From: Epilithonimonas mollis
Lineage (GTDB): Bacteria > Bacteroidota > Bacteroidia > Flavobacteriales > Weeksellaceae
DNA length: 61,256 nucleotides
Assembly (NCBI RefSeq): GCF_900142325.1
Contig: NZ_FRAM01000006.1
Span: 1-61,256 of the forward strand
Direction: 5' to 3'
Part shown: piece after piece, positions 1-61,256 of the stretch
Numbering within the stretch: position 1 is the stretch's first letter
How the letters are laid out: each line of letters begins with the position of its first letter
Notes under the pieces: generated by a model
Seen by the model: only the letters and a program-made list of their open reading frames with translations
The model's database searches: none
Told to the model about the DNA's origin: nothing
Program-made: the position numbers and the translations under genes

Positions 1-294
1 TAAGCCGTATCAGGTTCAAAGGGACTCTCTCAATTCTTTTCAGAATACCCCTAAAGCGTTAAGCAAAAGTATTGAAAAATAATCAATCTTTATGAGTATG
101 GACAAAAGATGTCAAATTAAATATTATAACCTCTATAAAGATATGATCTGTCTTTATAAAAGTAATTCTTGCGATCCTAGGGAAAAGGGATTCATGATTT
201 ATCATAAACGTGTCGAGTGGATTAAGTAATCTCTCAAAAATTAAAAATTTTGTATATTTACGATTATAGCATTAATGAGAGCGATCGAGAGAAA

Positions 295-743
295 ATGAAG
301 ATAATATCTGTAAGACAAAATCCTGAATATGAAGACAAGGCCATCCACTATTTCCAAAAAAACTGGTCTGAAATTTCCCTTGTAATCTATGAAGATTTTA
401 TTTCAAACAGCATTGGGGGCGAACAATCTTTACCCCAATGGTATCTTCTTGAAAGGGAAGGTGAGTTCATCGCATGCGCTGGGCTGATCACGGATGATTT
501 TATAAGCAGAATGAATCTATATCCATGGTCTGCGTCCTTTTTATCGATAAGGAGCATAGAGGGAATTCCTATGGCGAGCTGTTGATTAATCAGGCTGAAA
601 TCATTACCAAAAAAGGCGGATTCAAATATCTGAATCTCTGTACGAGTCACATTGGTCTGTATAAAACATATGGCTTCAAATATATCGGACAAGGTTACCA
701 TCCGTGGGAAGAACAATCCAGGATTTATCAGATAGAGGTATAG
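295..743 (+). pseudogene. GNAT N-acetyltransferase, broken by one frameshift
   Basis: Two reading frames together make one GNAT acetyltransferase. The first frame starts at the ATG at 295 (MKIISVRQ...) and carries the N-terminal half up to YPW near 528. The second frame carries on from VCVLFIDKEHRGNSYGELL, which holds the acetyl-CoA binding loop of the fold, and ends at 743. One extra G near 528 would restore W-V-C-V and join them. The family moves an acetyl group from acetyl-CoA to an amine; the substrate here cannot be told. The ORF can be opened upstream to 250, but ATG 295 gives the usual GNAT N-terminus. A sequencing error is as likely as a real mutation because only a G2/G3 run differs. 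Confidence 0.7.
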
Positions 744-788
744 TACCCCTAGTATATTATGCTCTAAAGATCAAGAACTATTTTTTAT

Positions 789-1471
789 ATGCGAATTTTT
801 AAACTGGACAATCCAGCATGGCACTCTTTAAATGAAACCCATAAAGATTTCGGAATCGACTATGAAGTAATATAGTTTTACAATCCTGATTATTGCTCTT
901 TCGCTGGTGCTTTGACCATTGAAAATGCTGAGTTGGGAATTGCAACATACGCATCACTTGCAGATCGTTTTTTTGTAATCGGGAATCGACCTCCAATCAA
1001 TCAAAATGTAAGATTAGAAGGTGAATTGCGTGCGATCAGATAATACTTGATCAAAGGATTGACACTGAAATTACCGAAAATATAATTGAACTTCATACTG
1101 AGGAGCAAAGAGAGCAGTTGTTTAAGCTTGTTAACTTTGTACAGCCGGGATATTTCAAAGAGAAAACTGCTTCTTTAGGAAGTTATTATGGTATTTATAT
1201 ACATAATCAGTTGGTTGCAGCGACTGGCGAAAGAATGAAGATGGACGGATACACTGAATTAAGTGCGATCGTGACTCATCCCAACCATGCAGGCAGAGGA
1301 TATGCAAAGCAGTTGATCGCTCATGCCTGTGAGCAAATATTCAATGAGTCGAAAATTCCATAACTGCATGTCGCTGAAAATAATGCTAATGCCATCAGGC
1401 TTTATGAGAAATTGGGATTTTTACTGAGAAGAAAGATAAGTTTTTGGAAATTAAGTTATAATGAAGCGTAA
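789..1471 (+). pseudogene. FR47-like GNAT acetyltransferase, decayed
   Basis: Plus-strand translation gives a recognisable FR47-type GNAT protein in pieces: MRIFKLDNPAWHSLNETHKD at 789, a nonsense TAG about 84 bases in, a frame change near 1022-1040, then HTEEQREQLFKLVNFVQPGY, the acetyl-CoA loop THPNHAGRGYAKQL, a nonsense TAA near 1361, and LHVAENNANAIRLYEKLGF up to a stop at 1469. At least three separate lesions make real decay much likelier than sequencing error. It lies just downstream of another broken GNAT gene. Confidence 0.75.
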
Positions 1472-1759
1472 TTTAATTGTTATCATATTAATGTATCTTA
1501 ATGTTTGAGTTCAATGTCATGGAGTAGAATGTCCTTTTCTTTTTTTATTAGTCTTGTTTTTTAGGCAATAGCCGATTTTAATATTTATCTTTACCACCAA
1601 TTACAAATTGTTTTGACATCATGATATTAGACATCCTCTTGGTATTATGTAGGGTTTTATATTTTTTACGGATAGAACATTCTATACTCTCAAACCCAAT
1701 TCTCTATAGTTGATAATTAAACTTTTTTATCACCCCAGTCCCATCAATTGACCAACGTT

Positions 1760-2131
1760 ATGACAAAGAAAACAATCTTAATATTTGACGATGACTTAGC
1801 TTTGCTCGATTTTGCTCAGTTTCTTTTCGAAGAGCAATATTATTCTGTTGAGGTTTGTTCTTCCACACAAAACGTCATTCAGAAGGTTGAGGAGATTCGT
1901 CCCGATATTATTTTTATGGATAATTGGATACCAACTATTGGAGGCATCCAAGCCACAAGGCTGTTAAAGTCACATTTACAATTCAAAACCATCCCCGTGA
2001 TTTATATGACAACCAATAAAGATATTGAAAATCTTGCTAGGCAGGCTTTAGCTGATGATTATATTTCGAAACCATTCAGTATTGAACAATTAGAAAGCTT
2101 GACTTCTAAACACTTGGGGATTTGCCATTAA
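1760..2131 (+). CDS. Single-domain response regulator (receiver only)
   Basis: A 123-residue protein made only of a phosphoreceiver domain. Visible are the acidic pocket D10-D12, the phospho-accepting D54 in the stretch FMDNWIP, the switch threonine T84 and the conserved lysine K104 in SKPF. No DNA-binding domain follows, so it probably passes a phosphate or acts by protein contact, in the manner of CheY or Spo0F. No histidine kinase lies nearby. A TTG at 1748 is in frame, but the ATG at 1760 gives the standard N-terminus (MTKKTILIFDDD). The upstream ~290 bases hold no other gene. Confidence 0.85.
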   Translation: MTKKTILIFDDDLALLDFAQFLFEEQYYSVEVCSSTQNVIQKVEEIRPDIIFMDNWIPTIGGIQATRLLKSHLQFKTIPVIYMTTNKDIENLARQALADDYISKPFSIEQLESLTSKHLGICH

Positions 2132-2339
2132 TAACTTCTTCAAAAGAAATAGGATATAATTATATTTCCTAAGATAAATAGATTTAATTGAATCTAAACT
2201 GATTTTAGAAACTATGTTAAAGACGATGCTAACAAGATTTTTTAGGCTAATGTCATGCAGAATATGAGCTATAAAGATGTGCATTGATATAGTCTAATCC
2301 CGAAAAGTTTCTTAAAACCAATGACAATTGTCGTAAAAC

Positions 2340-2912
2340 TTAAGGTCGTGATTTCCAACCCACTTTATTTCTCCATTGAGTGTAACCAGAATTCTGAGCT
2401 TCAAGCCATTCGATATCTTCTGTTGGTAAAATATGTCCCATGTCTTCCTGAGATACCGGCGTCAGACCATATTGTAACCGCAGGTCGTTTAGCTGCTCTA
2501 CGTCAATGACCGGATATATTGTCCCATCAGAATTAAGCTGTGTTCCATACCTCTGTGGCATTCCTTCAAAATAAAGGATACAATCATGGAGATATGCCAG
2601 ATACTTCTTGTTGATATCCGATTCATTTTCTAACATCAGTTGATAGCAGGCCTTCATGAATGCCGGTTCCGCTATGGAATGCTGAATGATAAGACATGCT
2701 GCTTCACTGGCCTCTTTTCCCACTTTGGATATACCAGGGAAACCAATTTCCTTTATAATTTGCCTGAGTTCGTCTGCATTGTCCTTATGAACCTCTTCCA
2801 TCTCGGGATGGTAAACGCCTGTTAAATTATTTTCGTTCACTAATCTTGCCCTTACTGCGAGATCATTTTCCAACAGTTGAAGTAGTTTCTTTGATGTTCT
2901 ATCTTCATTCAT
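2340..2912 (-). CDS. DUF6624-like protein
   Basis: A 190-residue soluble protein with no signal peptide or membrane segment. The central stretch, with VGKEASEAACLIIQHS and then a CYQLM segment, matches the pattern I associate with the DUF6624 family of Bacteroidota, whose function is unknown. The ORF opens at a TTG at 2921; the ATG at 2912 (MNEDRTSKK) is the better start. It stands alone, with no operon partner within 1 kb on its strand. The family call is from memory and moderate; the coding call is firm because the frame is long and well composed. Confidence 0.65.
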   Translation of the reverse strand: MNEDRTSKKLLQLLENDLAVRARLVNENNLTGVYHPEMEEVHKDNADELRQIIKEIGFPGISKVGKEASEAACLIIQHSIAEPAFMKACYQLMLENESDINKKYLAYLHDCILYFEGMPQRYGTQLNSDGTIYPVIDVEQLNDLRLQYGLTPVSQEDMGHILPTEDIEWLEAQNSGYTQWRNKVGWKSRP

Positions 2913-4076
2913 TACTAACAAAAGGTTTATTTGAACATTGTACTAGTTATACAGTTGATATATTACCCCAAACTTAATAAAGTTTACAACGTAAAGATAA
3001 CAATTTATTAGACAATCAAGATAATCGAGTGGACGAAGACCAAAGCATATTTATAGTAAGAGAAGAATTTTTGGACTACTGAAGCAAGCCTATGACAATC
3101 CAATCCTTTTCGTCGTCTTATATTGGGCGCTTTGCATCTTGGTAGAGTTTTACTGGAGGCACGAACCAACGAGATTATTTTATTACAATGTGGATTTTAA
3201 ATTGAATTTCTAATGATCTAGCACATCCTTTAGCAAAAATGAACGGTTCAAAAATGGATCATAAGCAAGTCCCCGACAAAATTTTTTACTAAAAATTAAT
3301 ATCCATGAAAACTCATAAAAATGACAAACGTACAAAATTTACTGTGATTTTGATTCAGGTGTCGAAATATCAATCTTTATAGGTGTTATTTTTCTGACTG
3401 TCAGGTTTTAAAGTTTGTATATTAAATATTTTGATTGTTCTTTTTTTTAAATCATAAGCGTTTTTAGACCATGTCAGAGATAGACCTTAATTTCTTTCTT
3501 ATTTTAACATGGTAAGCTAGCATTATCACAAAATACGGATGCCATTAAATTCCAATATTGCATTTCCGTGTCCTCAATTTTTATTTCCAGATGTAAGAAT
3601 CTTTAAGAAATCTTTACAGGAAAGTACTAGCATAACTTATTATAAAAAAATACAACATCATTGTTGAGGGGCGAGCTTTTTACAAAATGCAATCAAGTAA
3701 GTCGGTCTAATACAAAATACCCATATACTGAAGAAACAGTTTGCTAGTGTAAGCCTTTATGTAAACCATTTTAATTAACAAGGCACAATTTATCTATGTT
3801 ATAATTTGAGATGGCTCATACAATTTGTAAAAATTTTGTTGTTAACATTTGCTTCTTAATAAATAAACGATGCTTTTCGAAACGAAGTTTTAACTTTTTT
3901 CTAATATAATGATTCTTAAAAAAAAATGAATATTATTAATAAAATTTCGATTTTGTATAAAGCTTATTGATAAAATAAATTAATTTCGTGATTTTTAATA
4001 ATAAGTGATTATTTTGTCTAAAATATTAAAAATAATGTTAATTTTAAACATTATTAATCATAAAAACTATTATTCA
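2913..4076. other. Long intergenic stretch, no gene recognised
   Basis: About 1.16 kb of AT-rich DNA between a minus-strand gene and a plus-strand gene. A plus-strand frame of about 55 codons near 3040-3215 stays open (including the words KRRIFGLLKQAYDNP and WALCILVEFYW) but has no start codon and resembles nothing I recognise; it may be a gene relic or chance. The rest probably holds the promoter and leader of the surface protein starting at 4077. No RNA gene is evident. Confidence 0.4.
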
Positions 4077-6305
4077 ATGAGAAAGTTCTATTTGATGTTG
4101 GTGTTGCTTTTAGTAGCAATGACCAATGCTGTCTCTGCACAAACTAGTACTGAACAGTTTGAGACGGAATCCAATGGAAGCACAAGCTTCACAGACAATG
4201 GTGTTATATTTAACATTATATCGAATGTAAACACCTATGACATTCAGGCTGCCTATCCTGGTACCGGGTGGAACGGTACTTCAGCCGATAACAGGTATAT
4301 TGATAATTCAGGAGCTGGCAATCAGTCTGCCGGCACATCGTTCAGCATTAAAACAACTTCCAATCTTTTTAAGGTAAACAGGTTCTGGGTCTATGCTGGA
4401 GCCGCAAACACAACTCTTGGCGTTGCCGGTACACTAACTATTACCGGCAAACTTTCGGGAGTGACTAAGTTTGCTCAGACCAAAACAACAGGCTTTACTA
4501 CAACGACTGGAACTGCCAATGGTTACACTTTAATCGATTTGACCAATCTTAACGGTCAGAATTACAGTAATATTGTCATCGATCAGATTCAAATCACTGC
4601 CGGAGGAAATTTTCAATATCTGGCACTAGATGCCTTTACGTGGGTAAAAGATTCGGGAATTGTTTTAGGTTCACTATCATTGGCTCCTAGCCAAACCAAT
4701 GTATCTTGTAACGGAGGTTCTAATGGAACAGCAACAGTAACCGCCTCAGGTGGAACAACTCCGTATACCTATAGCTGGAATACTTCACCAGTTCAGACTA
4801 CAGCAACTGCTACAGGTCTTGCAGCTGGAACTTATACAGTTACTGTAACAGATGCAACTAACGCGACAAAAACACAAAGTTTTACCATCACCCAACCTGC
4901 CAGTGCAGTAAGCGGAACCACAGTAGTAACGAATGTTGCTTGTAACGGTGCTTCCAATGGCGCGATCAACTTGACACCAGCAGGTGGAACAGCACCTTAC
5001 ACATTCAACTGGGGTGGGGGTGTTACGACGGAAGACAGAACAGGTCTTGCAGCCGGGACTTACACAGTAGTTATCACTGATGCTAACGGATGTACAGCCA
5101 CTGTAAATGCTACGGTAACCCAACCTGCCAGTGCAGTAAGCGGAACCACAGTAGTAACGAATGTTGCTTGTAACGGTGCTTCCAATGGCGCGATCAACTT
5201 GACACCAGCAGGTGGAACAGCACCTTACACATTCAACTGGGGTGGGGGTGTTACGACGGAAGACAGAACAGGTCTTACAGCCGGGACTTACACAGTAGTT
5301 ATCACTGATGCTAACGGATGTACAGCCACTGTAAATGCTACGGTAACCCAACCTGCCAGTGCAGTAAGCGGAACCACAGTAGTGACGAATGTTGCTTGTA
5401 ACGGTGCTTCCAATGGCGCGATCAACTTGACACCAGCAGGCGGAACAGCACCTTACACATTCAACTGGGGTGGCGGCGTTACGACGGAAGACAGAACAGG
5501 TCTTACAGCCGGGACTTACACAGTAGTTATCACTGATGCTAACGGATGTACAGCCACTGTAAATGCAACGGTAACACAGCCTACAGCTCTTACTGCTACT
5601 ACTTCCCAAACAAATATCGCATGTAACGGTGGATCTTCAGGAATAGCAACCATTAACGTTTCAGGAGGAACCGGACCATACACCTACTCATGGTCTCCTT
5701 CAGGAGGTACTGCTGCAACAGCATCGGGTTTATCTGCCGGAACATATACAGTGACTGTTACTGATGCTAATACATGTACATTATCAAGGACATTCACGAT
5801 TACGCAATCGGCTCCTATTTCTGCACCTACGGGCGCTACGGAACAGACTTTTAATTCTGGGGATAATCTAAATGCTTTAGTAGTTAACGGGCAGAATATC
5901 AAATGGTATGCATCTGCAACAGATGCAACTAATCATACTAACGCATTGCCTACGAGTACTTTACTGGTGACAGGTACTACCTATTATGCGACACAAACAA
6001 TAGGAGGTTGCGAATCAAAAACATCACTCGCAGTTAAAGCTACTGATATTACATTAGGTGTTATAAATGAGGGCAAGTTTGCTAAAATGATGATATATCC
6101 TAATCCGGTAAATGATATACTGAGATTTGCCGGTAATGAAAAGATCAGTAATGTCACTATTTTCACGCTAGAGGGTAAAAAAGTAATGGAGAAGGTAATT
6201 AATAATGACAAAACTGTGAATGTTCGCAATTTGATTCAAGGAAATTATATTATTAGTATAGTCACTGAAAAGGGTGTACAAACCACAAAGTTTATTAAGA
6301 AATAA
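4077..6305 (+). CDS. Secreted SprB-repeat protein with T9SS sorting tail
   Basis: A 742-residue exported protein. It has a clear signal peptide (MRKFYLMLVLLLVAMTNAVSA|Q), an N-terminal beta-rich domain of about 180 residues, five SprB-type repeats (each with a CNG..NG core, a GGT.PY.Y/F.W strand and GTYTV.VTDA), an Ig-like linker starting at SAPTGA, and a C-terminal type A T9SS sorting domain (IYPNPVNDILR ... GNYIISIVTEKG ... TKFIKK). Such proteins pass the outer membrane by the T9SS and are tethered or released; SprB itself is a gliding adhesin. The ORF opens at 4005, but the ATG at 4077 gives the signal peptide. Three of the repeats are nearly identical at the DNA level. Confidence 0.85.
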   Translation: MRKFYLMLVLLLVAMTNAVSAQTSTEQFETESNGSTSFTDNGVIFNIISNVNTYDIQAAYPGTGWNGTSADNRYIDNSGAGNQSAGTSFSIKTTSNLFKVNRFWVYAGAANTTLGVAGTLTITGKLSGVTKFAQTKTTGFTTTTGTANGYTLIDLTNLNGQNYSNIVIDQIQITAGGNFQYLALDAFTWVKDSGIVLGSLSLAPSQTNVSCNGGSNGTATVTASGGTTPYTYSWNTSPVQTTATATGLAAGTYTVTVTDATNATKTQSFTITQPASAVSGTTVVTNVACNGASNGAINLTPAGGTAPYTFNWGGGVTTEDRTGLAAGTYTVVITDANGCTATVNATVTQPASAVSGTTVVTNVACNGASNGAINLTPAGGTAPYTFNWGGGVTTEDRTGLTAGTYTVVITDANGCTATVNATVTQPASAVSGTTVVTNVACNGASNGAINLTPAGGTAPYTFNWGGGVTTEDRTGLTAGTYTVVITDANGCTATVNATVTQPTALTATTSQTNIACNGGSSGIATINVSGGTGPYTYSWSPSGGTAATASGLSAGTYTVTVTDANTCTLSRTFTITQSAPISAPTGATEQTFNSGDNLNALVVNGQNIKWYASATDATNHTNALPTSTLLVTGTTYYATQTIGGCESKTSLAVKATDITLGVINEGKFAKMMIYPNPVNDILRFAGNEKISNVTIFTLEGKKVMEKVINNDKTVNVRNLIQGNYIISIVTEKGVQTTKFIKK
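4891..5574 (+). repeat. Three tandem 228-bp repeats inside the SprB-repeat gene
   Basis: The word CCCAACCTGCCAGTGCAG starts at 4891, 5119 and 5347, giving a period of exactly 228 bp, or 76 codons. The units are almost identical, differing by a few silent or single-residue changes (GLAAGTY in the first, GLTAGTY in the others). Such near-perfect in-frame copies are prone to slip or recombine, so the repeat number may vary between isolates. Confidence 0.95.
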
Positions 6306-6337
6306 TTTAAGTTAAATTATTATTTGTAAAAGTGAAG

Positions 6338-6356
6338 GCCGTCGCATTGCGACGGC
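6338..6356 (+). terminator. Rho-independent terminator after the first SprB gene
   Basis: A GC-rich hairpin with arms GCCGTCGC and GCGACGGC and a 3-nt loop lies 33 bases past the stop codon and is followed by a short T-rich stretch. It fits an intrinsic terminator for the gene ending at 6305. Confidence 0.8.
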
Positions 6357-6830
6357 TTTCATCTTTAATGATAGCAAATAGTTAATGTTATTTCTGATTG
6401 TATTCATCGATTTATTGGAGCCCTGGAAGAAGTCAACAAGAATTTTGTAAAGACCCGCTTGATCGTTGTTGCAAAATGAAGCAGCACAGTACTGAGCTAT
6501 AAGAATTGCTATATAATGCGTGTTCCAATCCAAATTAATGGAGGAGATGTTCTATCTGTATTCAGAGTGGTATTGAACTAAGGTGAATTATTCACTTTAA
6601 GTTATTGTCAAAATAGACTATTAACCTTTACTTAATATGTCACAATATTGTGAAAAATTGACACATTTGCATACAGTATAGATATTTGCTAAATGTAAAT
6701 CTTTAAATTTTAATAAAAGCTGCTTTGCCAATCAAAAGCGAGATAAAGCAAAAAAATGATGTGGTAACATTTCAAATATTTTCCCTTATCACAGATAACA
6801 TTCTAAAATATAAACAACTTAAACATAACC
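6357..6830. other. Intergenic stretch with a perfect 12-bp palindrome
   Basis: No gene is evident in these ~470 bases. A perfect palindrome, CACAATATTGTG, sits at 6641-6652, about 180 bases before the start of the next gene, in a place where an operator would fit. The downstream signal-peptide ORF begins at 6831. Confidence 0.35.
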
Positions 6831-9112
6831 ATGAGTAAAAAAATATTCTCAATCTTACTATTTGTAATTTCTATTTATTCACTTCTCTCTGATCTACATG
6901 AATCTGCCGCCTGTTGACAAGTACCCGAAACTTTCCCCGCTTGAAAATGAATTATTAAGCACAAGGGTTATGCTTACTGAAATTGATCACAATTATATAG
7001 GTGCCCAACGGAGGAAAATAAAGAACTCATCGGTTAAATCTTTTTAATGAATATATGACCTACGGCGTTTTGTACTTTATTGTAAGGATAACTATGATCA
7101 AAATGCTTTAGAAAAGATAACTAATGATGTAGTAACCCACAAAAGGAGATGGCGTTGCACTTCCTGCGGGAGATTTTTCAATACTTCCGGACTCATGGAC
7201 CAACACCAACCTTTCTGCCAACCCCTGGCCTGCCGGGACTGGTGACCAATTAATCATCTATCAAGGAAATGAGAGCAGTCCTTCGTTTATTTACGCCTTC
7301 AATAATTTGAGGAATAATAGTACTAACATTTCAAATGGATGGTTTGTAAATCCCAGCGGTGTTGAACCCTCCACACAACTTCCAATTTATTGTGAATTAC
7401 CATATGACTTGGGTACAACTTATTCTGTCGGTTTTCTTACCCCTATGACTGATTCACGCTATTCTGATGTGAAATATAATCCCAGTTCTGCAACTGGTAC
7501 GAAAGCGGCAATTTTAGCGGATATTGCCAATACTGCCAAATGGATTAATACAGTTTTACCTGGGGGTGTAGCATACGACTTCAGTTTAGGTTTTGGTTCA
7601 GGTGATACAAAATATTTTAAATTTACTATTGCGGGTAACTCTACAGCACCAAGAGTCAGTACATCTGCAGCTGCCAGTATAGGTGCGACAAAAGCAGTAT
7701 TGGGTGGAAATGTCAGTGCCGATGGTGGAGCAACTGTGAATGATAGAGGAATTGTCTGGGCAACTACTGTAGATCCTAAAACTTCTGATAATAAAGTAAG
7801 CAATGGAAACGGAAACGGTATTTTTAGCTCAACTGTTTCATCTTTGCCACCAGGAAGTGTAATACATTTCAGAGCATTTGCCACTAATTCGACAGGAACC
7901 AGTTATGGATCTGATTTGACTTTCACAACCAATGCGGCTTTGTCAGGGACGATCAGTAAAACTGATATATCCTGTTTTGGCAGTTCAAATGGTACTGCTG
8001 AAGTTAACATAACAGGCGGCTCTGCTCCATATAACTACTCGTGGTCTCCTTTTGGCGGAACTACATCTAAAGCCACTGGATTAACTCAGGGAACCTATGT
8101 TTGCACTATAACGGATAGTGAATCAACACAAATATCTAGGTCTATCACTATTGCTCAACCTGACTCAGTAGTATCCGGAACAACAGTGGTAACTAATGTT
8201 GCCTGCAACGGGGATGCTAATGGAGCCATCAACATGACACCTGCCGGCGGAACAGCGCCTTACACTTTCAATTGGGGCGGTGGTATTACAACAGAAGATA
8301 GAACAGGATTAGCTGCAGGAACTTATACTGTAATCATCACTGATGCCAACGGATGTACTGCAACTGTTACTGAAACAATAACACAACCGACTGCTCTCAG
8401 TGCCACTGCATCACAGAAAAATATTGCATGTAATGGCGGATCTACCGGGATAGCAACTATTAACGTTTTGGGAGGAACGACTCCTTATACATATTCTTGG
8501 TTTCCATCAGGCGGTACAGCTGCAACGGCGAATGGCTTATCGGCCGGAACTTATACTGTGGCTGTGACCGATGCTAACGGATGCACGTTATCGAGAACAT
8601 TTACGATTACGCAAGCGGCTCCTGTCTCCGCTCCAACAGGCGCAAGTACACAAACATTCAATAATGGTGATACATTAGCAGTATTGACAGTTAATGGGCA
8701 AAACATCAAATGGTACGCGACGTCGAACGATGCTACAAATCATGTAAACCAGTTATCTGCCAACACTGTAATTACAAATGATACGACCTATTATGATACT
8801 CAAACAATTGGTATTTGCGAATCTAAATCATCTTTACCTGTCAAAGCGTTTAATGAGACTTTGGGAACTGGCACTATTAGTGGTGAATCCAAAATTATGA
8901 TCTACCCGAATCCTGTGAAAGATATTTTGAATTTAAGTGGCAATGAGAAAATTACCAAGGTTATTATAATGTCTATTGATGGCAAAAAAGTATCTGAAAA
9001 GATGATGGTTGGGGAGAGAACAATCAATTTACATTCATTAATTCAAGGTGCATATCTTATCAACATTTTCACAGATAGGGGTGTACAAACTATCAAATTT
9101 ATAAAGAACTGA
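6831..9112 (+). pseudogene. SprB-repeat T9SS protein, N-terminal region disrupted
   Basis: An ATG at 6831 starts a good signal peptide (MSKKIFSILLFVISIYSLLS), but that frame stops within 28 codons. The body of the protein is open only from 7136, with GDGVALPAGDFSILP, then a domain like that of the exported protein at 56822, a fibronectin-like segment, three SprB repeats, an Ig-like linker and a T9SS sorting tail (IYPNPVKDILNL ... TIKFIKN) ending at 9112. No start codon or export signal joins the body directly. About 230 bases between 6905 and 7133 match neither part, so the natural N-terminal ~80 residues appear replaced. An internal ATG start for the body would give an unexported, useless protein. 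Confidence 0.7.
6898..7047 (+). CDS. Possible 49-residue ORF within the disrupted region
   Basis: An ATG at 6898 opens a 49-codon frame (MNLPPVDKYPKLSPLENELL...) that begins where the signal peptide of the disrupted surface protein ends. It has charged, soluble character, and I recognise no family. It may be a fragment of a gene carried in with the DNA that broke the surface protein. Coding status is uncertain. Confidence 0.25.
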   Translation: MNLPPVDKYPKLSPLENELLSTRVMLTEIDHNYIGAQRRKIKNSSVKSF

Positions 9113-9126
9113 TTTCAATCCATTAT

Positions 9127-9170
9127 TAAACAGAGAAGCCACTGCAATTTGCAGTGGCTTCTCTGTTTAA
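9127..9170. terminator. Strong hairpin terminator
   Basis: A near-perfect inverted repeat with arms of about 21 bp (core AGAAGCCACTGCA / TGCAGTGGCTTCT) starts 14 bases after the stop at 9112. It is flanked by A-rich and T-rich runs on the two sides, so it can stop transcripts from either direction. Confidence 0.85.
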
Positions 9171-9433
9171 TATTTTTTAAATTTTTTAACTATAAAATGA
9201 ATGGTTAATGCAGCATCTGTTCTGATGAATGGTGTACTATCTTAGACCAATATTTTATAAATATAAAAAAAATAGTTCATTACACACCTTCTTTCTGAAC
9301 CGTTGCAGTAAACCAAGATATTATTGTAGGAAATCTTTTTTCAATATGTCATTGTACTATTATCAGTGAGATATCAACTTTTATAGCTCCTGAATTAATC
9401 GCAGATATTATACAAATTGTAAAAACGGAATCT

Positions 9434-10237
9434 TTAGATAAAAAACCAGATGTTTTCTTGTTCCGTATCTACTTTTTTAAAGAAGTCTTTGGGCTTAGAA
9501 CCAGTTAATTTTTTGAAATCTTTAATAAAATGGGATTGGTCGAAAAATAAACTTTGATAAGAAAGGGTTGAAAGGTTTGTGCTCTTTTTTTGGTTTGCTA
9601 ATGCATTTCTAAACCGATGAATCTTCCTGTATTCCGAAGGTGATTTTCCAACATTCTTTGAAAAAATGATATTGATACGTTGTCTTGTAAAATCATATTT
9701 TTTAGCAATTTCTTCTTGTCTTAAATCATTTTCAATATCTTCAATAATCTGTTCTGTGATTCCTAAATCTTTTTTTTTAAAATGTGATAGTAGATGATCC
9801 TCTAACAGTTCAATCTGTCTATCTCTGTCTATCTCGTTCAATACTTCTGATATTTTTTCTTTATAATCAGTAAAAGGAGCAAATTCTGGGATAGCATAAT
9901 CTTTAAAAAGTAATGAACTATCAATGAAATGATTGATTGCTGCTGGTTTGAAGTAGATGGTAACCTCATGAACGAGATTTTCATATATAATCTCAATAGG
10001 TTGCGAATATTTTGTTACAAGGCTTGACCAGATATTTTCTTGCTCTGATGCCCTGATAACGTACCTGTTTTCGGAAAATTCTCCTAAAGCATTTCTGTAG
10101 AAAGAAAGTATGCAGTAATTGTTAGGAAAGGTGAGATAGCTAAAAATTTTTGAATCTTTATCTTCCACAAAAAAATAATAACCTTCAATATATTTTTTTA
10201 ATATATTATTTTTTGGTTTATAAAATTTAACTTCCAT
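9434..10237 (-). CDS. AraC-family transcriptional regulator
   Basis: A 267-residue protein with an N-terminal sensory region (about 1-150, beginning FYKPKNNILKKYIEGYYFF, a style shared by many Bacteroidota AraC proteins) and a C-terminal AraC helix-turn-helix domain (about 160-255). The second helix-turn-helix shows SYQSLFFDQSHFIKDFKKLTG followed by PKDFF, the family signature. It lies just downstream, on the same strand, of the broken S41 peptidase gene, with 206 bases between. Its target and ligand cannot be read from sequence. Confidence 0.85.
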   Translation of the reverse strand: MEVKFYKPKNNILKKYIEGYYFFVEDKDSKIFSYLTFPNNYCILSFYRNALGEFSENRYVIRASEQENIWSSLVTKYSQPIEIIYENLVHEVTIYFKPAAINHFIDSSLLFKDYAIPEFAPFTDYKEKISEVLNEIDRDRQIELLEDHLLSHFKKKDLGITEQIIEDIENDLRQEEIAKKYDFTRQRINIIFSKNVGKSPSEYRKIHRFRNALANQKKSTNLSTLSYQSLFFDQSHFIKDFKKLTGSKPKDFFKKVDTEQENIWFFI

Positions 10238-10442
10238 CGATGAAATTGCATTAATTATTTAAATTACAGTAAATTTAAACTTGGATGTACCAGACTACTG
10301 AAGTCATCAGTTATTATAATTTATAAGATGAATGTCTGAATAATTTTGTTGAACAATAGTTGTAGATCGTCTACAAAATTATCAATTTAATATTTAATTT
10401 GGTGACATATCTCATTTCCATCGATACAATTGATAACAAATA

Positions 10443-11839
10443 TTATTTATTGTTCAATAATTTAAAAACCATCTCAATAGCCTCATCTCCACCATCTGTT
10501 TTTTCTTTCAATTTTCTGATAAAAACATTTTCATTATGTGAATAATCAATTTTTACATTTGGAGAGATTCCTACGCTTTCATAACAAATTCCATTTATAT
10601 CCTGATACACTTCATTGGAAAGGTTTAATATCCAACCGTTAGGTAACTTTTTTTCCAGAATATCAGAAAATATACCTTCAGTACTGGAACCTATCCTTGT
10701 CATGTTTTTACTGACATAGAGCTGAGAGCTAGTATTTCTGGCGCGCTGGCTGTTTGGTGACTTATGAGCAGGAAAACAGGTTTGTTATATGTCCTTTTTG
10801 CTGGTGCAACAGAGAAGAACTGTTGTTCAGTATAGCCATCTATCAATTTAGCTTTTTTAGAAAATAATTTAGTTTCTTCTGCAATAAAATGCCTTAGGAT
10901 CTCTAATGAAACCATATCATATCCACCTAGATTAAAGCGCAGATCCAAAATGATTGCTTTTGTCCCTTGTAATTCTTCTATGATTTTACCCATTAATACG
11001 TTAATTCCTCTTTTTTCATCTTCAAAATGTTTGGGGTTACCTTCGGACATCTTCAAATAATCGAATAAATAATCATATCCTGTCAAAGAGCGAGGATTTT
11101 TATACTTGTAAGAGAAGAACATCATATTATTGATCTGTATATAGCCGACGTTATTGCCGGTAATTCCGTAATTTAAAAGTCCACTTCCTTTGATGCTTGT
11201 ACCAAATCTGACAGGATTCTTGACATAATATTGTAAAATTTTATCTTCAAGTATGGCCGTTTTATTGTTAGCTCTGTAATGGGGGAATTCGCCATTTTTT
11301 TTTGGTATTATAAGGCTGGTATGCCCATCATTCAACTCTCGTATAATACGCTTTATAATACGACTTAGTTCACCTTTGTTTCTGATGTTTTGTTTTTGAT
11401 ATTTTTCCTTTGTACTGGCCCAATTCATTTTCCGCTCTTTAAAAAAAGGATAATTTTCATTCATCATATTCCAGAAAACATTAAAATTAAAATTGGGATC
11501 TTCGGATTTTGTTATGCTGTACTCCACGCTCTTTGGCAGTTCTTCTATTTTGTCCAGCGTGTAGACTTTAATGCCTTCAGTGATCGTAAGTATATCTTGA
11601 CTTACTCGCTTTACAGTTCCCAACTTGGAAATATCAGATCTTTTTAATTGAGAGCTCAATGTACATGAGATGGCTGTTACCTCGTAGCTATTAATTAAAG
11701 TGTCTTGAATGTCTATAATTTTTCCGTAACCTCTGCTTTTCCAGATGCCTGTCAAAGAATCAGCTATTTTTTGAGCAAATAGACCATTGTATGAAAGTAA
11801 TATAAAGGAACAGATAGTGATTTTTATTTTTTTTGTCAT
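10443..11839 (-). pseudogene. S41-family peptidase split by a frameshift
   Basis: The first frame (11839 to 10700) starts with a signal peptide (MTKKIKITICSFILLSYNGLFA|Q) and holds most of an S41 (tail-specific, C-terminal processing) protease, including ILDLRFNLGGYD and the catalytic serine S365 in QTASAPE. It ends early at SMSVKT. The second frame (10703 to 10443) carries the missing end, MTRIGSSTEGIFSDILEKKL, which in the family follows the catalytic serine directly. One more A in the run AAAAA would restore SVKNMTRIG and join the halves. The two ORFs overlap at ATGA, so re-initiation is possible, but the split falls inside a single domain. Confidence 0.75.
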
Positions 11840-12316
11840 TTTTACTTGAAATTTTTAAACTATGACTGAGAACTCTGCACCAGAAATTGGTTGTGAAATA
11901 ATACTAAAATGATTAGATTATTACCGAACAAGTTTGGGTAATCTTATCAATGAAGTTGATAATGTGTAATTCGTCATTAAATGATTTTTAACGTAAGAAT
12001 ATGGAGATTAATCCATCATTATTTATAAGATCCATTATCAGCTAAAAACTTTATTAAGGCAACGATAAAACACAATATTTGATAAAGTTTTGTCTGGAGT
12101 AAATTTTACACAAAGAAATTGATTGTACTGGTTGAAAAATTGTAAAAATGGAATGTCCGGATAAGAAAACCAGAAACCTATTGTGTTTGGAAACAAGGTA
12201 TTTCAACCCATCATCTCAAAAATATAAACTTTTAAAACCCCTATGATCAATTAGTTTTACTTGTGTTATATTTTAGATAAAAATGCTATCAGGTAAATTT
12301 AAGTATATTATTTTTG
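11840..12316. other. Intergenic stretch, nothing recognised
   Basis: About 480 bases between two minus-strand genes. It should hold the promoter of the S41 gene and the end of the M13 peptidase transcript, but I see no convincing hairpin terminator, RNA gene or small ORF. Confidence 0.4.
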
Positions 12317-14434
12317 CTACCAGATCCTCACTCTGTCTTGCGCTTTAAGATAAAGTTTATTATCTCTCTTGATATTAAAAGCTCTATACCACTCATCAAT
12401 GTTCCTGACAACACCATTGACACGGTATTGAGCTGGGGCGTGATAATCCTTTTCTGCACTAACTCGATATGCTTCGGGTGTATAAAGACTTCTGTTGACT
12501 TGTGCAAAAGACAGAAAGTATCTTTGATCGGGTGTAAAACCATCGAGGTTTTTGTTTTCGGCAGGTTTATCTTTCAGATAAAGCCTGTAGGCTTCGTGAG
12601 CAACGACCACTCCTGTTAGATCACCGATGTTTTCTCCAAGCGTTTGCTTTCCATTCAGATGAATTCCCTCTAGTGGCGAAAAGCTGCTGTATTGTTCAAT
12701 AAGGCGATGGGCGCGGTTTTCGAATTGTTTTCTGGTTTGGGGACTCCACCAATCTCTCATCACACCATTGCCGTCGAACTGTGATCCCTGATCGTCGAAA
12801 CAATGCCCCAGCTCGTGACCGATGATCGCACCTATTGCACCGAAATTAACCGCTGCATCTGCATAGGGATCAAAGAAGATAGGTTGTAAAATGCCTGCTG
12901 GAAACTCTATTGAATTATATAATTTGCTGCTCGTCGCATCAACAGTCTGCGGCATTTGATACCATTCCTTACTGGTGAATTTTTTATCAAGAAGTGATCT
13001 TTCATAATCCCAATTTGCTTTTGCGATGAGCTGTTCATTGGAAACCGGGTTTTTTGGATCAAACATAAAAGATGAATAGTCACGCCAGACATCCGGATAT
13101 CCTATTCTGACTGTTACTGCATTTAGCTTGTCAATAGCTTGCTGTCTGCTTTTTTCATCAAGCCACTCCAGTTTTTCAAGCCTTTCGAGAAATGCCCGGT
13201 GAATGTATCCAACAAGATCTTTGATACTTCTGAGATGGGATTCTGGAAAATATTCTTCGACATATAGTTTTCCGACAAGTTGTCCAAGTCGATTGTTGAC
13301 ATATTGAATTGATTTCTGCTCTCTCGGAGCATCGCTTTTTATACCACTCAAGCGTGTTCCATAAAAGTCGAAATAATTCTGACGGAAGTCTTTTGATAAC
13401 AGGGTGGAGTGGTTGACGATCCAATGAAATGCAAGATAGGCCGACCAGACCTCTGTTGGTGTTTCGGCAAATAACTTCGCTTTTGCCTTGATCGCAGTAT
13501 CTGCCTGTAGGATCACCCGGTTTACGTTATCAACCTGTCTTTCTCTAAGGAAAGCGTTCCAGGGGAAACCGGGAGCATACGATTCGAGATCTAAAGGGCT
13601 TATCAAATGTGAGTTGATTTTGCTGTCCCGCATCTGAGCTGGTGACCACTGTGAGGTGGCCAATTCAGTTTCAATCTTAAGGATATCATCAGCCAATCGT
13701 TCAGCGTTATTGACATGGGCTAATTGGAAGGTATGAATAATGTATTGTTTGTAATCTTCTCGGAGCTGTATTTTGTCTTCGTCATTCTTTGTGTAATAAT
13801 CAGGAGAAGGTAATCCGATACCACTTTCATTCAATGACACTAAAAATTGGCTTCTGTCCTTAACATCAGGTCCGGTATGGATAGCGATGATCGAGAAAGA
13901 TTTTGGGCTTGCCATCCATTTCGCAACCTCTTCATGACTTTTAATTGCGAGGATTTTTTTAAGATCTTCCTCAATGGGCTTAATGCCAGCTTCGTCCATA
14001 TGGTCCGTATCCAGATATCCTAAATACACCGAACTGATCTGTTCTATAGACCGGTTTGTAGAATGACCTGTTTTAGCTCCATCACGGATCATCTCGTTGA
14101 TTCGCAGATTGATTTTATCTTTAGCTTCTGTATAACTGTTAAATCCCGAAGATCCGGCTGGGATTTTTGCTGATCTCAGCCAACCTTCATTAACATAGGT
14201 ATAAAAATCATTGCCGGGTTGTACCGTCTTACTGATGAACTGAGTTTGTACGCCCCAATCTCCAAAGGATGCCTTTACTTTATTAGATTCAGGGTTCTGC
14301 GCTTTAATGCTAAATACCGAAGACATTAAAACGAAAAGAAAAACTGTTATCTTGAGCCCTCCAATTTTTTCAGAATAGCCTCTTTCTCTGTGGAATAATA
14401 TAAATGAATTATGATTTGAGATCGGTAGATTCAT
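12317..14434 (-). CDS. M13-family zinc metallopeptidase (neprilysin/PepO type)
   Basis: A 705-residue protein with all the marks of the M13 family, which cleaves oligopeptides outside the cytoplasm. The zinc site HELGH runs from H540 to H544, with the third ligand E601 and the partner D605 in GENIGDL. The family end YRVNGVVRNIDEWYRAF is present. A hydrophobic signal segment (LKITVFLFVLMSSVFSIKA|Q) follows about 27 polar residues, so the true start may lie inside the ORF. Length fits the family (about 670-700). The gene is alone between two AraC-type regulators, either of which could control it. Confidence 0.92.
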   Translation of the reverse strand: MNLPISNHNSFILFHRERGYSEKIGGLKITVFLFVLMSSVFSIKAQNPESNKVKASFGDWGVQTQFISKTVQPGNDFYTYVNEGWLRSAKIPAGSSGFNSYTEAKDKINLRINEMIRDGAKTGHSTNRSIEQISSVYLGYLDTDHMDEAGIKPIEEDLKKILAIKSHEEVAKWMASPKSFSIIAIHTGPDVKDRSQFLVSLNESGIGLPSPDYYTKNDEDKIQLREDYKQYIIHTFQLAHVNNAERLADDILKIETELATSQWSPAQMRDSKINSHLISPLDLESYAPGFPWNAFLRERQVDNVNRVILQADTAIKAKAKLFAETPTEVWSAYLAFHWIVNHSTLLSKDFRQNYFDFYGTRLSGIKSDAPREQKSIQYVNNRLGQLVGKLYVEEYFPESHLRSIKDLVGYIHRAFLERLEKLEWLDEKSRQQAIDKLNAVTVRIGYPDVWRDYSSFMFDPKNPVSNEQLIAKANWDYERSLLDKKFTSKEWYQMPQTVDATSSKLYNSIEFPAGILQPIFFDPYADAAVNFGAIGAIIGHELGHCFDDQGSQFDGNGVMRDWWSPQTRKQFENRAHRLIEQYSSFSPLEGIHLNGKQTLGENIGDLTGVVVAHEAYRLYLKDKPAENKNLDGFTPDQRYFLSFAQVNRSLYTPEAYRVSAEKDYHAPAQYRVNGVVRNIDEWYRAFNIKRDNKLYLKAQDRVRIW

Positions 14435-14506
14435 ATTTTATCAATTGTAATGTGACGAATTTACTACAATGTGTGAAGCTGACCTTGTAAAAATGCGAAC
14501 ACGCTG

Positions 14507-15316
14507 TTATTTTTTTATTGTAAGATAAAACTCTTTTTCTTTAAAATTTTTAGGTGTTGTTCCTATAAAAGAGGCAAAAGTATTGTTGAAGTGAGGCTGG
14601 TCATAATAGCCATTGGATAAGGCAACTTGGATCACTGTAGTAAGTTTGTCATTTGGATAGACGACATCATCAAGAGCTTCCCGTAATTGTATTATATTGA
14701 TAAAAAGTTTTGGGCTAATGCCTATAAAATTTTTAAATAGCTTTTGCAGATGGCGCTCAGAACATTTCATTGATTTTGCCAGTGAAGCAACGGTGATGTC
14801 GCTTCTTTTTCCCAAAATTAATTGCGTGCTTTTAGTAATTATTTGAACCTTAGCATTCGTAGTAAACGAAGGAGAGAAAATTTTTACAAGATGATTGCAG
14901 ACCATTTCATTGTTTAAACCGATCATAATATCTAAATTCAATTCTTTAAAATAGGTCAACTCACTTGCAGAGCAAATCTTGTCTGTAAATAAGTGTGCGT
15001 CTGAGACACCGAAACAGGCAGGAGTCCAGGGAAAAAGCTGGATCATTGCTGCCTTTGTTGAGGAAAGAATATCAAGAGATAAAGTCTTAGTGATCTGACC
15101 GCAAAAGTAGATTCCTTCAGGTAAATGTCTGGCCTGGTCTTTATGCCTTATATGCAATCCATTTCCCTGTACTATAGCCATTGTGAAACATCCATTAGGA
15201 GGAACTCCTTTTTGTAATATGGGAGAGCGGCTGCTTAGGTTATCTAAAATCCATAACTTTTTAACGAAATTTGTGAGTATCCCAGTGACATAGTATTCGT
15301 TATAGATCGGATCCAT
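14507..15316 (-). CDS. AraC-family transcriptional regulator
   Basis: A 269-residue regulator. The N-terminal ~150 residues are a sensory region with the pattern GVPPNGCFTM and GIYFCGQITKTL seen in Bacteroidota AraC proteins. The C-terminal AraC domain includes VASLAKSMKCSERHLQKLFK and the second motif GYYDQPHFNNTFASFIGTTP. It lies between the serine hydrolase and the M13 peptidase, all on the minus strand, with 46 and 72 bases of spacing, so the three may share control. Its effector is unknown. Confidence 0.87.
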   Translation of the reverse strand: MDPIYNEYYVTGILTNFVKKLWILDNLSSRSPILQKGVPPNGCFTMAIVQGNGLHIRHKDQARHLPEGIYFCGQITKTLSLDILSSTKAAMIQLFPWTPACFGVSDAHLFTDKICSASELTYFKELNLDIMIGLNNEMVCNHLVKIFSPSFTTNAKVQIITKSTQLILGKRSDITVASLAKSMKCSERHLQKLFKNFIGISPKLFINIIQLREALDDVVYPNDKLTTVIQVALSNGYYDQPHFNNTFASFIGTTPKNFKEKEFYLTIKK

Positions 15317-15362
15317 TCTGTAAAGCTATAAAAAGAGCTTGATGTAATTATAAATTACAATA

Positions 15363-16805
15363 TCAATTTGATAAAGAAGATAATTTTTCCAAAATCTTTT
15401 TCCCGTTTTCATTTTCCGGATTTAGTTCTATGGATTTTTTGTACATCTCAATGGCCTTGTTTTTATCTCCTATCTTTAATAAGATCTCTCCGTAGCTGTC
15501 ATACACATTCCAGCTATTTGGGAATAGATAGACATTTAGTTTGAAAATTTCTAAGGCTTCTTTTTCTTTTTTGTTGGCCATCATTCGGTATGCCCAGTCG
15601 TTTAGCTCGGACTCGTTGGGATTAAATGAAGGATTTGTTTTTTGTTCTTTTTCTACAAAGTCAATAGCATTACTAAATCCTTTCTCCCGCAGATTTTTTC
15701 TCAAATAAGTCAGCGGGTCGGCCTTGACTATATCCTGATTATAGCATCCTGCAATTTCTTCAACAAAATCTTCCGGGCTACATCCAGCGAGATTGGTTAG
15801 CACGATGATGGCTAGATTATCATCGGGATATACCATTATGACAGATCTGTTTCCTCCTGACATTCCTACTGCGCTGTGTTTTTTTCGTGGCTTTGTAATT
15901 CCCCAGCCTCTTGCCCAATTGGTAGCTGTTCCGTTATTGAAATGACCAGGTGTCCACATCATATCTAAAGTGGCCTGGTTCTTCAATAAACGACCAGCTT
16001 GTAAGGCGATGAGCCAATTGGCCATATCCTCAGCAGTGCTGTTGAGACCAGATCCGGTCCGAACGAAATCTGGAAATTCTGTATAGGTATTAGTCAGTTT
16101 TGCTTCACCTTGTTTTCCGTCATAGTAACTGTTGTAACGGTAGGATGGCGCGTAATTTTGAATAATGTCCCTTGAATCTCCGAATACCGTATTTTTAAGA
16201 TGAACAATTTTAAGTTGATTTTCCTCGAAATTTTTGGCAAAAGGTTCTTTGGTTAACTTTTCAATAATTTTACCTAGCAGATAATAATTGGTTTGATTAT
16301 AGCTGAACTGTTCCCCTGTTTTAAATTCCAAAGGGAGTGTTTTAAGTTTTTCCCAAATGGCTGATTCTGTCTTCAACGGTCCGATATTTCCTGTCATTGG
16401 ATCAAGGAGTTGCAGAATGTCAGGCAATCCTGAAATATGGGTCAACAGCTGGTCAACGGTGATCTTCTGCCATTCATTAGGTAAATCATTCAAATACTTA
16501 CTGATCGGATCATTCAATTTGATTTTGTTCTGCTCAACCAATTGCATCACGGCAACACCTGTAAAAACCTTTGTATTGGAGTTGATTGGGAAAACAGTTG
16601 TATTCGTAACAGGTATATTATTTTGTAGATTGGCCATTCCATAGGATTGGCTTAAAACAATTTTTCCATTTTTTACAACGGCGATCTGCAATCCCGGTAT
16701 TTTCCGTTCCTTCATTTCCCTTTGAATGATCTCATCAACATTGGTTTTAATTTGCTGAGCAAAAAACTGTGCTGAAACAAATAGAAGTAAAAAGTAGATT
16801 CTCAT
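15363..16805 (-). CDS. Serine hydrolase (class C beta-lactamase fold) with TPR tail
   Basis: A 480-residue exported protein. A signal peptide (MRIYFLLLFVSAQFFA|Q) is followed by a beta-lactamase/penicillin-binding fold with the catalytic S76-N-T-K79 motif, a Y-N-Q in the place of the usual Y-x-N (in QFSYNQTNYYLLG), and MSGGNRS near the third motif. Residues ~400-475 form tetratricopeptide-like helices (NVYDSYGEILLKIGDKNKAI). Such proteins range from esterases to D-amino-acid peptidases, so substrate is unknown and resistance should not be assumed. It is the first gene of the minus-strand group reading toward the AraC gene at 14507. Confidence 0.85.
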   Translation of the reverse strand: MRIYFLLLFVSAQFFAQQIKTNVDEIIQREMKERKIPGLQIAVVKNGKIVLSQSYGMANLQNNIPVTNTTVFPINSNTKVFTGVAVMQLVEQNKIKLNDPISKYLNDLPNEWQKITVDQLLTHISGLPDILQLLDPMTGNIGPLKTESAIWEKLKTLPLEFKTGEQFSYNQTNYYLLGKIIEKLTKEPFAKNFEENQLKIVHLKNTVFGDSRDIIQNYAPSYRYNSYYDGKQGEAKLTNTYTEFPDFVRTGSGLNSTAEDMANWLIALQAGRLLKNQATLDMMWTPGHFNNGTATNWARGWGITKPRKKHSAVGMSGGNRSVIMVYPDDNLAIIVLTNLAGCSPEDFVEEIAGCYNQDIVKADPLTYLRKNLREKGFSNAIDFVEKEQKTNPSFNPNESELNDWAYRMMANKKEKEALEIFKLNVYLFPNSWNVYDSYGEILLKIGDKNKAIEMYKKSIELNPENENGKKILEKLSSLSN

Positions 16806-17106
16806 AATAATTAGACAATTACAAGTTACCTTTTATTACATGATTTATCATGGTATACTAATAAAATAGTACTCTGTTTTACTTTAATTTTAAAGATCAG
16901 TACCTCCGATTATCTTTTTTTTTTAATAATTGTATCGGGCTCCGAAAAATCATATTATCGCAGATATAAAGTTGATAAACTTCCTGACACACATTCTTTC
17001 TTATAGGATTACATGGAATTAAGGGGATGTCATTCCAAATACCCGCTATGCCTGTGAGGCTGTCTCATTTTCTATAGCAAATGTATTCCGTTGTCCCTGC
17101 GGAAAA

Positions 17107-17160
17107 AAATCTTTTTGGGTATCCGTGATCGGAGATCCCGAAGCCTCCGCAAAAAGATTT
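17107..17160. repeat. Spaced inverted repeat
   Basis: AAATCTTTTTG at 17107-17117 and its exact complement CAAAAAGATTT at 17150-17160 enclose 32 bases. The span could fold as a large stem-loop or mark the ends of a short element. Function unknown. Confidence 0.5.
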
Positions 17161-17388
17161 CTGGCTTTCATCAATTGTTACTTATTGTTTTTTGGAATTG
17201 ATTCCAGTTTTCCTTGTGCCTGCCTGAATGGTGTATCAGCATAGAAAAGTCAGAAACCTCACAAGATGCAAAAGCAGTTCATTGAAATTTTGATCCTTAT
17301 GATTACCCTTGGTATCAATCCGTATATCTGAAATTAGGATAGAGTATTCATCATCAGATATATTATACAAGTTATATCATAATATTCT

Positions 17389-17443
17389 ATTTGTAAAATG
17401 GATGCTGCCATCTGTAAAATATAAAATACCCATTCGTAAAATG
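17389..17443. repeat. Three iteron-like direct repeats upstream of the JAB gene
   Basis: The core AT(T/C)(T/C)GTAAAAT occurs at 17389, 17410 and 17432, that is with 21-22 bp spacing, or about two helical turns. Regular spacing on one face of the helix suggests a protein-binding array. It lies 120-170 bases ahead of the RadC-like gene at the left end of the mobile region. Confidence 0.5.
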
Positions 17444-17558
17444 AATGATATGATAAGGTAAAAAAGAAAGGTCAAGATTTCCTTCAAGCTGCAATGTACA
17501 GGTTTTTTAACAGCAGGTGCGGGAAAAACAGGTCTCCGCCGCACACGGAGCAAATCAG

Positions 17559-18002
17559 ATGAAATTCAATATTGTCAACGAAATTAAACTGAGCTATTCA
17601 AGAAAGGGAAATTGTGAAAGATCGATATCGTCATCAAGGGATGCGGGGGAAGTTTTCAGGGAACATTTTGATGCGGATGAAATGGATTACAGGGAATCGT
17701 TCTTTGCGCTGTATCTTAATCAGGCGAATAAGGTATTGGGCATCAAGAAAATTTCGGAATGCGGAATTTCTTCTACACTGGTGGATGTGCGGATTGTAAT
17801 GCAGGCAGGGCTGCTTTGCAATGCGACTGCGATGATTGTTGCGCATAATCATCCTTCCGGAAATTTGAAACCTTCCGCCTGTGATATTAAAATGACGTCC
17901 CAGATTAAAGAAGCGGCTAAGATTCTCAATATTTCCCTGTTGGATCACGTGATTCTGACTTCTGATTCTTACTTGTCATTTGCCGATGAAGGGCTGATTT
18001 AA
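17559..18002 (+). CDS. RadC-family JAB-domain protein
   Basis: A 147-residue protein with a full JAB/MPN metal site: E46, H96, H98, S100 and D109 in AHNHPSGNLKPSACD. This is the RadC domain without the usual N-terminal helix-hairpin-helix part, a form very common on Bacteroidota conjugative elements. The enzyme activity is not known; related JAMM domains are metalloproteases. The ORF can begin at a GTG at 17517, but the ATG at 17559 gives the usual start. It is the first gene of the apparent mobile region and is followed 340 bases later by a DUF4099/DUF3945 gene. Confidence 0.88.
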   Translation: MKFNIVNEIKLSYSRKGNCERSISSSRDAGEVFREHFDADEMDYRESFFALYLNQANKVLGIKKISECGISSTLVDVRIVMQAGLLCNATAMIVAHNHPSGNLKPSACDIKMTSQIKEAAKILNISLLDHVILTSDSYLSFADEGLI

Positions 18003-18343
18003 GTAACAAACTTTAGGATGAATAATCCCTGAACTTAGTACGATTTTGTAAAGCAGTTTTGGGATGGATAATATACAGTGATAAGACCCAATCATATTTT
18101 ATGTTCATTCGTTTGAGCTGGAATTATCAAAGCATTTGAAAATGTTTCCTTCTTCAAATTCTTGCTTCTTCACTTTTTTGTTAGCCATTAGTGAATGGTT
18201 GAATCTTCCAAGGAAACTGGCAGTTAGAATTCCAATTTTCAAAGTTTGTTCTAAAGTTTCAACCATAAAAAAATTAGGCTTTCAGTTTTTAGCCTGTCAA
18301 ATCTTAACTCTATTCACCTTTATATATTTAAAATTCCATTATT
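18003..18343. other. Intergenic stretch, no convincing gene
   Basis: About 340 bases between the JAB gene and the DUF4099/DUF3945 gene. A 75-codon plus-strand frame spans part of it but runs into the next gene and has hydrophobic, unlikely composition, so I do not call it. The promoter of the next gene probably lies here. Confidence 0.4.
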
Positions 18344-19579
18344 ATGATAAACCACGCTTTTAATCCATCGGTATCAGAAAATAGCACCTTACTGGTTCTT
18401 CGACAAAACAGCGGTAATTTTGGTATAGTCCAGTCTGTTGACCCTTCAGGAAATCTTATTGATGTGAAACCTGATGAAAGTGCACCTTGTACGGTGATGC
18501 GCATCGGATCTTCACCGGAAGAATTTATGGATTGCTTTTCTGAATTCTATAACCAGCTGAAAAATCCTGAACACTATTCGTTTTTCAAGGTCAGGGAATT
18601 TGAAGCCGTCGAATCGGCTAAAGTTCTTCAGGCTTACTGGGATGTTTCCACGCCTTCTGAAAAACTAGAATTAAAGGATTTTGAGGTTTCAATAGACACA
18701 ATCGAATCTCTTCGAAAAACAAATGAGATTGATAACACGATTGGGAAGGATTTAGTTTCTGGAAATGCTTCGGCGGATGATGCCAGCAATTACCGTTTCA
18801 GTATTGAGGACATCAATTGGACTGAAATGGCAGAGCTGGGACTGGACAAAGCCGGATTACAGGAACTGGATATATTGGACTTATTGCTGAAAGGCTATAA
18901 GACACCGATGTTGATTTCGGTTAGGGATGGAAATGCTATTATTGATGCCAGGTTGCAATTTAGGATGGATGATAATGGGGAAGTGGTGCTGCATGTCCAT
19001 AAGGTTCAGAATAAAGTGGATTTCAGGAAGAAGTTCCTCGGGCATCGCTTTTCTAAAGAGGATAGGATGAACCTTCTAACTACCGGAAATATGGGGAGAG
19101 AGGTAGAACTTGTGAATCCTGTCACGGGTGAAGTTGTTCCGTCGCTTGTGAGCCTGGATAAATTGACCAATGAGTTATTTTCGTTACGGATGGAATTTGT
19201 GAGGATTCCAGAATTGGTTTGCGGGGTAGCATTCAATAAGGAACAGCGGGAAATTCTTGCTTCGGGTAAAGCTCTCTTTGTTGAAAATCTTGTATCGAAA
19301 CGAAACCATCTTTTTAATGCAACATTGCAGTTTAATGCCGAGCGGCAGGGATTTGAATTTTTCTTTAACCGGAAGTTGGAAGGCAATGGTTTTGAATTTT
19401 GTGTTCCTCCAACTTTCAGAGGTGTTACGCTTCGCAGGTGGCAGCTCGAGAAACTGAAAGCTGGGGAGGGTGCGTACATCAGAGGTATAATTAGCAGAAA
19501 TGGCAAGAAGTATCAGGGCTATATTCGTTTTGATAAGAAATCTGGTAGTATTGATTTTTCGTTTAAGAAGCCTTGTTGA
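18344..19579 (+). CDS. DUF4099/DUF3945 domain protein of conjugative elements
   Basis: A 411-residue protein. Residues ~145-200 (FSIEDINWTEMAELGLDKA...LLKGYKTPM) match DUF4099, and the C-terminal half has the repeated DUF3945 pattern (KFLGHRFSKEDRMNLLTTGNMGR; then a second copy with GVAFNKEQREILASGKALFV; then LRRWQLEKLKAGEGAYI). These domains of unknown function occur almost only on Bacteroidota conjugative transposons, often near topoisomerase or RadC-like genes. No signal peptide or membrane segment is seen, so it is cytoplasmic. It marks this stretch as mobile DNA. Confidence 0.85.
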   Translation: MINHAFNPSVSENSTLLVLRQNSGNFGIVQSVDPSGNLIDVKPDESAPCTVMRIGSSPEEFMDCFSEFYNQLKNPEHYSFFKVREFEAVESAKVLQAYWDVSTPSEKLELKDFEVSIDTIESLRKTNEIDNTIGKDLVSGNASADDASNYRFSIEDINWTEMAELGLDKAGLQELDILDLLLKGYKTPMLISVRDGNAIIDARLQFRMDDNGEVVLHVHKVQNKVDFRKKFLGHRFSKEDRMNLLTTGNMGREVELVNPVTGEVVPSLVSLDKLTNELFSLRMEFVRIPELVCGVAFNKEQREILASGKALFVENLVSKRNHLFNATLQFNAERQGFEFFFNRKLEGNGFEFCVPPTFRGVTLRRWQLEKLKAGEGAYIRGIISRNGKKYQGYIRFDKKSGSIDFSFKKPC

Positions 19580-19935
19580 TGAATAAGAATTTTGTTGCCT
19601 GCTGAAATGTGCTAAAAGGCTTGTTTTTAGTGATTTTGATAGTGTATATTAACCTGTAGAGTCTTAGGCTTTGCAGGTTTTTGTGGTGGATATAGGGAAG
19701 ATTTTGGGGCAAAAATGCAATTCCTCTCTGCGGTCGGAAACGCATTTTTGCGGGATTTGGAAAAACCCTATTTCTAAAATATTCCTGGTGCGGCAAGGCA
19801 TATGTATTTGAAAAAAGGTTGCGAAATTTTTTTGAACGATTTAAATTGATTAAAAGGGATTTTTATTGTTTATAAATATATAGTAGACTCATACAATTTA
19901 TTTATTTTTGTTATAACCTGAAAACCAATTAAACT
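19580..19935. other. Intergenic stretch upstream of the Gabija pair
   Basis: About 356 bases with no gene that I trust. A 77-codon minus-strand frame crosses it, but its composition (many F, P, R and H) looks like noncoding DNA. The right end should carry the promoter of the nuclease/helicase pair; a -7 box candidate is listed separately. Confidence 0.4.
19903..19910 (+). promoter_or_regulatory. Candidate -7 box for the Gabija operon
   Basis: TATTTTTG matches the Bacteroidota -7 consensus TAnnTTTG, and lies 25 bases ahead of the ATG at 19936. I find no clear -33 TTTG at the usual spacing, so confidence is modest. Confidence 0.4.
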
Positions 19936-22068
19936 ATGTATATCTCAAAACTATCTATAAGAAATTTTAGAAATTTTAGAAATGTCTCTCTAAAATTTGA
20001 AAAAGGTGTTAACACAATTATTGGAGAGAATGGATCTGGAAAATCAAATCTTTTTCAAGCTATACGAATCTTAATTGATGATAGCATGCCACGTTCAATA
20101 AGGTTTTATGAAAATGATTTTAATCGTTCCTTAGGGGATTGGGCAGGACATTGGATCATAATTCAATTAGAATTTCAAGATTTAGATTCGGGCGAGGAAG
20201 CTCAATCAATAGCAATACATAAAATTGGTGAGGCTAATGATTACGATAGTACCAGAGGGACATACAACTTATTTTTTCGTCCAAAGATTGATATAAGACG
20301 TAATTTATATAAGCTTTCTGAAGATGAGAATAAGACACAAGAAGATTTACAACTATTATTACATTCTATTTCTTTAAATGAATATGAAACAGTATTTACA
20401 GGACGAGGAAATATTGATTTTTCAGAAGACTTAAACTATTCTAATTATGTGGGAGATTTTGATGATATTTTATTTCCAGATCCAGACGAAGAACAAACAG
20501 ATAGCTACGGTATAAAAATGTACGGAATATCAATTCCGAACGAATTCGCTTGCACATTTGCAAAAGCACTTAGAGACGTTGAATCAGACTTAAAATCATA
20601 CAAAGATAATCCTTTACTAAATTTATTAAGAGATAGGGAGAAAAATATTCCAGTTGATAAAAAAAGTGATATAGAGGAAAAGGTTGATGAATTAAATGAT
20701 TCGATTTCTAGCTTGCAAGAAGTTAAAAGTGTTTCACAAGGCATAGCAAAAACAATGAAAGAAGCTGTTGGTGAAACATATGCCCCTAACATTAGTATTA
20801 AATCTGAACTACCGTCAAATATGGAAAGGTTACTGCAATCATTGAAGTTATGGGTAGGTGATCCTGATGAAGAAGGTTACGAAGGGAGACTTTGGGAACT
20901 AAGCTTAGGAGGAGCAAATCTCATTTATCTCACTTTAAAACTATTGGAATTTGAAAAAATAAAGAAAGATGATAAAATAGCAAATTTCATATTGATTGAA
21001 GAACCAGAAGCTCATATACACAATCATATTCAAAAAACTTTGTTCAATAAGCTGAACAAAGAAAGTACTCAAGTATTTATAACAACTCACTCAACACATA
21101 TTTCTTCAGTGTCAGCAATCGGTTCCATGAATATTTTAGCACGTGGAAATAAGAAAGCTGAAGTATATAGCCCATCAAATAATCTCGAAAGGGGCGAAAT
21201 TATGAAACTGGAGAGGTATCTTGATGCTAACAGAACAAATCTATTATTTGCGAAGGGTGTTATTTTGGTTGAAGGTGATGCAGAGCATATTTTAATTCCT
21301 GAAATGATAAAAAAGGTCTTCGGAGTAAGTCTTGACGAATTAGGAGTTTCCATAATAAATATCGGAAGTACAGGTTTCACTAATATTGCACAATTATTTG
21401 ATAAAGATAGAGTTCGTAGGAAATGCAGTATTTTAACAGATAATGATATTTCCTTTGTTCCACTACCAGAGGACCATCATGATGATAATAATTACGAAAG
21501 GGATTGCCGTAATTCTCAAATTGCAGGAGAGGCACGAAAATTATTATTAGATGAATTTTGCGAAAATAATGATTTTGTTGAAGCTTTTTATGCCAACTAT
21601 ACTTTTGAAATAGAGTTCCTTCGAGCTAATAATATTTTTGAAATTAAAAAAACAATCGAAAAAGTATACAAAAGGCAAAAAGATATTGTAGCTATTAGTG
21701 AACAATTGGAAAATAGTGATGTAGCAATTTCAGGGAAAGAAATACTAAGGCTTGCAAATAAATTTGGTAAAGGTTGGTTTGCAATTATGGTAAGTGAGAA
21801 TATTGATCATTTGACCGAAATTCCTACATATATATTGCAAGCCTTGGTCTATGCTTGTCCGACATTGAACAAAAATGTTTTATACTATATCGCAAAATAT
21901 CGACTACTAAAATTAGTAAATAAGCCATTTAATAATGATACAAATGATTATGAAAAACTTTCTCAGGATTTTAATTCTTTTGAAGATTATAACGAAGCCT
22001 TAGATTATTACATATCAAATTTTCCGAGCGATACGCTATCCCAATTAATAGATTTAAAAAATGCTTAA
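19936..22068 (+). CDS. gajA: GajA-like OLD-family ATPase/TOPRIM nuclease (Gabija)
   Basis: A 710-residue protein with an ABC-type ATPase head and a TOPRIM nuclease end. Walker A is GENGSGKS at 30-37, the ABC signature LSLGG is near 322-326, and the switch histidine is in ITTHSTH near 384. The TOPRIM residues are E446 in VEGDAE and D502/D504 in TDND. This is the class 2 OLD layout, which sits beside a UvrD-like helicase in Gabija anti-phage systems. In that system GajA nicks or cuts DNA when nucleotide levels fall during infection. At 710 residues it is longer than the well-studied GajA of about 580, mainly after the TOPRIM domain. The next gene overlaps it by 8 bases. Confidence 0.85.
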   Translation: MYISKLSIRNFRNFRNVSLKFEKGVNTIIGENGSGKSNLFQAIRILIDDSMPRSIRFYENDFNRSLGDWAGHWIIIQLEFQDLDSGEEAQSIAIHKIGEANDYDSTRGTYNLFFRPKIDIRRNLYKLSEDENKTQEDLQLLLHSISLNEYETVFTGRGNIDFSEDLNYSNYVGDFDDILFPDPDEEQTDSYGIKMYGISIPNEFACTFAKALRDVESDLKSYKDNPLLNLLRDREKNIPVDKKSDIEEKVDELNDSISSLQEVKSVSQGIAKTMKEAVGETYAPNISIKSELPSNMERLLQSLKLWVGDPDEEGYEGRLWELSLGGANLIYLTLKLLEFEKIKKDDKIANFILIEEPEAHIHNHIQKTLFNKLNKESTQVFITTHSTHISSVSAIGSMNILARGNKKAEVYSPSNNLERGEIMKLERYLDANRTNLLFAKGVILVEGDAEHILIPEMIKKVFGVSLDELGVSIINIGSTGFTNIAQLFDKDRVRRKCSILTDNDISFVPLPEDHHDDNNYERDCRNSQIAGEARKLLLDEFCENNDFVEAFYANYTFEIEFLRANNIFEIKKTIEKVYKRQKDIVAISEQLENSDVAISGKEILRLANKFGKGWFAIMVSENIDHLTEIPTYILQALVYACPTLNKNVLYYIAKYRLLKLVNKPFNNDTNDYEKLSQDFNSFEDYNEALDYYISNFPSDTLSQLIDLKNA

Positions 22069-23803
22069 GGGGTTAAATAATCAGCAAATAGAAGCAGTGA
22101 AAAATGAAGGTAATGTACTTTTGACTGCTTGTCCAGGAAGTGGCAAAACTAGAACTTTGACACACAAAATTGCTTACGAGCTTGAAAGAAACACAAGTTT
22201 AAAAAAAGTAATTATTGCAGTAACATTTACTAATAGGGCTGCAGATGAAATTATAAGAAGGATTAGAGAATTTAATGCGGATGACTCTAATCTTTGGGCA
22301 GGAACTATTCACTCATTCTGTTTAGAATGGATAATTAGACCATACTATTGTTACTTAAGTGAATTGAAGAATGGATTTACAATATCAGACGAATACAATT
22401 CTGAGAGAATATTAGGAGACCTTAAAAGCCAATATGGGTTATCATTTTTTGATTCTATATCTACTAGATATTTACCTAATCTAGAAAAGGAAGAAGTTAA
22501 GTATCGTGATTTAATCGATGAATATCATGAGATTCTTGCAGACGAAAAACTAATTGATTTTGATCAAATCTTATATTATTCATACAAACTCCTTTTAGAA
22601 AATCCTAAGATAGCCAGAACCCTTAAAAATTTATTTCATCTAATATGTGTTGATGAATATCAAGACACACAACAACTTCAATATTCCATAATTGCACAAA
22701 TACTGAAACAGAAATCTGGTAATTGCAAAATATTTCTTGTAGGTGATTCGGATCAAGCAATTTATAGTTCGTTGGGAGGTGTAGCAAAAGAGAAATTGGC
22801 TATCGAAAAAGAATTTGATATAATGCTGTCAGGTATGGAACTATCTGGGAATTATAGATCTAATCAACAAATTATAGATTTCAATACAAATTTTCAAACG
22901 ACTGATATAAACATTGAAGCTTTGGGATTTAATGCAGGTCATTCTGCAATTATAACTTATGATAAAGTAACACATAAAGATGCTATTGCTAAACAAATAG
23001 CTGAAATTATTAAGAACAAAATTTCAGAAGGAATTCCTGAAAAAGATATTTGTGTTTTAGCTCCTACTTGGTTTTTAGTTATTCCTATGGGAAGAAAGCT
23101 AAAATCTTTACTTCCAGATGTTAAGTTTGATGCTGTTGGGCTTTCTCCTTTATTGAAAAACAGGGAGAATATTTGGTTTAAAGTGGCTAGACTATTTTTA
23201 GTTGAACCATCACCCAAAGCTTTCTTAACCAGAAAAAAATGGAGCAAGGAACTTTTAAATGAATTAGATAGCTACGGACTCTTGGTACTTGAAAATGTTG
23301 AATTTCGAAGTAAAAAATTATTAAAAATTATAAATTCTATTAGTTCTGATGAAAATGAAGGTTTAAAGTATTTAAGGGAATGTTTTATTAAATTATTCAA
23401 TTACTTGAATGTAGAGGTAAATCAAAATGAGCAGCTCCACAGTCAATGGGAATCATTTTTTGATGGAGCTAATAAAAGATTAGAAAATGAAGAATTTGCA
23501 TTAGCAAAAGATATTGAAAGTTTTAAAAAGATGTTTAAGAATGAAGAGGGGGTTGTTGTAAATACCTGTCATGGTATTAAAGGTGAAGAGTTTGATACCG
23601 TAATTGCATTTGGACTCTTACATGGTAAACTACCTAATTGGAATGAAAACACAGAAAATGCAGCTAAAAAATTGCTTTATGTTATATGTTCAAGATCAAA
23701 AAGGGCACTTCATCTCTTCTCAGAAACTGGAAGAACTACACAATCTGGAAGGGCTTACAGACCAACTGACCAATTAAATAGAGTACAATACATTTATGAT
23801 TGA
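22061..23803 (+). CDS. gajB: GajB-like UvrD/Rep-family helicase (Gabija)
   Basis: A 580-residue superfamily 1A helicase. Motif I is ACPGSGKT at 23-30, Ia is TFTNRAADEI, motif II is CVDEYQDTQ, motif III is LVGDSDQAIYSSLGG, motif IV has NYRSNQQI, motif V is VNTCHGIKGEEFD and motif VI is YVICSRSKRAL. In Gabija systems GajB senses DNA ends produced by GajA and hydrolyses nucleotides, adding to the arrest of phage growth. The start ATG lies inside the end of gajA, so the two are translationally coupled. It is somewhat longer than the ~495-residue reference GajB. Confidence 0.85.
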   Translation: MLKGLNNQQIEAVKNEGNVLLTACPGSGKTRTLTHKIAYELERNTSLKKVIIAVTFTNRAADEIIRRIREFNADDSNLWAGTIHSFCLEWIIRPYYCYLSELKNGFTISDEYNSERILGDLKSQYGLSFFDSISTRYLPNLEKEEVKYRDLIDEYHEILADEKLIDFDQILYYSYKLLLENPKIARTLKNLFHLICVDEYQDTQQLQYSIIAQILKQKSGNCKIFLVGDSDQAIYSSLGGVAKEKLAIEKEFDIMLSGMELSGNYRSNQQIIDFNTNFQTTDINIEALGFNAGHSAIITYDKVTHKDAIAKQIAEIIKNKISEGIPEKDICVLAPTWFLVIPMGRKLKSLLPDVKFDAVGLSPLLKNRENIWFKVARLFLVEPSPKAFLTRKKWSKELLNELDSYGLLVLENVEFRSKKLLKIINSISSDENEGLKYLRECFIKLFNYLNVEVNQNEQLHSQWESFFDGANKRLENEEFALAKDIESFKKMFKNEEGVVVNTCHGIKGEEFDTVIAFGLLHGKLPNWNENTENAAKKLLYVICSRSKRALHLFSETGRTTQSGRAYRPTDQLNRVQYIYD

Positions 23804-23824
23804 AAATTAAATCCTAAATGGTAA

Positions 23825-24082
23825 TTAATCTTTAGTTTTTATATTCCATTCTATCTTCTCCATTCTTTTCTTTAATAATTTTATGGTAGCCAACACCTCA
23901 TTTTCATCAGGTAACGGTCCATACAGTAAGTTGACAAAATCATTTTCATACGTAGGGACTAACTCTTTTTTCCAGATGTCGTCAATCTCCTTGAAAAAGA
24001 AACTTTCATTTGGATGGTTATTAAGCCATTCATTATTATTACGGAAACTGATAACGTCATCTTCAGCTACCTTTAAAAGCAT
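23825..24082 (-). CDS. Hypothetical protein, possibly a C-terminal gene fragment
   Basis: An 85-residue acidic, soluble ORF starting MLLKVAEDDVISFRNNNEWL. The same frame stays open upstream to 24148 and reads FGFADYEPEFIKFVESEDFTK, which looks like good protein but has no start codon. So this may be the tail of a longer gene cut off at about 24150. It is convergent with the Gabija pair. I recognise no family. Confidence 0.5.
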   Translation of the reverse strand: MLLKVAEDDVISFRNNNEWLNNHPNESFFFKEIDDIWKKELVPTYENDFVNLLYGPLPDENEVLATIKLLKKRMEKIEWNIKTKD

Positions 24083-24221
24083 TTTTGTAAAATCTTCTGA
24101 TTCAACAAATTTTATAAATTCTGGTTCATAATCGGCAAATCCAAAAGTTTAAAAAATAAATACTATGCCCGCCAGTTTCACGCTGGAAAAACAGACTAAT
24201 TTTAGAAGCTATTTAAAGACC

Positions 24222-24372
24222 ATTTAAACAAAATACCCGACTTTAGAATTGCACCACAAACACAAATTGCAGATGCTCTCAAAAAAATAAAAGGCTCATA
24301 GCCATACAGACCACGAGCACTTTGTTCTTCACAATTACAAATATAAGCAATTTAAACAAAATACCCGACTTT
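24222..24372. repeat. 23-bp direct repeat pair at the prophage edge
   Basis: An identical 23-base word (beginning ATTTAAACAAAATACCC) occupies 24222-24244 and 24350-24372, 128 bases apart. The right copy is also the left arm and loop of a hairpin. Exact repeats at the end of a prophage-like block could be attachment-site remains or a duplicated terminator arm. Confidence 0.7.
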
Positions 24373-24385
24373 CAAATCGGGTATT
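24360..24385. terminator. Hairpin at the end of the prophage operon
   Basis: Arms AATACCCGA (24360-24368) and TCGGGTATT (24377-24385) with an 8-nt loop lie 28 bases past the stop of the last minus-strand phage gene. The minus-strand side is followed by TTTGTTTAAATTG, a loose T-rich tail, so it could end the phage operon. Confidence 0.6.
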
Positions 24386-24412
24386 ACTGTAGGAATCGTG
24401 AGACGTTTTTAA

Positions 24413-24640
24413 TTATTCAAATTTAAGCTTTTTTTTATGAACTCTTAATATATTATCTAATTCTTTCATATCAAATTCAGTTGGTTTGTTTTTTAATTTT
24501 TCTTCAATGGTTATGATTGTTACACCACTTAGAAACACTCTCACTCTCATATTAAATTTAGTGATAATCTTACTAAATGTAATATCATGAATTAATTCTT
24601 TTAAAGTTCCGTTTTTACCTGTAATTTTAATTGTTTCCAT
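24413..24640 (-). CDS. Hypothetical prophage protein
   Basis: A 75-residue protein (METIKITGKNGTLKELIHDI...) with no signal or membrane segment. It is the last gene of the minus-strand prophage block, 94 bases after the DUF6046 gene. No family recognised; the position suggests a tail- or host-takeover-related role but nothing in the sequence shows it. Confidence 0.55.
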   Translation of the reverse strand: METIKITGKNGTLKELIHDITFSKIITKFNMRVRVFLSGVTIITIEEKLKNKPTEFDMKELDNILRVHKKKLKFE

Positions 24641-24734
24641 TTTATACGTTATATTAGAGCAACGTTACAAATAAGAAACTTAAAAAAAATACGGTTTTCC
24701 GTAATCTGAATAAAAAGCCTAACACTATTTTAAA

Positions 24735-25370
24735 CTACTCATTTGGCTTTAAAAGTGTCCATGAGACAGAACTTATACTTGATGCTGTTAATGAGAAATG
24801 TACAGTGTCTGTAAATCCTTCAATTGGATTGATAGAAATACTTTTTATATAGATGCTATCAATATTCTTTTCGTAAAATTGTTGTCCTACGACTGTTATA
24901 ATATCATTATGCTCAAATACATCAATTAATTCTTTGATTTTTTCAGTTGGGTAATTTCTATTTTCTACATCTATTAAAATACCTTTTATGTCAATGTTCC
25001 ATGGTCTTGCTCCGAATCTTTCAATTACAACACCATCGCCACCGCTGACGCTTGTTTCAATTAAATTCTTCTCCCTACTGAAGTCAATCATCAAAGGAGG
25101 TGCGTAAATTGTGCCGTCACCATCGCTTAGTAACATACTTCCAAATTTTAAAATCTTATTAATGACTTGAGTTTGATTATTTCTAAAAACTTCATATATA
25201 AATTCGGTTTCTTCAAAAACTGTATCTATATCATCGTACATCTCGACATTATACTTATTTGGCTCTCTGGTAACAACCGCTTTATTGATGGCATTATTTA
25301 CCGCCATTATCCCAAATGCAGATGCGTAACGTTGTGCTAAATTGATTACAATTGATTCGCCTATTTTCAT
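24735..25370 (-). CDS. DUF6046 prophage protein (probable baseplate/tail part)
   Basis: A 211-residue protein whose core (TSVSGGDGVVIERFGARPW, then IDIKGILIDVENRNYP, and IEGFTDTVHFSL near the end) fits DUF6046, a family found in Bacteroidota prophages. The pattern of a beta-rich domain with PW...I.GIL resembles tail-hub or baseplate adaptor proteins of contractile phages; that role is inference. It follows the capsid gene with a hairpin between them. Few other tail genes remain here, which is odd for a baseplate protein. Confidence 0.65.
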   Translation of the reverse strand: MKIGESIVINLAQRYASAFGIMAVNNAINKAVVTREPNKYNVEMYDDIDTVFEETEFIYEVFRNNQTQVINKILKFGSMLLSDGDGTIYAPPLMIDFSREKNLIETSVSGGDGVVIERFGARPWNIDIKGILIDVENRNYPTEKIKELIDVFEHNDIITVVGQQFYEKNIDSIYIKSISINPIEGFTDTVHFSLTASSISSVSWTLLKPNE

Positions 25371-25392
25371 AATGTTAATTTTTTTGTAATAA

Positions 25393-25414
25393 AACCCACA
25401 TGAAAATGTGGGTT
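25393..25414. terminator. Hairpin between capsid gene and DUF6046 gene
   Basis: Arms AACCCACAT and ATGTGGGTT with a GAAA tetraloop. It lies just after the capsid gene on the minus strand and may be a partial terminator that lets the capsid message outnumber the tail message. Confidence 0.7.
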
Positions 25415-25442
25415 CTTTGTTTAAATAATATATTTATAAGGA

Positions 25443-26321
25443 TTATATTTTAGTAGAAACAATCGCCCCAATCCCTTTATTTCTGATAGGCATTGCAATA
25501 AATCTTTTGTCAAAACCTACAATCGTAGCCCTTAATTTTGGGTCTCTTACAGTCTCATACATTCCGACTGTTCCGTCAGCTCTCATGACCTCATCAGATG
25601 AAAAAGCGAATGAACAATAAGTGTCAGTATTGGCAGGAACTGCACCCCAAGAAACTTTTTTATAGTTTGTAGAATTGTATTTTGGATTCTGAGTATTTTC
25701 CAAAATATTAAATCCTGCAAATCTTTTCGGCTTCCCGTCAACAAAATCGGTAAGGTCTTTAAAGGCTTTCAAATCATATAGAATCAAATCCTCTGTGTGA
25801 TATGGGTCTAAAACCAAAAACCTTTTCTCAATTGGAATATTTTGTAGGTCAAACTTACGTTTTAAAGTAAGTATATTTTTCACATCCATTCTTTTAAATC
25901 CTTCTCCATTATCCTCCCCTGTTGTCAGAACAATAGGAGTATCACTACTATCTTCCAGTGGCGCATAGGCGTGCGCCGCTTTTTGTGCTGTTCTCGTTTG
26001 CAGTGCCATTCTATGACCATATATAACGCTCTCCAGTTTATCGTAGCTAAGTTCTACTGATTCCGGATTTCTCACTAATGTATTTTCAGTTTCAAATAAA
26101 TCCAGTTCCAGTGATAACGGAAGATCTTCACGCTCTTTAACGATGATTGGATAAGTTTCATTATTTACCAATACATCAGGACTAAAACCAGCTTCTTGCA
26201 GATTGATAACATCATTATCCACAAAAGGATTAAAATCTCGTGCATACTGTAAAAATGTTACTGCAGGGTAAAAACCCTCCATAATCTGACCTGTCCAAAC
26301 TTGCTTGTTTAATGTTGACAT
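25443..26321 (-). CDS. Phage major capsid protein
   Basis: A 292-residue protein beginning MSTLNKQVWTGQIMEGFYP. Features typical of Bacteroidota phage coat proteins include the long-armed N-terminus, QTRTAQKAAHAYAP in the spine-helix region, the LVLDPYHTEDLILYD segment and FAFSSDEVMRADG near the axial domain. It would assemble the HK97-like head shell. It sits directly after the head protease gene with a 29-base gap, the classic protease-scaffold-capsid order. Length and the absence of stops indicate a gene still under selection. Confidence 0.75.
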   Translation of the reverse strand: MSTLNKQVWTGQIMEGFYPAVTFLQYARDFNPFVDNDVINLQEAGFSPDVLVNNETYPIIVKEREDLPLSLELDLFETENTLVRNPESVELSYDKLESVIYGHRMALQTRTAQKAAHAYAPLEDSSDTPIVLTTGEDNGEGFKRMDVKNILTLKRKFDLQNIPIEKRFLVLDPYHTEDLILYDLKAFKDLTDFVDGKPKRFAGFNILENTQNPKYNSTNYKKVSWGAVPANTDTYCSFAFSSDEVMRADGTVGMYETVRDPKLRATIVGFDKRFIAMPIRNKGIGAIVSTKI

Positions 26322-26350
26322 TTTTTATTTTTTTTAAATTACTTTGATTT

Positions 26351-27466
26351 CTATTTATATTTAGCCTTAACCAATTTCTGATATAGTTCGGGGTTCTGCT
26401 CCAGTTCCTTTGGTGCGTTCTTTCTGTAATCATTCAAATCCCACTCGCTTTTAGGTTTTGCGACTGTATTGGAATTATTAACTGTTCCCTGTACGATACG
26501 CTCCGCAATGACCATTGGATTCTTCCTAGGACTGCTTTCTAAAAAACTTTTTGTTCCTGCAAAATCTTTCTTGAACATTCCCAATATGTGTTTTTCTTGC
26601 TTTGCCGTTATTTGTCCGTTTCTGATTGCTTGTGTTGTAAGGTCTTTGGCTTCGCTATCAGTTGAGGTTTGCTGTTCATTCAGCTGATTTTTGATTGCTT
26701 CCAAAATATCGTCATTCGATACGTCTTCTGCCAGTCCTAACAACTCAATTATTGAAGTTTTTAAATTATTTGCATCCTCAATTTCCTGAATAATTTTAGT
26801 GTCGGAAGTATTGGCACTGAAATTAAATTTCTTGATTAATTCTTTCTTTAAGTCCATATTTTTACTGTTAAAATAATTTTTATTGTACAAAGCATCGAAG
26901 CGTGCAAATGCTTCTTTTGTAGGTAATTCTTGAGGATTGAAATTGGCATTTATATTATTTTCAGAATTAATAACACCGCTTATCAATCCCTCATCCAATG
27001 CCTGTTCTGCACTGAACCAGTTATCTCCGACCAACCATTTCTGAACATATTCAGCACTTTTGCCTGTTTTTAATGTTAGTTTTTTTATAAAGTTGGCTTC
27101 TATGGAACGTAATAGTTTTGCGTTACTCTCCAAATGCTGTGCAGTTCCGAACCCTCCACCCGATGGGGCGTGTATCATCAAATAACCATTTTCGACCATA
27201 TAGACATCTTCCACGGAAGCACAAATGACCGCTCCCATACTTGCCGCTATCCCTATAATATCTATGGTTATTTCAGATTTACAATTACTGATAGCATTAC
27301 ACATTATATTTCCCTCAAACACACTACCGCCATAGGTATGCAGTTTGATGTTAATATGTTTTTCTTTCTGTTCCAGCTGTGAAAGAGCCGATACAAATAA
27401 AGAACCGTCACCGTCGTAAATATCGCCGAATGCTTCTAAAACATTTTCTTTGATTTCAAAATTCAT
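26351..27466 (-). CDS. ClpP-like prohead protease with scaffold-like tail
   Basis: A 371-residue protein. Residues 1-165 are a ClpP/S49-like serine protease with nucleophile S76 in GIAASMGAVI, H99 in MIHAPSGG and D148 in GDNWFSAEQA, the spacing seen in ClpP. After a linker comes a helical, charged region (KKELIKKFNFSANTSDTKII ... LTTQAIRNGQITAKQEKHI) of the kind that acts as an internal scaffold. It matures the phage head. It precedes the capsid gene on the same strand. Confidence 0.85.
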   Translation of the reverse strand: MNFEIKENVLEAFGDIYDGDGSLFVSALSQLEQKEKHINIKLHTYGGSVFEGNIMCNAISNCKSEITIDIIGIAASMGAVICASVEDVYMVENGYLMIHAPSGGGFGTAQHLESNAKLLRSIEANFIKKLTLKTGKSAEYVQKWLVGDNWFSAEQALDEGLISGVINSENNINANFNPQELPTKEAFARFDALYNKNYFNSKNMDLKKELIKKFNFSANTSDTKIIQEIEDANNLKTSIIELLGLAEDVSNDDILEAIKNQLNEQQTSTDSEAKDLTTQAIRNGQITAKQEKHILGMFKKDFAGTKSFLESSPRKNPMVIAERIVQGTVNNSNTVAKPKSEWDLNDYRKNAPKELEQNPELYQKLVKAKYK

Positions 27467-27568
27467 TTCTTTATACTTTAAACACCGTTTAAACTCTCTT
27501 GTTTTCGGTTTTTATCTTCTTCCCGAGTTAACACCTCAGAAAGAAGATAAACGCCTTGAAAATCCTAC

Positions 27569-27871
27569 TTAATTAGTTTTGTATATGGAAGTATTTTTTG
27601 TTTCTCTATAATAAATCCTGCTACTTCTCATACCGTTCTCTGATACAGAAAACAATTCGCTTGCTACGCTATCTACATCGTCCATAAACTCCAATCCTCT
27701 GCGTACACCTATTTCTATGGCTTCAAAATCAACACAATAATTGTCAAAGACAGTAAGTATTTTACTTTTCTTTCCATTTTTCATTGTGATTGTGCTTACT
27801 AGCGCATTAATCTTTTCAGGAATCAAATCGATTTGTTCACTGATGATGCTGTGTGTTATTACGTTATTCAT
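27569..27871 (-). CDS. Hypothetical prophage protein
   Basis: A 100-residue soluble protein (MNNVITHSIISEQIDLIPEKI...). Its start overlaps the end of the upstream gene by 8 bases, so they are probably co-translated. No family recognised. The space after it (27467-27568) holds a loose inverted repeat, ATCTTCTT with AAGAAGAT, ahead of the head protease gene. Confidence 0.6.
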   Translation of the reverse strand: MNNVITHSIISEQIDLIPEKINALVSTITMKNGKKSKILTVFDNYCVDFEAIEIGVRRGLEFMDDVDSVASELFSVSENGMRSSRIYYRETKNTSIYKTN

Positions 27872-28073
27872 TTTGTTTGGTATTTAATTCTTTAAGTTGT
27901 TTTTTTGCATTGATTCCTAAGTAAGATTGGAAAGTCCTTTGAGATATTTTGTATTTGGGTTCTATCTGCTCCCAGTAAATATTTTTTAAAAAAAGGTCTT
28001 CATTTTTTTTCTCCAATACTATGTTTTGAATTTCAATTACTCTTGCTAAATAGTTTTTACGATTGTAGGACAT
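27864..28073 (-). CDS. Small prophage protein, possible HTH
   Basis: A 69-residue basic protein from the ATG at 28073 (MSYNRKNYLARVIEIQNIVL). The ORF can open at 28097, but that start falls in a hydrophobic run unlike the rest. The part YKISQRTFQSYLGINAKKQLKEL reads like a helix-turn-helix, as in many small Bacteroidota phage genes. Overlaps the next gene by 8 bases. Confidence 0.55.
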   Translation of the reverse strand: MSYNRKNYLARVIEIQNIVLEKKNEDLFLKNIYWEQIEPKYKISQRTFQSYLGINAKKQLKELNTKQNE

Positions 28074-28115
28074 ATAAAAAAATGTATATTTGTACAATCT
28101 TTAAGTTTTGTGAAT

Positions 28116-28147
28116 AGACATCCCACTGGTGGGGTGTCTTTTTTTTA
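28116..28147 (+). terminator. Rho-independent terminator, plus strand
   Basis: Stem AGACATCCCA (28116-28125), loop CTGG and stem TGGGGTGTCT (28130-28139), followed by a run of eight T's. By orientation it stops plus-strand transcripts, opposite to the phage genes around it, so it may block antisense reading into the antirepressor gene. Confidence 0.8.
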
Positions 28148-28149
28148 TC

Positions 28150-28749
28150 TTAGTTCCTAAGCATATCTATCATGTCCTGATAGCCGAATAGTAATTCATT
28201 TTTGTTCTGCATGGCTTTTTGATAAAGGGCGTTTACTACCGTGTCTGCTTGTTCGGTATTGAATTCTTTGTTTACCATTACTCTTTTAACATACGCAGAA
28301 GTAAGATTTAATTCTTTGGCTACCTTGTGCATATCGCCCCATCTTAAATAGTTTCTTATCGTATTGATAAGTTCCACACGCTTTGCAGATACGCTATTGA
28401 TATTTGTTCTTTTGAATTGTGGCGTTACTAAGGCTTTAGCGATGGCTACCTTCTCCATCTCGATAAAATATTGTCTCGCCTGTCGCCCCTGTTCTGTTTT
28501 TTCTACCATTGCCAACTCCTTTGCCATACTGATACTTACCACAAATTCTTTAAGTGGACGACCTCCGTTAGAGTTTTTGATAAATTTATCAAAAACCTCA
28601 AAGTCTTGATTTTCAATAAATCCGTATTCATTGATTCGGTTTTTTATCCAATGAGCAAACTCTTGTTTGCTTCCTAAAAAATTGTGCAATTCTCTTGCAG
28701 ATACGGCACGTTTGCCATTTTGTTCTGTGATTTTGATTAGTTGTGTCAT
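28150..28749 (-). CDS. AntA/AntB-type phage antirepressor
   Basis: A 199-residue protein. The N-terminal ~95 residues (VSARELHNFLGSKQEFAHWI ... EFVVSISMAKELAMVEKTEQG) are an AntA/AntB antirepressor domain, which counteracts a phage repressor or controls replication. Residues ~130-195 form a second domain that closely resembles the C-terminal part of the next gene upstream (RWGDMHKVAKELNLTSAYVK). Four bases separate the two genes. Role inferred from family and from the divergent repressor at 29350. Confidence 0.85.
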   Translation of the reverse strand: MTQLIKITEQNGKRAVSARELHNFLGSKQEFAHWIKNRINEYGFIENQDFEVFDKFIKNSNGGRPLKEFVVSISMAKELAMVEKTEQGRQARQYFIEMEKVAIAKALVTPQFKRTNINSVSAKRVELINTIRNYLRWGDMHKVAKELNLTSAYVKRVMVNKEFNTEQADTVVNALYQKAMQNKNELLFGYQDMIDMLRN

Positions 28750-28753
28750 CTAT

Positions 28754-29107
28754 TTAGTTTTTGAGTGTTGTTACCATCTTTTCATAATCAGCTAACAAAG
28801 ATTTTTTATTAATTAAAGCTTTGTTATACAATTCATTAAGAACATTATTGTCAAAACATTCATCATTTAAAATATTTTCGACATAGGCAAAAGATACTCT
28901 TAACTTCTTTGCCACTTCCGAAACATCCTGACGGCTTAAGTATTTTTTAATTAATTGTAGATGTTCATTTTTAGAAGTACTGTCTGATAATTTATTTAAT
29001 AATTTACTTATCAAATCTAACTGACGTTCAAAAAGATTCTGATAAAATTCAGATTGTCCTTTCCAGAATTCTTTATCTTTTTGTAAACTTTTAATTTGCT
29101 CTTCCAT
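28754..29107 (-). CDS. Coiled-coil protein sharing a domain with the antirepressor
   Basis: A 117-residue protein from the ATG at 29107 (MEEQIKSLQKDKEFWKGQSE). The first ~55 residues form a coiled coil. The C-terminal part (SRQDVSEVAKKLRVSFAYVE ... LYNKALINKKSLLADYEKMV) is paralogous to the end of the antirepressor just downstream and looks like a DNA-binding helix-turn-helix. The ORF opens at 29128, but ATG 29107 directly follows the stop of the gene upstream (TAGCATG), which fits tight coupling. Confidence 0.6.
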   Translation of the reverse strand: MEEQIKSLQKDKEFWKGQSEFYQNLFERQLDLISKLLNKLSDSTSKNEHLQLIKKYLSRQDVSEVAKKLRVSFAYVENILNDECFDNNVLNELYNKALINKKSLLADYEKMVTTLKN

Positions 29108-29108
29108 G

Positions 29109-29285
29109 CTATTGTTTGCAATTTTCAATTTGTTCCTTTAATAGTTCTGCCGATCTCTGGCGGATTTTCTTTGCCTTTTCAGAATTGAACACAAAATCTA
29201 AACTCATGGTAACTGTTTGTAAAGTGCAATTAAATTCATCTTTGATTTTATGTTTCAATTCGGGGTGTAGTAATATTTTTTTCAT
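29109..29285 (-). CDS. 58-residue early prophage protein
   Basis: A short ORF, MKKILLHPELKHKIKDEFNC to a stop at 29109, in the position of a Cro-like early gene: first on the minus strand, divergent from the repressor at 29350. VTMSLDFVFNSEKAKKIRQR suggests a small helical protein, possibly DNA binding. The pattern of a short protein ending RQRSAELLKEQIENCKQ occurs in Bacteroidota prophages, by memory. Its stop is followed by the next start after one base. Confidence 0.6.
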   Translation of the reverse strand: MKKILLHPELKHKIKDEFNCTLQTVTMSLDFVFNSEKAKKIRQRSAELLKEQIENCKQ

Positions 29286-29318
29286 TACTTTGTCTCGTTA
29301 AATTTCTAAAGCAAATAT

Positions 29319-29363
29319 ATGAGAGAAATCTCTATTAAAACAAATTTTTATGAGAGAAATTTC
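29319..29363. promoter_or_regulatory. Duplicated operator overlapping the repressor start
   Basis: ATGAGAGAAATCTCTATT at 29319 is repeated as ATGAGAGAAATTTCAATT at 29350, where it is also the start of the repressor gene (M-R-E-I-S-I). The core AGAGAAATCTCT is a near-palindrome of 5-bp arms. A related word, GAGATTTCTCTC, occurs inside the gene near 29490. This is the expected layout for repressor binding at the divergent prophage promoters. Confidence 0.6.
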
Positions 29364-29757
29364 AATTTTAAAGGAAAAAATTTTACAATATATTGAATAT
29401 AAAGGAGTTACGAAATATGAATTTTATAAAAACACTGGTGTTTCAAATGGCGTTTTGTCACAAAAAAGCGGTTTATCTGAAGAAAATTTATTGAGATTTC
29501 TCTCGTACTACAAAGACGTTAATCTTGATTGGTTATTTTCCGACAAAGGTCCTATGCTTAAAGAACATAAGAAAGGGAGTATAAGCCAAAATATTACAGG
29601 AGATGGTAATACACAATCAGGTTACGGTAGCATCATTACAGGAGATAATAAAAAGCTTGTAAAAGAATTACAAAAGAAATTGGATAAATGTGAGGGCGAG
29701 TTAAAAGAAAAGGATAAGACTATAAGTCAATTAGTAAATCTAATGAGTTCAAAATGA
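29350..29757 (+). CDS. Prophage repressor-like protein (HTH)
   Basis: A 135-residue protein. Residues 1-70 are an XRE/CI-like helix-turn-helix domain (KEKILQYIEYKGVTKYEFYK ... VNLDWLFSDKGPML), the common Bacteroidota phage repressor form. A glycine-rich link with SQNITGDGNTQSGYGS follows, then a coiled coil (LVKELQKKLDKCEGELKEKD), probably for oligomers. It is divergent from the early lytic-type genes and its start lies inside an operator-like repeat. No S24 peptidase domain is present, so it would be released by the antirepressor rather than by RecA. Confidence 0.75.
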   Translation: MREISILKEKILQYIEYKGVTKYEFYKNTGVSNGVLSQKSGLSEENLLRFLSYYKDVNLDWLFSDKGPMLKEHKKGSISQNITGDGNTQSGYGSIITGDNKKLVKELQKKLDKCEGELKEKDKTISQLVNLMSSK

Positions 29758-30311
29758 AAGAAATAGAACAAAATATTACAGGTAGTAACAATTTACAAGT
29801 AGCCGTAAATAATGGGAAAATTGTTAATACAAAACAGTTTAAAAACATTATAGAAGTAGTACACGACCCAAGTACACATATAACAGTTAACCAGGCGTAC
29901 GAAATAAAGCAGAAAATAACGGATATTGCTTCAATGGTTGCTACAAATCAAAGCGACAAAGCTTCTGCATTTAAAAGAGAATACATAGCGTTTGGAAAAC
30001 AGTTTAAAATACCTAAATATAACTTACTTCCAGCGGAACAGTTTGACGATGCTATTTTGTGGCTTAACAAAAGAACCGCATATCACGGCAAAAAAAATCT
30101 AAGACAAGGCAATACAGATGAGTGGAGAAAAAAGCAATATACAGCCATTTATGCCCGTATCAAATCGCTAAATATGACTAAAGAAGACTTGCTTATATTT
30201 GCCGAGCAGAAACTCGCTTTAAAGTCAAATTTGGAATCAATAAAAGATTTAAGCGATACACGTCTGCAAAAGTTATACAAATACATCATTGCTATAAAAC
30301 CAAAAGCATAA
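29754..30311 (+). CDS. ORF6C-domain prophage protein
   Basis: A 185-residue protein that starts within the ATGA at the end of the repressor gene. It begins with EQNITGSNNLQVAVNNGK, which resembles the QNITGDGN link of the repressor, and its main domain (~60-180) fits ORF6C: FKREYIAFGKQFKIPKYNLL and later FDDAILWLNKR. ORF6C often accompanies antirepressors and is thought to bind DNA. The shared QNITG motif suggests the two proteins interact or arose together. Confidence 0.7.
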   Translation: MKEIEQNITGSNNLQVAVNNGKIVNTKQFKNIIEVVHDPSTHITVNQAYEIKQKITDIASMVATNQSDKASAFKREYIAFGKQFKIPKYNLLPAEQFDDAILWLNKRTAYHGKKNLRQGNTDEWRKKQYTAIYARIKSLNMTKEDLLIFAEQKLALKSNLESIKDLSDTRLQKLYKYIIAIKPKA

Positions 30312-30433
30312 AAAAAGTTATCATTTTTTTTGATAACATCAATGATAACTTTTTTGATACTTAACCAAAGGTTGAAAAAAAGTTATCATTTTTAAATGGG
30401 GCTAATTTAAAACTGTAAAAAAAAGTTACCATT
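30311..30433. repeat. Cluster of AAAAAGTTATCAT repeats and hairpin
   Basis: AAAAAAGTTATCAT at 30311 pairs with ATGATAACTTTTTT at 30342 to form a strong hairpin at the end of the ORF6C gene, which can act as a bidirectional terminator. Two more direct copies follow, at 30375 (exact) and 30417 (GTTACC). The stretch to 30641 has no gene; it also holds ATGATGATA words near 30590-30615. Confidence 0.65.
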
Positions 30434-30641
30434 AAAAATTTTAATAGCACACTCAGAAACGCTAATCATCATTTCTACTTAAATACCCAAATAAGAGGCT
30501 TTAAAGCGGTTTTTTTGACAAAACTAATTAATATAAAATTCTCATAATAACATCCTAAATTAACATATCATCATTTTTGAATGCTAGAAATGATGATATT
30601 ATAACTATAAAATGATGATAAATTATGTTGTTTATATCGTT

Positions 30642-31373
30642 TTAGCCTTTACTTTTGGAATTACCGTTAAAGGGTTGTTGTAGTAGCTGGTGAAGATCAT
30701 ATGGATGTCTTATTTTATTTTTAAAATCCTGAATAGGATTTTCTGTATATGAAAATTTAACCAGGCTCATGATTTTTTCACAAATAGTTCTTGAAGGTTC
30801 AAGTACATTCATTTCGAATGCCTGTATTTCAAAATTGTTTACAGTCTCAAGCTGGTTTTCTCTTTCTAGTGTTTCTCCGATAAGTGATTGGATTTTCCTT
30901 TTGCTAAAGGGTTCATGATTTCCCAACCAGCTTGATTCTAATACGATAAAATCTCTGACTTGTCCAAAGTCGCCTTTAAATAGCTTAGTATAGGAATGAG
31001 CTGTTTTTCTATTCATTCCCATTTTTCTAGTTATTCCATCAATTTCAATTTCTGGAAGTTCATCCTCAATTGCTAGACTGACTTCTTTAAGTTTAGCTTT
31101 CATTCTACTATCTGTTTCATTTTCGTTTCTTAGGATAACTAAATCTATATCTTCTGAAAATCTTTCTATTAACTTGTAGCATTTAGAAAGTGCAGTGCCA
31201 CCTTTGAATACGACATATTTTCCAATATTATTAAGATTGATTTTATATAAAGCCAATGTGACCCAGTAATCCTTTTCTACATAAATTGAGCGTATCTTCA
31301 ATTTATCAGCTGTGAATCGTATAGCTTGTTCAAATAATTTTTTATTGTGATGTAAGTTCATATTAGATTCCAT
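30642..31373 (-). CDS. AbiEii-type nucleotidyltransferase toxin
   Basis: A 243-residue protein of the AbiEii/AbiGii family (type IV or bacteriostatic toxin, a nucleotidyltransferase that disables host RNA such as tRNA). The active-site pattern is present: VEKDYW with K34, FKGGTALSK at 57-64, and the acidic pair in SEDIDL at 73-78. It overlaps the antitoxin gene by 16 bases. The protein ends soon after HPYDLHQLLQQ, whereas relatives usually run another 40-90 residues, so the C-terminus may be shortened. Confidence 0.8.
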   Translation of the reverse strand: MESNMNLHHNKKLFEQAIRFTADKLKIRSIYVEKDYWVTLALYKINLNNIGKYVVFKGGTALSKCYKLIERFSEDIDLVILRNENETDSRMKAKLKEVSLAIEDELPEIEIDGITRKMGMNRKTAHSYTKLFKGDFGQVRDFIVLESSWLGNHEPFSKRKIQSLIGETLERENQLETVNNFEIQAFEMNVLEPSRTICEKIMSLVKFSYTENPIQDFKNKIRHPYDLHQLLQQPFNGNSKSKG

Positions 31374-32083
31374 TTTTTTGATTGTTCTAAAATATTTCCA
31401 ATTCCCATAAAATTATATTTTGTGATTGGATTCAGGGTTTTAAGAATACTGTTAGAATAGGTTTCCAAATGAAGTTCATCCAATAATGCTCCTAATAATG
31501 CTCGGGTAGAAGGTGGATACTTTTGAACCAGTCTTACCAATTGTTCTATATCTTTTATTTTATAATCAGAAGCTATAGATAGTAAACGTCCAATTGCTTT
31601 CTCATTTGAGGTGTCGGGAATTTTTTTAATGAATTTTAAACAATCTAGAAACTGTAAGTAGGGGATGTTTTCTTTGTTAATAACATTCGGTTGTTTGATG
31701 AAATTAATTATATATCTCTCTCTTCTTAAAAAGGGTCTTGTATTATTTTTTCCAATTTGTATGGTGTTGCTTACTTGAGACGTCAGACCCAAAGAATTGT
31801 AGATGCTATAACCGGTGAGATATCCAGTGATTTTATTATTTTCTTCTAGTAAATCTTTTACAATCTGATATTGATCTGGGAGTAATTCTCCAAATACAGT
31901 TGACTCTGGTTTATAAAATTTCCCCTTTGATATTTTTTTTATTTTGCCCTTTTCTGCTAATCTATTCAAAGCTTTTATAGCAGCTTCTTTGTTTTCCACC
32001 GATAGGGTAAAATCCTTATAGGTGAAAATATATCCCGTGGGTAATCTGTTAATCTTATCTTTAACTATATCAGATGTTTTCAT
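31358..32083 (-). CDS. AbiEi-like antitoxin (DUF6088)
   Basis: A 241-residue protein with an N-terminal winged helix (PTGYIFTYKDFTLSVENKEA ... LAEKGKIKKISKGKFYKP) and a C-terminal AbiEi-like region (GYLTGYSIYNSLGLTSQVSN). The family neutralises the AbiEii toxin and represses its own promoter. It is the first gene of the pair and ends inside the toxin start. An inverted repeat and a -7 box lie just ahead of it. Confidence 0.8.
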   Translation of the reverse strand: MKTSDIVKDKINRLPTGYIFTYKDFTLSVENKEAAIKALNRLAEKGKIKKISKGKFYKPESTVFGELLPDQYQIVKDLLEENNKITGYLTGYSIYNSLGLTSQVSNTIQIGKNNTRPFLRRERYIINFIKQPNVINKENIPYLQFLDCLKFIKKIPDTSNEKAIGRLLSIASDYKIKDIEQLVRLVQKYPPSTRALLGALLDELHLETYSNSILKTLNPITKYNFMGIGNILEQSKKWNLI

Positions 32084-32099
32084 CTATTAATATTTTTAA

Positions 32100-32143
32100 C
32101 AAATATAATAAAATGTCCAGTTATTTACTAAAAAAACTGGACA
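32100..32143 (-). promoter_or_regulatory. Promoter and operator of the AbiE pair
   Basis: On the minus strand, TATATTTG at 32107-32100 matches TAnnTTTG and lies 17 bases before the ATG at 32083. Just upstream is a perfect 9-bp inverted repeat, TGTCCAGTT (32114-32122) and AACTGGACA (32135-32143). AbiEi antitoxins are known to bind inverted repeats at their own promoter, so this is a good autoregulation site. Confidence 0.6.
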
Positions 32144-32170
32144 AAATTAATGGGTTATTTGGAGTTTATT

Positions 32171-32220
32171 GGTAGTCACCGTACCTTTGTAACGTTAGTT
32201 ACAAAGGTACGGTGACTACC
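32171..32220. repeat. Perfect 50-bp palindrome with 4-nt loop
   Basis: Two arms of 23 bp, 32171-32193 and 32198-32220, are exact complements around the loop GTTA. Each arm holds TACCTTTG, a full match to the -7 consensus TAnnTTTG, so both strands carry one. On the plus strand a TTTG at 32158-32161 lies 20 bases ahead of it, the usual -33 spacing. It sits between the end of the gene at 32232 and the AbiE promoter. It has no T-run, so it is not a standard terminator. Confidence 0.9.
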
Positions 32221-32231
32221 TAATCTTCTAC

Positions 32232-32831
32232 TTACTGGGCGATGAATTTTATAGAACTTACTATTTCAAAATCTGAAATCTTATAGTCATCATAAAAGAA
32301 AAGCCCATTAATATATCTCTTTATTGGATGGTATAAATCTTTAGGAAATAATCCATTTTGAATGGTCTTATAGTCATTGGCAACACTGAAGTATCCTCTG
32401 AATTTTCCTCTGCCATGTCTTAGAAAACCAATTCTGGTCAGATATCTTGTTATCTTATGTCTATTGAAATTAGGATCTTTATTATTGTCGGTAATTAAGA
32501 AATAGTCTTTAACATAAAATGTTCTAATATTACTTATTGCATTGCAACTATTATCTTTCCAAGTTTCTAAAGTAGGTTTCTGTATGTACGAAACATCATG
32601 AAGTTCACATTCTATTTTAATTACATCATTTAGACAAATGAAATAATCACCATCAACTAGTAAAGTTTTTTTGTGTAAGTAAATTCCAAATGCCATTTCG
32701 GAAATTTCTTTATCTGTATAATCAAGAATGTTTTTTGATTTTCCGTAAAGTTTATATGCTAATCCAGATGATTCAGAATTATTTTTAATTTTATCTAATT
32801 TAGATTTAGTTAGAATTTTGATTTCATTCAT
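32232..32831 (-). CDS. Hypothetical protein upstream of the AbiE pair
   Basis: A 199-residue soluble protein (MNEIKILTKSKLDKIKNNSE...). It contains HKITRYLTRIGFLRHGRGKF and YFSVANDYKTIQNGLFPKDL, which look folded, but I know no family. It is on the same strand as the AbiE pair, with the 50-bp palindrome between them. It may belong to the defence cluster; no motif shows a function. Confidence 0.6.
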   Translation of the reverse strand: MNEIKILTKSKLDKIKNNSESSGLAYKLYGKSKNILDYTDKEISEMAFGIYLHKKTLLVDGDYFICLNDVIKIECELHDVSYIQKPTLETWKDNSCNAISNIRTFYVKDYFLITDNNKDPNFNRHKITRYLTRIGFLRHGRGKFRGYFSVANDYKTIQNGLFPKDLYHPIKRYINGLFFYDDYKISDFEIVSSIKFIAQ

Positions 32832-33707
32832 AGTATATAGTTTTTAATTTTTAAATATAATGATTTATAGGCCAATTATTCATGAAGTATGTACTTCTAA
32901 AAAATATCTACTCATTGACATTTTTTTGATCATCTCTATTAATTTCTCCATTTAAATTAAATGTGAAATCTCTCTCATCATCAGTAGAGTAGTTATTAAA
33001 ATCCAAACTTTTGTCTGTATTTTTATAATAATTTGGTAACAAAAAAGTACAAATAGCATTTTAGGTTAATCACCATGATTTTTACTTCTCAACGTCTCAA
33101 ATTTTTCTAAAAAAGTTTTCTTATCAATGAAAAACGTAGTATTACGTAATGAGATTGGTGTAAGTAGATTGCTAATTTTTTTAGTAAAGTCTTCTGTGTC
33201 TTTATGTGTGACCAAAATCAAATTCATATTCTAGTTTTCCAATGCCAAAACAGTTCTCAAGCTTAATTGATAATAATTTCATGGATTTTTAATTAAAAGT
33301 TGACAAGCAATAATAGTGATTTTATTAATTGTAAAAATGAGGTTTACCGTAATCAAAACAATTATTCTTTTTTCAAAAATAATCTAAAATTATCAAAGTA
33401 CGCAAAATGATTGCGCACTTCAATAATATCTTTGTATTGTGAAAGTGAATAAGTTGCAAATACAAAAAAGGAGTTTGATATATTTTCAACTAAAAAATAC
33501 GGCTTAAACAACCAGTTGCATATAGGTCACTTTACAATAGCACTAAGCCATTGCTATAAAAACAAAATGATGAATATTATTTGTTATGGCTTCGGATAGT
33601 TCATATCCGTAATGGAAAGTCCAATGAACACATTAATATCTCCGGACACAAAATAAATGAGAGGTGACCGGCCTGGATGAAAGAAGCCAGAAGAAATATT
33701 TTATATT
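32832..33707. other. Decayed region between defence genes
   Basis: About 880 bases of broken frames. The minus strand holds gene pieces at 33066-33282 (listed separately) and a start-less 42-codon tail ending at 32908 (NYYKNTDKSLDFNNYSTDDE...). The plus strand near 33470-33600 has a short relic frame (KKYGLNNQLHIGHFTIALSH). This looks like the graveyard of one or more accessory genes. Confidence 0.5.
33066..33282 (-). pseudogene. Remnant of an AAA/ABC-type ATPase gene
   Basis: The minus strand at 33282 starts MKLLSIKLENCFGIGKLEYE, a typical beginning of RecF/OLD-like ATPases that leads into a Walker A motif, but the frame stops after 26 residues. An overlapping frame starting at 33227 reads MNLILVTHKDTEDFTKKISN and runs 53 residues; ILVTH resembles the switch-histidine strand near the end of such ATPases. 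One internal deletion joining the two ends of an ATPase gene would explain both. The second half of this reading is inference. Confidence 0.45.
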
Positions 33708-34022
33708 ATGAGTAAATTTTATGTTACAGCAATCAGAGAAGGAATTTATCCATCATTTATTACGCACGTTTTAGTGCATTCTCCATTATCGACAGGAAGA
33801 CTTACTAAAGGTCGCATTTTAACTAAAAACGAAGTGATTGCTTCGATGCATCTAGGGCATACTTATTCCACAGCAACTTATAATTACCTTCGTGGCTCGT
33901 GGTCTGAGGGTGCAAACATTGGAACTGTAAGAGTAGGCTCAGTGCTATATTTAAGAACTGATAAAGATTCTACAGCAAGAGACAACCTTGGAAACTTGTT
34001 GTTAATAGATGAACTCAGATAG
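33708..34022 (+). CDS. DUF3892 protein
   Basis: A 104-residue protein that fits DUF3892 along its whole length: YVTAIREGIYPSFITHVLVH, LTKNEVIASMHLGHTYSTAT and the end VGSVLYLRTDKDSTARDNLG. The domain is small, found in bacteria of many phyla, and of unknown function; it often travels on mobile DNA. It is monocistronic with a clear hairpin after it. No signal peptide. Confidence 0.8.
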   Translation: MSKFYVTAIREGIYPSFITHVLVHSPLSTGRLTKGRILTKNEVIASMHLGHTYSTATYNYLRGSWSEGANIGTVRVGSVLYLRTDKDSTARDNLGNLLLIDELR

Positions 34023-34044
34023 CAATCTGCGAAGTAAAATCAAT

Positions 34045-34072
34045 AGAAAAGGCAAATTATTTTGCCTTCTCT
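34045..34072 (+). terminator. Terminator after the DUF3892 gene
   Basis: A hairpin with arms AGAAAAGGCAAA and TTTGCCTTCTCT (one mismatch) and loop TTAT, 22 bases after the stop. The ~260 bases from here to the convergent STAND gene hold no gene, only a weaker AAACCT/AGGTTT inverted repeat near 34197-34217. Confidence 0.75.
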
Positions 34073-34331
34073 ATTTACAATCCATCTGGAACACTAATAG
34101 ATTAATTTTCAAATTATCTGAAACTTCAGGCACTTAACTTAGCCAAAAAATTTACTCAGTTGAGGATATTTTTTACTATTCCCATAATCAACAAAAAAAC
34201 CTAATCTTGTCAGGTTTCTTATTGTATTGTACTGTTAGAGTATAAAGACCTCAAAGAAATTATATAGCTAATAATAACTTTTCATCATGCCATAAGCATA
34301 ATTTTTAAAATCATCGAAACATATTCTTTTT

Positions 34332-36998
34332 CTATTCTATAATTTTGATGTTCTTTGCACATTCTCCTAATGGATTTGTTCCGATTTCAAAGCTTACTAA
34401 CTGACCATGTCTTAACGATTTCCAATCATTTCTATTTCTCACATCTATAAAATCATACATATTAGCATAGTATTTGGTCCTGTCTTCTTTTTCTAAGAAA
34501 ACGAATGGTTTAGTTGCATTACCATGATTTCGACTTATCGTTCCAATGTGCTTCGAAGTATTAATTGAAGTTTCCTCTAAAAGATTACTGATAGAATAAT
34601 CATCAAATTTTTCATAATATTTGTGGATTATTTTTGCTTTGATATTTGTTAAACTAATTTTATTATCATTATCTATAATAACATTTTTTAAATATTCTTG
34701 ATTTTCTTGCAATGTTGTTAAAGGAATCATCTGAATACATGCGAGTATAGTTTCGCAAAAATTTTTGATCATTTTGGGATCTAAAATTTTTTTATTGTTA
34801 CATTCTGTGTAAACTGTGATTGCTCGTTTGAAATGTCGTAGAGAATTATCATAATCCTTTTCAATTGTTGCATAACTTTGCCCCATATGATTGTACATTG
34901 AAATCAATTCCGTGTAAGCTATTCTTTCACTTTTAGAATCAAGCTTAGTTTCTAATAACTCTTTTAATTTTGCAATTCCAAAGTTATATTCTCTCTTAGA
35001 ATTATAAATTCTGACAAATAGAAATGATACAGATGGATTTTCGACATTATCATTTTTTAACTTTTCTGCATATTCTAATGCCAAATCTGGATCTTCCATA
35101 GAGAATAAGAGAAACTGCGAATAGAAATATATTAATTTATGATTTTTTGGATCGATTTCTAGACCCAATTTGTAGTCATCTTCCGCACCTAATAAATCTC
35201 CGGAAGTAGCCTTTATAAAAGCACCTACCCTATAAGATTCAAAATGACTAGGTACAATATTCCGTGCTTCGGCAACCTTTTTTAATGCTTCCTCATAATT
35301 AGTTTTCCACGAAAAATGTAAAGCTTCTTCTAAAAATTTAGCAGCAATTTTTTCATTCGAATTTCTGTAAGTTATTGCATTAATTTCAAATGGATTAAAA
35401 TTATTTATTTTTTTGAGCTGAGAAGCACTTAATGTCAAATCGCGTAGCTTGGTTGAGATTTTCTTTATAAATCTTATGTCAATTGTATAATTTTTAGTAA
35501 GAAAATCTTTTGCAAAATCAGAGATGTAATAATTTGTTTCCTCTATATTACCACCCTCAGTTATTTCGGAGCTAATCAATGTGGTTTTAAATAATTCTAA
35601 CAAATATTTTCTTACATCTATAGGCTCTAATTCAGATAGGTATATTATCTCGGCTAATCTAAGCGTCTTTCTTGACGCTCTTATAGTATTTAAAATTTTT
35701 ATAGCTCCATCACTTAATTTATCATATACATTTATAAGGCAAAAATTTAATAAATCTTCTTTATTATTTAGTACTTCAGATGGACTAATGCCTGCTTCAA
35801 CTGTATTTACAAACCATTTTATAGCCAATGGATTATGATACAACTTTGTTGATATGTCAATTAAAGTTTCTTGAGGTAATGTTAGTAGTATCTCGCTGTC
35901 TCTTATTCTTGCAATTTCTCTAATCAATCTTGCCGATTCTGTATCCGAAAAACCTTTCAGTTTTCTTCTATATTCTAGCTCACCTAATCCAATTCTAGAA
36001 GTGATAATGATATTGCATCGCATTTGAGCTTCCCTGATAAAACTAATAACTTCTTCACTTTGAATAGTTTCTAAATTATCTATTATAAGAAGAGTTTTAA
36101 ATAAAGTGAAATATTCTAAAATATCAGAGAGTTGTTCTTTTGTATTTTTCTCGAGTTTTAGGGTATCAGATATAACATCAACTAAACCAGTATAGTTTGT
36201 AATAGCATCATAAATTTCTTGTATACCCTTTGCTGTTAACATTGTTGTTTTAGCTGAAGTCCAAATAACTAATTCAAAGGGGCTGCTATTTCCCATATCT
36301 ACAATATCATAAGCAATCTTTAATGCTAATGCAGTTTTGCCTATCCCGCCATCACCAATAATACTGACAACTTTATTTGAAAAAACTAATTTTTTTATAT
36401 CATCTATATCATTCTTACGACCAATAAAACCAGTTTCGTCGAAGTCAGGTAATGGTAAGTTATGTATTACTTTTGTCTCGGGTGTTTGATATTCTAAAGA
36501 TGGTAATGATAATGTTAACACATACGATGGATCATTTTCAATTTTCTTTCTAGTTTCTATTGTAGTAGGCCAATTAAAAGGATCTGTAGATTTTAATTCC
36601 GAAACAAAATTATATAGAGAGGTAAAATCGCCGCCAAGAAGTGGTCTTGTATGCATTACTCTATTTCTAATAGGCGTGAGATCTGAAAGATTTGAAAATA
36701 TTTTTTTTAAATAGTCTGATTCATCTTTAGTTAGAAAAGCTTTGTTTTTATTGAGAATTGTAAATGTATCGCTAAAGTCAATATAATCTATAGCATCCTC
36801 CAGATTTAATAAAATGTCGACACCAGGGTTTTCTTTCAAAAATCTTTCATTCACTTTCTGGACTAAATCAGAATTTTGAAAAAAAGTTAAATCTGAGTTG
36901 TATGGAACTATTTTCTTAATTATTATAGATTTTAAATCGATTTCAATTCCATAAATTAAAGCAGCAAGCGTTAACCTCACTTCCGTGACTTTCGACAT
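34332..36998 (-). CDS. STAND ATPase: HEPN-like, NB-ARC, TPR and cold-shock-like domains
   Basis: An 888-residue protein with four parts. Residues ~1-150 are helical and contain R111-N-R-V-M-H116, the R-x4-H motif of HEPN RNases. Residues ~185-480 are an NB-ARC/STAND ATPase: Walker A GDGGIGKT at 215-222, Walker B LLIIDNLE with D307, and the sensor TSR at 333-335, then winged-helix-like segments. Residues ~560-800 are TPR-type helices, likely the sensor. The last ~70 residues (HIGTISRNHG ... FVFLEKED ... GQLVSFEIGTN) resemble a cold-shock/OB domain that binds nucleic acid. STAND proteins of this build serve as anti-phage or stress sensors that oligomerise and switch on an effector. An XRE regulator lies 101 bases upstream on the same strand. 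Confidence 0.75.
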   Translation of the reverse strand: MSKVTEVRLTLAALIYGIEIDLKSIIIKKIVPYNSDLTFFQNSDLVQKVNERFLKENPGVDILLNLEDAIDYIDFSDTFTILNKNKAFLTKDESDYLKKIFSNLSDLTPIRNRVMHTRPLLGGDFTSLYNFVSELKSTDPFNWPTTIETRKKIENDPSYVLTLSLPSLEYQTPETKVIHNLPLPDFDETGFIGRKNDIDDIKKLVFSNKVVSIIGDGGIGKTALALKIAYDIVDMGNSSPFELVIWTSAKTTMLTAKGIQEIYDAITNYTGLVDVISDTLKLEKNTKEQLSDILEYFTLFKTLLIIDNLETIQSEEVISFIREAQMRCNIIITSRIGLGELEYRRKLKGFSDTESARLIREIARIRDSEILLTLPQETLIDISTKLYHNPLAIKWFVNTVEAGISPSEVLNNKEDLLNFCLINVYDKLSDGAIKILNTIRASRKTLRLAEIIYLSELEPIDVRKYLLELFKTTLISSEITEGGNIEETNYYISDFAKDFLTKNYTIDIRFIKKISTKLRDLTLSASQLKKINNFNPFEINAITYRNSNEKIAAKFLEEALHFSWKTNYEEALKKVAEARNIVPSHFESYRVGAFIKATSGDLLGAEDDYKLGLEIDPKNHKLIYFYSQFLLFSMEDPDLALEYAEKLKNDNVENPSVSFLFVRIYNSKREYNFGIAKLKELLETKLDSKSERIAYTELISMYNHMGQSYATIEKDYDNSLRHFKRAITVYTECNNKKILDPKMIKNFCETILACIQMIPLTTLQENQEYLKNVIIDNDNKISLTNIKAKIIHKYYEKFDDYSISNLLEETSINTSKHIGTISRNHGNATKPFVFLEKEDRTKYYANMYDFIDVRNRNDWKSLRHGQLVSFEIGTNPLGECAKNIKIIE

Positions 36999-37099
36999 AG
37001 TAAATTTTAGTTTGAAATTATGATTAAAGATTAATATGTATATACATAAATATATTTAATAAAATAATAATGTTTTTTTTAATCGGAAAAAATATTTTT

Positions 37100-37381
37100 T
37101 CAGTGCTTATTTGATAGTTTAATATAGTTTTTCATATCAAAATCAAAGAGTTCTTGTATTGTGACATTAAGTTCTTTACATATTATAAGCAAGGTATCAT
37201 ATCGAGGATTGGTATGACCTCTTTCTAATTCACCAATTGTCTTTTTTGCATGTCCAGTTCTTAAACCCAATTCTTCTTGGGAGATAGGTTTATTAGTCTC
37301 AATATTTATAACTTTCTTTCTTAATTCAGAAATTCTATAACCGAGAGCTTTTTTAAAGTTATTAAGTTCAATTTCATTCAT
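37100..37381 (-). CDS. XRE-family regulator upstream of the STAND gene
   Basis: A 93-residue protein with a Cro/CI helix-turn-helix (SQEELGLRTGHAKKTIGELE, then NPRYDTLLIICKELNVTIQE). The order XRE-then-STAND on one strand with 101 bases between suggests an operon in which the XRE protein limits STAND expression. Upstream, at about 37418-37435, a GGATAC...GTATCC inverted repeat could be its operator. Confidence 0.85.
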   Translation of the reverse strand: MNEIELNNFKKALGYRISELRKKVINIETNKPISQEELGLRTGHAKKTIGELERGHTNPRYDTLLIICKELNVTIQELFDFDMKNYIKLSNKH

Positions 37382-38125
37382 TAAGTGTAAAATTCCAAGT
37401 TTGGAGTTAAATTTTAGGATACATATAGGTATCCTTTTGTTATTTTTTATTATATTTGTAAAATAAGTTACTGCAATGTAACTTTGCGATACTTCAACGA
37501 AATATTAGAAGCTATTGCTTAGAATCTCAATTCGAAAACTGGTAATTTTAGTATACGAGATGGTAAGCAAGAAGCTCACGACCTAGGCGTGGGCTCTCTT
37601 ATCTGTATACAAGGTATACCAGTACCCCGAATTGGATAATGTAGAGTTCCATGCCGTTTTCTTTTTATGCAGTTCTGTTTTTCTACATTGTCTTGTTAGA
37701 TTCTAAGACGCTTACAACATAGGGTATCTGTTGGATACAATAGGGTGTACAACCTGTTGCGGCTGTTTTTAGGCTTACTTGGGAAACGTTATTTTTCATT
37801 CATATTAATTCAAGATGTGTTGTGGCAGAAGGCTTTTGCTACGTCTGTAGTTTGCTTTCTGCCTGGCATGTCGGGAATTGTTAGAGTTGGGGATTTTATG
37901 TTTTAATTCTTTATTAATTGAGATATTAAGTTATTTCTTTTTTATTTCATTCTCTTCTCTTTCTCTTCTCATTCTCTTTTGACAATATGAATTAAGGGTA
38001 ATAGAGCGTAAAGCATAACGTAACCATTGGAAACAAAAGAGCCCTCCTTGCATTTGAGTTTATTGGAAGTGACACAATGCATTGGAGAGCCTTAGAATTT
38101 AACGAATTAAATCTATTTCAAAAGT
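37382..38125. other. Structured noncoding region upstream of the SusC gene
   Basis: About 740 bases with no gene. It holds a GGATAC/GTATCC dyad near 37418-37435, a perfect 7-bp dyad AAGTTAC/GTAACTT at 37465-37484, and a strong stem-loop AGCTCACG/CGTGGGCT at 37573-37595. Further on, words around 38030-38095 (GAGCCCTCC, then GGAGAGCC) can also pair. The 37540-38000 part has higher GC than its surroundings, as an RNA leader or ncRNA would. I cannot assign a known RNA family. Confidence 0.45.
37573..37595. ncRNA. Stem-loop of a possible leader RNA
   Basis: AGCTCACG (37573-37580), loop ACCTAGG and CGTGGGCT (37588-37595) form an 8-bp stem with one G-U pair. It has no T-run directly after it, so it is more likely part of a folded RNA than a terminator. 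The RNA call is inference from structure alone. Confidence 0.3.
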
Positions 38126-41100
38126 ATGAAAAAAAACTTTTGCGGCCTGGGTCATATCCAAATGGCTTTTGGCTTAACCTTGCTCGCTTCCGGCGTAGCA
38201 GTGGCACAGATGCGTGTTGTGACAGGCACTGTGACCGATCAGGGGAAACCTGTTTTAGGGGTTTCTGTATTTCAAAAGGGCAGTGATGCCGTAACAATGA
38301 CCAATGAATCTGGGGTGTACCGGATACAGGTGTCAGGGGAGAACCCGAGCCTTGTGTTCCGTCATCCTGAATTTGGGGAACGGACGGTCTTTCTGGGAAG
38401 TAAGATCACGATTAATGTCTCATTCGGTAATGGGGAAAGTGAAATTGAAGAGGTGGTTCTGAATGCAGGGTATTATAAGGTGAAGGAACGGGAGAGTACC
38501 GGGAGTATTGCTAAAATAACATCGAAGGAAATTGAGAACCAACCGGTCAATAATGCCCTTGCAGCAATGCAGGGGAGATTGGCGGGGGTCAATATCATTC
38601 AGGGTTCTGGCATTGCGGGTGGTGGTTTCGACATACAGATTCGGGGCAGGAATAGTCTGAGGAACAATTCCAATGGTGCCATAGATGCCAATGTGCCTCT
38701 GTATATTATTGATGGCGTTCCGGTGTCGGCTGTTAACGAGTTCAAATCCAACCAGACAACTTCCATTTTGCCGTATCAGGACAGTAATCCGCTCAATGCC
38801 ATCAATCCTGATGATATAGAAAGCATAGAGGTGCTCAAAGATGCAGATGCCACAGCAATTTATGGGAGTAAAGGAGCCAATGGGGTGGTCTTGGTGACCA
38901 CAAAGAAAGGAAGATCAGGCAAGACGGAGGTACTGATCAATAATGCCTATGGGCTGGGTTCAGCTCCCAGACTGCCGAAGATGATGAACCTCTCGCAGTA
39001 TCTGCAGGTGCGCAGGGATGCGTTTGCCAATGATGGCATCACCCAGTATCCCGCAACGTCATTCGATGTCAACGGCACCTGGGATTTGAAGAAGGAGACC
39101 GATTGGCAAAGATATTTTATTGGCAATACCTCAGAACGTTCTACTTCTAGAGTACAGATTTCCGGAGGCAGCAGAAATACCCGTTTTATGATAAGTGGTG
39201 GTCATGATGAAGAGACCACAACCTTTCCGGGGTCTTACCGATATAAGAGAAATACCTTTGGAGCGAACCTGAATCACGAAACGGAGAACAAAAAACTCAG
39301 GATCAGTTGGAGTGCTTATTATACGCAGCAGAACAATGTTCTGCCGCCTACAGATTTTAGCAGGGTGTACAGGCTGGCACCCAATGCGCCCGACTTGTTT
39401 TCTCCCGATGGCTCTATCAATTGGGCCAACAAGACGTTTGCCAACCCTATGGCAGAGGCCTCTCAGGTGTATAAGACAAAAGGGGAGCAGCTCCTCAGCA
39501 ATCTCAACCTGAGTTATGCCATTACTAAAGATTTGCAGATAAGCCTTAACGGCGGTTATTCTAGAAACACAACAGAAGAAAAAAGATTGTACCCCAAAAC
39601 ATTTTATAATCCCGAGTTCAATATAGGGAGCGAGCGGTCGGCGTTGAGCATTGCGACACCGCAGCAGTCGAATTGGATATTGGAGCCTCAGCTTAATTAT
39701 AATACCAAATGGGGGAAGCATAAGATTGATGTGCTGATAGGAGGGACTTTTCAGGATCAGTCCACAGAAAATAAGGTCCTGAATGCCAGTAATTTTCCAT
39801 CGGATGATCTCATAGAAGATATTTCTTCGGCTGCAGCTTTGAAAGTGATGAGCTCAGGTTCTTCGAATTATAGATACCAGGCAGTGTATGGGAGGCTCAA
39901 CTACCAGTTCAATTCCAGATATATCCTGAATGTAACGGGTAGGAGAGATGGTTCCAGCAGGTTCGGCGACAACAGGCGTTATGCCAACTTTTCGGCATTG
40001 GGAGCAGCTTGGCTGTTTTCAAAGGAGGGTTTCTTGAAGGATGTCAGCTGGCTGAGCTTTGGTAAGTTGAGGTTCAGTTACGGGTCTGCAGGGAGTGATC
40101 TCATTGGCAACTATCAGTTTTATGATACGTACTTGATTGCTTCAACGGTATATGACGGGACTTCCGGCATGAACCCAAGCAGGCTCTACAATCCGAATTT
40201 CAGTTGGGAAAAGACCCTTAAGCTTGAAGCGGCTTTGGAAGTGAGCTTGTTCAAAGACCGCATCAATCTTGTGATTAACAGATACCGAAACAGGTCTTCG
40301 GATCAGTTGGTAGGAGTTCCGCTATCAACGGTAACTGGTTTTAACTCTTATCAGGGGAATATGGCGGCAACGGTGGAAAATTCAGGTTGGGAGTTCTCCC
40401 TGCAATCGCAGAATATCAAGAACAAAGACTTTAGTTGGGAGTCTTCGTTTAATCTGTCATTGCCTAAAAATAAGCTGATCTCGTTCCCCAATTTGGAAAC
40501 TTCAACATACGCAAGTAGTCTGATGGTGGGTTATTCTACCAATATCCGCAAATACTACCATTACTTGGGGGTAGATCCCACAACGGGATTATACCAGTTC
40601 GAGGATAAAAACGGAGATGGTAAACTCGATGTTAATGATAGGACGGTGATAAAAGAAATAGGACCTTTATGGTTTGGAGGGATCACGAACAATTTGAGGT
40701 ACATGGGCTTCGAACTGAGTGTTTTATTGCAATTCAGCAAGCAGTCGCAGTTCAACCAGTTGTCAATGGCGCGCTTACTGGGTAATATGGGCAATCTTCC
40801 TGCTGAATTCTTGGATTACTGGACACCGGATAATCCCAACGCCAAATACCAGAGGCCGACCACGGGTGCTAACCCTGTCGCAACTGCGGCGGCAAATAAT
40901 TATTTGAACAGCGATGCCTCAGTGTCTGATATTTTTGCCATGAAACTCAAAAATGTGTCGTTAAGGTATAACATCCCTAATGGTTTATTAGGGACACTGC
41001 GGGCTTCTGTATATCTGGAAGGGCAGAACATAGTCACGGTTTCCAACTTCAAAGGCTCCGATCCGGATTATATTCTGGCAGATTTTCTTCCGCCGCTTCG

Positions 41101-41134
41101 TGTGATTTCAATAGGTACAACCATAAAATTTTAA
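38126..41134 (+). CDS. susC: SusC/RagA-family TonB-dependent outer-membrane receptor
   Basis: A 1002-residue outer-membrane receptor: signal peptide (MAFGLTLLASGVAVA|Q), a carboxypeptidase-like CNA-B domain (VVTGTVTDQGKPVLGVSVF), a TonB plug with GRNSLRNN ... PLYIIDGVPV and IESIEVLKDADATAIYGSKG, and a large beta-barrel ending SIGTTIKF with terminal F. Together with the adjacent SusD lipoprotein it imports large substrates using TonB energy. The S9 peptidase in the same operon suggests peptides rather than glycans, and no glycoside hydrolase is nearby. Stop and next start are directly adjacent. Confidence 0.93.
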   Translation: MKKNFCGLGHIQMAFGLTLLASGVAVAQMRVVTGTVTDQGKPVLGVSVFQKGSDAVTMTNESGVYRIQVSGENPSLVFRHPEFGERTVFLGSKITINVSFGNGESEIEEVVLNAGYYKVKERESTGSIAKITSKEIENQPVNNALAAMQGRLAGVNIIQGSGIAGGGFDIQIRGRNSLRNNSNGAIDANVPLYIIDGVPVSAVNEFKSNQTTSILPYQDSNPLNAINPDDIESIEVLKDADATAIYGSKGANGVVLVTTKKGRSGKTEVLINNAYGLGSAPRLPKMMNLSQYLQVRRDAFANDGITQYPATSFDVNGTWDLKKETDWQRYFIGNTSERSTSRVQISGGSRNTRFMISGGHDEETTTFPGSYRYKRNTFGANLNHETENKKLRISWSAYYTQQNNVLPPTDFSRVYRLAPNAPDLFSPDGSINWANKTFANPMAEASQVYKTKGEQLLSNLNLSYAITKDLQISLNGGYSRNTTEEKRLYPKTFYNPEFNIGSERSALSIATPQQSNWILEPQLNYNTKWGKHKIDVLIGGTFQDQSTENKVLNASNFPSDDLIEDISSAAALKVMSSGSSNYRYQAVYGRLNYQFNSRYILNVTGRRDGSSRFGDNRRYANFSALGAAWLFSKEGFLKDVSWLSFGKLRFSYGSAGSDLIGNYQFYDTYLIASTVYDGTSGMNPSRLYNPNFSWEKTLKLEAALEVSLFKDRINLVINRYRNRSSDQLVGVPLSTVTGFNSYQGNMAATVENSGWEFSLQSQNIKNKDFSWESSFNLSLPKNKLISFPNLETSTYASSLMVGYSTNIRKYYHYLGVDPTTGLYQFEDKNGDGKLDVNDRTVIKEIGPLWFGGITNNLRYMGFELSVLLQFSKQSQFNQLSMARLLGNMGNLPAEFLDYWTPDNPNAKYQRPTTGANPVATAAANNYLNSDASVSDIFAMKLKNVSLRYNIPNGLLGTLRASVYLEGQNIVTVSNFKGSDPDYILADFLPPLRVISIGTTIKF

Positions 41135-42505
41135 ATGATGTTAAAAAAAATATTTTTATTGATCTCTGTAAGTGTCATAACATCTTGCAGTGATTTCTTA
41201 AATGTCGACCTTCCAAAGGATCAGTTGACAAAAGATCTGGTGTTCAACGATGATAATCTGGCGAGGTCTGCAATGGCGGGTGTTTACAGATCATTGGAGA
41301 CCGGTGGTTTTTTATTCGGCGGAGCGTCGGGAGGCGGTGTGTATTTGGGCTGCTATTCGGATGAACTGGTAGCATATAACACGACTTCGTCAGAATATCA
41401 GTTGTACAATATGGATGTTAACGCCCGCTCATCAATGGTTAAAAATTTATGGCAGACATCGTTCAACCAGATATACAGTATCAACAGTATTATAGACGGT
41501 CTGGAGAATTCTGCGGGTGTTTCAGCAGCCGTTAAAAAACAGCTGAGGGGCGAAGCACTTTTCCTGAGGGCATTGCTGCATCTTTATCTTGCAGGCACTT
41601 ACGATAGAATTCCATATGTGACATCCATCAGTTATGAGCTCAATCAGTCCATTTCTAGCCAGCCGATCGATGCTGTCTTGTCAGCAGCCAGAAAAGATGT
41701 GGAAGAAGCCTTGTCCCTTCTGCCGGATAATGCGGCAAGGGGACTTAGGATAAGACCAACGAAAGCCGCGGCCTATGCATTATTGGCTCGTGTTGCACTT
41801 TATCAGAAAGATTGGCAAAATGCCGTCTTGTATTCCTCAAAGATCATTGCTGATCCAGCTTATACCTTGGAGCCGGACGTGAAAACTGTATTTCTCAAAG
41901 AGGGCAGGAGTGTGATTTGGGCATTTGAACCGCCCGTAGCTTTAGGCAATACCAGAGAAGCGATCACCTACATTTTATTGGGTGCACCGCCATCCACCAT
42001 ATCTTTATCGCCGTCATTGGTTGCTGCATTTAGTACAGGGGATAAAAGAGCATTAGCATGGATAGGGACGATCAGAGATTCTGGCAATAGACCTTACTAC
42101 TATGCCTACAAGTACAAACAGAACAAACCGGCTGGTACGCCTAAAGAGTGTTCTGTTGTTCTTCGCGCAGAAGAACAGTATCTGATAAGGGCGGAGGCTT
42201 ACGCTCAATTAGGGGAACAAGCTAAGGCCTTGCAGGATATTAATGTGATCAGACAACGGGCGGGGATTCCACTCTATACCACATTGGATAAGCAGCTGAT
42301 ATTGGATGAAATATCAAAAGAGAAAAAACTGGAGTTTTTTACGGAATATGGATTGAGGTTTTTTGATCTGAAAAGAACGGGAAGAATACAGGCTGTTATG
42401 GTTGATGCGAAACCTAACTGGACTTCCAAATTTCAAAACTTCCCCATCCCCGAAAGTGAATTGCTGTTAAACCCTAAACTAGGTCCGCAAAATGAGGGTT
42501 TTTAG
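41135..42505 (+). CDS. susD: SusD/RagB-family surface lipoprotein
   Basis: A 456-residue lipoprotein: signal with lipobox ISVSVITSC, then the SusD/RagB fold (FLNVDLPKDQLTKDLVFNDD, GEALFLRALLHLYLAGTYDR, LIRAEAYAQLGEQAKALQDI, and EKKLEFFTEYGLRFFDLKRT near the end). It caps the SusC barrel and captures substrate at the cell surface. Its start follows the SusC stop with no gap, and its end overlaps the peptidase start by 14 bases, so all three are one operon. Confidence 0.93.
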   Translation: MMLKKIFLLISVSVITSCSDFLNVDLPKDQLTKDLVFNDDNLARSAMAGVYRSLETGGFLFGGASGGGVYLGCYSDELVAYNTTSSEYQLYNMDVNARSSMVKNLWQTSFNQIYSINSIIDGLENSAGVSAAVKKQLRGEALFLRALLHLYLAGTYDRIPYVTSISYELNQSISSQPIDAVLSAARKDVEEALSLLPDNAARGLRIRPTKAAAYALLARVALYQKDWQNAVLYSSKIIADPAYTLEPDVKTVFLKEGRSVIWAFEPPVALGNTREAITYILLGAPPSTISLSPSLVAAFSTGDKRALAWIGTIRDSGNRPYYYAYKYKQNKPAGTPKECSVVLRAEEQYLIRAEAYAQLGEQAKALQDINVIRQRAGIPLYTTLDKQLILDEISKEKKLEFFTEYGLRFFDLKRTGRIQAVMVDAKPNWTSKFQNFPIPESELLLNPKLGPQNEGF

Positions 42506-44978
42506 ACTTTTGATAGTATGGTTAATGCTTTTGACCGGGACGCTTTACGATTCACAAATTACAGCGGACATTGTTTCGAGGGTAAAAGAGGAATACAAGG
42601 CATATGGGCATTCGGCTGTTTTGGAGATCAGTGAGGATTTGGAATGGTACGTATTGAATACTGAAAAAGGAGGCCGTTCACGTTCCGAATTATATTCAAT
42701 ACACAATGACATCCCCACGATTTTACCGGAAGCCTTCTGGTTTAAGTTCTTGAGCAAAAGATGGCTGATAGCGCCGCTTAAGAATGGAAAGACCTATTGT
42801 CGGAATCTTGAGACGAACAAAGAAAGCCGGTTGGATGGTAGTTTCAAAGGATTTGCGATATCGGATAACAGATTATTGATGGTCAATAACAAATCAGGAA
42901 ATATGATGATATTGGACAGTGGTCTCAGCATATTATGGGAAAGCGGTACAGTGGAGGTCTATGATGTGAATGAGCAGGATAAGAGTATGGTGTTTTTACA
43001 GAACAATACATTGATCGATCTCGATATTCTGACATTGAGGAAAAAAGAGATGCCTGTCAAAGAGAAATTCTCATGGATAAGAAGCTCAAACAATAGGATT
43101 TGGACATTAGATGATCGGTTGAGGCTTTCTGTGGGATATAAGGGGGATTCGAAGATCAAAACAATAGATCTGGAATTACCGCCGCATCTGGAGGTTTTTC
43201 AGAAAGATGGTTGGCAGGCAGATATTAGGGAAGATAGATACTTGCTCTTGCCGGTGGCTCAGAGAAAAAAAGAGAATAAAGAACTGGCGGACATATTCTA
43301 CACATCACTCAGTTACCAATACCGCAAAAAGATGAAGCAATGGGCTGTCTGTGATATACAGGAAAAAAAATGGCAATATCTGCCAAGAGAAGGGGATTGG
43401 TACAGAACTCAAAAATTCATAAGCGATTCTGATTTTATAAGCTATGATGTGGTCAGTAAGAATTATGATACCATTGGCACGCCTAAAGTGGATATACAGT
43501 TACACATAGATTGGGGCAGGAGAGAAAAACATTTGAAAAGCCCGAACACAGAGCGGTCACATTTCTTTTATCACAAAGGCTTGGGAAGATTGCTTTTCTT
43601 TGATAAGGGCAGATGGATGATAGAAGATGTGGAAAAGGGAATGGTTCTTCCTGTCAGGATGCCGGAAAGTACTAATTTTCTGAATGATAAGGAAAGCGGT
43701 CTCACAGATGAACCTTGGGATAAAGTGGAGTTGATTAATGATGAGACCGTGATTCTTACAGAGGAATATGACTTGTACAGCTTTAACCTGCGAACCTCTG
43801 TCTTAAAAAAACTGACAGACGGACGGGCAAAGAACAGACAATACCGGCTGATAAAAGAAAAAGACTTTTCAGAGGCTTCAGATTGGGTCACAAATAAAAG
43901 GAAATGCCAAGGTCAAAGTTTAATGGTGCAGTTTTTTGATAGGTCAGATTTTTATTCGGGTGTTGCGCTGATTACAGCTGATGGAAAAGAAAAATGGCAG
44001 GTAAAGGAAGAGGCTTATATCAAAAATGCGAAGAGACTTAAGAACAAAGTATTTTACACGTCATCTTTTTATAACAAACCGCTTAAAATTAGTTTGGTAG
44101 ATTCTGGCAGGTCTGGGTTGATTAGAGAAAATACGACGGAAGCTGAGACAAACGCCTTTCGCTACAGCATCTTTCAATACCCTGATGCGGATGGTGTTTT
44201 ATTGGATGCTGTACTATTGTACCCCAAAAACTATAAAAGTGGAGAGAAATTTCCTATGGTGGTCGAGGTATATGAGAACAAGAGCAGGGCTATTACTAAT
44301 AATAAACTCCCGAAACTCAATGATGGTCTGGGCTTCAACCATATGCATTATGTACATCAGGATTACTTCGTGTTACTGCCACAGGTCGGTTTTAAAGTTG
44401 GAGATCTCGAAAATTCGGTCACCTCCTCTGTGACGAATGTAATGCAGGAAGTTCTGAAGCTAAAAGATATTGATAAGGATAGGATTGGTTTGATTGGCGG
44501 TTCATTTGGTGGATATGAGGTGACGATGCTCATGGGGAAAACCAAATTATTTAAAACAGCAATAGCGGGGGTTCCTGTGGTGGACTTGCCGAGCTCTTAT
44601 CTGACTTTTGGGAAAATGCGGAACCAACCGGAATATTGGAGGGTAGAAAAACATCAATTGAGAATGGGCAAAAACCTTTTTGACAATTGGGATTCCTATC
44701 TATCGAATTCTCCGGTGTATCATATGAAAAATATAGACGAGCCGATGTTGATATGGATAGGAAAAGATGACGATAATGTAAATCCTGATCAGGGAAGGTC
44801 TTTTTTTATTGGACTAAAACGCTTGCAGAAAAAGGCCGTTTTGTTAGAATATCCAAAGCAGGGACACAACATTACTGACCCCTTAGCAGCAGAAGATCTT
44901 AATATCAAGGTCTGGCAGTGGTTTGATTATTTTCTCAAAGATAATCCCCCTGCAGATTGGATTCGTCCAATGCTTTAA
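42492..44978 (+). CDS. S9-family (prolyl oligopeptidase-like) exported peptidase
   Basis: An 828-residue enzyme with a signal peptide (LLIVWLMLLTGTLYDS), a beta-propeller N-terminal part and a C-terminal alpha/beta hydrolase. The catalytic serine is S671 in GGSFGGYE, the aspartate is about D760 in GKDDDNV, and the histidine is H792 in KQGHNITD. S9 peptidases cut short peptides, often after proline. It overlaps the SusD gene, so it likely processes the peptide brought in by the SusCD pair, or trims one outside. A terminator follows directly. Confidence 0.9.
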   Translation: MRVFRLLIVWLMLLTGTLYDSQITADIVSRVKEEYKAYGHSAVLEISEDLEWYVLNTEKGGRSRSELYSIHNDIPTILPEAFWFKFLSKRWLIAPLKNGKTYCRNLETNKESRLDGSFKGFAISDNRLLMVNNKSGNMMILDSGLSILWESGTVEVYDVNEQDKSMVFLQNNTLIDLDILTLRKKEMPVKEKFSWIRSSNNRIWTLDDRLRLSVGYKGDSKIKTIDLELPPHLEVFQKDGWQADIREDRYLLLPVAQRKKENKELADIFYTSLSYQYRKKMKQWAVCDIQEKKWQYLPREGDWYRTQKFISDSDFISYDVVSKNYDTIGTPKVDIQLHIDWGRREKHLKSPNTERSHFFYHKGLGRLLFFDKGRWMIEDVEKGMVLPVRMPESTNFLNDKESGLTDEPWDKVELINDETVILTEEYDLYSFNLRTSVLKKLTDGRAKNRQYRLIKEKDFSEASDWVTNKRKCQGQSLMVQFFDRSDFYSGVALITADGKEKWQVKEEAYIKNAKRLKNKVFYTSSFYNKPLKISLVDSGRSGLIRENTTEAETNAFRYSIFQYPDADGVLLDAVLLYPKNYKSGEKFPMVVEVYENKSRAITNNKLPKLNDGLGFNHMHYVHQDYFVLLPQVGFKVGDLENSVTSSVTNVMQEVLKLKDIDKDRIGLIGGSFGGYEVTMLMGKTKLFKTAIAGVPVVDLPSSYLTFGKMRNQPEYWRVEKHQLRMGKNLFDNWDSYLSNSPVYHMKNIDEPMLIWIGKDDDNVNPDQGRSFFIGLKRLQKKAVLLEYPKQGHNITDPLAAEDLNIKVWQWFDYFLKDNPPADWIRPML

Positions 44979-44983
44979 AAGAA

Positions 44984-45006
44984 ACAGTCTCCATTTTGGA
45001 GACTGT
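44984..45006. terminator. Bidirectional terminator between convergent operons
   Basis: Arms ACAGTCTCCA and TGGAGACTGT with a 3-nt loop, followed by CTTTTTG on the plus strand. It lies 5 bases after the peptidase stop and just past the stop of the convergent DUF6520 gene, so it serves both. Confidence 0.85.
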
Positions 45007-45013
45007 CTTTTTG

Positions 45014-45295
45014 TTAATTTCTTTGTTGGTACAACGGGATATTGCAGGTTCCCGTTTCATCTAGTCCGAATACCTGGACCGCTCCCGGTTCCATTGGGTC
45101 AACATTGCCAATGGTACATACTTCGCCGGAGCTGGCATTACATTCTGAAACCTTTTCGCAGGAATTGGTCAGAACATTGTGGATGTATCCGTCATCTACA
45201 AATTTTTTGCTATCGTTATGTTTTGTGTTTTGGATAGCAAAAGCACTTCCTCCTCCGATCAGGATCACGAAGAAAGGTAAAATTGATTTTTTCAT
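45014..45295 (-). CDS. DUF6520-family small exported four-cysteine protein
   Basis: A 93-residue protein: signal peptide (MKKSILPFFVILIGGGSAFA) and a mature part with four cysteines, C46, C52, C60 and C84, in C.....C.......C spacing, ending NIPLYQ. It fits DUF6520, a Bacteroidota family of small exported proteins of unknown role that often lie near MauE-type genes. The cysteines probably form disulfides outside the cytoplasm. It is the last gene of the minus-strand operon, 82 bases after the MauE-like gene. Confidence 0.75.
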   Translation of the reverse strand: MKKSILPFFVILIGGGSAFAIQNTKHNDSKKFVDDGYIHNVLTNSCEKVSECNASSGEVCTIGNVDPMEPGAVQVFGLDETGTCNIPLYQQRN

Positions 45296-45377
45296 AATAA
45301 AAATGATTTATAAATTGGTTTTGCCTACTCTCTTTTACAGGTTTTCGGCTTTTCCTGCTTCTGCTGGCCTGCAGAAG

Positions 45378-46859
45378 TTATCGCGTACGCTGATATCGTA
45401 TCAATTGGTTACCGCTAAGAATATAGAGATGTTTGGATGTTACCAGTAAACTCCTCATTTTATCCTGCCCTTCACGGTTGATATAGAAGCTGTATTGGTA
45501 GGTAGCAGTAGGATAGTGGTAAACATCTATAATACTGGAGTTTTGCCACATTTTTACAGATTCATGCTGCCCTCTGAGATTAGATTCATTATATAACAGG
45601 TTTTTATATGCAGCTTGATTTTGGTTGACCTTAAATGGCGGGGATTTTAATTTCACGCTGCCGTCTCTTAGTGTTACAATATCTAGTTTGGCGTGGCTTA
45701 CGGTGTCAATAGTTCGGCCTTTTCCGGTTAATCTTAGGGTAGAATCCATAATTCTGTATTCATTACGGTAGAAATAGGTATAAATGATGTTCTGGTTGAA
45801 ACTGTCCATAATGAAATTACCATCTGTATCGAAGATCCCGTCTATTTGTTTTTCTAAAAAACTGTCGTTGAGTTTTACCGCATTATTATTTCGAGTAGAT
45901 AGCGATCCCATTACAGTTTCCCTGGTCTTACTGCTTTGCGCTCGGAAAATATAAAGATGTGGGCGTACCATAATTGCTTTTGAAAAATAGGCTTTCCTGT
46001 ACATGGCGAGGCTGGCAGTCAAATTGGGCAGTATTCCTTCGAATATAACGGGTGTGTATCCGTCACTTAAGTTGTAATGGGGATATTGCACTTGGAGTTT
46101 AACTTCCCTGAACGGCAACGAGGCATTGTCAATATGGAGTGTATCTGTTAAAAGCTTGTCAAAGCCTGGATTGACCTGCCCGATCAGTAAAGGCGCAGTT
46201 CTGTTACCTAAAAATATAGTGTCTCCATGCTGTCCTGCAAAATAATAAGAATTGACACCTAGATCTATCTTTTGAGGATTTCTGATAGCGTGGGGGATAA
46301 AACGTCTTGTAAAATTGTTCTCCTTTTTGATGATGTATTCTGAGGAATAAAAAAGATAAATCACCAATATGGAACTGATTGCACCCATAACCATCAATAA
46401 AAAGCCCCGCTTTAACAAAGTTTTTTCATCTCTGTTCTTTTCTCTTTGTTCTTTTTTCTGAATTAAAATAGCAAATCCTGCCAGTATTACAGACCCGATA
46501 TTAAAAATCAAATGTTCTGTCCAGCCCATCTTTTCCAGGATGCCGCCACAGGAGCAAGGTATAAAATCACTAAAATTGAGGATAAGATAGATATACACTG
46601 TAAAGGCTGACATAATTCCGAATGAAGCATATAGCCCGATTAATCTGAATTTTGGTACTGATAGCAGAATGGCAATGACCATCTCCGAAATAATGACGGC
46701 GTAAGGGATGTAATTGGCGTATGCACTAAGTAATGGGGACTGTGCTATCTGAATCTGAAAATTTTCGAAATCCAGCATTTTGCTTACGCCAGCATATACA
46801 AACAATAATATAAAAAAATAGCTTGACAATAGCGGAATATTTGAGGATAGCTTTTTCAT
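45378..46859 (-). CDS. MauE/DoxX-type membrane protein with large periplasmic domain
   Basis: A 493-residue protein with about five membrane segments in residues 10-172 (for example FFILLFVYAGVSKML, VIISEMVIAILLSV and LMVMGAISSILVIYLFY) and a ~320-residue non-membrane domain after it. The membrane part has the MauE fold with the pair C102-x-C104 in FIPCSCGGILEKMGW. MauE is needed for disulfide-rich protein maturation in methylamine utilisation; here the natural partner is the four-cysteine DUF6520 product downstream. The outer domain is beta-rich and not recognised. Confidence 0.75.
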   Translation of the reverse strand: MKKLSSNIPLLSSYFFILLFVYAGVSKMLDFENFQIQIAQSPLLSAYANYIPYAVIISEMVIAILLSVPKFRLIGLYASFGIMSAFTVYIYLILNFSDFIPCSCGGILEKMGWTEHLIFNIGSVILAGFAILIQKKEQREKNRDEKTLLKRGFLLMVMGAISSILVIYLFYSSEYIIKKENNFTRRFIPHAIRNPQKIDLGVNSYYFAGQHGDTIFLGNRTAPLLIGQVNPGFDKLLTDTLHIDNASLPFREVKLQVQYPHYNLSDGYTPVIFEGILPNLTASLAMYRKAYFSKAIMVRPHLYIFRAQSSKTRETVMGSLSTRNNNAVKLNDSFLEKQIDGIFDTDGNFIMDSFNQNIIYTYFYRNEYRIMDSTLRLTGKGRTIDTVSHAKLDIVTLRDGSVKLKSPPFKVNQNQAAYKNLLYNESNLRGQHESVKMWQNSSIIDVYHYPTATYQYSFYINREGQDKMRSLLVTSKHLYILSGNQLIRYQRTR

Positions 46860-46887
46860 AGAATCAGTGTAATAGTAAGTTGAACGT

Positions 46888-47278
46888 TTATCCAGGTTGT
46901 AGCAGACGCCAAATGGTTTTTTGGTTACCGTATAATGGCATTATTGTTCCCTTACTAATAGGGCAGGTGGTCTTAAAATTCCCCATACTTTCCCAAATCC
47001 CGCTCACAGGACATGGTAAGTCTGAATTGCACGTGATGGTAGTTGTATGAGGAATCATAGGAATATAATTATTGTTATTGGTGTTTCCAATCCTGTCCGT
47101 CTTTTACCGGAGGGTCAGGGTCGACAGGTTGTACCGATCGGGATCCGGCAGAATCAGTCTCTGCCTTTTTACTGACGGCATGATTACGCTGATCGTTCTC
47201 AACCTCATCCTGAGGTCTGCAATGCTGAAGCATTATGGCACTCAAAGCCAAAAATGGATAAAGGATAACTTTTTTCAT
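46888..47278 (-). pseudogene. Small exported protein, apparently frameshifted
   Basis: The ATG at 47278 opens a 67-codon frame with a signal-like start (MKKVILYPFLALSAIMLQHC, a poor lipobox) and a polar linker ending GQDWKHQ. The other frame, open from about 47100 to a stop at 46888, reads YIPMIPHTTTITCNSDLPCP and then SGIWESMGNFKTTCPISKGT, IMPLYGNQKTIW, which looks like a small folded domain with four cysteines. One base lost near 47090-47100 would explain the split. Otherwise an ATG at 47058 could start the second part alone, but it would lack export. It is first in the operon with the MauE and DUF6520 genes. Confidence 0.5.
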
Positions 47279-47327
47279 TGTTTTTTCATTTGTGATTATC
47301 CCGGCCGTTCAAATCGATTCTGTGATT

Positions 47328-47335
47328 CAAAAGTA
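47328..47335 (-). promoter_or_regulatory. -7 box for the MauE/DUF6520 operon
   Basis: On the minus strand, TACTTTTG matches TAnnTTTG 50 bases before the ATG at 47278. No clean -33 TTTG is visible at the usual distance. Confidence 0.4.
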
Positions 47336-47516
47336 GAAGTGTGCGAATAATGAAAAAAAACTTTGTGGGAGGGCTTCATTAACCAAGACGTCGTATTTCA
47401 TCAATTACGACAGATACAATTTCTTGGAAAAGCTTTATTAATGAGAGGTATGCCTGTAATGAGTATGTAAGGACTGGCTATTGCCTTTTAGTGGGGTTTT
47501 GAAACGTTTTTTTTGC

Positions 47517-47524
47517 TAAATTTG
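47517..47524 (+). promoter_or_regulatory. -7 box for the TPR regulator gene
   Basis: TAAATTTG matches TAnnTTTG, 13 bases before the ATG at 47538. A TTTG at 47498-47501 is a little too close to be a standard -33 box. Confidence 0.4.
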
Positions 47525-47537
47525 GTAGGATACGATT

Positions 47538-49235
47538 ATGAAAAAGTTTAAAAAGCAATTCATTGTTCTGGTTCTTCTGCTTTTCATCAGACTGTCTTCT
47601 CAGCAAATCGACGGTCCGTCATTCGATGATATCCGGTCACAGTATCAAAATCTTCCAAAAAATGATATCCGTGCACTTCCTTATGTGAGTGATTACATCA
47701 GAAAAGCAAAAAAAGCAGCAGACTTTAAAGCTTTGACACAGGGCTACAGGGATGCTGTCCTTTATATACCCGATGAAAAAATGAAGCTGGTTTATTCCGA
47801 CAGTATGATCTATGCAGCCGAAAAGTCAAGGGATAATTCACTTCTTACTTTAGCATATCTGGGTAAGGGGATCATCTATTATTTTAATTATAAAAAATTT
47901 GAGCCGGCATTGGATCAGTACCTGAAAGCGTATGATTATTCCAAGAAAACCGAGGACTTATATCTGAAATATAAGGTGATTTACCACCTGGGAGTGGTTA
48001 AAAGTTATCTCGGCTATTATCAGGATGCGGCTAAGCACTTCAGCAATTGCCTTAGCTTTTTTGAAAAGGAAAGTCAAAAACGCAAGCATCAGAATGAAAT
48101 TTATAACTACAAGAGGGGGTACTACAATTCTCTGCATCAGATCATCATCTGCTACAGGAATCTTAACCGGCAGCATTTGTCGGACAGTTTGCTCACCCTA
48201 GGTATAGAAAAAATTAACAGGGAATCTGAGTTTTCCTTGGAACGAAGTTACCTTTTAAAATGCCGTGGGATCTCCGGTTTTAAGAACCGCAATTACCGCA
48301 GTGCGGTCATTGATTTTGAAACGGCCTTGCCAGAACTTGAGAAGAAAGATTTTTCTTATGCCTCTGTTGTTTATTTTTATCTTGGTCAGTGCCTGATGGT
48401 AACAGACGAGAGAAAAGGCGTTGAAAAGCTTCAGAAGGTGGATTCCGTTTTTCGGAAGCATGGCTTTATTCTCCCGGAACTGAGACAGAATTTTGAGATT
48501 CTGATTAATTATTACAGGAAGAAAGCAGATATTGGCAAAGAATTGTATTATACGAATCAGCTGCTTAAGGTCGATAAGGCATTAGCAAAAGATTTTACTT
48601 ATTTATCCTCCAGAATTCATAAGGAGTATGATACCAAAGATCTTTTGGAGAAAAAGGAATTCCTGAAAAGGAAAAGTACTTTAAGGCTTTACCTGCTGAT
48701 TGTTATATCCTTGCTGGCCATTATTCTGATAATGTTTCTGACCTGGCGGTATTATAGGGAGCGGAACATCCGGCTTAGATATGAAAGGCTTCAGGAACGG
48801 CTACTCGGACATTCTGAATGCCCTGAAATCAAGGATAAAGCAGAAGAAGCGAAAAAGATAACTGCACTTTCACCGGAGCTTATCAGGGAACTATCGGAAA
48901 AGATCAGGAAATTTGAGGCTAGCAGAGGATTCACAAAAACAGGCCTGACACAACATGATCTGGCGTCTCAGTTAGGTACTAATTACAAGTACCTTTCTAT
49001 TTACATTAATGAGATCAAAGGGGTCAATTTCAAAAACTATCTGAACAGGCTTCGGATAGATTATATCACAGAATTGCTTAATAATGACAGAAAGTACCTG
49101 AACTATACGACTGAAGCCCTCGCTGAAGAATGTGGCGTTGCTACACGGCAGAGCTTTTCAGATTTGTTTCAGGAAATCAACGGCATCCGTCCCCAGGATT
49201 ACATCCGCCAGCGAAAACAGGAGATCAGAAAGTAG
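47538..49235 (+). CDS. TPR-transmembrane-AraC regulator
   Basis: A 565-residue protein with a signal peptide (FIVLVLLLFIRLSSQ), tetratricopeptide-like helices outside (~60-370), one membrane segment (LYLLIVISLLAIILIMFLTW, ~382-404) and a cytoplasmic AraC-type DNA-binding end (~465-560: TQHDLASQLGTNYKYLSIYI, LAEECGVATRQSFSDLFQEI). This is a one-component membrane regulator: an outside signal is passed to a DNA-binding domain. It is divergent from the MauE/DUF6520 operon and next to the SusCD-peptidase operon, so it probably controls them, perhaps by sensing a peptide. Confidence 0.85.
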   Translation: MKKFKKQFIVLVLLLFIRLSSQQIDGPSFDDIRSQYQNLPKNDIRALPYVSDYIRKAKKAADFKALTQGYRDAVLYIPDEKMKLVYSDSMIYAAEKSRDNSLLTLAYLGKGIIYYFNYKKFEPALDQYLKAYDYSKKTEDLYLKYKVIYHLGVVKSYLGYYQDAAKHFSNCLSFFEKESQKRKHQNEIYNYKRGYYNSLHQIIICYRNLNRQHLSDSLLTLGIEKINRESEFSLERSYLLKCRGISGFKNRNYRSAVIDFETALPELEKKDFSYASVVYFYLGQCLMVTDERKGVEKLQKVDSVFRKHGFILPELRQNFEILINYYRKKADIGKELYYTNQLLKVDKALAKDFTYLSSRIHKEYDTKDLLEKKEFLKRKSTLRLYLLIVISLLAIILIMFLTWRYYRERNIRLRYERLQERLLGHSECPEIKDKAEEAKKITALSPELIRELSEKIRKFEASRGFTKTGLTQHDLASQLGTNYKYLSIYINEIKGVNFKNYLNRLRIDYITELLNNDRKYLNYTTEALAEECGVATRQSFSDLFQEINGIRPQDYIRQRKQEIRK

Positions 49236-49272
49236 CATTTTACCTATTTTTTGTATCTTATCTGAAAAGGAC

Positions 49273-50118
49273 ATGGTAAGTAAGATTTTTTTTAAAAATG
49301 TGCAGAAAGATTACAAAGACCTTCTTGAGGTCCTGGAACGCATTAATCAGAGTGAAGACAACATCCTGTTAAAAGCTGAAAGCTGCCTGTTGGAGATTGA
49401 TGCAGCTATCAGGAAACTGAAAGAGCAGGTAAGGAAACACCGGTTTGATTCGATGGCTGACGAGGTTTACTTTTTTAAGAAACTAAAGCCCTGTTTTGTT
49501 GCTGAATTTCTGTTCTATCATGGTATTCTGGATCTAGAGTCCGGCAAGCCCCATCGGGGGAAAAAGTTTCTGTATAAATATTATATGGAGACGGTCAGAA
49601 AACTGGAATCCCAATACGATGACGACAGGCATTTTTACAATTATTATATCAGGGGTGCCAGCTATCTTGATCAGAAATATTTTGTCCGGTATTCCTATGA
49701 CCTGAAAATGCAGTTACCACAACTGTTGTACAGTTTTGATGATCAGTTCACCACATCGCATGATTTTAACGTGGCCAGGTTTATGGCCAACGAAAAACTA
49801 GTGGCTTATATCAATACACAAATTGAAGGGCTGGAAAATCAGCAGATTCATCAGTTCGTTTCAAAAAAGCTGGAATGGTCGTCTTCAAAAGTCAATCTGG
49901 TTGAGCTGATCTATGCTATTCATATCAGCAGGTGCTTTAATTCAGGTACGCTGGAACTGAAGGAAACGATCAGAGTATTTGAAAACCTGTGTAATGTCGA
50001 TCTCCATAATTTTCATAAGATCTTAACTGAAATAAAATACCGGAAACACAACAGGACAAAGTTTTTGAATTTCCTGGAGAAGAACCTGAATCAGTATTTT
50101 ACGGACAGTGATGAGTGA
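49273..50118 (+). CDS. RteC-domain protein
   Basis: A 281-residue helical, soluble protein that fits RteC (FFKNVQKDYKDLLEVLERIN, FYHGILDLESGKP, SKVNLVELIYAIHISRCFNS, and the C-terminal FENLCNVDLHNFHKILTEIK). In CTnDOT, RteC activates excision genes after tetracycline induction. Here there are no RteA/RteB or tetQ genes nearby; the gene follows a TPR-AraC regulator with 37 bases between. The ATG at 49273 is preferred over the longer frame from 49132, which overlaps the upstream gene. Confidence 0.8.
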   Translation: MVSKIFFKNVQKDYKDLLEVLERINQSEDNILLKAESCLLEIDAAIRKLKEQVRKHRFDSMADEVYFFKKLKPCFVAEFLFYHGILDLESGKPHRGKKFLYKYYMETVRKLESQYDDDRHFYNYYIRGASYLDQKYFVRYSYDLKMQLPQLLYSFDDQFTTSHDFNVARFMANEKLVAYINTQIEGLENQQIHQFVSKKLEWSSSKVNLVELIYAIHISRCFNSGTLELKETIRVFENLCNVDLHNFHKILTEIKYRKHNRTKFLNFLEKNLNQYFTDSDE

Positions 50119-50350
50119 AAAAATGCCGAAATGTATTGTGGGTTATCCACATTGTTTTTAGAAATGCTCTACGCATAAGGTTTATAAAGGAATCTTTCGG
50201 TACTACCGCGGAGGTATTGAAAAAGTCCGGGTCGTATGGTTCAATTTTGTTCAGTAAAGTTCAGTTGAGTATACGGCCAGGATTTGCTGTGCCTGAAATG
50301 TCGTAGTACGATGCGCAAACTTTTCTATGTTAACCTAAACACAAAAAAAT

Positions 50351-50602
50351 ATGAATAACATTGATCCTAAAACACCGATATGGCAGCTTACTGTTGAAGA
50401 ATTTATGACTATTTCAAAAGGATTTGGTCCTGAAAAAAAGTATGAGTATGGTCTGAAAGGTCTGGCGAAGATACTGGGCTGTTCCGTTTCAAAGGCTTCG
50501 GAGGTCAAATCTTCAGGTATCCTGGATGATGCCATTATTCAGAACCGTAATATCATCATTATCGATAAAGAAAAAGCTCTGAAGTTGTTCGCCAAGAAAT
50601 AA
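50351..50602 (+). CDS. DUF3853 (excisionase-like) protein
   Basis: An 83-residue protein. Residues 10-70 fit DUF3853: TPIWQLTVEEFM, YGLKGLAKILGCSVSKASEV, GILDDAIIQNRNIIIID. The build is a MerR/excisionase-like helix-turn-helix with a wing. Such proteins are found on Bacteroidota mobile elements and probably act in excision or replication control. Three bases separate it from the next gene. Confidence 0.82.
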   Translation: MNNIDPKTPIWQLTVEEFMTISKGFGPEKKYEYGLKGLAKILGCSVSKASEVKSSGILDDAIIQNRNIIIIDKEKALKLFAKK

Positions 50603-50605
50603 GAT

Positions 50606-51292
50606 ATGTATTATCTTGAGCTGATTGATAGGTTTTGGGCTTTTAATGAGAGCGTTAAATTAAGTCCATCTTCTACCACTTTATACTTTTACCTGCTGAA
50701 GAGGGCTCAGCATTTTAATCATTACCAGTTTGCAGTATCCGATATTGAGCTTGGTAAACAGCTGAACTTGAACAGGGCGACCATAAAAAAAGCCAAAGAG
50801 AAACTTAGGGATTGTGGCTTGATCAGTTTTGAGATGGTTAGTGGTTCACCCTGCAGGTATAGGCTTCTGGTCGATTATCCACTTGAATTAGAAAAATCGA
50901 AATTGGTAGGGGAGTTTCCAATGACATCAGAATTGGTTAAAAAGGAAGATAATGTGAAGTTGCCTTTAGTGCAGGAATCTTTGACAGATGATAAAGTAAT
51001 ATCTGAGAATTCAGTTATAGTTATGGAGTGTTTAGATATTTCTAAAAATATGCCTGAACTTGCTGATTTTTTAGAATATGCTAAAAGTCTGGAATCATAT
51101 AAACCTGAAATGGATCCTCTGATTTTGGGAAAATACCGCAGCTGGAAGGAGAGTAGCTGGAAAAACTCATCGGGAAGATATATTACCAATTGGCGGGCGT
51201 CCTTAAAAAATATTCTACCTTTTCTCAATCCCGGAAATGCGGATGGATTAACTTCAATCAGCGAGATTCCGATGATAAGGCGTCCTGACTGA
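50606..51292 (+). CDS. Winged-helix replication-type protein of mobile elements
   Basis: A 228-residue protein. Residues 1-90 are a winged helix (TTLYFYLLKRAQHFNHYQFA, LGKQLNLNRATIKKAKEKLR, CGLISFEMVSGSPCRYRL) as in DnaD/RepA-like initiators. The C-terminal part ends in a conserved-looking WKESSWKNSSGRYITNWRAS motif, seen in primosome helper proteins. It directly follows the DUF3853 gene and is likely co-transcribed. Its role in element replication is inferred from context. Confidence 0.65.
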   Translation: MYYLELIDRFWAFNESVKLSPSSTTLYFYLLKRAQHFNHYQFAVSDIELGKQLNLNRATIKKAKEKLRDCGLISFEMVSGSPCRYRLLVDYPLELEKSKLVGEFPMTSELVKKEDNVKLPLVQESLTDDKVISENSVIVMECLDISKNMPELADFLEYAKSLESYKPEMDPLILGKYRSWKESSWKNSSGRYITNWRASLKNILPFLNPGNADGLTSISEIPMIRRPD

Positions 51293-51519
51293 CAATAAAT
51301 TCCACCGAAAATAGAGAAAAGCTCAATAGTTTTCAGGTTTCCATGTCATATCTGACTAAATATGGATTTACAATATAAAGCCTTTTCTCCTTTGCACTAA
51401 GAATGTAATATATTCAGTGATCTGTAATTTACTTTTTAATCATTTCCGAATTGTAGTGACCATTTTTTGGAGTTAATATTGTTGCTGCCGCAATGAAAAG
51501 TCATTGTTATTTAATACTT

Positions 51520-54500
51520 TCAAATCATCCGATTCCTGGGCAATCCAATTTCCTGTTCCTGTGGGTATGGTTTTCTCTGTGTCATACTGACATCTTCTTT
51601 TATTTTTTGATAAGCTTCGTATGATTTGTCTTTATCGAGCGCATATCTTGGATCAGGAATAAATGGCATTTTCTGCATTTTCAATATTGTAATTGTAGGA
51701 AAATGAAAATCTACTTCTACAGTACCAAAAAGAAGATAACACCCTCCTCCCTGAAATGGATACTTACTAAGATTATCTGGAAAATGAGCTGTGTCAAAAT
51801 ATTCCCCTTCATTATCGATCCAAGTTCCAAAGAACATCGTTCCTTTTTTAGTAGGTACGTGTTTTCTTGAAATAAGATAAGCCAGCATTTTGACTTCTTT
51901 TTTGTGGTATTTGGTTAAATCTTTTGCCATTACGTTTCCTCTGTACTTGGTTTGCAAAAGATCAAATGGACTTACGGAAACAGGAAAACCTAAAATTTCT
52001 ATTTCATCAAACGCATCTTCATAGGGATGACGTGCAACTTCTGGTAATTTATATTCTTTTTTAGGCTCATCAAGTAGAGTTAAATGTTTATAATTTTGTT
52101 TTTCGCCTGCAAGCAAAAATCTGGCTTCTATTAAAAGTTCGTGTTTTGGTTTTCCTGTAAATCTAAAAGCTCCGATGAATATCAAAGTTTGCAGTGTTTC
52201 AATTCCAATAGAAACTCTTTTGACAAAGTTTTCCAATGATGCATAATCTCCATTAGCTTTTCTTTCTTCAGGAATTAAAGCTGCTGTTTTACTATCTAAA
52301 CTTTCTACGTGCATTAATCCCAGATAGACATCTTTCCCATAAACTGTGGTTTTATATTCACCCTTGTTTACACAAGGATTTAGAATCTTAGCTCCAGACA
52401 TTCTGGCTTCGTGAATATAGACCTCAGTCCTGTAAAAACCACCGCCATTATTAATGGCAGACACCATAAACTCGATGGGATAATTGACTTTTAAATATAA
52501 GCTTTGATAACTCTCTACAGCGTAAGATGCTGAATGCGCTTTACAAAATGAGTATCCTGCAAAGGATTCAATTTGTCGATAAACCTCTTTTGATAGCTGT
52601 TCAGGATGTCCAAGCTTTTTACAGGATTCAAAGAAATGATCCTTAACTTTCTGTAAAGCTGATAGTGAACGACCTTTGCCACTCATAGCACGCCTCAGGA
52701 CATCGCCATCCGATGCTGCTAATCCACCAAAATGTAGTGCAATTTTAATGACGTCTTCCTGATAGACCATAATGCCATAAGTTTCTCCTAATTCCTTTTT
52801 AAAAACCTCGTGAAAATATTCGAACTTATCTGGATTGTTGTGTCTAAAGATATACTCACGCATCATTCCGCTTTGTGCTACACCTGGTCTGATAATAGAC
52901 GAAGCTGCAACCAAAACTTTATAATTATCACATTTTAACCTTCTCAGCAATCCACGCATGGCAGGGCTTTCTATGTAAAAGCAACCAATCGTTTTACCTC
53001 TGCTTAAATACTCATTGCATTTTGCTTCATCTTTTGAAATTGACGTATCTCTAATGTTAATAGTTACACCTCGCTTTTCTTCGATGAGCTTAACCGTATC
53101 ATTGATTGTTCCTAATCCACGTTGGGATAGAATATCAAATTTTTCAAAGCCAATTTCTTCAGCAACATGCATATCAAACTGGACAATCGGAAATCCTTTG
53201 GGTGGCATTTCCAAAGCGGTAAAATTGGTAATCGGCTCTTCTGAAATAATAATTCCACAGGCGTGCATACTTCTTTGATTCGGGAATTTTTCCAAAAGTT
53301 TTCCGTACTTGTGAACCATAGCCGAAACCGAATTTATATCGTACGCCTCTATAGGTTTTGTCGCCAGTTCGTCCAGTTCTTCTTTTGGCAGACCAAATAC
53401 TTTTCCGACTTCCCTGAATATTGACCGGTATTTAAACTCAACATTAGTCCCACAAAAAGCCACATGATCTTTTCCGTATTTATCAAAAATATACTGCAAA
53501 ATGGTGTCTCTGTCCTGCCAGCTCCAATCTAAATCAAAATCAGGCGGTGTTTTCCGATTAAGGTTAAGAAACCTTTCAAAATATAGGTCAAGTTCTAAAG
53601 GACAAATATCAGTGATACCAAGGCAATAGGCAATAATACTGTTTGCTCCGCTTCCTCGTCCAACGTGCATAAATCCCATTCGGTTACTGTACTTAACAAT
53701 ATCCCAGGTAATCAGAAAATAACCTGAGAAATTAAGCATATCAATGACTTTTAACTCTTTTTCTACTCGTTGAATGGCTAAACGGTTGCAGTCAGGATAA
53801 CGCTTTTTTAACCCTTCATAGGCGAGCTTTGTCAAAAGCTCAAAATCACTTTCCTTACTGCCTGTAAAAAACTTTTTATTCTTCGGTGTTGAGTAATCAA
53901 ATTCAAAATGGCATTGTTCCAAAATCCATTCTGTATTTTTAATGATCTGAGGATATGCCTTGAATTTATTTAATAATTCTGCCGGCTGAATAAATACCTC
54001 TGAATCTTTACAATAATCGTTTGGTTTTAACTTTGACCCGAGTGTATTAAGGTCAATGGCTCTTAAAATCTTATGCAGATTATAATCCGTCTTGGTTTTA
54101 ACCGTAACTGGCTGTAAAATGATCATTTTCGGAATATATACTTTCAATTCTGATTTTACCAAAAGATTCAACTCTTCAGGTCGGATTCCTATATATTCAT
54201 TACGATTGAGTTTTTCAGGAAAATCACTAAGCGGATAAATAACCGTTACATCAGAAAATAAAGGATGGTATTTTTGAAGTTCTTTACCATCACAATTATG
54301 TTCTGTCAGAAGTTTGTTGATCTCGCCGATGCCTTTATTGCCTTTGGCAAGACAGATGTATAACATTTCGTTTTCTTCCCTGATTTCTACACCAACAACC
54401 GATTTAATATTGCATGCTTTACAAAGCTTGTGAAATTCATAAATGCCTGTAATCGTATTGATATCTGTTAAAGCCAATACGCCAACATTCAGTTCAACCG

Positions 54501-54573
54501 CCTGCTTAATCAATTCCTGCACGGATATAGTCCCATAGCGTAAACTATGGTATGAGTGACAATTTAAAAACAT
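51520..54573 (-). CDS. dnaE: DNA polymerase III alpha subunit, second copy (error-prone type)
   Basis: A 1017-residue C-family polymerase: PHP domain at the N-terminus (MFLNCHSYHSLRYGTISVQE), palm with the metal-binding acidic set PPDFDLDW (D345, D347, D349), fingers, and a C-terminal region with the helix-hairpin-helix part. It is shorter than the ~1150-1500-residue replicative DnaE and lacks the full C-terminal tau-binding extension. It starts 8 bases after the Y-family polymerase gene. DnaE2-type enzymes paired with Y-family factors copy damaged DNA under SOS control, so this is probably not the main replicase. Confidence 0.88.
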   Translation of the reverse strand: MFLNCHSYHSLRYGTISVQELIKQAVELNVGVLALTDINTITGIYEFHKLCKACNIKSVVGVEIREENEMLYICLAKGNKGIGEINKLLTEHNCDGKELQKYHPLFSDVTVIYPLSDFPEKLNRNEYIGIRPEELNLLVKSELKVYIPKMIILQPVTVKTKTDYNLHKILRAIDLNTLGSKLKPNDYCKDSEVFIQPAELLNKFKAYPQIIKNTEWILEQCHFEFDYSTPKNKKFFTGSKESDFELLTKLAYEGLKKRYPDCNRLAIQRVEKELKVIDMLNFSGYFLITWDIVKYSNRMGFMHVGRGSGANSIIAYCLGITDICPLELDLYFERFLNLNRKTPPDFDLDWSWQDRDTILQYIFDKYGKDHVAFCGTNVEFKYRSIFREVGKVFGLPKEELDELATKPIEAYDINSVSAMVHKYGKLLEKFPNQRSMHACGIIISEEPITNFTALEMPPKGFPIVQFDMHVAEEIGFEKFDILSQRGLGTINDTVKLIEEKRGVTINIRDTSISKDEAKCNEYLSRGKTIGCFYIESPAMRGLLRRLKCDNYKVLVAASSIIRPGVAQSGMMREYIFRHNNPDKFEYFHEVFKKELGETYGIMVYQEDVIKIALHFGGLAASDGDVLRRAMSGKGRSLSALQKVKDHFFESCKKLGHPEQLSKEVYRQIESFAGYSFCKAHSASYAVESYQSLYLKVNYPIEFMVSAINNGGGFYRTEVYIHEARMSGAKILNPCVNKGEYKTTVYGKDVYLGLMHVESLDSKTAALIPEERKANGDYASLENFVKRVSIGIETLQTLIFIGAFRFTGKPKHELLIEARFLLAGEKQNYKHLTLLDEPKKEYKLPEVARHPYEDAFDEIEILGFPVSVSPFDLLQTKYRGNVMAKDLTKYHKKEVKMLAYLISRKHVPTKKGTMFFGTWIDNEGEYFDTAHFPDNLSKYPFQGGGCYLLFGTVEVDFHFPTITILKMQKMPFIPDPRYALDKDKSYEAYQKIKEDVSMTQRKPYPQEQEIGLPRNRMI

Positions 54574-54581
54574 AATTACTT

Positions 54582-55721
54582 TTATAATAAGCCAGATGCT
54601 CTTCCTACACTTGTGCTTCCAAACCTTAATTTCAGTTGATCCATTGTTTGATAGAGACTGATTAATTCTTCGGTGTCTTCAAACAAATTCATCTGATGAC
54701 AGCCGTGTACCAATCCTGTGAACTTAATACCAATCAAACGGATTCTCATTCTTCGGGAATATAGTTTGTCGAATAAATCTAAAACATACTTGAGCAATGT
54801 GTGGTCAGCAGATGTGTAAGGTATTCTGCATTGTTTGGTTTCCGTATCAAAGTTGGAATATCTTATTTTAACCACTACAACTGAAGTCAGCCATTTTTCA
54901 CTTCTCAGCTGAAATGACAATTGTTCAACCATCCCAGATAAAATACTTTTGATGCTTCGAATATCAATCGTGTCCTGAGAAAAGGTATTTTCTGATGATA
55001 TAGACTTTCTTTCGGAATAAGGAATAACTGGTGTTTCATCTATGCCATTAGCTTTCTTCCAAAGTTCAGTACCATTTTTTCCAATTAGCTGATGTAACAC
55101 ATCAACAGGTGTTTCTGATAGGGTCTGGATTGTTCGCACCCCGAGCCTTGAAAGCAATTGAAATGTCACATTCCCTACCATTGGAATTTTTTTGATGGAC
55201 AATGGATTCAGAAAAGGTTTAATATTCTGTGGGGGGATTTCTAATCTTCCTGTAGGTTTGGATTCACCAGTTCCAATCTTAGAAACGGTTTTATTCATGG
55301 ATAATGCAAAACTGATCGGTAATCCTGTATTTTTTGTGACAGCACCTGCAATTTCGTTTGCCCATTTATAGCATCCGAAAAATTTATCCATTCCTGAAAG
55401 GTCAATGTAAAATTCATCTATACTTGCCTTTTCCAACACAGGTACTTTTTCCTGTATGATCTCTGTAACCGTATGCGACATATTGGAATAATATTCCATA
55501 TCGCCTTTGATGACTTTTGCATCAGGACATAATCTCAAAGCCATTTTAATAGGCATTGCACTTCTGACCCCAAAATATCGTGATTCATAGGAACAGGAAG
55601 CCACGACACCCCTGTCACCACCACCGATAATGACAGGAATACCATCCAAGCTGGAATTTTTCAGCCTCTCACAAGAGACAAAAAATGTATCCAGATCCAT
55701 ATGAACTATTGATTTTTCCAC
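54582..55721 (-). CDS. dinB: DNA polymerase IV (Y-family, DinB)
   Basis: A 379-residue Y-family polymerase. The catalytic residues are D9 in HMDLDTFF and D102-E103 in SIDEFYIDLSG; the YESRYFGVRSAMP and SKIGTGESKPTG motifs are also present. It starts with GTG at 55721; the first in-frame ATG is codon 8, too late for the fold. Unlike ImuB it keeps its acidic residues, so it is a working polymerase. It is first in an operon with the second dnaE, divergent from an S24 repressor. Confidence 0.93.
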   Translation of the reverse strand: MEKSIVHMDLDTFFVSCERLKNSSLDGIPVIIGGGDRGVVASCSYESRYFGVRSAMPIKMALRLCPDAKVIKGDMEYYSNMSHTVTEIIQEKVPVLEKASIDEFYIDLSGMDKFFGCYKWANEIAGAVTKNTGLPISFALSMNKTVSKIGTGESKPTGRLEIPPQNIKPFLNPLSIKKIPMVGNVTFQLLSRLGVRTIQTLSETPVDVLHQLIGKNGTELWKKANGIDETPVIPYSERKSISSENTFSQDTIDIRSIKSILSGMVEQLSFQLRSEKWLTSVVVVKIRYSNFDTETKQCRIPYTSADHTLLKYVLDLFDKLYSRRMRIRLIGIKFTGLVHGCHQMNLFEDTEELISLYQTMDQLKLRFGSTSVGRASGLL

Positions 55722-55756
55722 GCATCAAAATTATTACGTTTTGTAGCAATATTTTG

Positions 55757-55783
55757 TATATTTGTTGCTATAAATTATAGCAA
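55757..55783. promoter_or_regulatory. Divergent SOS-type promoter and operator
   Basis: TATATTTG at 55757-55764 is a -7 box for the plus-strand repressor gene. It runs into a perfect palindrome, TTGCTATAA-A-TTATAGCAA, at 55765-55783, whose last base is the A of the repressor ATG. A half-site, TAGCAA, lies at 55744-55749, so two dyads face the divergent dinB-dnaE promoter. Confidence 0.7.
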
Positions 55784-56553
55784 TGTCAATTTTATCAGAA
55801 AACATCAGGTATTTAAGAAGTAAGCGTAATCTGTCACAACAGAAAGTTGCGGATGATTTATCAATTACCAGAGGCAGGTATGGTAAGTACGAAGACGGAG
55901 CAACAGAGCCACCCCTTGAGATCTTGCTTAAAATTTCCAAGTATTACAATGTCAGTATCGATTTGCTATTGACTGTCAATGTCAGTAAATACTCCATCAA
56001 TGAGATTATGGAGCTACCAGACAATAGGATTGTTTTGCCCATTAGGGTTGATAATGACGGCAATGATCAAATTGAGATCATTCCACAAAAGGCTTCAATG
56101 GGCTATTTAAATGGTTATGGCGATCCCGAATATATAGAAAGCCTAGATATCATATCCTTACCCTTCTTAAAAGGCGGGAAATTCAGAGCGTTTCCAGCTG
56201 GTGGTGATTCAATGCCTCCCTATCAAGATGGAACTTACATTGTAGGAAAATATGTAGAAAATCTTTCAGATTTGAAAACAGATAAAACTTATGTTTTCAT
56301 AACAACTAATGACGGCATCAGCTATAAAAGATTCCAGTTTCATGAAGCAGATGCAATTTGGGTTAAGGCAGATAATAGCTTTTATGAGCCTTATAAAATT
56401 CCATTAGCAGAAATCAAAGAGATTTGGGAGTTTGCTTGTAGCATTAATACAAAAGAATATGAGCCTGATAAATTTTCTGAACGTAATATACAAGATTTTA
56501 TGTCAGAGATTAAGAGTGATATTAAACAGATTAAAAAAAGAATTGAAGAATAG
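55783..56553 (+). CDS. XRE-S24 (LexA-like) repressor
   Basis: A 256-residue protein: XRE helix-turn-helix at 1-65 (NIRYLRSKRNLSQQKVADDL, TRGRYGKYEDGATEP) and an S24 peptidase-like domain at ~130-225 with S143 in GGDSMPPYQDG and K182 in ISYKRF. This is the Ser-Lys pair used by LexA and CI for RecA-stimulated self-cleavage. It lacks the A-G cleavage site in an obvious form; AGGD is at the Ser site instead, so the cut site needs checking. It should repress the divergent dinB-dnaE operon and its own gene. Confidence 0.87.
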   Translation: MSILSENIRYLRSKRNLSQQKVADDLSITRGRYGKYEDGATEPPLEILLKISKYYNVSIDLLLTVNVSKYSINEIMELPDNRIVLPIRVDNDGNDQIEIIPQKASMGYLNGYGDPEYIESLDIISLPFLKGGKFRAFPAGGDSMPPYQDGTYIVGKYVENLSDLKTDKTYVFITTNDGISYKRFQFHEADAIWVKADNSFYEPYKIPLAEIKEIWEFACSINTKEYEPDKFSERNIQDFMSEIKSDIKQIKKRIEE

Positions 56554-56755
56554 TTATGGGTAGAATTATTTTAATTCTGTCCATCGTTTGAGAGCACCAA
56601 TATCTTTACACATACTAATAAAATTATGTATTACAGTATTGCTCTTGTATATATTTTCGTTTGAAAAATTTTCAATTAATACTAGTTTTTCAAAAATACT
56701 TACAAAAGTTGATTTTTTGTCACATATCTAAACCAATTGATTTTTGTTATAAAGA

Positions 56756-56781
56756 AGAGCTCGGATAAAAATCCGAGCTCT
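56756..56781. terminator. Strong hairpin terminator
   Basis: Arms AGAGCTCGGAT and ATCCGAGCTCT around AAAA, followed by ATTTTTTAC on the plus strand. It lies between the S24 gene and the end of the convergent T9SS gene and can end both transcripts. Confidence 0.85.
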
Positions 56782-56821
56782 ATTTTTTACTTATTCCCTT
56801 ATTATGTAGAGTTTGATATAA

Positions 56822-58711
56822 TTAATTTTTAATAAATTTAATTGTTTCAGTTCCGTTTTCTGTTATAATATTAACCAGATAAGTGCCTTGAATTAGATTG
56901 TGAACATTTACTTGTTTTTCTCCATTCAGATTTTTCTCGAAAATCTTTTTACCGTCTATCGAAACAACAACAATCTTATTAATTTTAATTTCACTATTGA
57001 AATTCAAAGTTTCTCTAACAGGATTTGGATAAATTTTTACCGTTGATATCTTACTATTCATAACATTTAATGTTTCATTGAAAGCTTTTACGGCTAATGA
57101 TTCTGATGATTCACACCCATCCACTGTTTGAGTGGCATAATAAGTTGTATCATTAACAATCATTGTGGTTAATGGTAGCGCTCCTGTATGGTTAGATGCA
57201 TTATTTTGTGTAGCATACCATTTAATATTTTGACCGGTAACGACTAATACGCTTAAAGTATTGCCCGCTTCGAAGCTTTGAACAGAAGCACCGGTCGGTG
57301 CTTGAGTTGTACTTACTAATAATGTAGCACTGTTAGATGTCACGCTTGGTGAGCAATTCCCTGTAGCGACTACACGGTATTGATATCCATTAAGTCCGGC
57401 AGTTGCGCCTGTAATCGATAGAGTAGCAGTTGTAGCACCAGAATAAATGCTGTTATTGCTGATGTTTGTAAATCCTGATCCTTCGTTCACCTGCCATTGG
57501 TAAGCAGTTGCATTGCTTGCAGTCGCAGAGAATATTGTGTTTGCTCCTGCACAAATTGTGCTTGCAGAAGGTTGAGATGTGATTGCAGGTGCAGCATTCA
57601 CTGTCAATGTAGCACTGCTAGATGTCACGCTTGGTGAGCAATTTCCTGTAGCGACTACACGGTATTGATATCCATTAAGTCCGGCAGTTGCGCCTGTAAT
57701 CGATAGAGTAGCAGTTGTAGCACCAGAATAAACGCTGTTATTGCTGATGTTTGTAAACCCTGATCCTTCATTCACCTGCCATTGGTAAGCAGTTGCATTG
57801 CTTGCAGTCGCAGAGAATATTGTGTTTGCTCCTGCACAAATTGTGCTTGCAGAAGGTTGAGATGTGATTGCAGGTGCTGTACAAGAGCTGTAATAAGTTA
57901 TTCCTGTTGGAACATTTATTTGTGTTGTTGTATCAGTTGATTTGACTGCTATCCAATTATTTCTGTTCAATATTGCCGCTTTTAATGCTGCTAGTGAACT
58001 AAAAGGTGCTCCATTCCCGTTAAATTGCCCTCTTGTGTAGTTCTGAATATCTGTCTGAGGCGCAGTTGGCTTGTAAAATCCAATCCAAAAAGTACTGTCA
58101 GAATCTAAACCTGGCGGCATATTAGAGGAACTCGTACTTTGTGAACAGCTGCTTCCTGCTCCTAGGTTATCCCAACCTGAGTCCGTAGTATAAACTGCAT
58201 AATATCCATTTGGACAATAATTCCAATGAAATCCGCCTACCATAGTTACTCCAGATGCTGAAGGAACTCCCAAACCACCTTGGAAAATTATAATTTGATC
58301 TCCTGATGGATGCGACAGAGATAATCCTGAAGGATTACTACCGGACACAGAAGTTACTGTTCCCTTATTAACACCGTTAACTTTTGCCGTCAAGCTTTGT
58401 ATAACTATTTCCGTTCCTGCAGTTATAGTTTCACTTCCCAATGACCATGCGATAGATCCTTCAGTGCCTCCATTTGCGGCTTGCCAGCTGTTACCTCCAA
58501 AAAAACCTCTGTCGGTAAAATAAATTATGGTATTGGGTTGTAGGTCTTTGAGTGAGACAAATGAAAATTTATCGTCAACTACAGTTTTTGTAGCGTCAAA
58601 CGAGGTAATCAAAATGTCACCGGCAGATAAAACGGTCTGTGATTTTAGGAAATTTACTGTAGATAACATTATAAGAAAGAGCATTTTATGTGTCTTGAAT
58701 TTCAGTCTCAT
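56822..58711 (-). CDS. Secreted Ig-repeat protein with T9SS sorting tail
   Basis: A 629-residue exported protein from the ATG at 58711 (signal MLFLIMLSTVNFLKSQ); the ORF opens 28 codons earlier. Residues ~20-270 form a beta-rich domain (GDILITSFDATKTVVDDKFS, IIYFTDRGFF) related to the body of the disrupted gene at 6831. Two nearly identical ~95-residue Ig-like repeats follow (AITSQPSASTICAGANTIFS), then an APTGAS...GQNIKWYAT linker and a type A T9SS tail (IYPNPVRETLNF ... TIKFIKN). It is likely a cell-surface or released adhesin or enzyme; no catalytic motif is evident. Confidence 0.85.
   Translation of the reverse strand: MRLKFKTHKMLFLIMLSTVNFLKSQTVLSAGDILITSFDATKTVVDDKFSFVSLKDLQPNTIIYFTDRGFFGGNSWQAANGGTEGSIAWSLGSETITAGTEIVIQSLTAKVNGVNKGTVTSVSGSNPSGLSLSHPSGDQIIIFQGGLGVPSASGVTMVGGFHWNYCPNGYYAVYTTDSGWDNLGAGSSCSQSTSSSNMPPGLDSDSTFWIGFYKPTAPQTDIQNYTRGQFNGNGAPFSSLAALKAAILNRNNWIAVKSTDTTTQINVPTGITYYSSCTAPAITSQPSASTICAGANTIFSATASNATAYQWQVNEGSGFTNISNNSVYSGATTATLSITGATAGLNGYQYRVVATGNCSPSVTSSSATLTVNAAPAITSQPSASTICAGANTIFSATASNATAYQWQVNEGSGFTNISNNSIYSGATTATLSITGATAGLNGYQYRVVATGNCSPSVTSNSATLLVSTTQAPTGASVQSFEAGNTLSVLVVTGQNIKWYATQNNASNHTGALPLTTMIVNDTTYYATQTVDGCESSESLAVKAFNETLNVMNSKISTVKIYPNPVRETLNFNSEIKINKIVVVSIDGKKIFEKNLNGEKQVNVHNLIQGTYLVNIITENGTETIKFIKN
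57321..57890 (-). repeat. Two tandem 285-bp repeats in the Ig-repeat gene
   Basis: The word AATGTAGCACTG begins units at 57321 and 57606, a period of 285 bp or 95 codons. The copies differ by only a few bases, so the number of units is likely to change by recombination. Confidence 0.9.
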
Positions 58712-59606
58712 AGGATATTTGACCCTTATCTTAGTATCAAAAGTTGCGATTAATAGTTTTAGGCTATCAAACAATTTGTGGTAGAGATTTCTCATGATTA
58801 TAAAGATTTTAGAATTATGTTACTAGTTGATGTTTTCAAGTTTCGGATTTTTTGCAAACTTAACTAAAATTGAGATATTATTTTTTATATAATAAAAAAA
58901 AAATATTATGTGATTATTTTCTATAGAAAATGTAGTAATAAATTATATAAATGGTAATCTATAATTATATAATTATAATTCTTACTCACTTGTTGTTTTG
59001 AATAATAAAAACTTTTGATTTTGATTATGGAATTAATAAATTTTAAGTGGAATCAGTCAATTTTTCACCAAGTTAATTCTGTAGAAATTTCGAAGTAGTT
59101 TTTTAATTGGTCAATAAAATGTTAGTTGAGTTATCATCCGATATGCTTATTTTTTTTGCAGTTTCACAAATTTTATGATTACAAAATTAACTACTATCTA
59201 AAAGTCTGCTTAAATTTTAATCACTTTTAGTTATACTATTGTTCAAAAATTCGCACCTATTTCTTTTTGCTTCACTGATTTTACCTGAAAGCTTTGATTT
59301 AGCCGGTTTTTCCTTTTTTCAAATATTTGAAATCTTCTGATTGCAAGATGTGTCTTTGTATATACAAACTTTTCAAGTTGTACATACAAAAACGATCTTG
59401 CCTTTTTTGCAAAAAGGGGGGAAAGACTTCGGAACTCGCCTTTTGTTGTTCTATAATCTGGTATAATATTCCAAATTGTTCTTTTTTAATCTTTACAGAT
59501 TTCAGACTAATCGGAAGCGTCTTTAAATAGCCCAAGTCCCTTCAATGCTATTGTTTTGTGAGATTTGATGTTTCAACTTTGCAACAGAAATTAAAACAAT
59601 CAGCAG
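58712..59606. other. Intergenic stretch with dyads upstream of the mobilisation genes
   Basis: About 895 bases without a convincing gene. Its right part holds a perfect 14-bp palindrome TTTGTATATACAAA at 59355-59368, a near-palindrome TTGTACATACAAA at 59378-59390, and an inverted pair around CCTTTTTTGCAAAAAGG at 59401-59417. The rest is AT-rich, with the promoter of the minus-strand T9SS gene near 58800-58900. Confidence 0.45.
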
Positions 59607-60698
59607 ATGAAAACAATTACTTATTTATTTATGTTTCTCCTGTCAATGTACACCCACGGTCAGGTCGGAATCAATACAGAAACTCCGGAAGCCACTTTGG
59701 AGGTGGTGGGAAAACCAAACGATGTAAGCCATTTTGATGGCATCATACCACCGCGCATAACGGGTGATCAGTTAGCTCTGAAATTTTACTCGAATTCAAA
59801 AAAAGGTACGATTGTATTTGTCACTCAACCTCCTCTTAATCTGACGGAACAAGTTGTCAATATTACTGAAGCAGGACCATATTTCTTTGACGGAAAAATG
59901 TGGAATAAATTGAAAGTAAGTCAAGACCTGAATTCTGTGGCAGTAAGGGGAAATAAATCCTCTGTGAAAATTATTCTTAAAGATCGTCTCTGTCTGGACT
60001 TTGACCAAAACGAGAACTATGTTCTTGGGAATTCTAATGGTTTAATAACGGGGACGTACAATTCCATCATTGGTACAGATTCTAACATAACTTCAGGAAA
60101 GGGAAATGCGGCGATAGCATATGCTATGTCACAAAGTGAAGTCAAAGGTAAACTAAATTTTGGAGCAGGCGTATCTGCATTGAACGGCACTGCCAGTCTG
60201 CCAATTTCGGGAAACAGGAATATTGGAATTGGGGCTGGTGCTATGTCTTATATAACGTCCGGAAATGACAATATAGCAATAGGATATTTGTCTGGTACAG
60301 GAAATAGGACGGGTTCCAATAATATTTTTATTGGAATAGGAGCCGGAAGTCCCGCAGTAGGGGACAGGAGTGTCAATAATAAACTGGCAATACATTCAAC
60401 CCCCGTAACAACAAGCTCATCCAGCTTTTGGGATAGTATAACCAACAATTATACTGATTACAAATTTGCTTTGATATCGGGGGATTTTTCTGAAAGATGG
60501 TTAAATATTAATGGCAGATTAAGTGTTACACCTTCCCAAATGCCAAATGCAGATGGTGACACATCATATATAAAAAAAGTTGTGGCTAAGGAAGACGGAT
60601 CTTTTGGATTTGCTAAAGAAATTATTCCACCACCACCAATTAACGGCACTTATGTCTTAAAGAGCGTCAATGGAACTGTAAGCTGGAGTATGCAATAA
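59607..60698 (+). CDS. Exported protein with autotransporter/tail-fibre-like repeats
   Basis: A 363-residue protein with a signal peptide (MKTITYLFMFLLSMYTHG|Q) directly followed by VGINTETPEATLEVVGKP, the common start of Bacteroidota tail-fibre-like and trimeric-adhesin-like surface proteins. The middle has repeated short turns (GNAAIAYAM, NRNIGIGAGAMSY, NDNIAIGYLSG, NNIFIGIGAGS) typical of a left-handed beta-roll head. It ends EIIPPPPINGTYVLKSVNG. No T9SS tail. It lies 23 bases ahead of the mobilisation genes, so it may be carried by the element as an adhesin; function is not shown. Confidence 0.7.
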   Translation: MKTITYLFMFLLSMYTHGQVGINTETPEATLEVVGKPNDVSHFDGIIPPRITGDQLALKFYSNSKKGTIVFVTQPPLNLTEQVVNITEAGPYFFDGKMWNKLKVSQDLNSVAVRGNKSSVKIILKDRLCLDFDQNENYVLGNSNGLITGTYNSIIGTDSNITSGKGNAAIAYAMSQSEVKGKLNFGAGVSALNGTASLPISGNRNIGIGAGAMSYITSGNDNIAIGYLSGTGNRTGSNNIFIGIGAGSPAVGDRSVNNKLAIHSTPVTTSSSSFWDSITNNYTDYKFALISGDFSERWLNINGRLSVTPSQMPNADGDTSYIKKVVAKEDGSFGFAKEIIPPPPINGTYVLKSVNGTVSWSMQ

Positions 60699-60721
60699 TC
60701 TGGATTAATTTTCTTTATCAA

Positions 60722-61090
60722 ATGCTGGAAGAAAATTTCAATATTGAATCTGCAGTAATCTTTTTCAGAATAAAGTCCAAAATAAAAAAAGATTGGAAAA
60801 AAATATGCAATGAAAAAAATATCTCATTGACCAGGCTGATCATCGATTCTGTGGAGAACAGGCTTATGGATGACGAAAGAAGAAAGGTTCTTGAATTCAT
60901 TGAAAAGCAGGACAACATCTTTGTAAAGATCGAAACCAATGTCAATCAGTTGGCAAAAGTGGTTAATGGACAGAAGTTTATCTCGGAAAGTCAATTAGAA
61001 CTATTTTCCAAACAACTATCAGAAATAGCATCGTTGAAAGCCCGGCAGAACAAAATATTTGAGAACATTTACGCACTACTTTCAAAATGA
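60722..61090 (+). CDS. MobC-like mobilisation accessory protein
   Basis: A 122-residue protein with a ribbon-helix-helix start (VIFFRIKSKIKKDWKKICNE, ISLTRLIIDSVENRL) and a helical tail with FIEKQDNIFVKIETNVNQLA, the pattern of relaxosome accessory proteins of Bacteroidota mobile elements. It would bind oriT and help place the relaxase. Its stop overlaps the relaxase start (ATGA). Confidence 0.82.
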   Translation: MLEENFNIESAVIFFRIKSKIKKDWKKICNEKNISLTRLIIDSVENRLMDDERRKVLEFIEKQDNIFVKIETNVNQLAKVVNGQKFISESQLELFSKQLSEIASLKARQNKIFENIYALLSK

Positions 61091-61256
61091 TCGTCAAGCT
61101 CATGAGACCGGCTGGAGCTAACTTTCCCGGAGTAGAGTACAATGATAAGAAGATAGACAAAGGAAAGGGAGAATTGACGCTGATGAAGAATTTTCCGTCA
61201 TTCATTACTGAAAATAGCAATAAGCAGCAGGTCAGAGATTATCTGAAAGCGATATC
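61087..61256 (+). CDS. Relaxase/mobilisation nuclease, N-terminal part (cut by window)
   Basis: The first 56 codons of a relaxase: MIVKLMRPAGANFPGVEYND, KKIDKGKGELTLMKNFPSFI, then QQVRDYLKAI at the window end. The G-V-x-Y-N and KGKGEL...MKNFP pattern is the typical start of Bacteroidota Mob relaxases of the MobB/BmgA kind; the catalytic HUH or tyrosine region lies beyond the edge. It nicks oriT and leads the strand during transfer. Confidence 0.82.
   Translation, partial: MIVKLMRPAGANFPGVEYNDKKIDKGKGELTLMKNFPSFITENSNKQQVRDYLKAI

Follow-up and report, generated by a model that had tools for sequence, protein, structure and literature searches.

We analysed a stretch of Epilithonimonas mollis DNA comprising 61,256 bp (assembly GCF_900142325.1, contig NZ_FRAM01000006.1, positions 1 to 61,256 of the forward strand), which is referred to in the following as the window. 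The locus of interest contains two genes on one strand, separated by a gap of 101 bp. The first encodes an XRE-type protein of 93 residues (HTH_3 in Pfam at 9.4e-11) and the second a protein of 888 residues, for which a single copy was found in the genome (Table 1). An earlier note had called both reading frames, and their boundaries, strand and ATG starts proved to be correct. The note had also placed them in a defence cluster, a term that finds support both in the AbiEii/AbiEi pair nearby, a type IV toxin-antitoxin system, and in the analysis of the hotspot described below. The DUF3892-like gene beyond the large gene scored slightly below the Pfam cut-off for DUF3892. A prophage remnant at 24735-30311 encodes a DUF6046 protein, a weakly capsid-like protein, a ClpP-type head maturation protease and an AntA antirepressor. 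Between the AbiEi gene and an open reading frame of 199 residues (32232-32831) lies a terminator-like perfect inverted repeat of 23 bp with a 4-nt loop (32171-32220). The only Rfam match of the window at gathering level was a DUF805b cis-regulatory RNA (45322-45358, minus strand).

Table 1. Positions of the features discussed, in window coordinates; residue numbers refer to the 888-residue protein.
Feature	Position	Strand	Basis
AbiEii/AbiEi type IV toxin-antitoxin pair	30642-32083	-	PADLOC, 2.9e-84 and 2.2e-56
DUF3892-like gene, far flank common to the L025 cassette (another genus)	33708..34022	+	74% amino acid identity, 72% DNA identity
HEPN-NB-ARC(STAND)-TPR-cold-shock protein	34332..36998	-	ORF of 888 aa, ATG; Pfam, homologues, model
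Divergent cold-shock (OB) domain, about residues 815-888	34335..34556	-	Profile, PF00313 in some homologues, model
TPR-type helical repeats, about residues 545-800	34599..35366	-	
NB-ARC/STAND NTPase core, about residues 186-430	35709..36443	-	Pfam and invariant columns
Walker A, residues 215-222 (GDGGIGKT)	36333..36356	-	Invariance in 61 homologues
Predicted HEPN RNase domain, residues 1-162	36513..36998	-	
R111-N-R-V-M-H116, HEPN R-x4-H motif	36651..36668	-	Invariance in homologues
XRE/HTH_3 protein, first gene of the hotspot, not STAND-specific	37100..37381	-	ORF of 93 aa, ATG; Pfam
Repeated structured RNA element, about 230 nt	37443..37673	+	Copies also at L025 and L058-L094; covariation
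Promoter-like box TATATTTG	37451..37458	+	Fits Bacteroidota -7 box TAnnTTTG

Domain architecture and distribution of the 888-residue protein

The earlier note had suggested a HEPN domain at the N-terminus, and the structure model of this part is indeed HEPN-like, with the four-helix fold of the superfamily. Its best structural match was 8vz6, which belongs to the AbiF/AbiD (Abi_2) HEPN RNases with an RNA antitoxin; Foldseek returned nothing at E 0.001 for the N-terminal model, and Pfam matched Abi_2 in 2 of 12 relatives. The R111-N-R-V-M-H116 motif read in the earlier note is present and conforms to the conserved R-x4-6-H of HEPN proteins. R111 and H116 were invariant in 61/61 diverse homologues, in which N112, P119, L120 and D124 were conserved at 90% or more, and an alignment of 70 members had invariant columns from R111 to L120 and at G123, D124 and F125. 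Among 228 matched proteins of 600 residues or more, 226 carried R-x4-H within residues 61-200, the other two being entries of 777 and 820 residues. Judged from these alignments, the conservation of R-x4-H is far beyond chance, and the model suggests that the N-terminal domain is likely the RNA-cutting end, a predicted HEPN RNase.

Pfam assigned NB-ARC to residues 201-335 at 7.5e-9, which passes the gathering threshold, while the outer limits of the core given in Table 1 were inferred from conserved blocks. The Walker A (G215-T222), Walker B (D307) and sensor (T333/S334/R335) residues named in the earlier note were all found. Invariant columns in the 61 homologues were G217, G218, G220, K221, D307, T333, R335 and P390, so that the protein has the Walker motifs, the sensor arginine and the conserved downstream proline of the STAND NB-ARC clade. 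No HTH domain was matched by Pfam in the 888-residue protein at E up to 1.

For the TPR-type helices and the cold-shock-like C-terminus, which had likewise been proposed before, support came from the profile of 70 homologues. On the single sequence, Pfam matches to TPR were weak only and the match to CSD was below threshold (0.15). The profile, in contrast, had its best match to PDB entries of TPR proteins at 2e-12 and reached cold-shock proteins with a best E of about 0.001-0.005 at profile positions of about 818-883. PF00313 is precomputed in part of the homologues, and the structure model of the protein has beta strands at 817-886. By eye, the cold-shock strands are of the FGFI...FFH type in Bacillota rows and of the FVFIE...YFAH type in Bacteroidota rows. 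The profile and the homologues are thus consistent with an OB-fold related to CspB that has RNP-like aromatic strands. A fold search with the whole model gave TPR-type rows only and was uninformative for HEPN or OB.

A search of 5.8 billion proteins yielded 293 matches out of 7999 scored candidates, and among the best 120 of these matches all were full-length with an identity of 55% or more. A homologue on a Planococcus plasmid, 28% identical, gave 113 matches when used as the query, of which 110 were new and the named ones mostly Bacillota, bringing the family found here to some 400 members. Family members are entered in databases under names such as NB-ARC protein, cold shock CspA family protein or 'LuxR family glucitol operon transcriptional activator'. 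The distribution is patchy: the remaining 22 genomes of the genus (two of them less than 90% complete) have no full-length copy, and one carrier, G047, was found among 58 other relatives. In overlapping genome samples, homologues were present in 0/394 other genomes for the phylum, in 1/394 for the order and, by profile search, in 4/394 other genomes for the class, two of the latter being distant. A scan of genome contigs with the single-sequence query gave 2 loci only. At least 80% of the query was covered in 3 of 42 records of plasmid-borne homologues, and one plasmid copy adjoins a type I restriction-modification (R-M) system. Three contigs of a viral collection hold homologues; as read by eye from the open reading frames, one homologue directly follows holin-like and amidase genes and another lies between phage structural genes. 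Searching 50,697 phage records with tblastn gave no homologue. The neighbours of homologues vary by locus, some of which lie amid housekeeping genes, and no fixed target operon was seen among those read.

The XRE gene, the adjacent RNA and the hotspot

In the earlier note the XRE gene had been taken for the protein's own regulator. In 12 relatives with a readable flank (L023 was left out, its flank being cut by the contig end), we judged by eye every open reading frame of at least 45 residues in the 700 bp preceding the STAND gene. Eleven of them lacked an HTH-like ORF (L002, L003, L010, L011, L012, L014, L015, L016, L022, L024, and L026). The twelfth, L025 of G151 in a different genus of the family, has an XRE gene ahead of a HEPN-STAND gene of 917 codons. 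The L025 HEPN-STAND protein is 28% identical to that of the window over 409 residues, and the two XRE proteins share 18% identity. Next to the XRE genes the flanking DNA of the two loci is 86% identical over 235 bp, and at the opposite end, which includes the DUF3892-like gene, it is 72% identical over 469 bp. Because this flanking DNA is common to both, we regard the two loci as different XRE-STAND cassettes in one frame. The closest relative of the window XRE, an HTH protein of 63% identity, is encoded at L079 beside unrelated cargo. On an Acinetobacter plasmid, a partial NB-ARC homologue is preceded, two genes upstream, by an HTH gene whose annotated neighbour is a RelE/ParE toxin.

The 231 bp shared by the two loci are a repeated element, which matched in 25 of 59 searched genomes (own included) and four times in the genome of the window. 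For the hotspot set we took the flanks of 37 copies to a length of about 10 kb at most, shorter at contig ends, and added the window and G151. The counts leave out two G015 copies that resemble G007 ones and, with few exceptions, element matches with E above about 1e-20. At 38 of the 39 copies, the element is flanked within 150 bp by a gene of at most 140 codons that is directed away from it; the remaining copy, L090, is truncated by the contig end. The sequences of the 38 slot proteins diverge widely; HTH_3 is matched by 26 of them (E 0.01) and further HTH models by part of the set. The slot of the XRE gene is thus occupied by short, mostly HTH genes at 38 of the 39 site copies, and the idea of a dedicated regulator was not borne out. 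We attribute the XRE gene to the site rather than to the STAND protein.

Of 36 copies, 14 had a PADLOC match at 1e-8 in the first cargo gene (180 codons or more) and 22 had none. The matches comprised methyltransferases or restriction subunits (L060, L072, L083, L084, L087, L094), Septu PtuA/PtuB (L067, L081), PbeA (L088), MzaE (L085), a NucC-like protein (L075), a dGTPase (L076), mad3 (L066) and PDC-S06 (L071). Control genes chosen by an equal size rule at arbitrary positions in 14 of the hotspot genomes gave a match in 1 of 20 cases (mad2). The difference corresponds to a one-sided Fisher p of 0.005 for copies that are not independent (20 genomes, 31 copies from one genus). Known or candidate defence genes are over-represented among the other cargo of the site.

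The repeated element is predicted to form an RNA structure. RNAalifold proposed 34 pairs for the 39 copies, in which 97.4% of the cells can pair. Twelve pairs change on both sides, with 90 cells versus 25.6 in shuffles (0/500), and in a partner-sliding control the double-sided changes fell to 17 or fewer cells. Based on this covariation, we regard the element as a genuine structured RNA. Rfam gave no match to it at E up to 1, and we dropped a known RNA such as 6S or tmRNA as a candidate, the window containing neither tRNA nor tmRNA. A box ahead of the RNA structure, TATATTTG, fits TAnnTTTG, the consensus of the Bacteroidota -7 box; in the 39 copies, T29 and A30 of this box are invariant and T33-G36 are conserved at 90% or more. 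If the box is real, the RNA would be transcribed away from the XRE gene. The AbiF match had raised the idea that the RNA might be the antitoxin of the HEPN protein, which we did not adopt because the RNA also accompanies R-M, Septu and other cargo.

A covariance model detected the RNA in 25 of 156 genera and, counting the genome of the window, in 41 of 295 genomes of the class. Of 20 further loci picked from its matches, the 5 strongest have, by eye, a short HTH-like gene pointing away within 150 bp. The 15 weaker ones are without an HTH-like neighbour, as are the weak matches L049, L050 and L052 (L040 is cut by a contig end), and the RNA-HTH link thus fails for weak relatives of the RNA. Several of the 15 resemble integrative elements by eye. 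An rteR sRNA, a component of CTnDOT-type elements, was noted near the weak relatives L136 and L143, a hint that the RNA family also rides integrative elements.

Proposed function and relation to known systems

The most probable explanation, in our view, is that the 888-residue protein is a single-gene NLR-like protein, likely in abortive infection, whose predicted HEPN RNase is probably held off by the NB-ARC STAND switch until the TPR/cold-shock-like part senses a putative infection-linked signal. It is based on the four-part layout, the invariant R111, H116, K221 and D307, the HEPN-type model, the patchy distribution, the copies on viral-class contigs and the defence-rich site. The HEPN sites would be held apart as long as the protein is an ADP-bound monomer. 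Binding of a ligand, most likely phage or damaged RNA or nucleoprotein, to the TPR/cold-shock end would favour an ATP-bound oligomer, in which the HEPN domains could pair, in the manner of the metal-independent RNase dimers of their superfamily, to form a composite R-x4-H active site. The paired domains would then cut cellular RNA and halt growth before phage release, and the XRE protein likely represses the cassette. In other STAND proteins the sensor is located distally. Because of the distal position of the cold-shock end, we assign to it the role of an RNA sensor rather than that of a substrate guide, which is the least certain step.

Three other readings were weighed. A HEPN-STAND RNase serving the host under stress or in the quality control of RNA, with the cold-shock end sensing cold- or damage-induced RNA, would account for that domain, for the homologues amid housekeeping genes and for the empty search of phage records. 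We consider it unlikely, since the patchy presence, the copies on plasmids and viral-class contigs, and the hotspot suit defence better. The STAND-TPR layout and the glucitol activator name, which JGI gives to several homologues, would fit a transcription regulator of the MalT/GutR type, the N-terminus of which would bind DNA. The mark of such regulators is a DNA-binding HTH domain. The protein is without an HTH match in Pfam, however, its N-terminus is HEPN-like with an invariant R-x4-H, and among the homologues read the neighbours vary by locus, with no fixed target operon seen, which makes this reading quite improbable.

That XRE and STAND form a toxin-antitoxin pair, with XRE as antitoxin or dedicated repressor, is suggested by their common strand and short gap, by the equivalent arrangement at L025 and by the HTH gene on the Acinetobacter plasmid. 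The relatives without an upstream HTH-like ORF, the dissimilarity of the two XRE proteins and the occurrence of the nearest XRE relative beside other cargo make it very improbable. We return to the NLR-like protein and add a tentative proposal on its surroundings, which we hold to be possible rather than probable. The XRE gene and the new RNA may constitute a portable RNA-HTH head that caps interchangeable Bacteroidota defence cassettes and regulates or mobilises R-M, Septu, HEPN-STAND and other systems, with the HEPN-STAND-cold-shock protein, a putative RNA-sensing and RNA-cutting NLR, as one cargo. The RNA-HTH hotspot would offer a simple route to further Bacteroidota defence systems, including cargo missed by current models.

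Avs and bacterial NACHT (bNACHT) proteins follow an NLR-like single-gene STAND logic of effector, switch and repeat sensor, and the TPR part of Avs recognises phage terminase or portal. The window protein shares this logic but differs by its NB-ARC clade, HEPN effector and cold-shock end. The weak hits PDC-M34B and mad8 were the only ones from PADLOC at an E limit of 0.1, with no match to such Avs models as its library may contain.

The earlier note had proposed a candidate undescribed defence system. The HEPN-STAND-TPR-cold-shock order and the defence setting hold, but "undescribed" does not, because this architecture has been published before in predicted form: Anantharaman et al. (2013; PMC3710099) describe bacterial HEPN-STAND proteins with a C-terminal cold-shock OB-fold, and a table therein lists HEPN fusions as "STAND-ATPase, TPR, S1" and calls them mostly active. 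The window protein has the same order of N-terminal HEPN, STAND NTPase, (TPR) and C-terminal cold-shock-like OB-fold, a likeness at the level of the architecture described there, for which a B. cereus accession is named. Relative to that work, the hotspot setting, the Bacteroidota branch and the domain model are added here. In some databases the family predicted in 2013 carries the name of a sugar-operon activator. Among the papers and passages listed from the literature searched, which excludes most subscription journals, no functional test of the HEPN-NB-ARC-TPR-cold-shock family was seen. Should the family consist of RNase-armed NLRs whose sensor end binds RNA, it would tie plant- and animal-like NB-ARC immunity to RNA cleavage.

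According to PMC12373285, Clostridioides difficile AbiF is smaller and is kept silent by an ncRNA of its own, whereas the HEPN domain of the window is fused to a STAND switch and the adjacent ncRNA accompanies many unrelated cargos. CoCoNuT type IV restriction systems also combine HEPN RNases with cold-shock-like OB-folds and predicted RNA targeting but, according to PMC11090510, are multi-gene McrBC GTPase systems without a STAND/NB-ARC core. Cold-shock and HEPN domains appear among conflict-system parts in Kaur et al. (2020, 2021; PMC7159879, PMC8195603), and the DefensePredictor study mentions four validated systems with HEPN domains (PMC13092281). In the C-terminal cold-shock part of the Rossellomorea marisflavi homologue (P0189), residues 817-865 match, at 1.8e-9 and under the model cut-off, the NCBIfam retron Se72 effector, another cold-shock-type defence effector.
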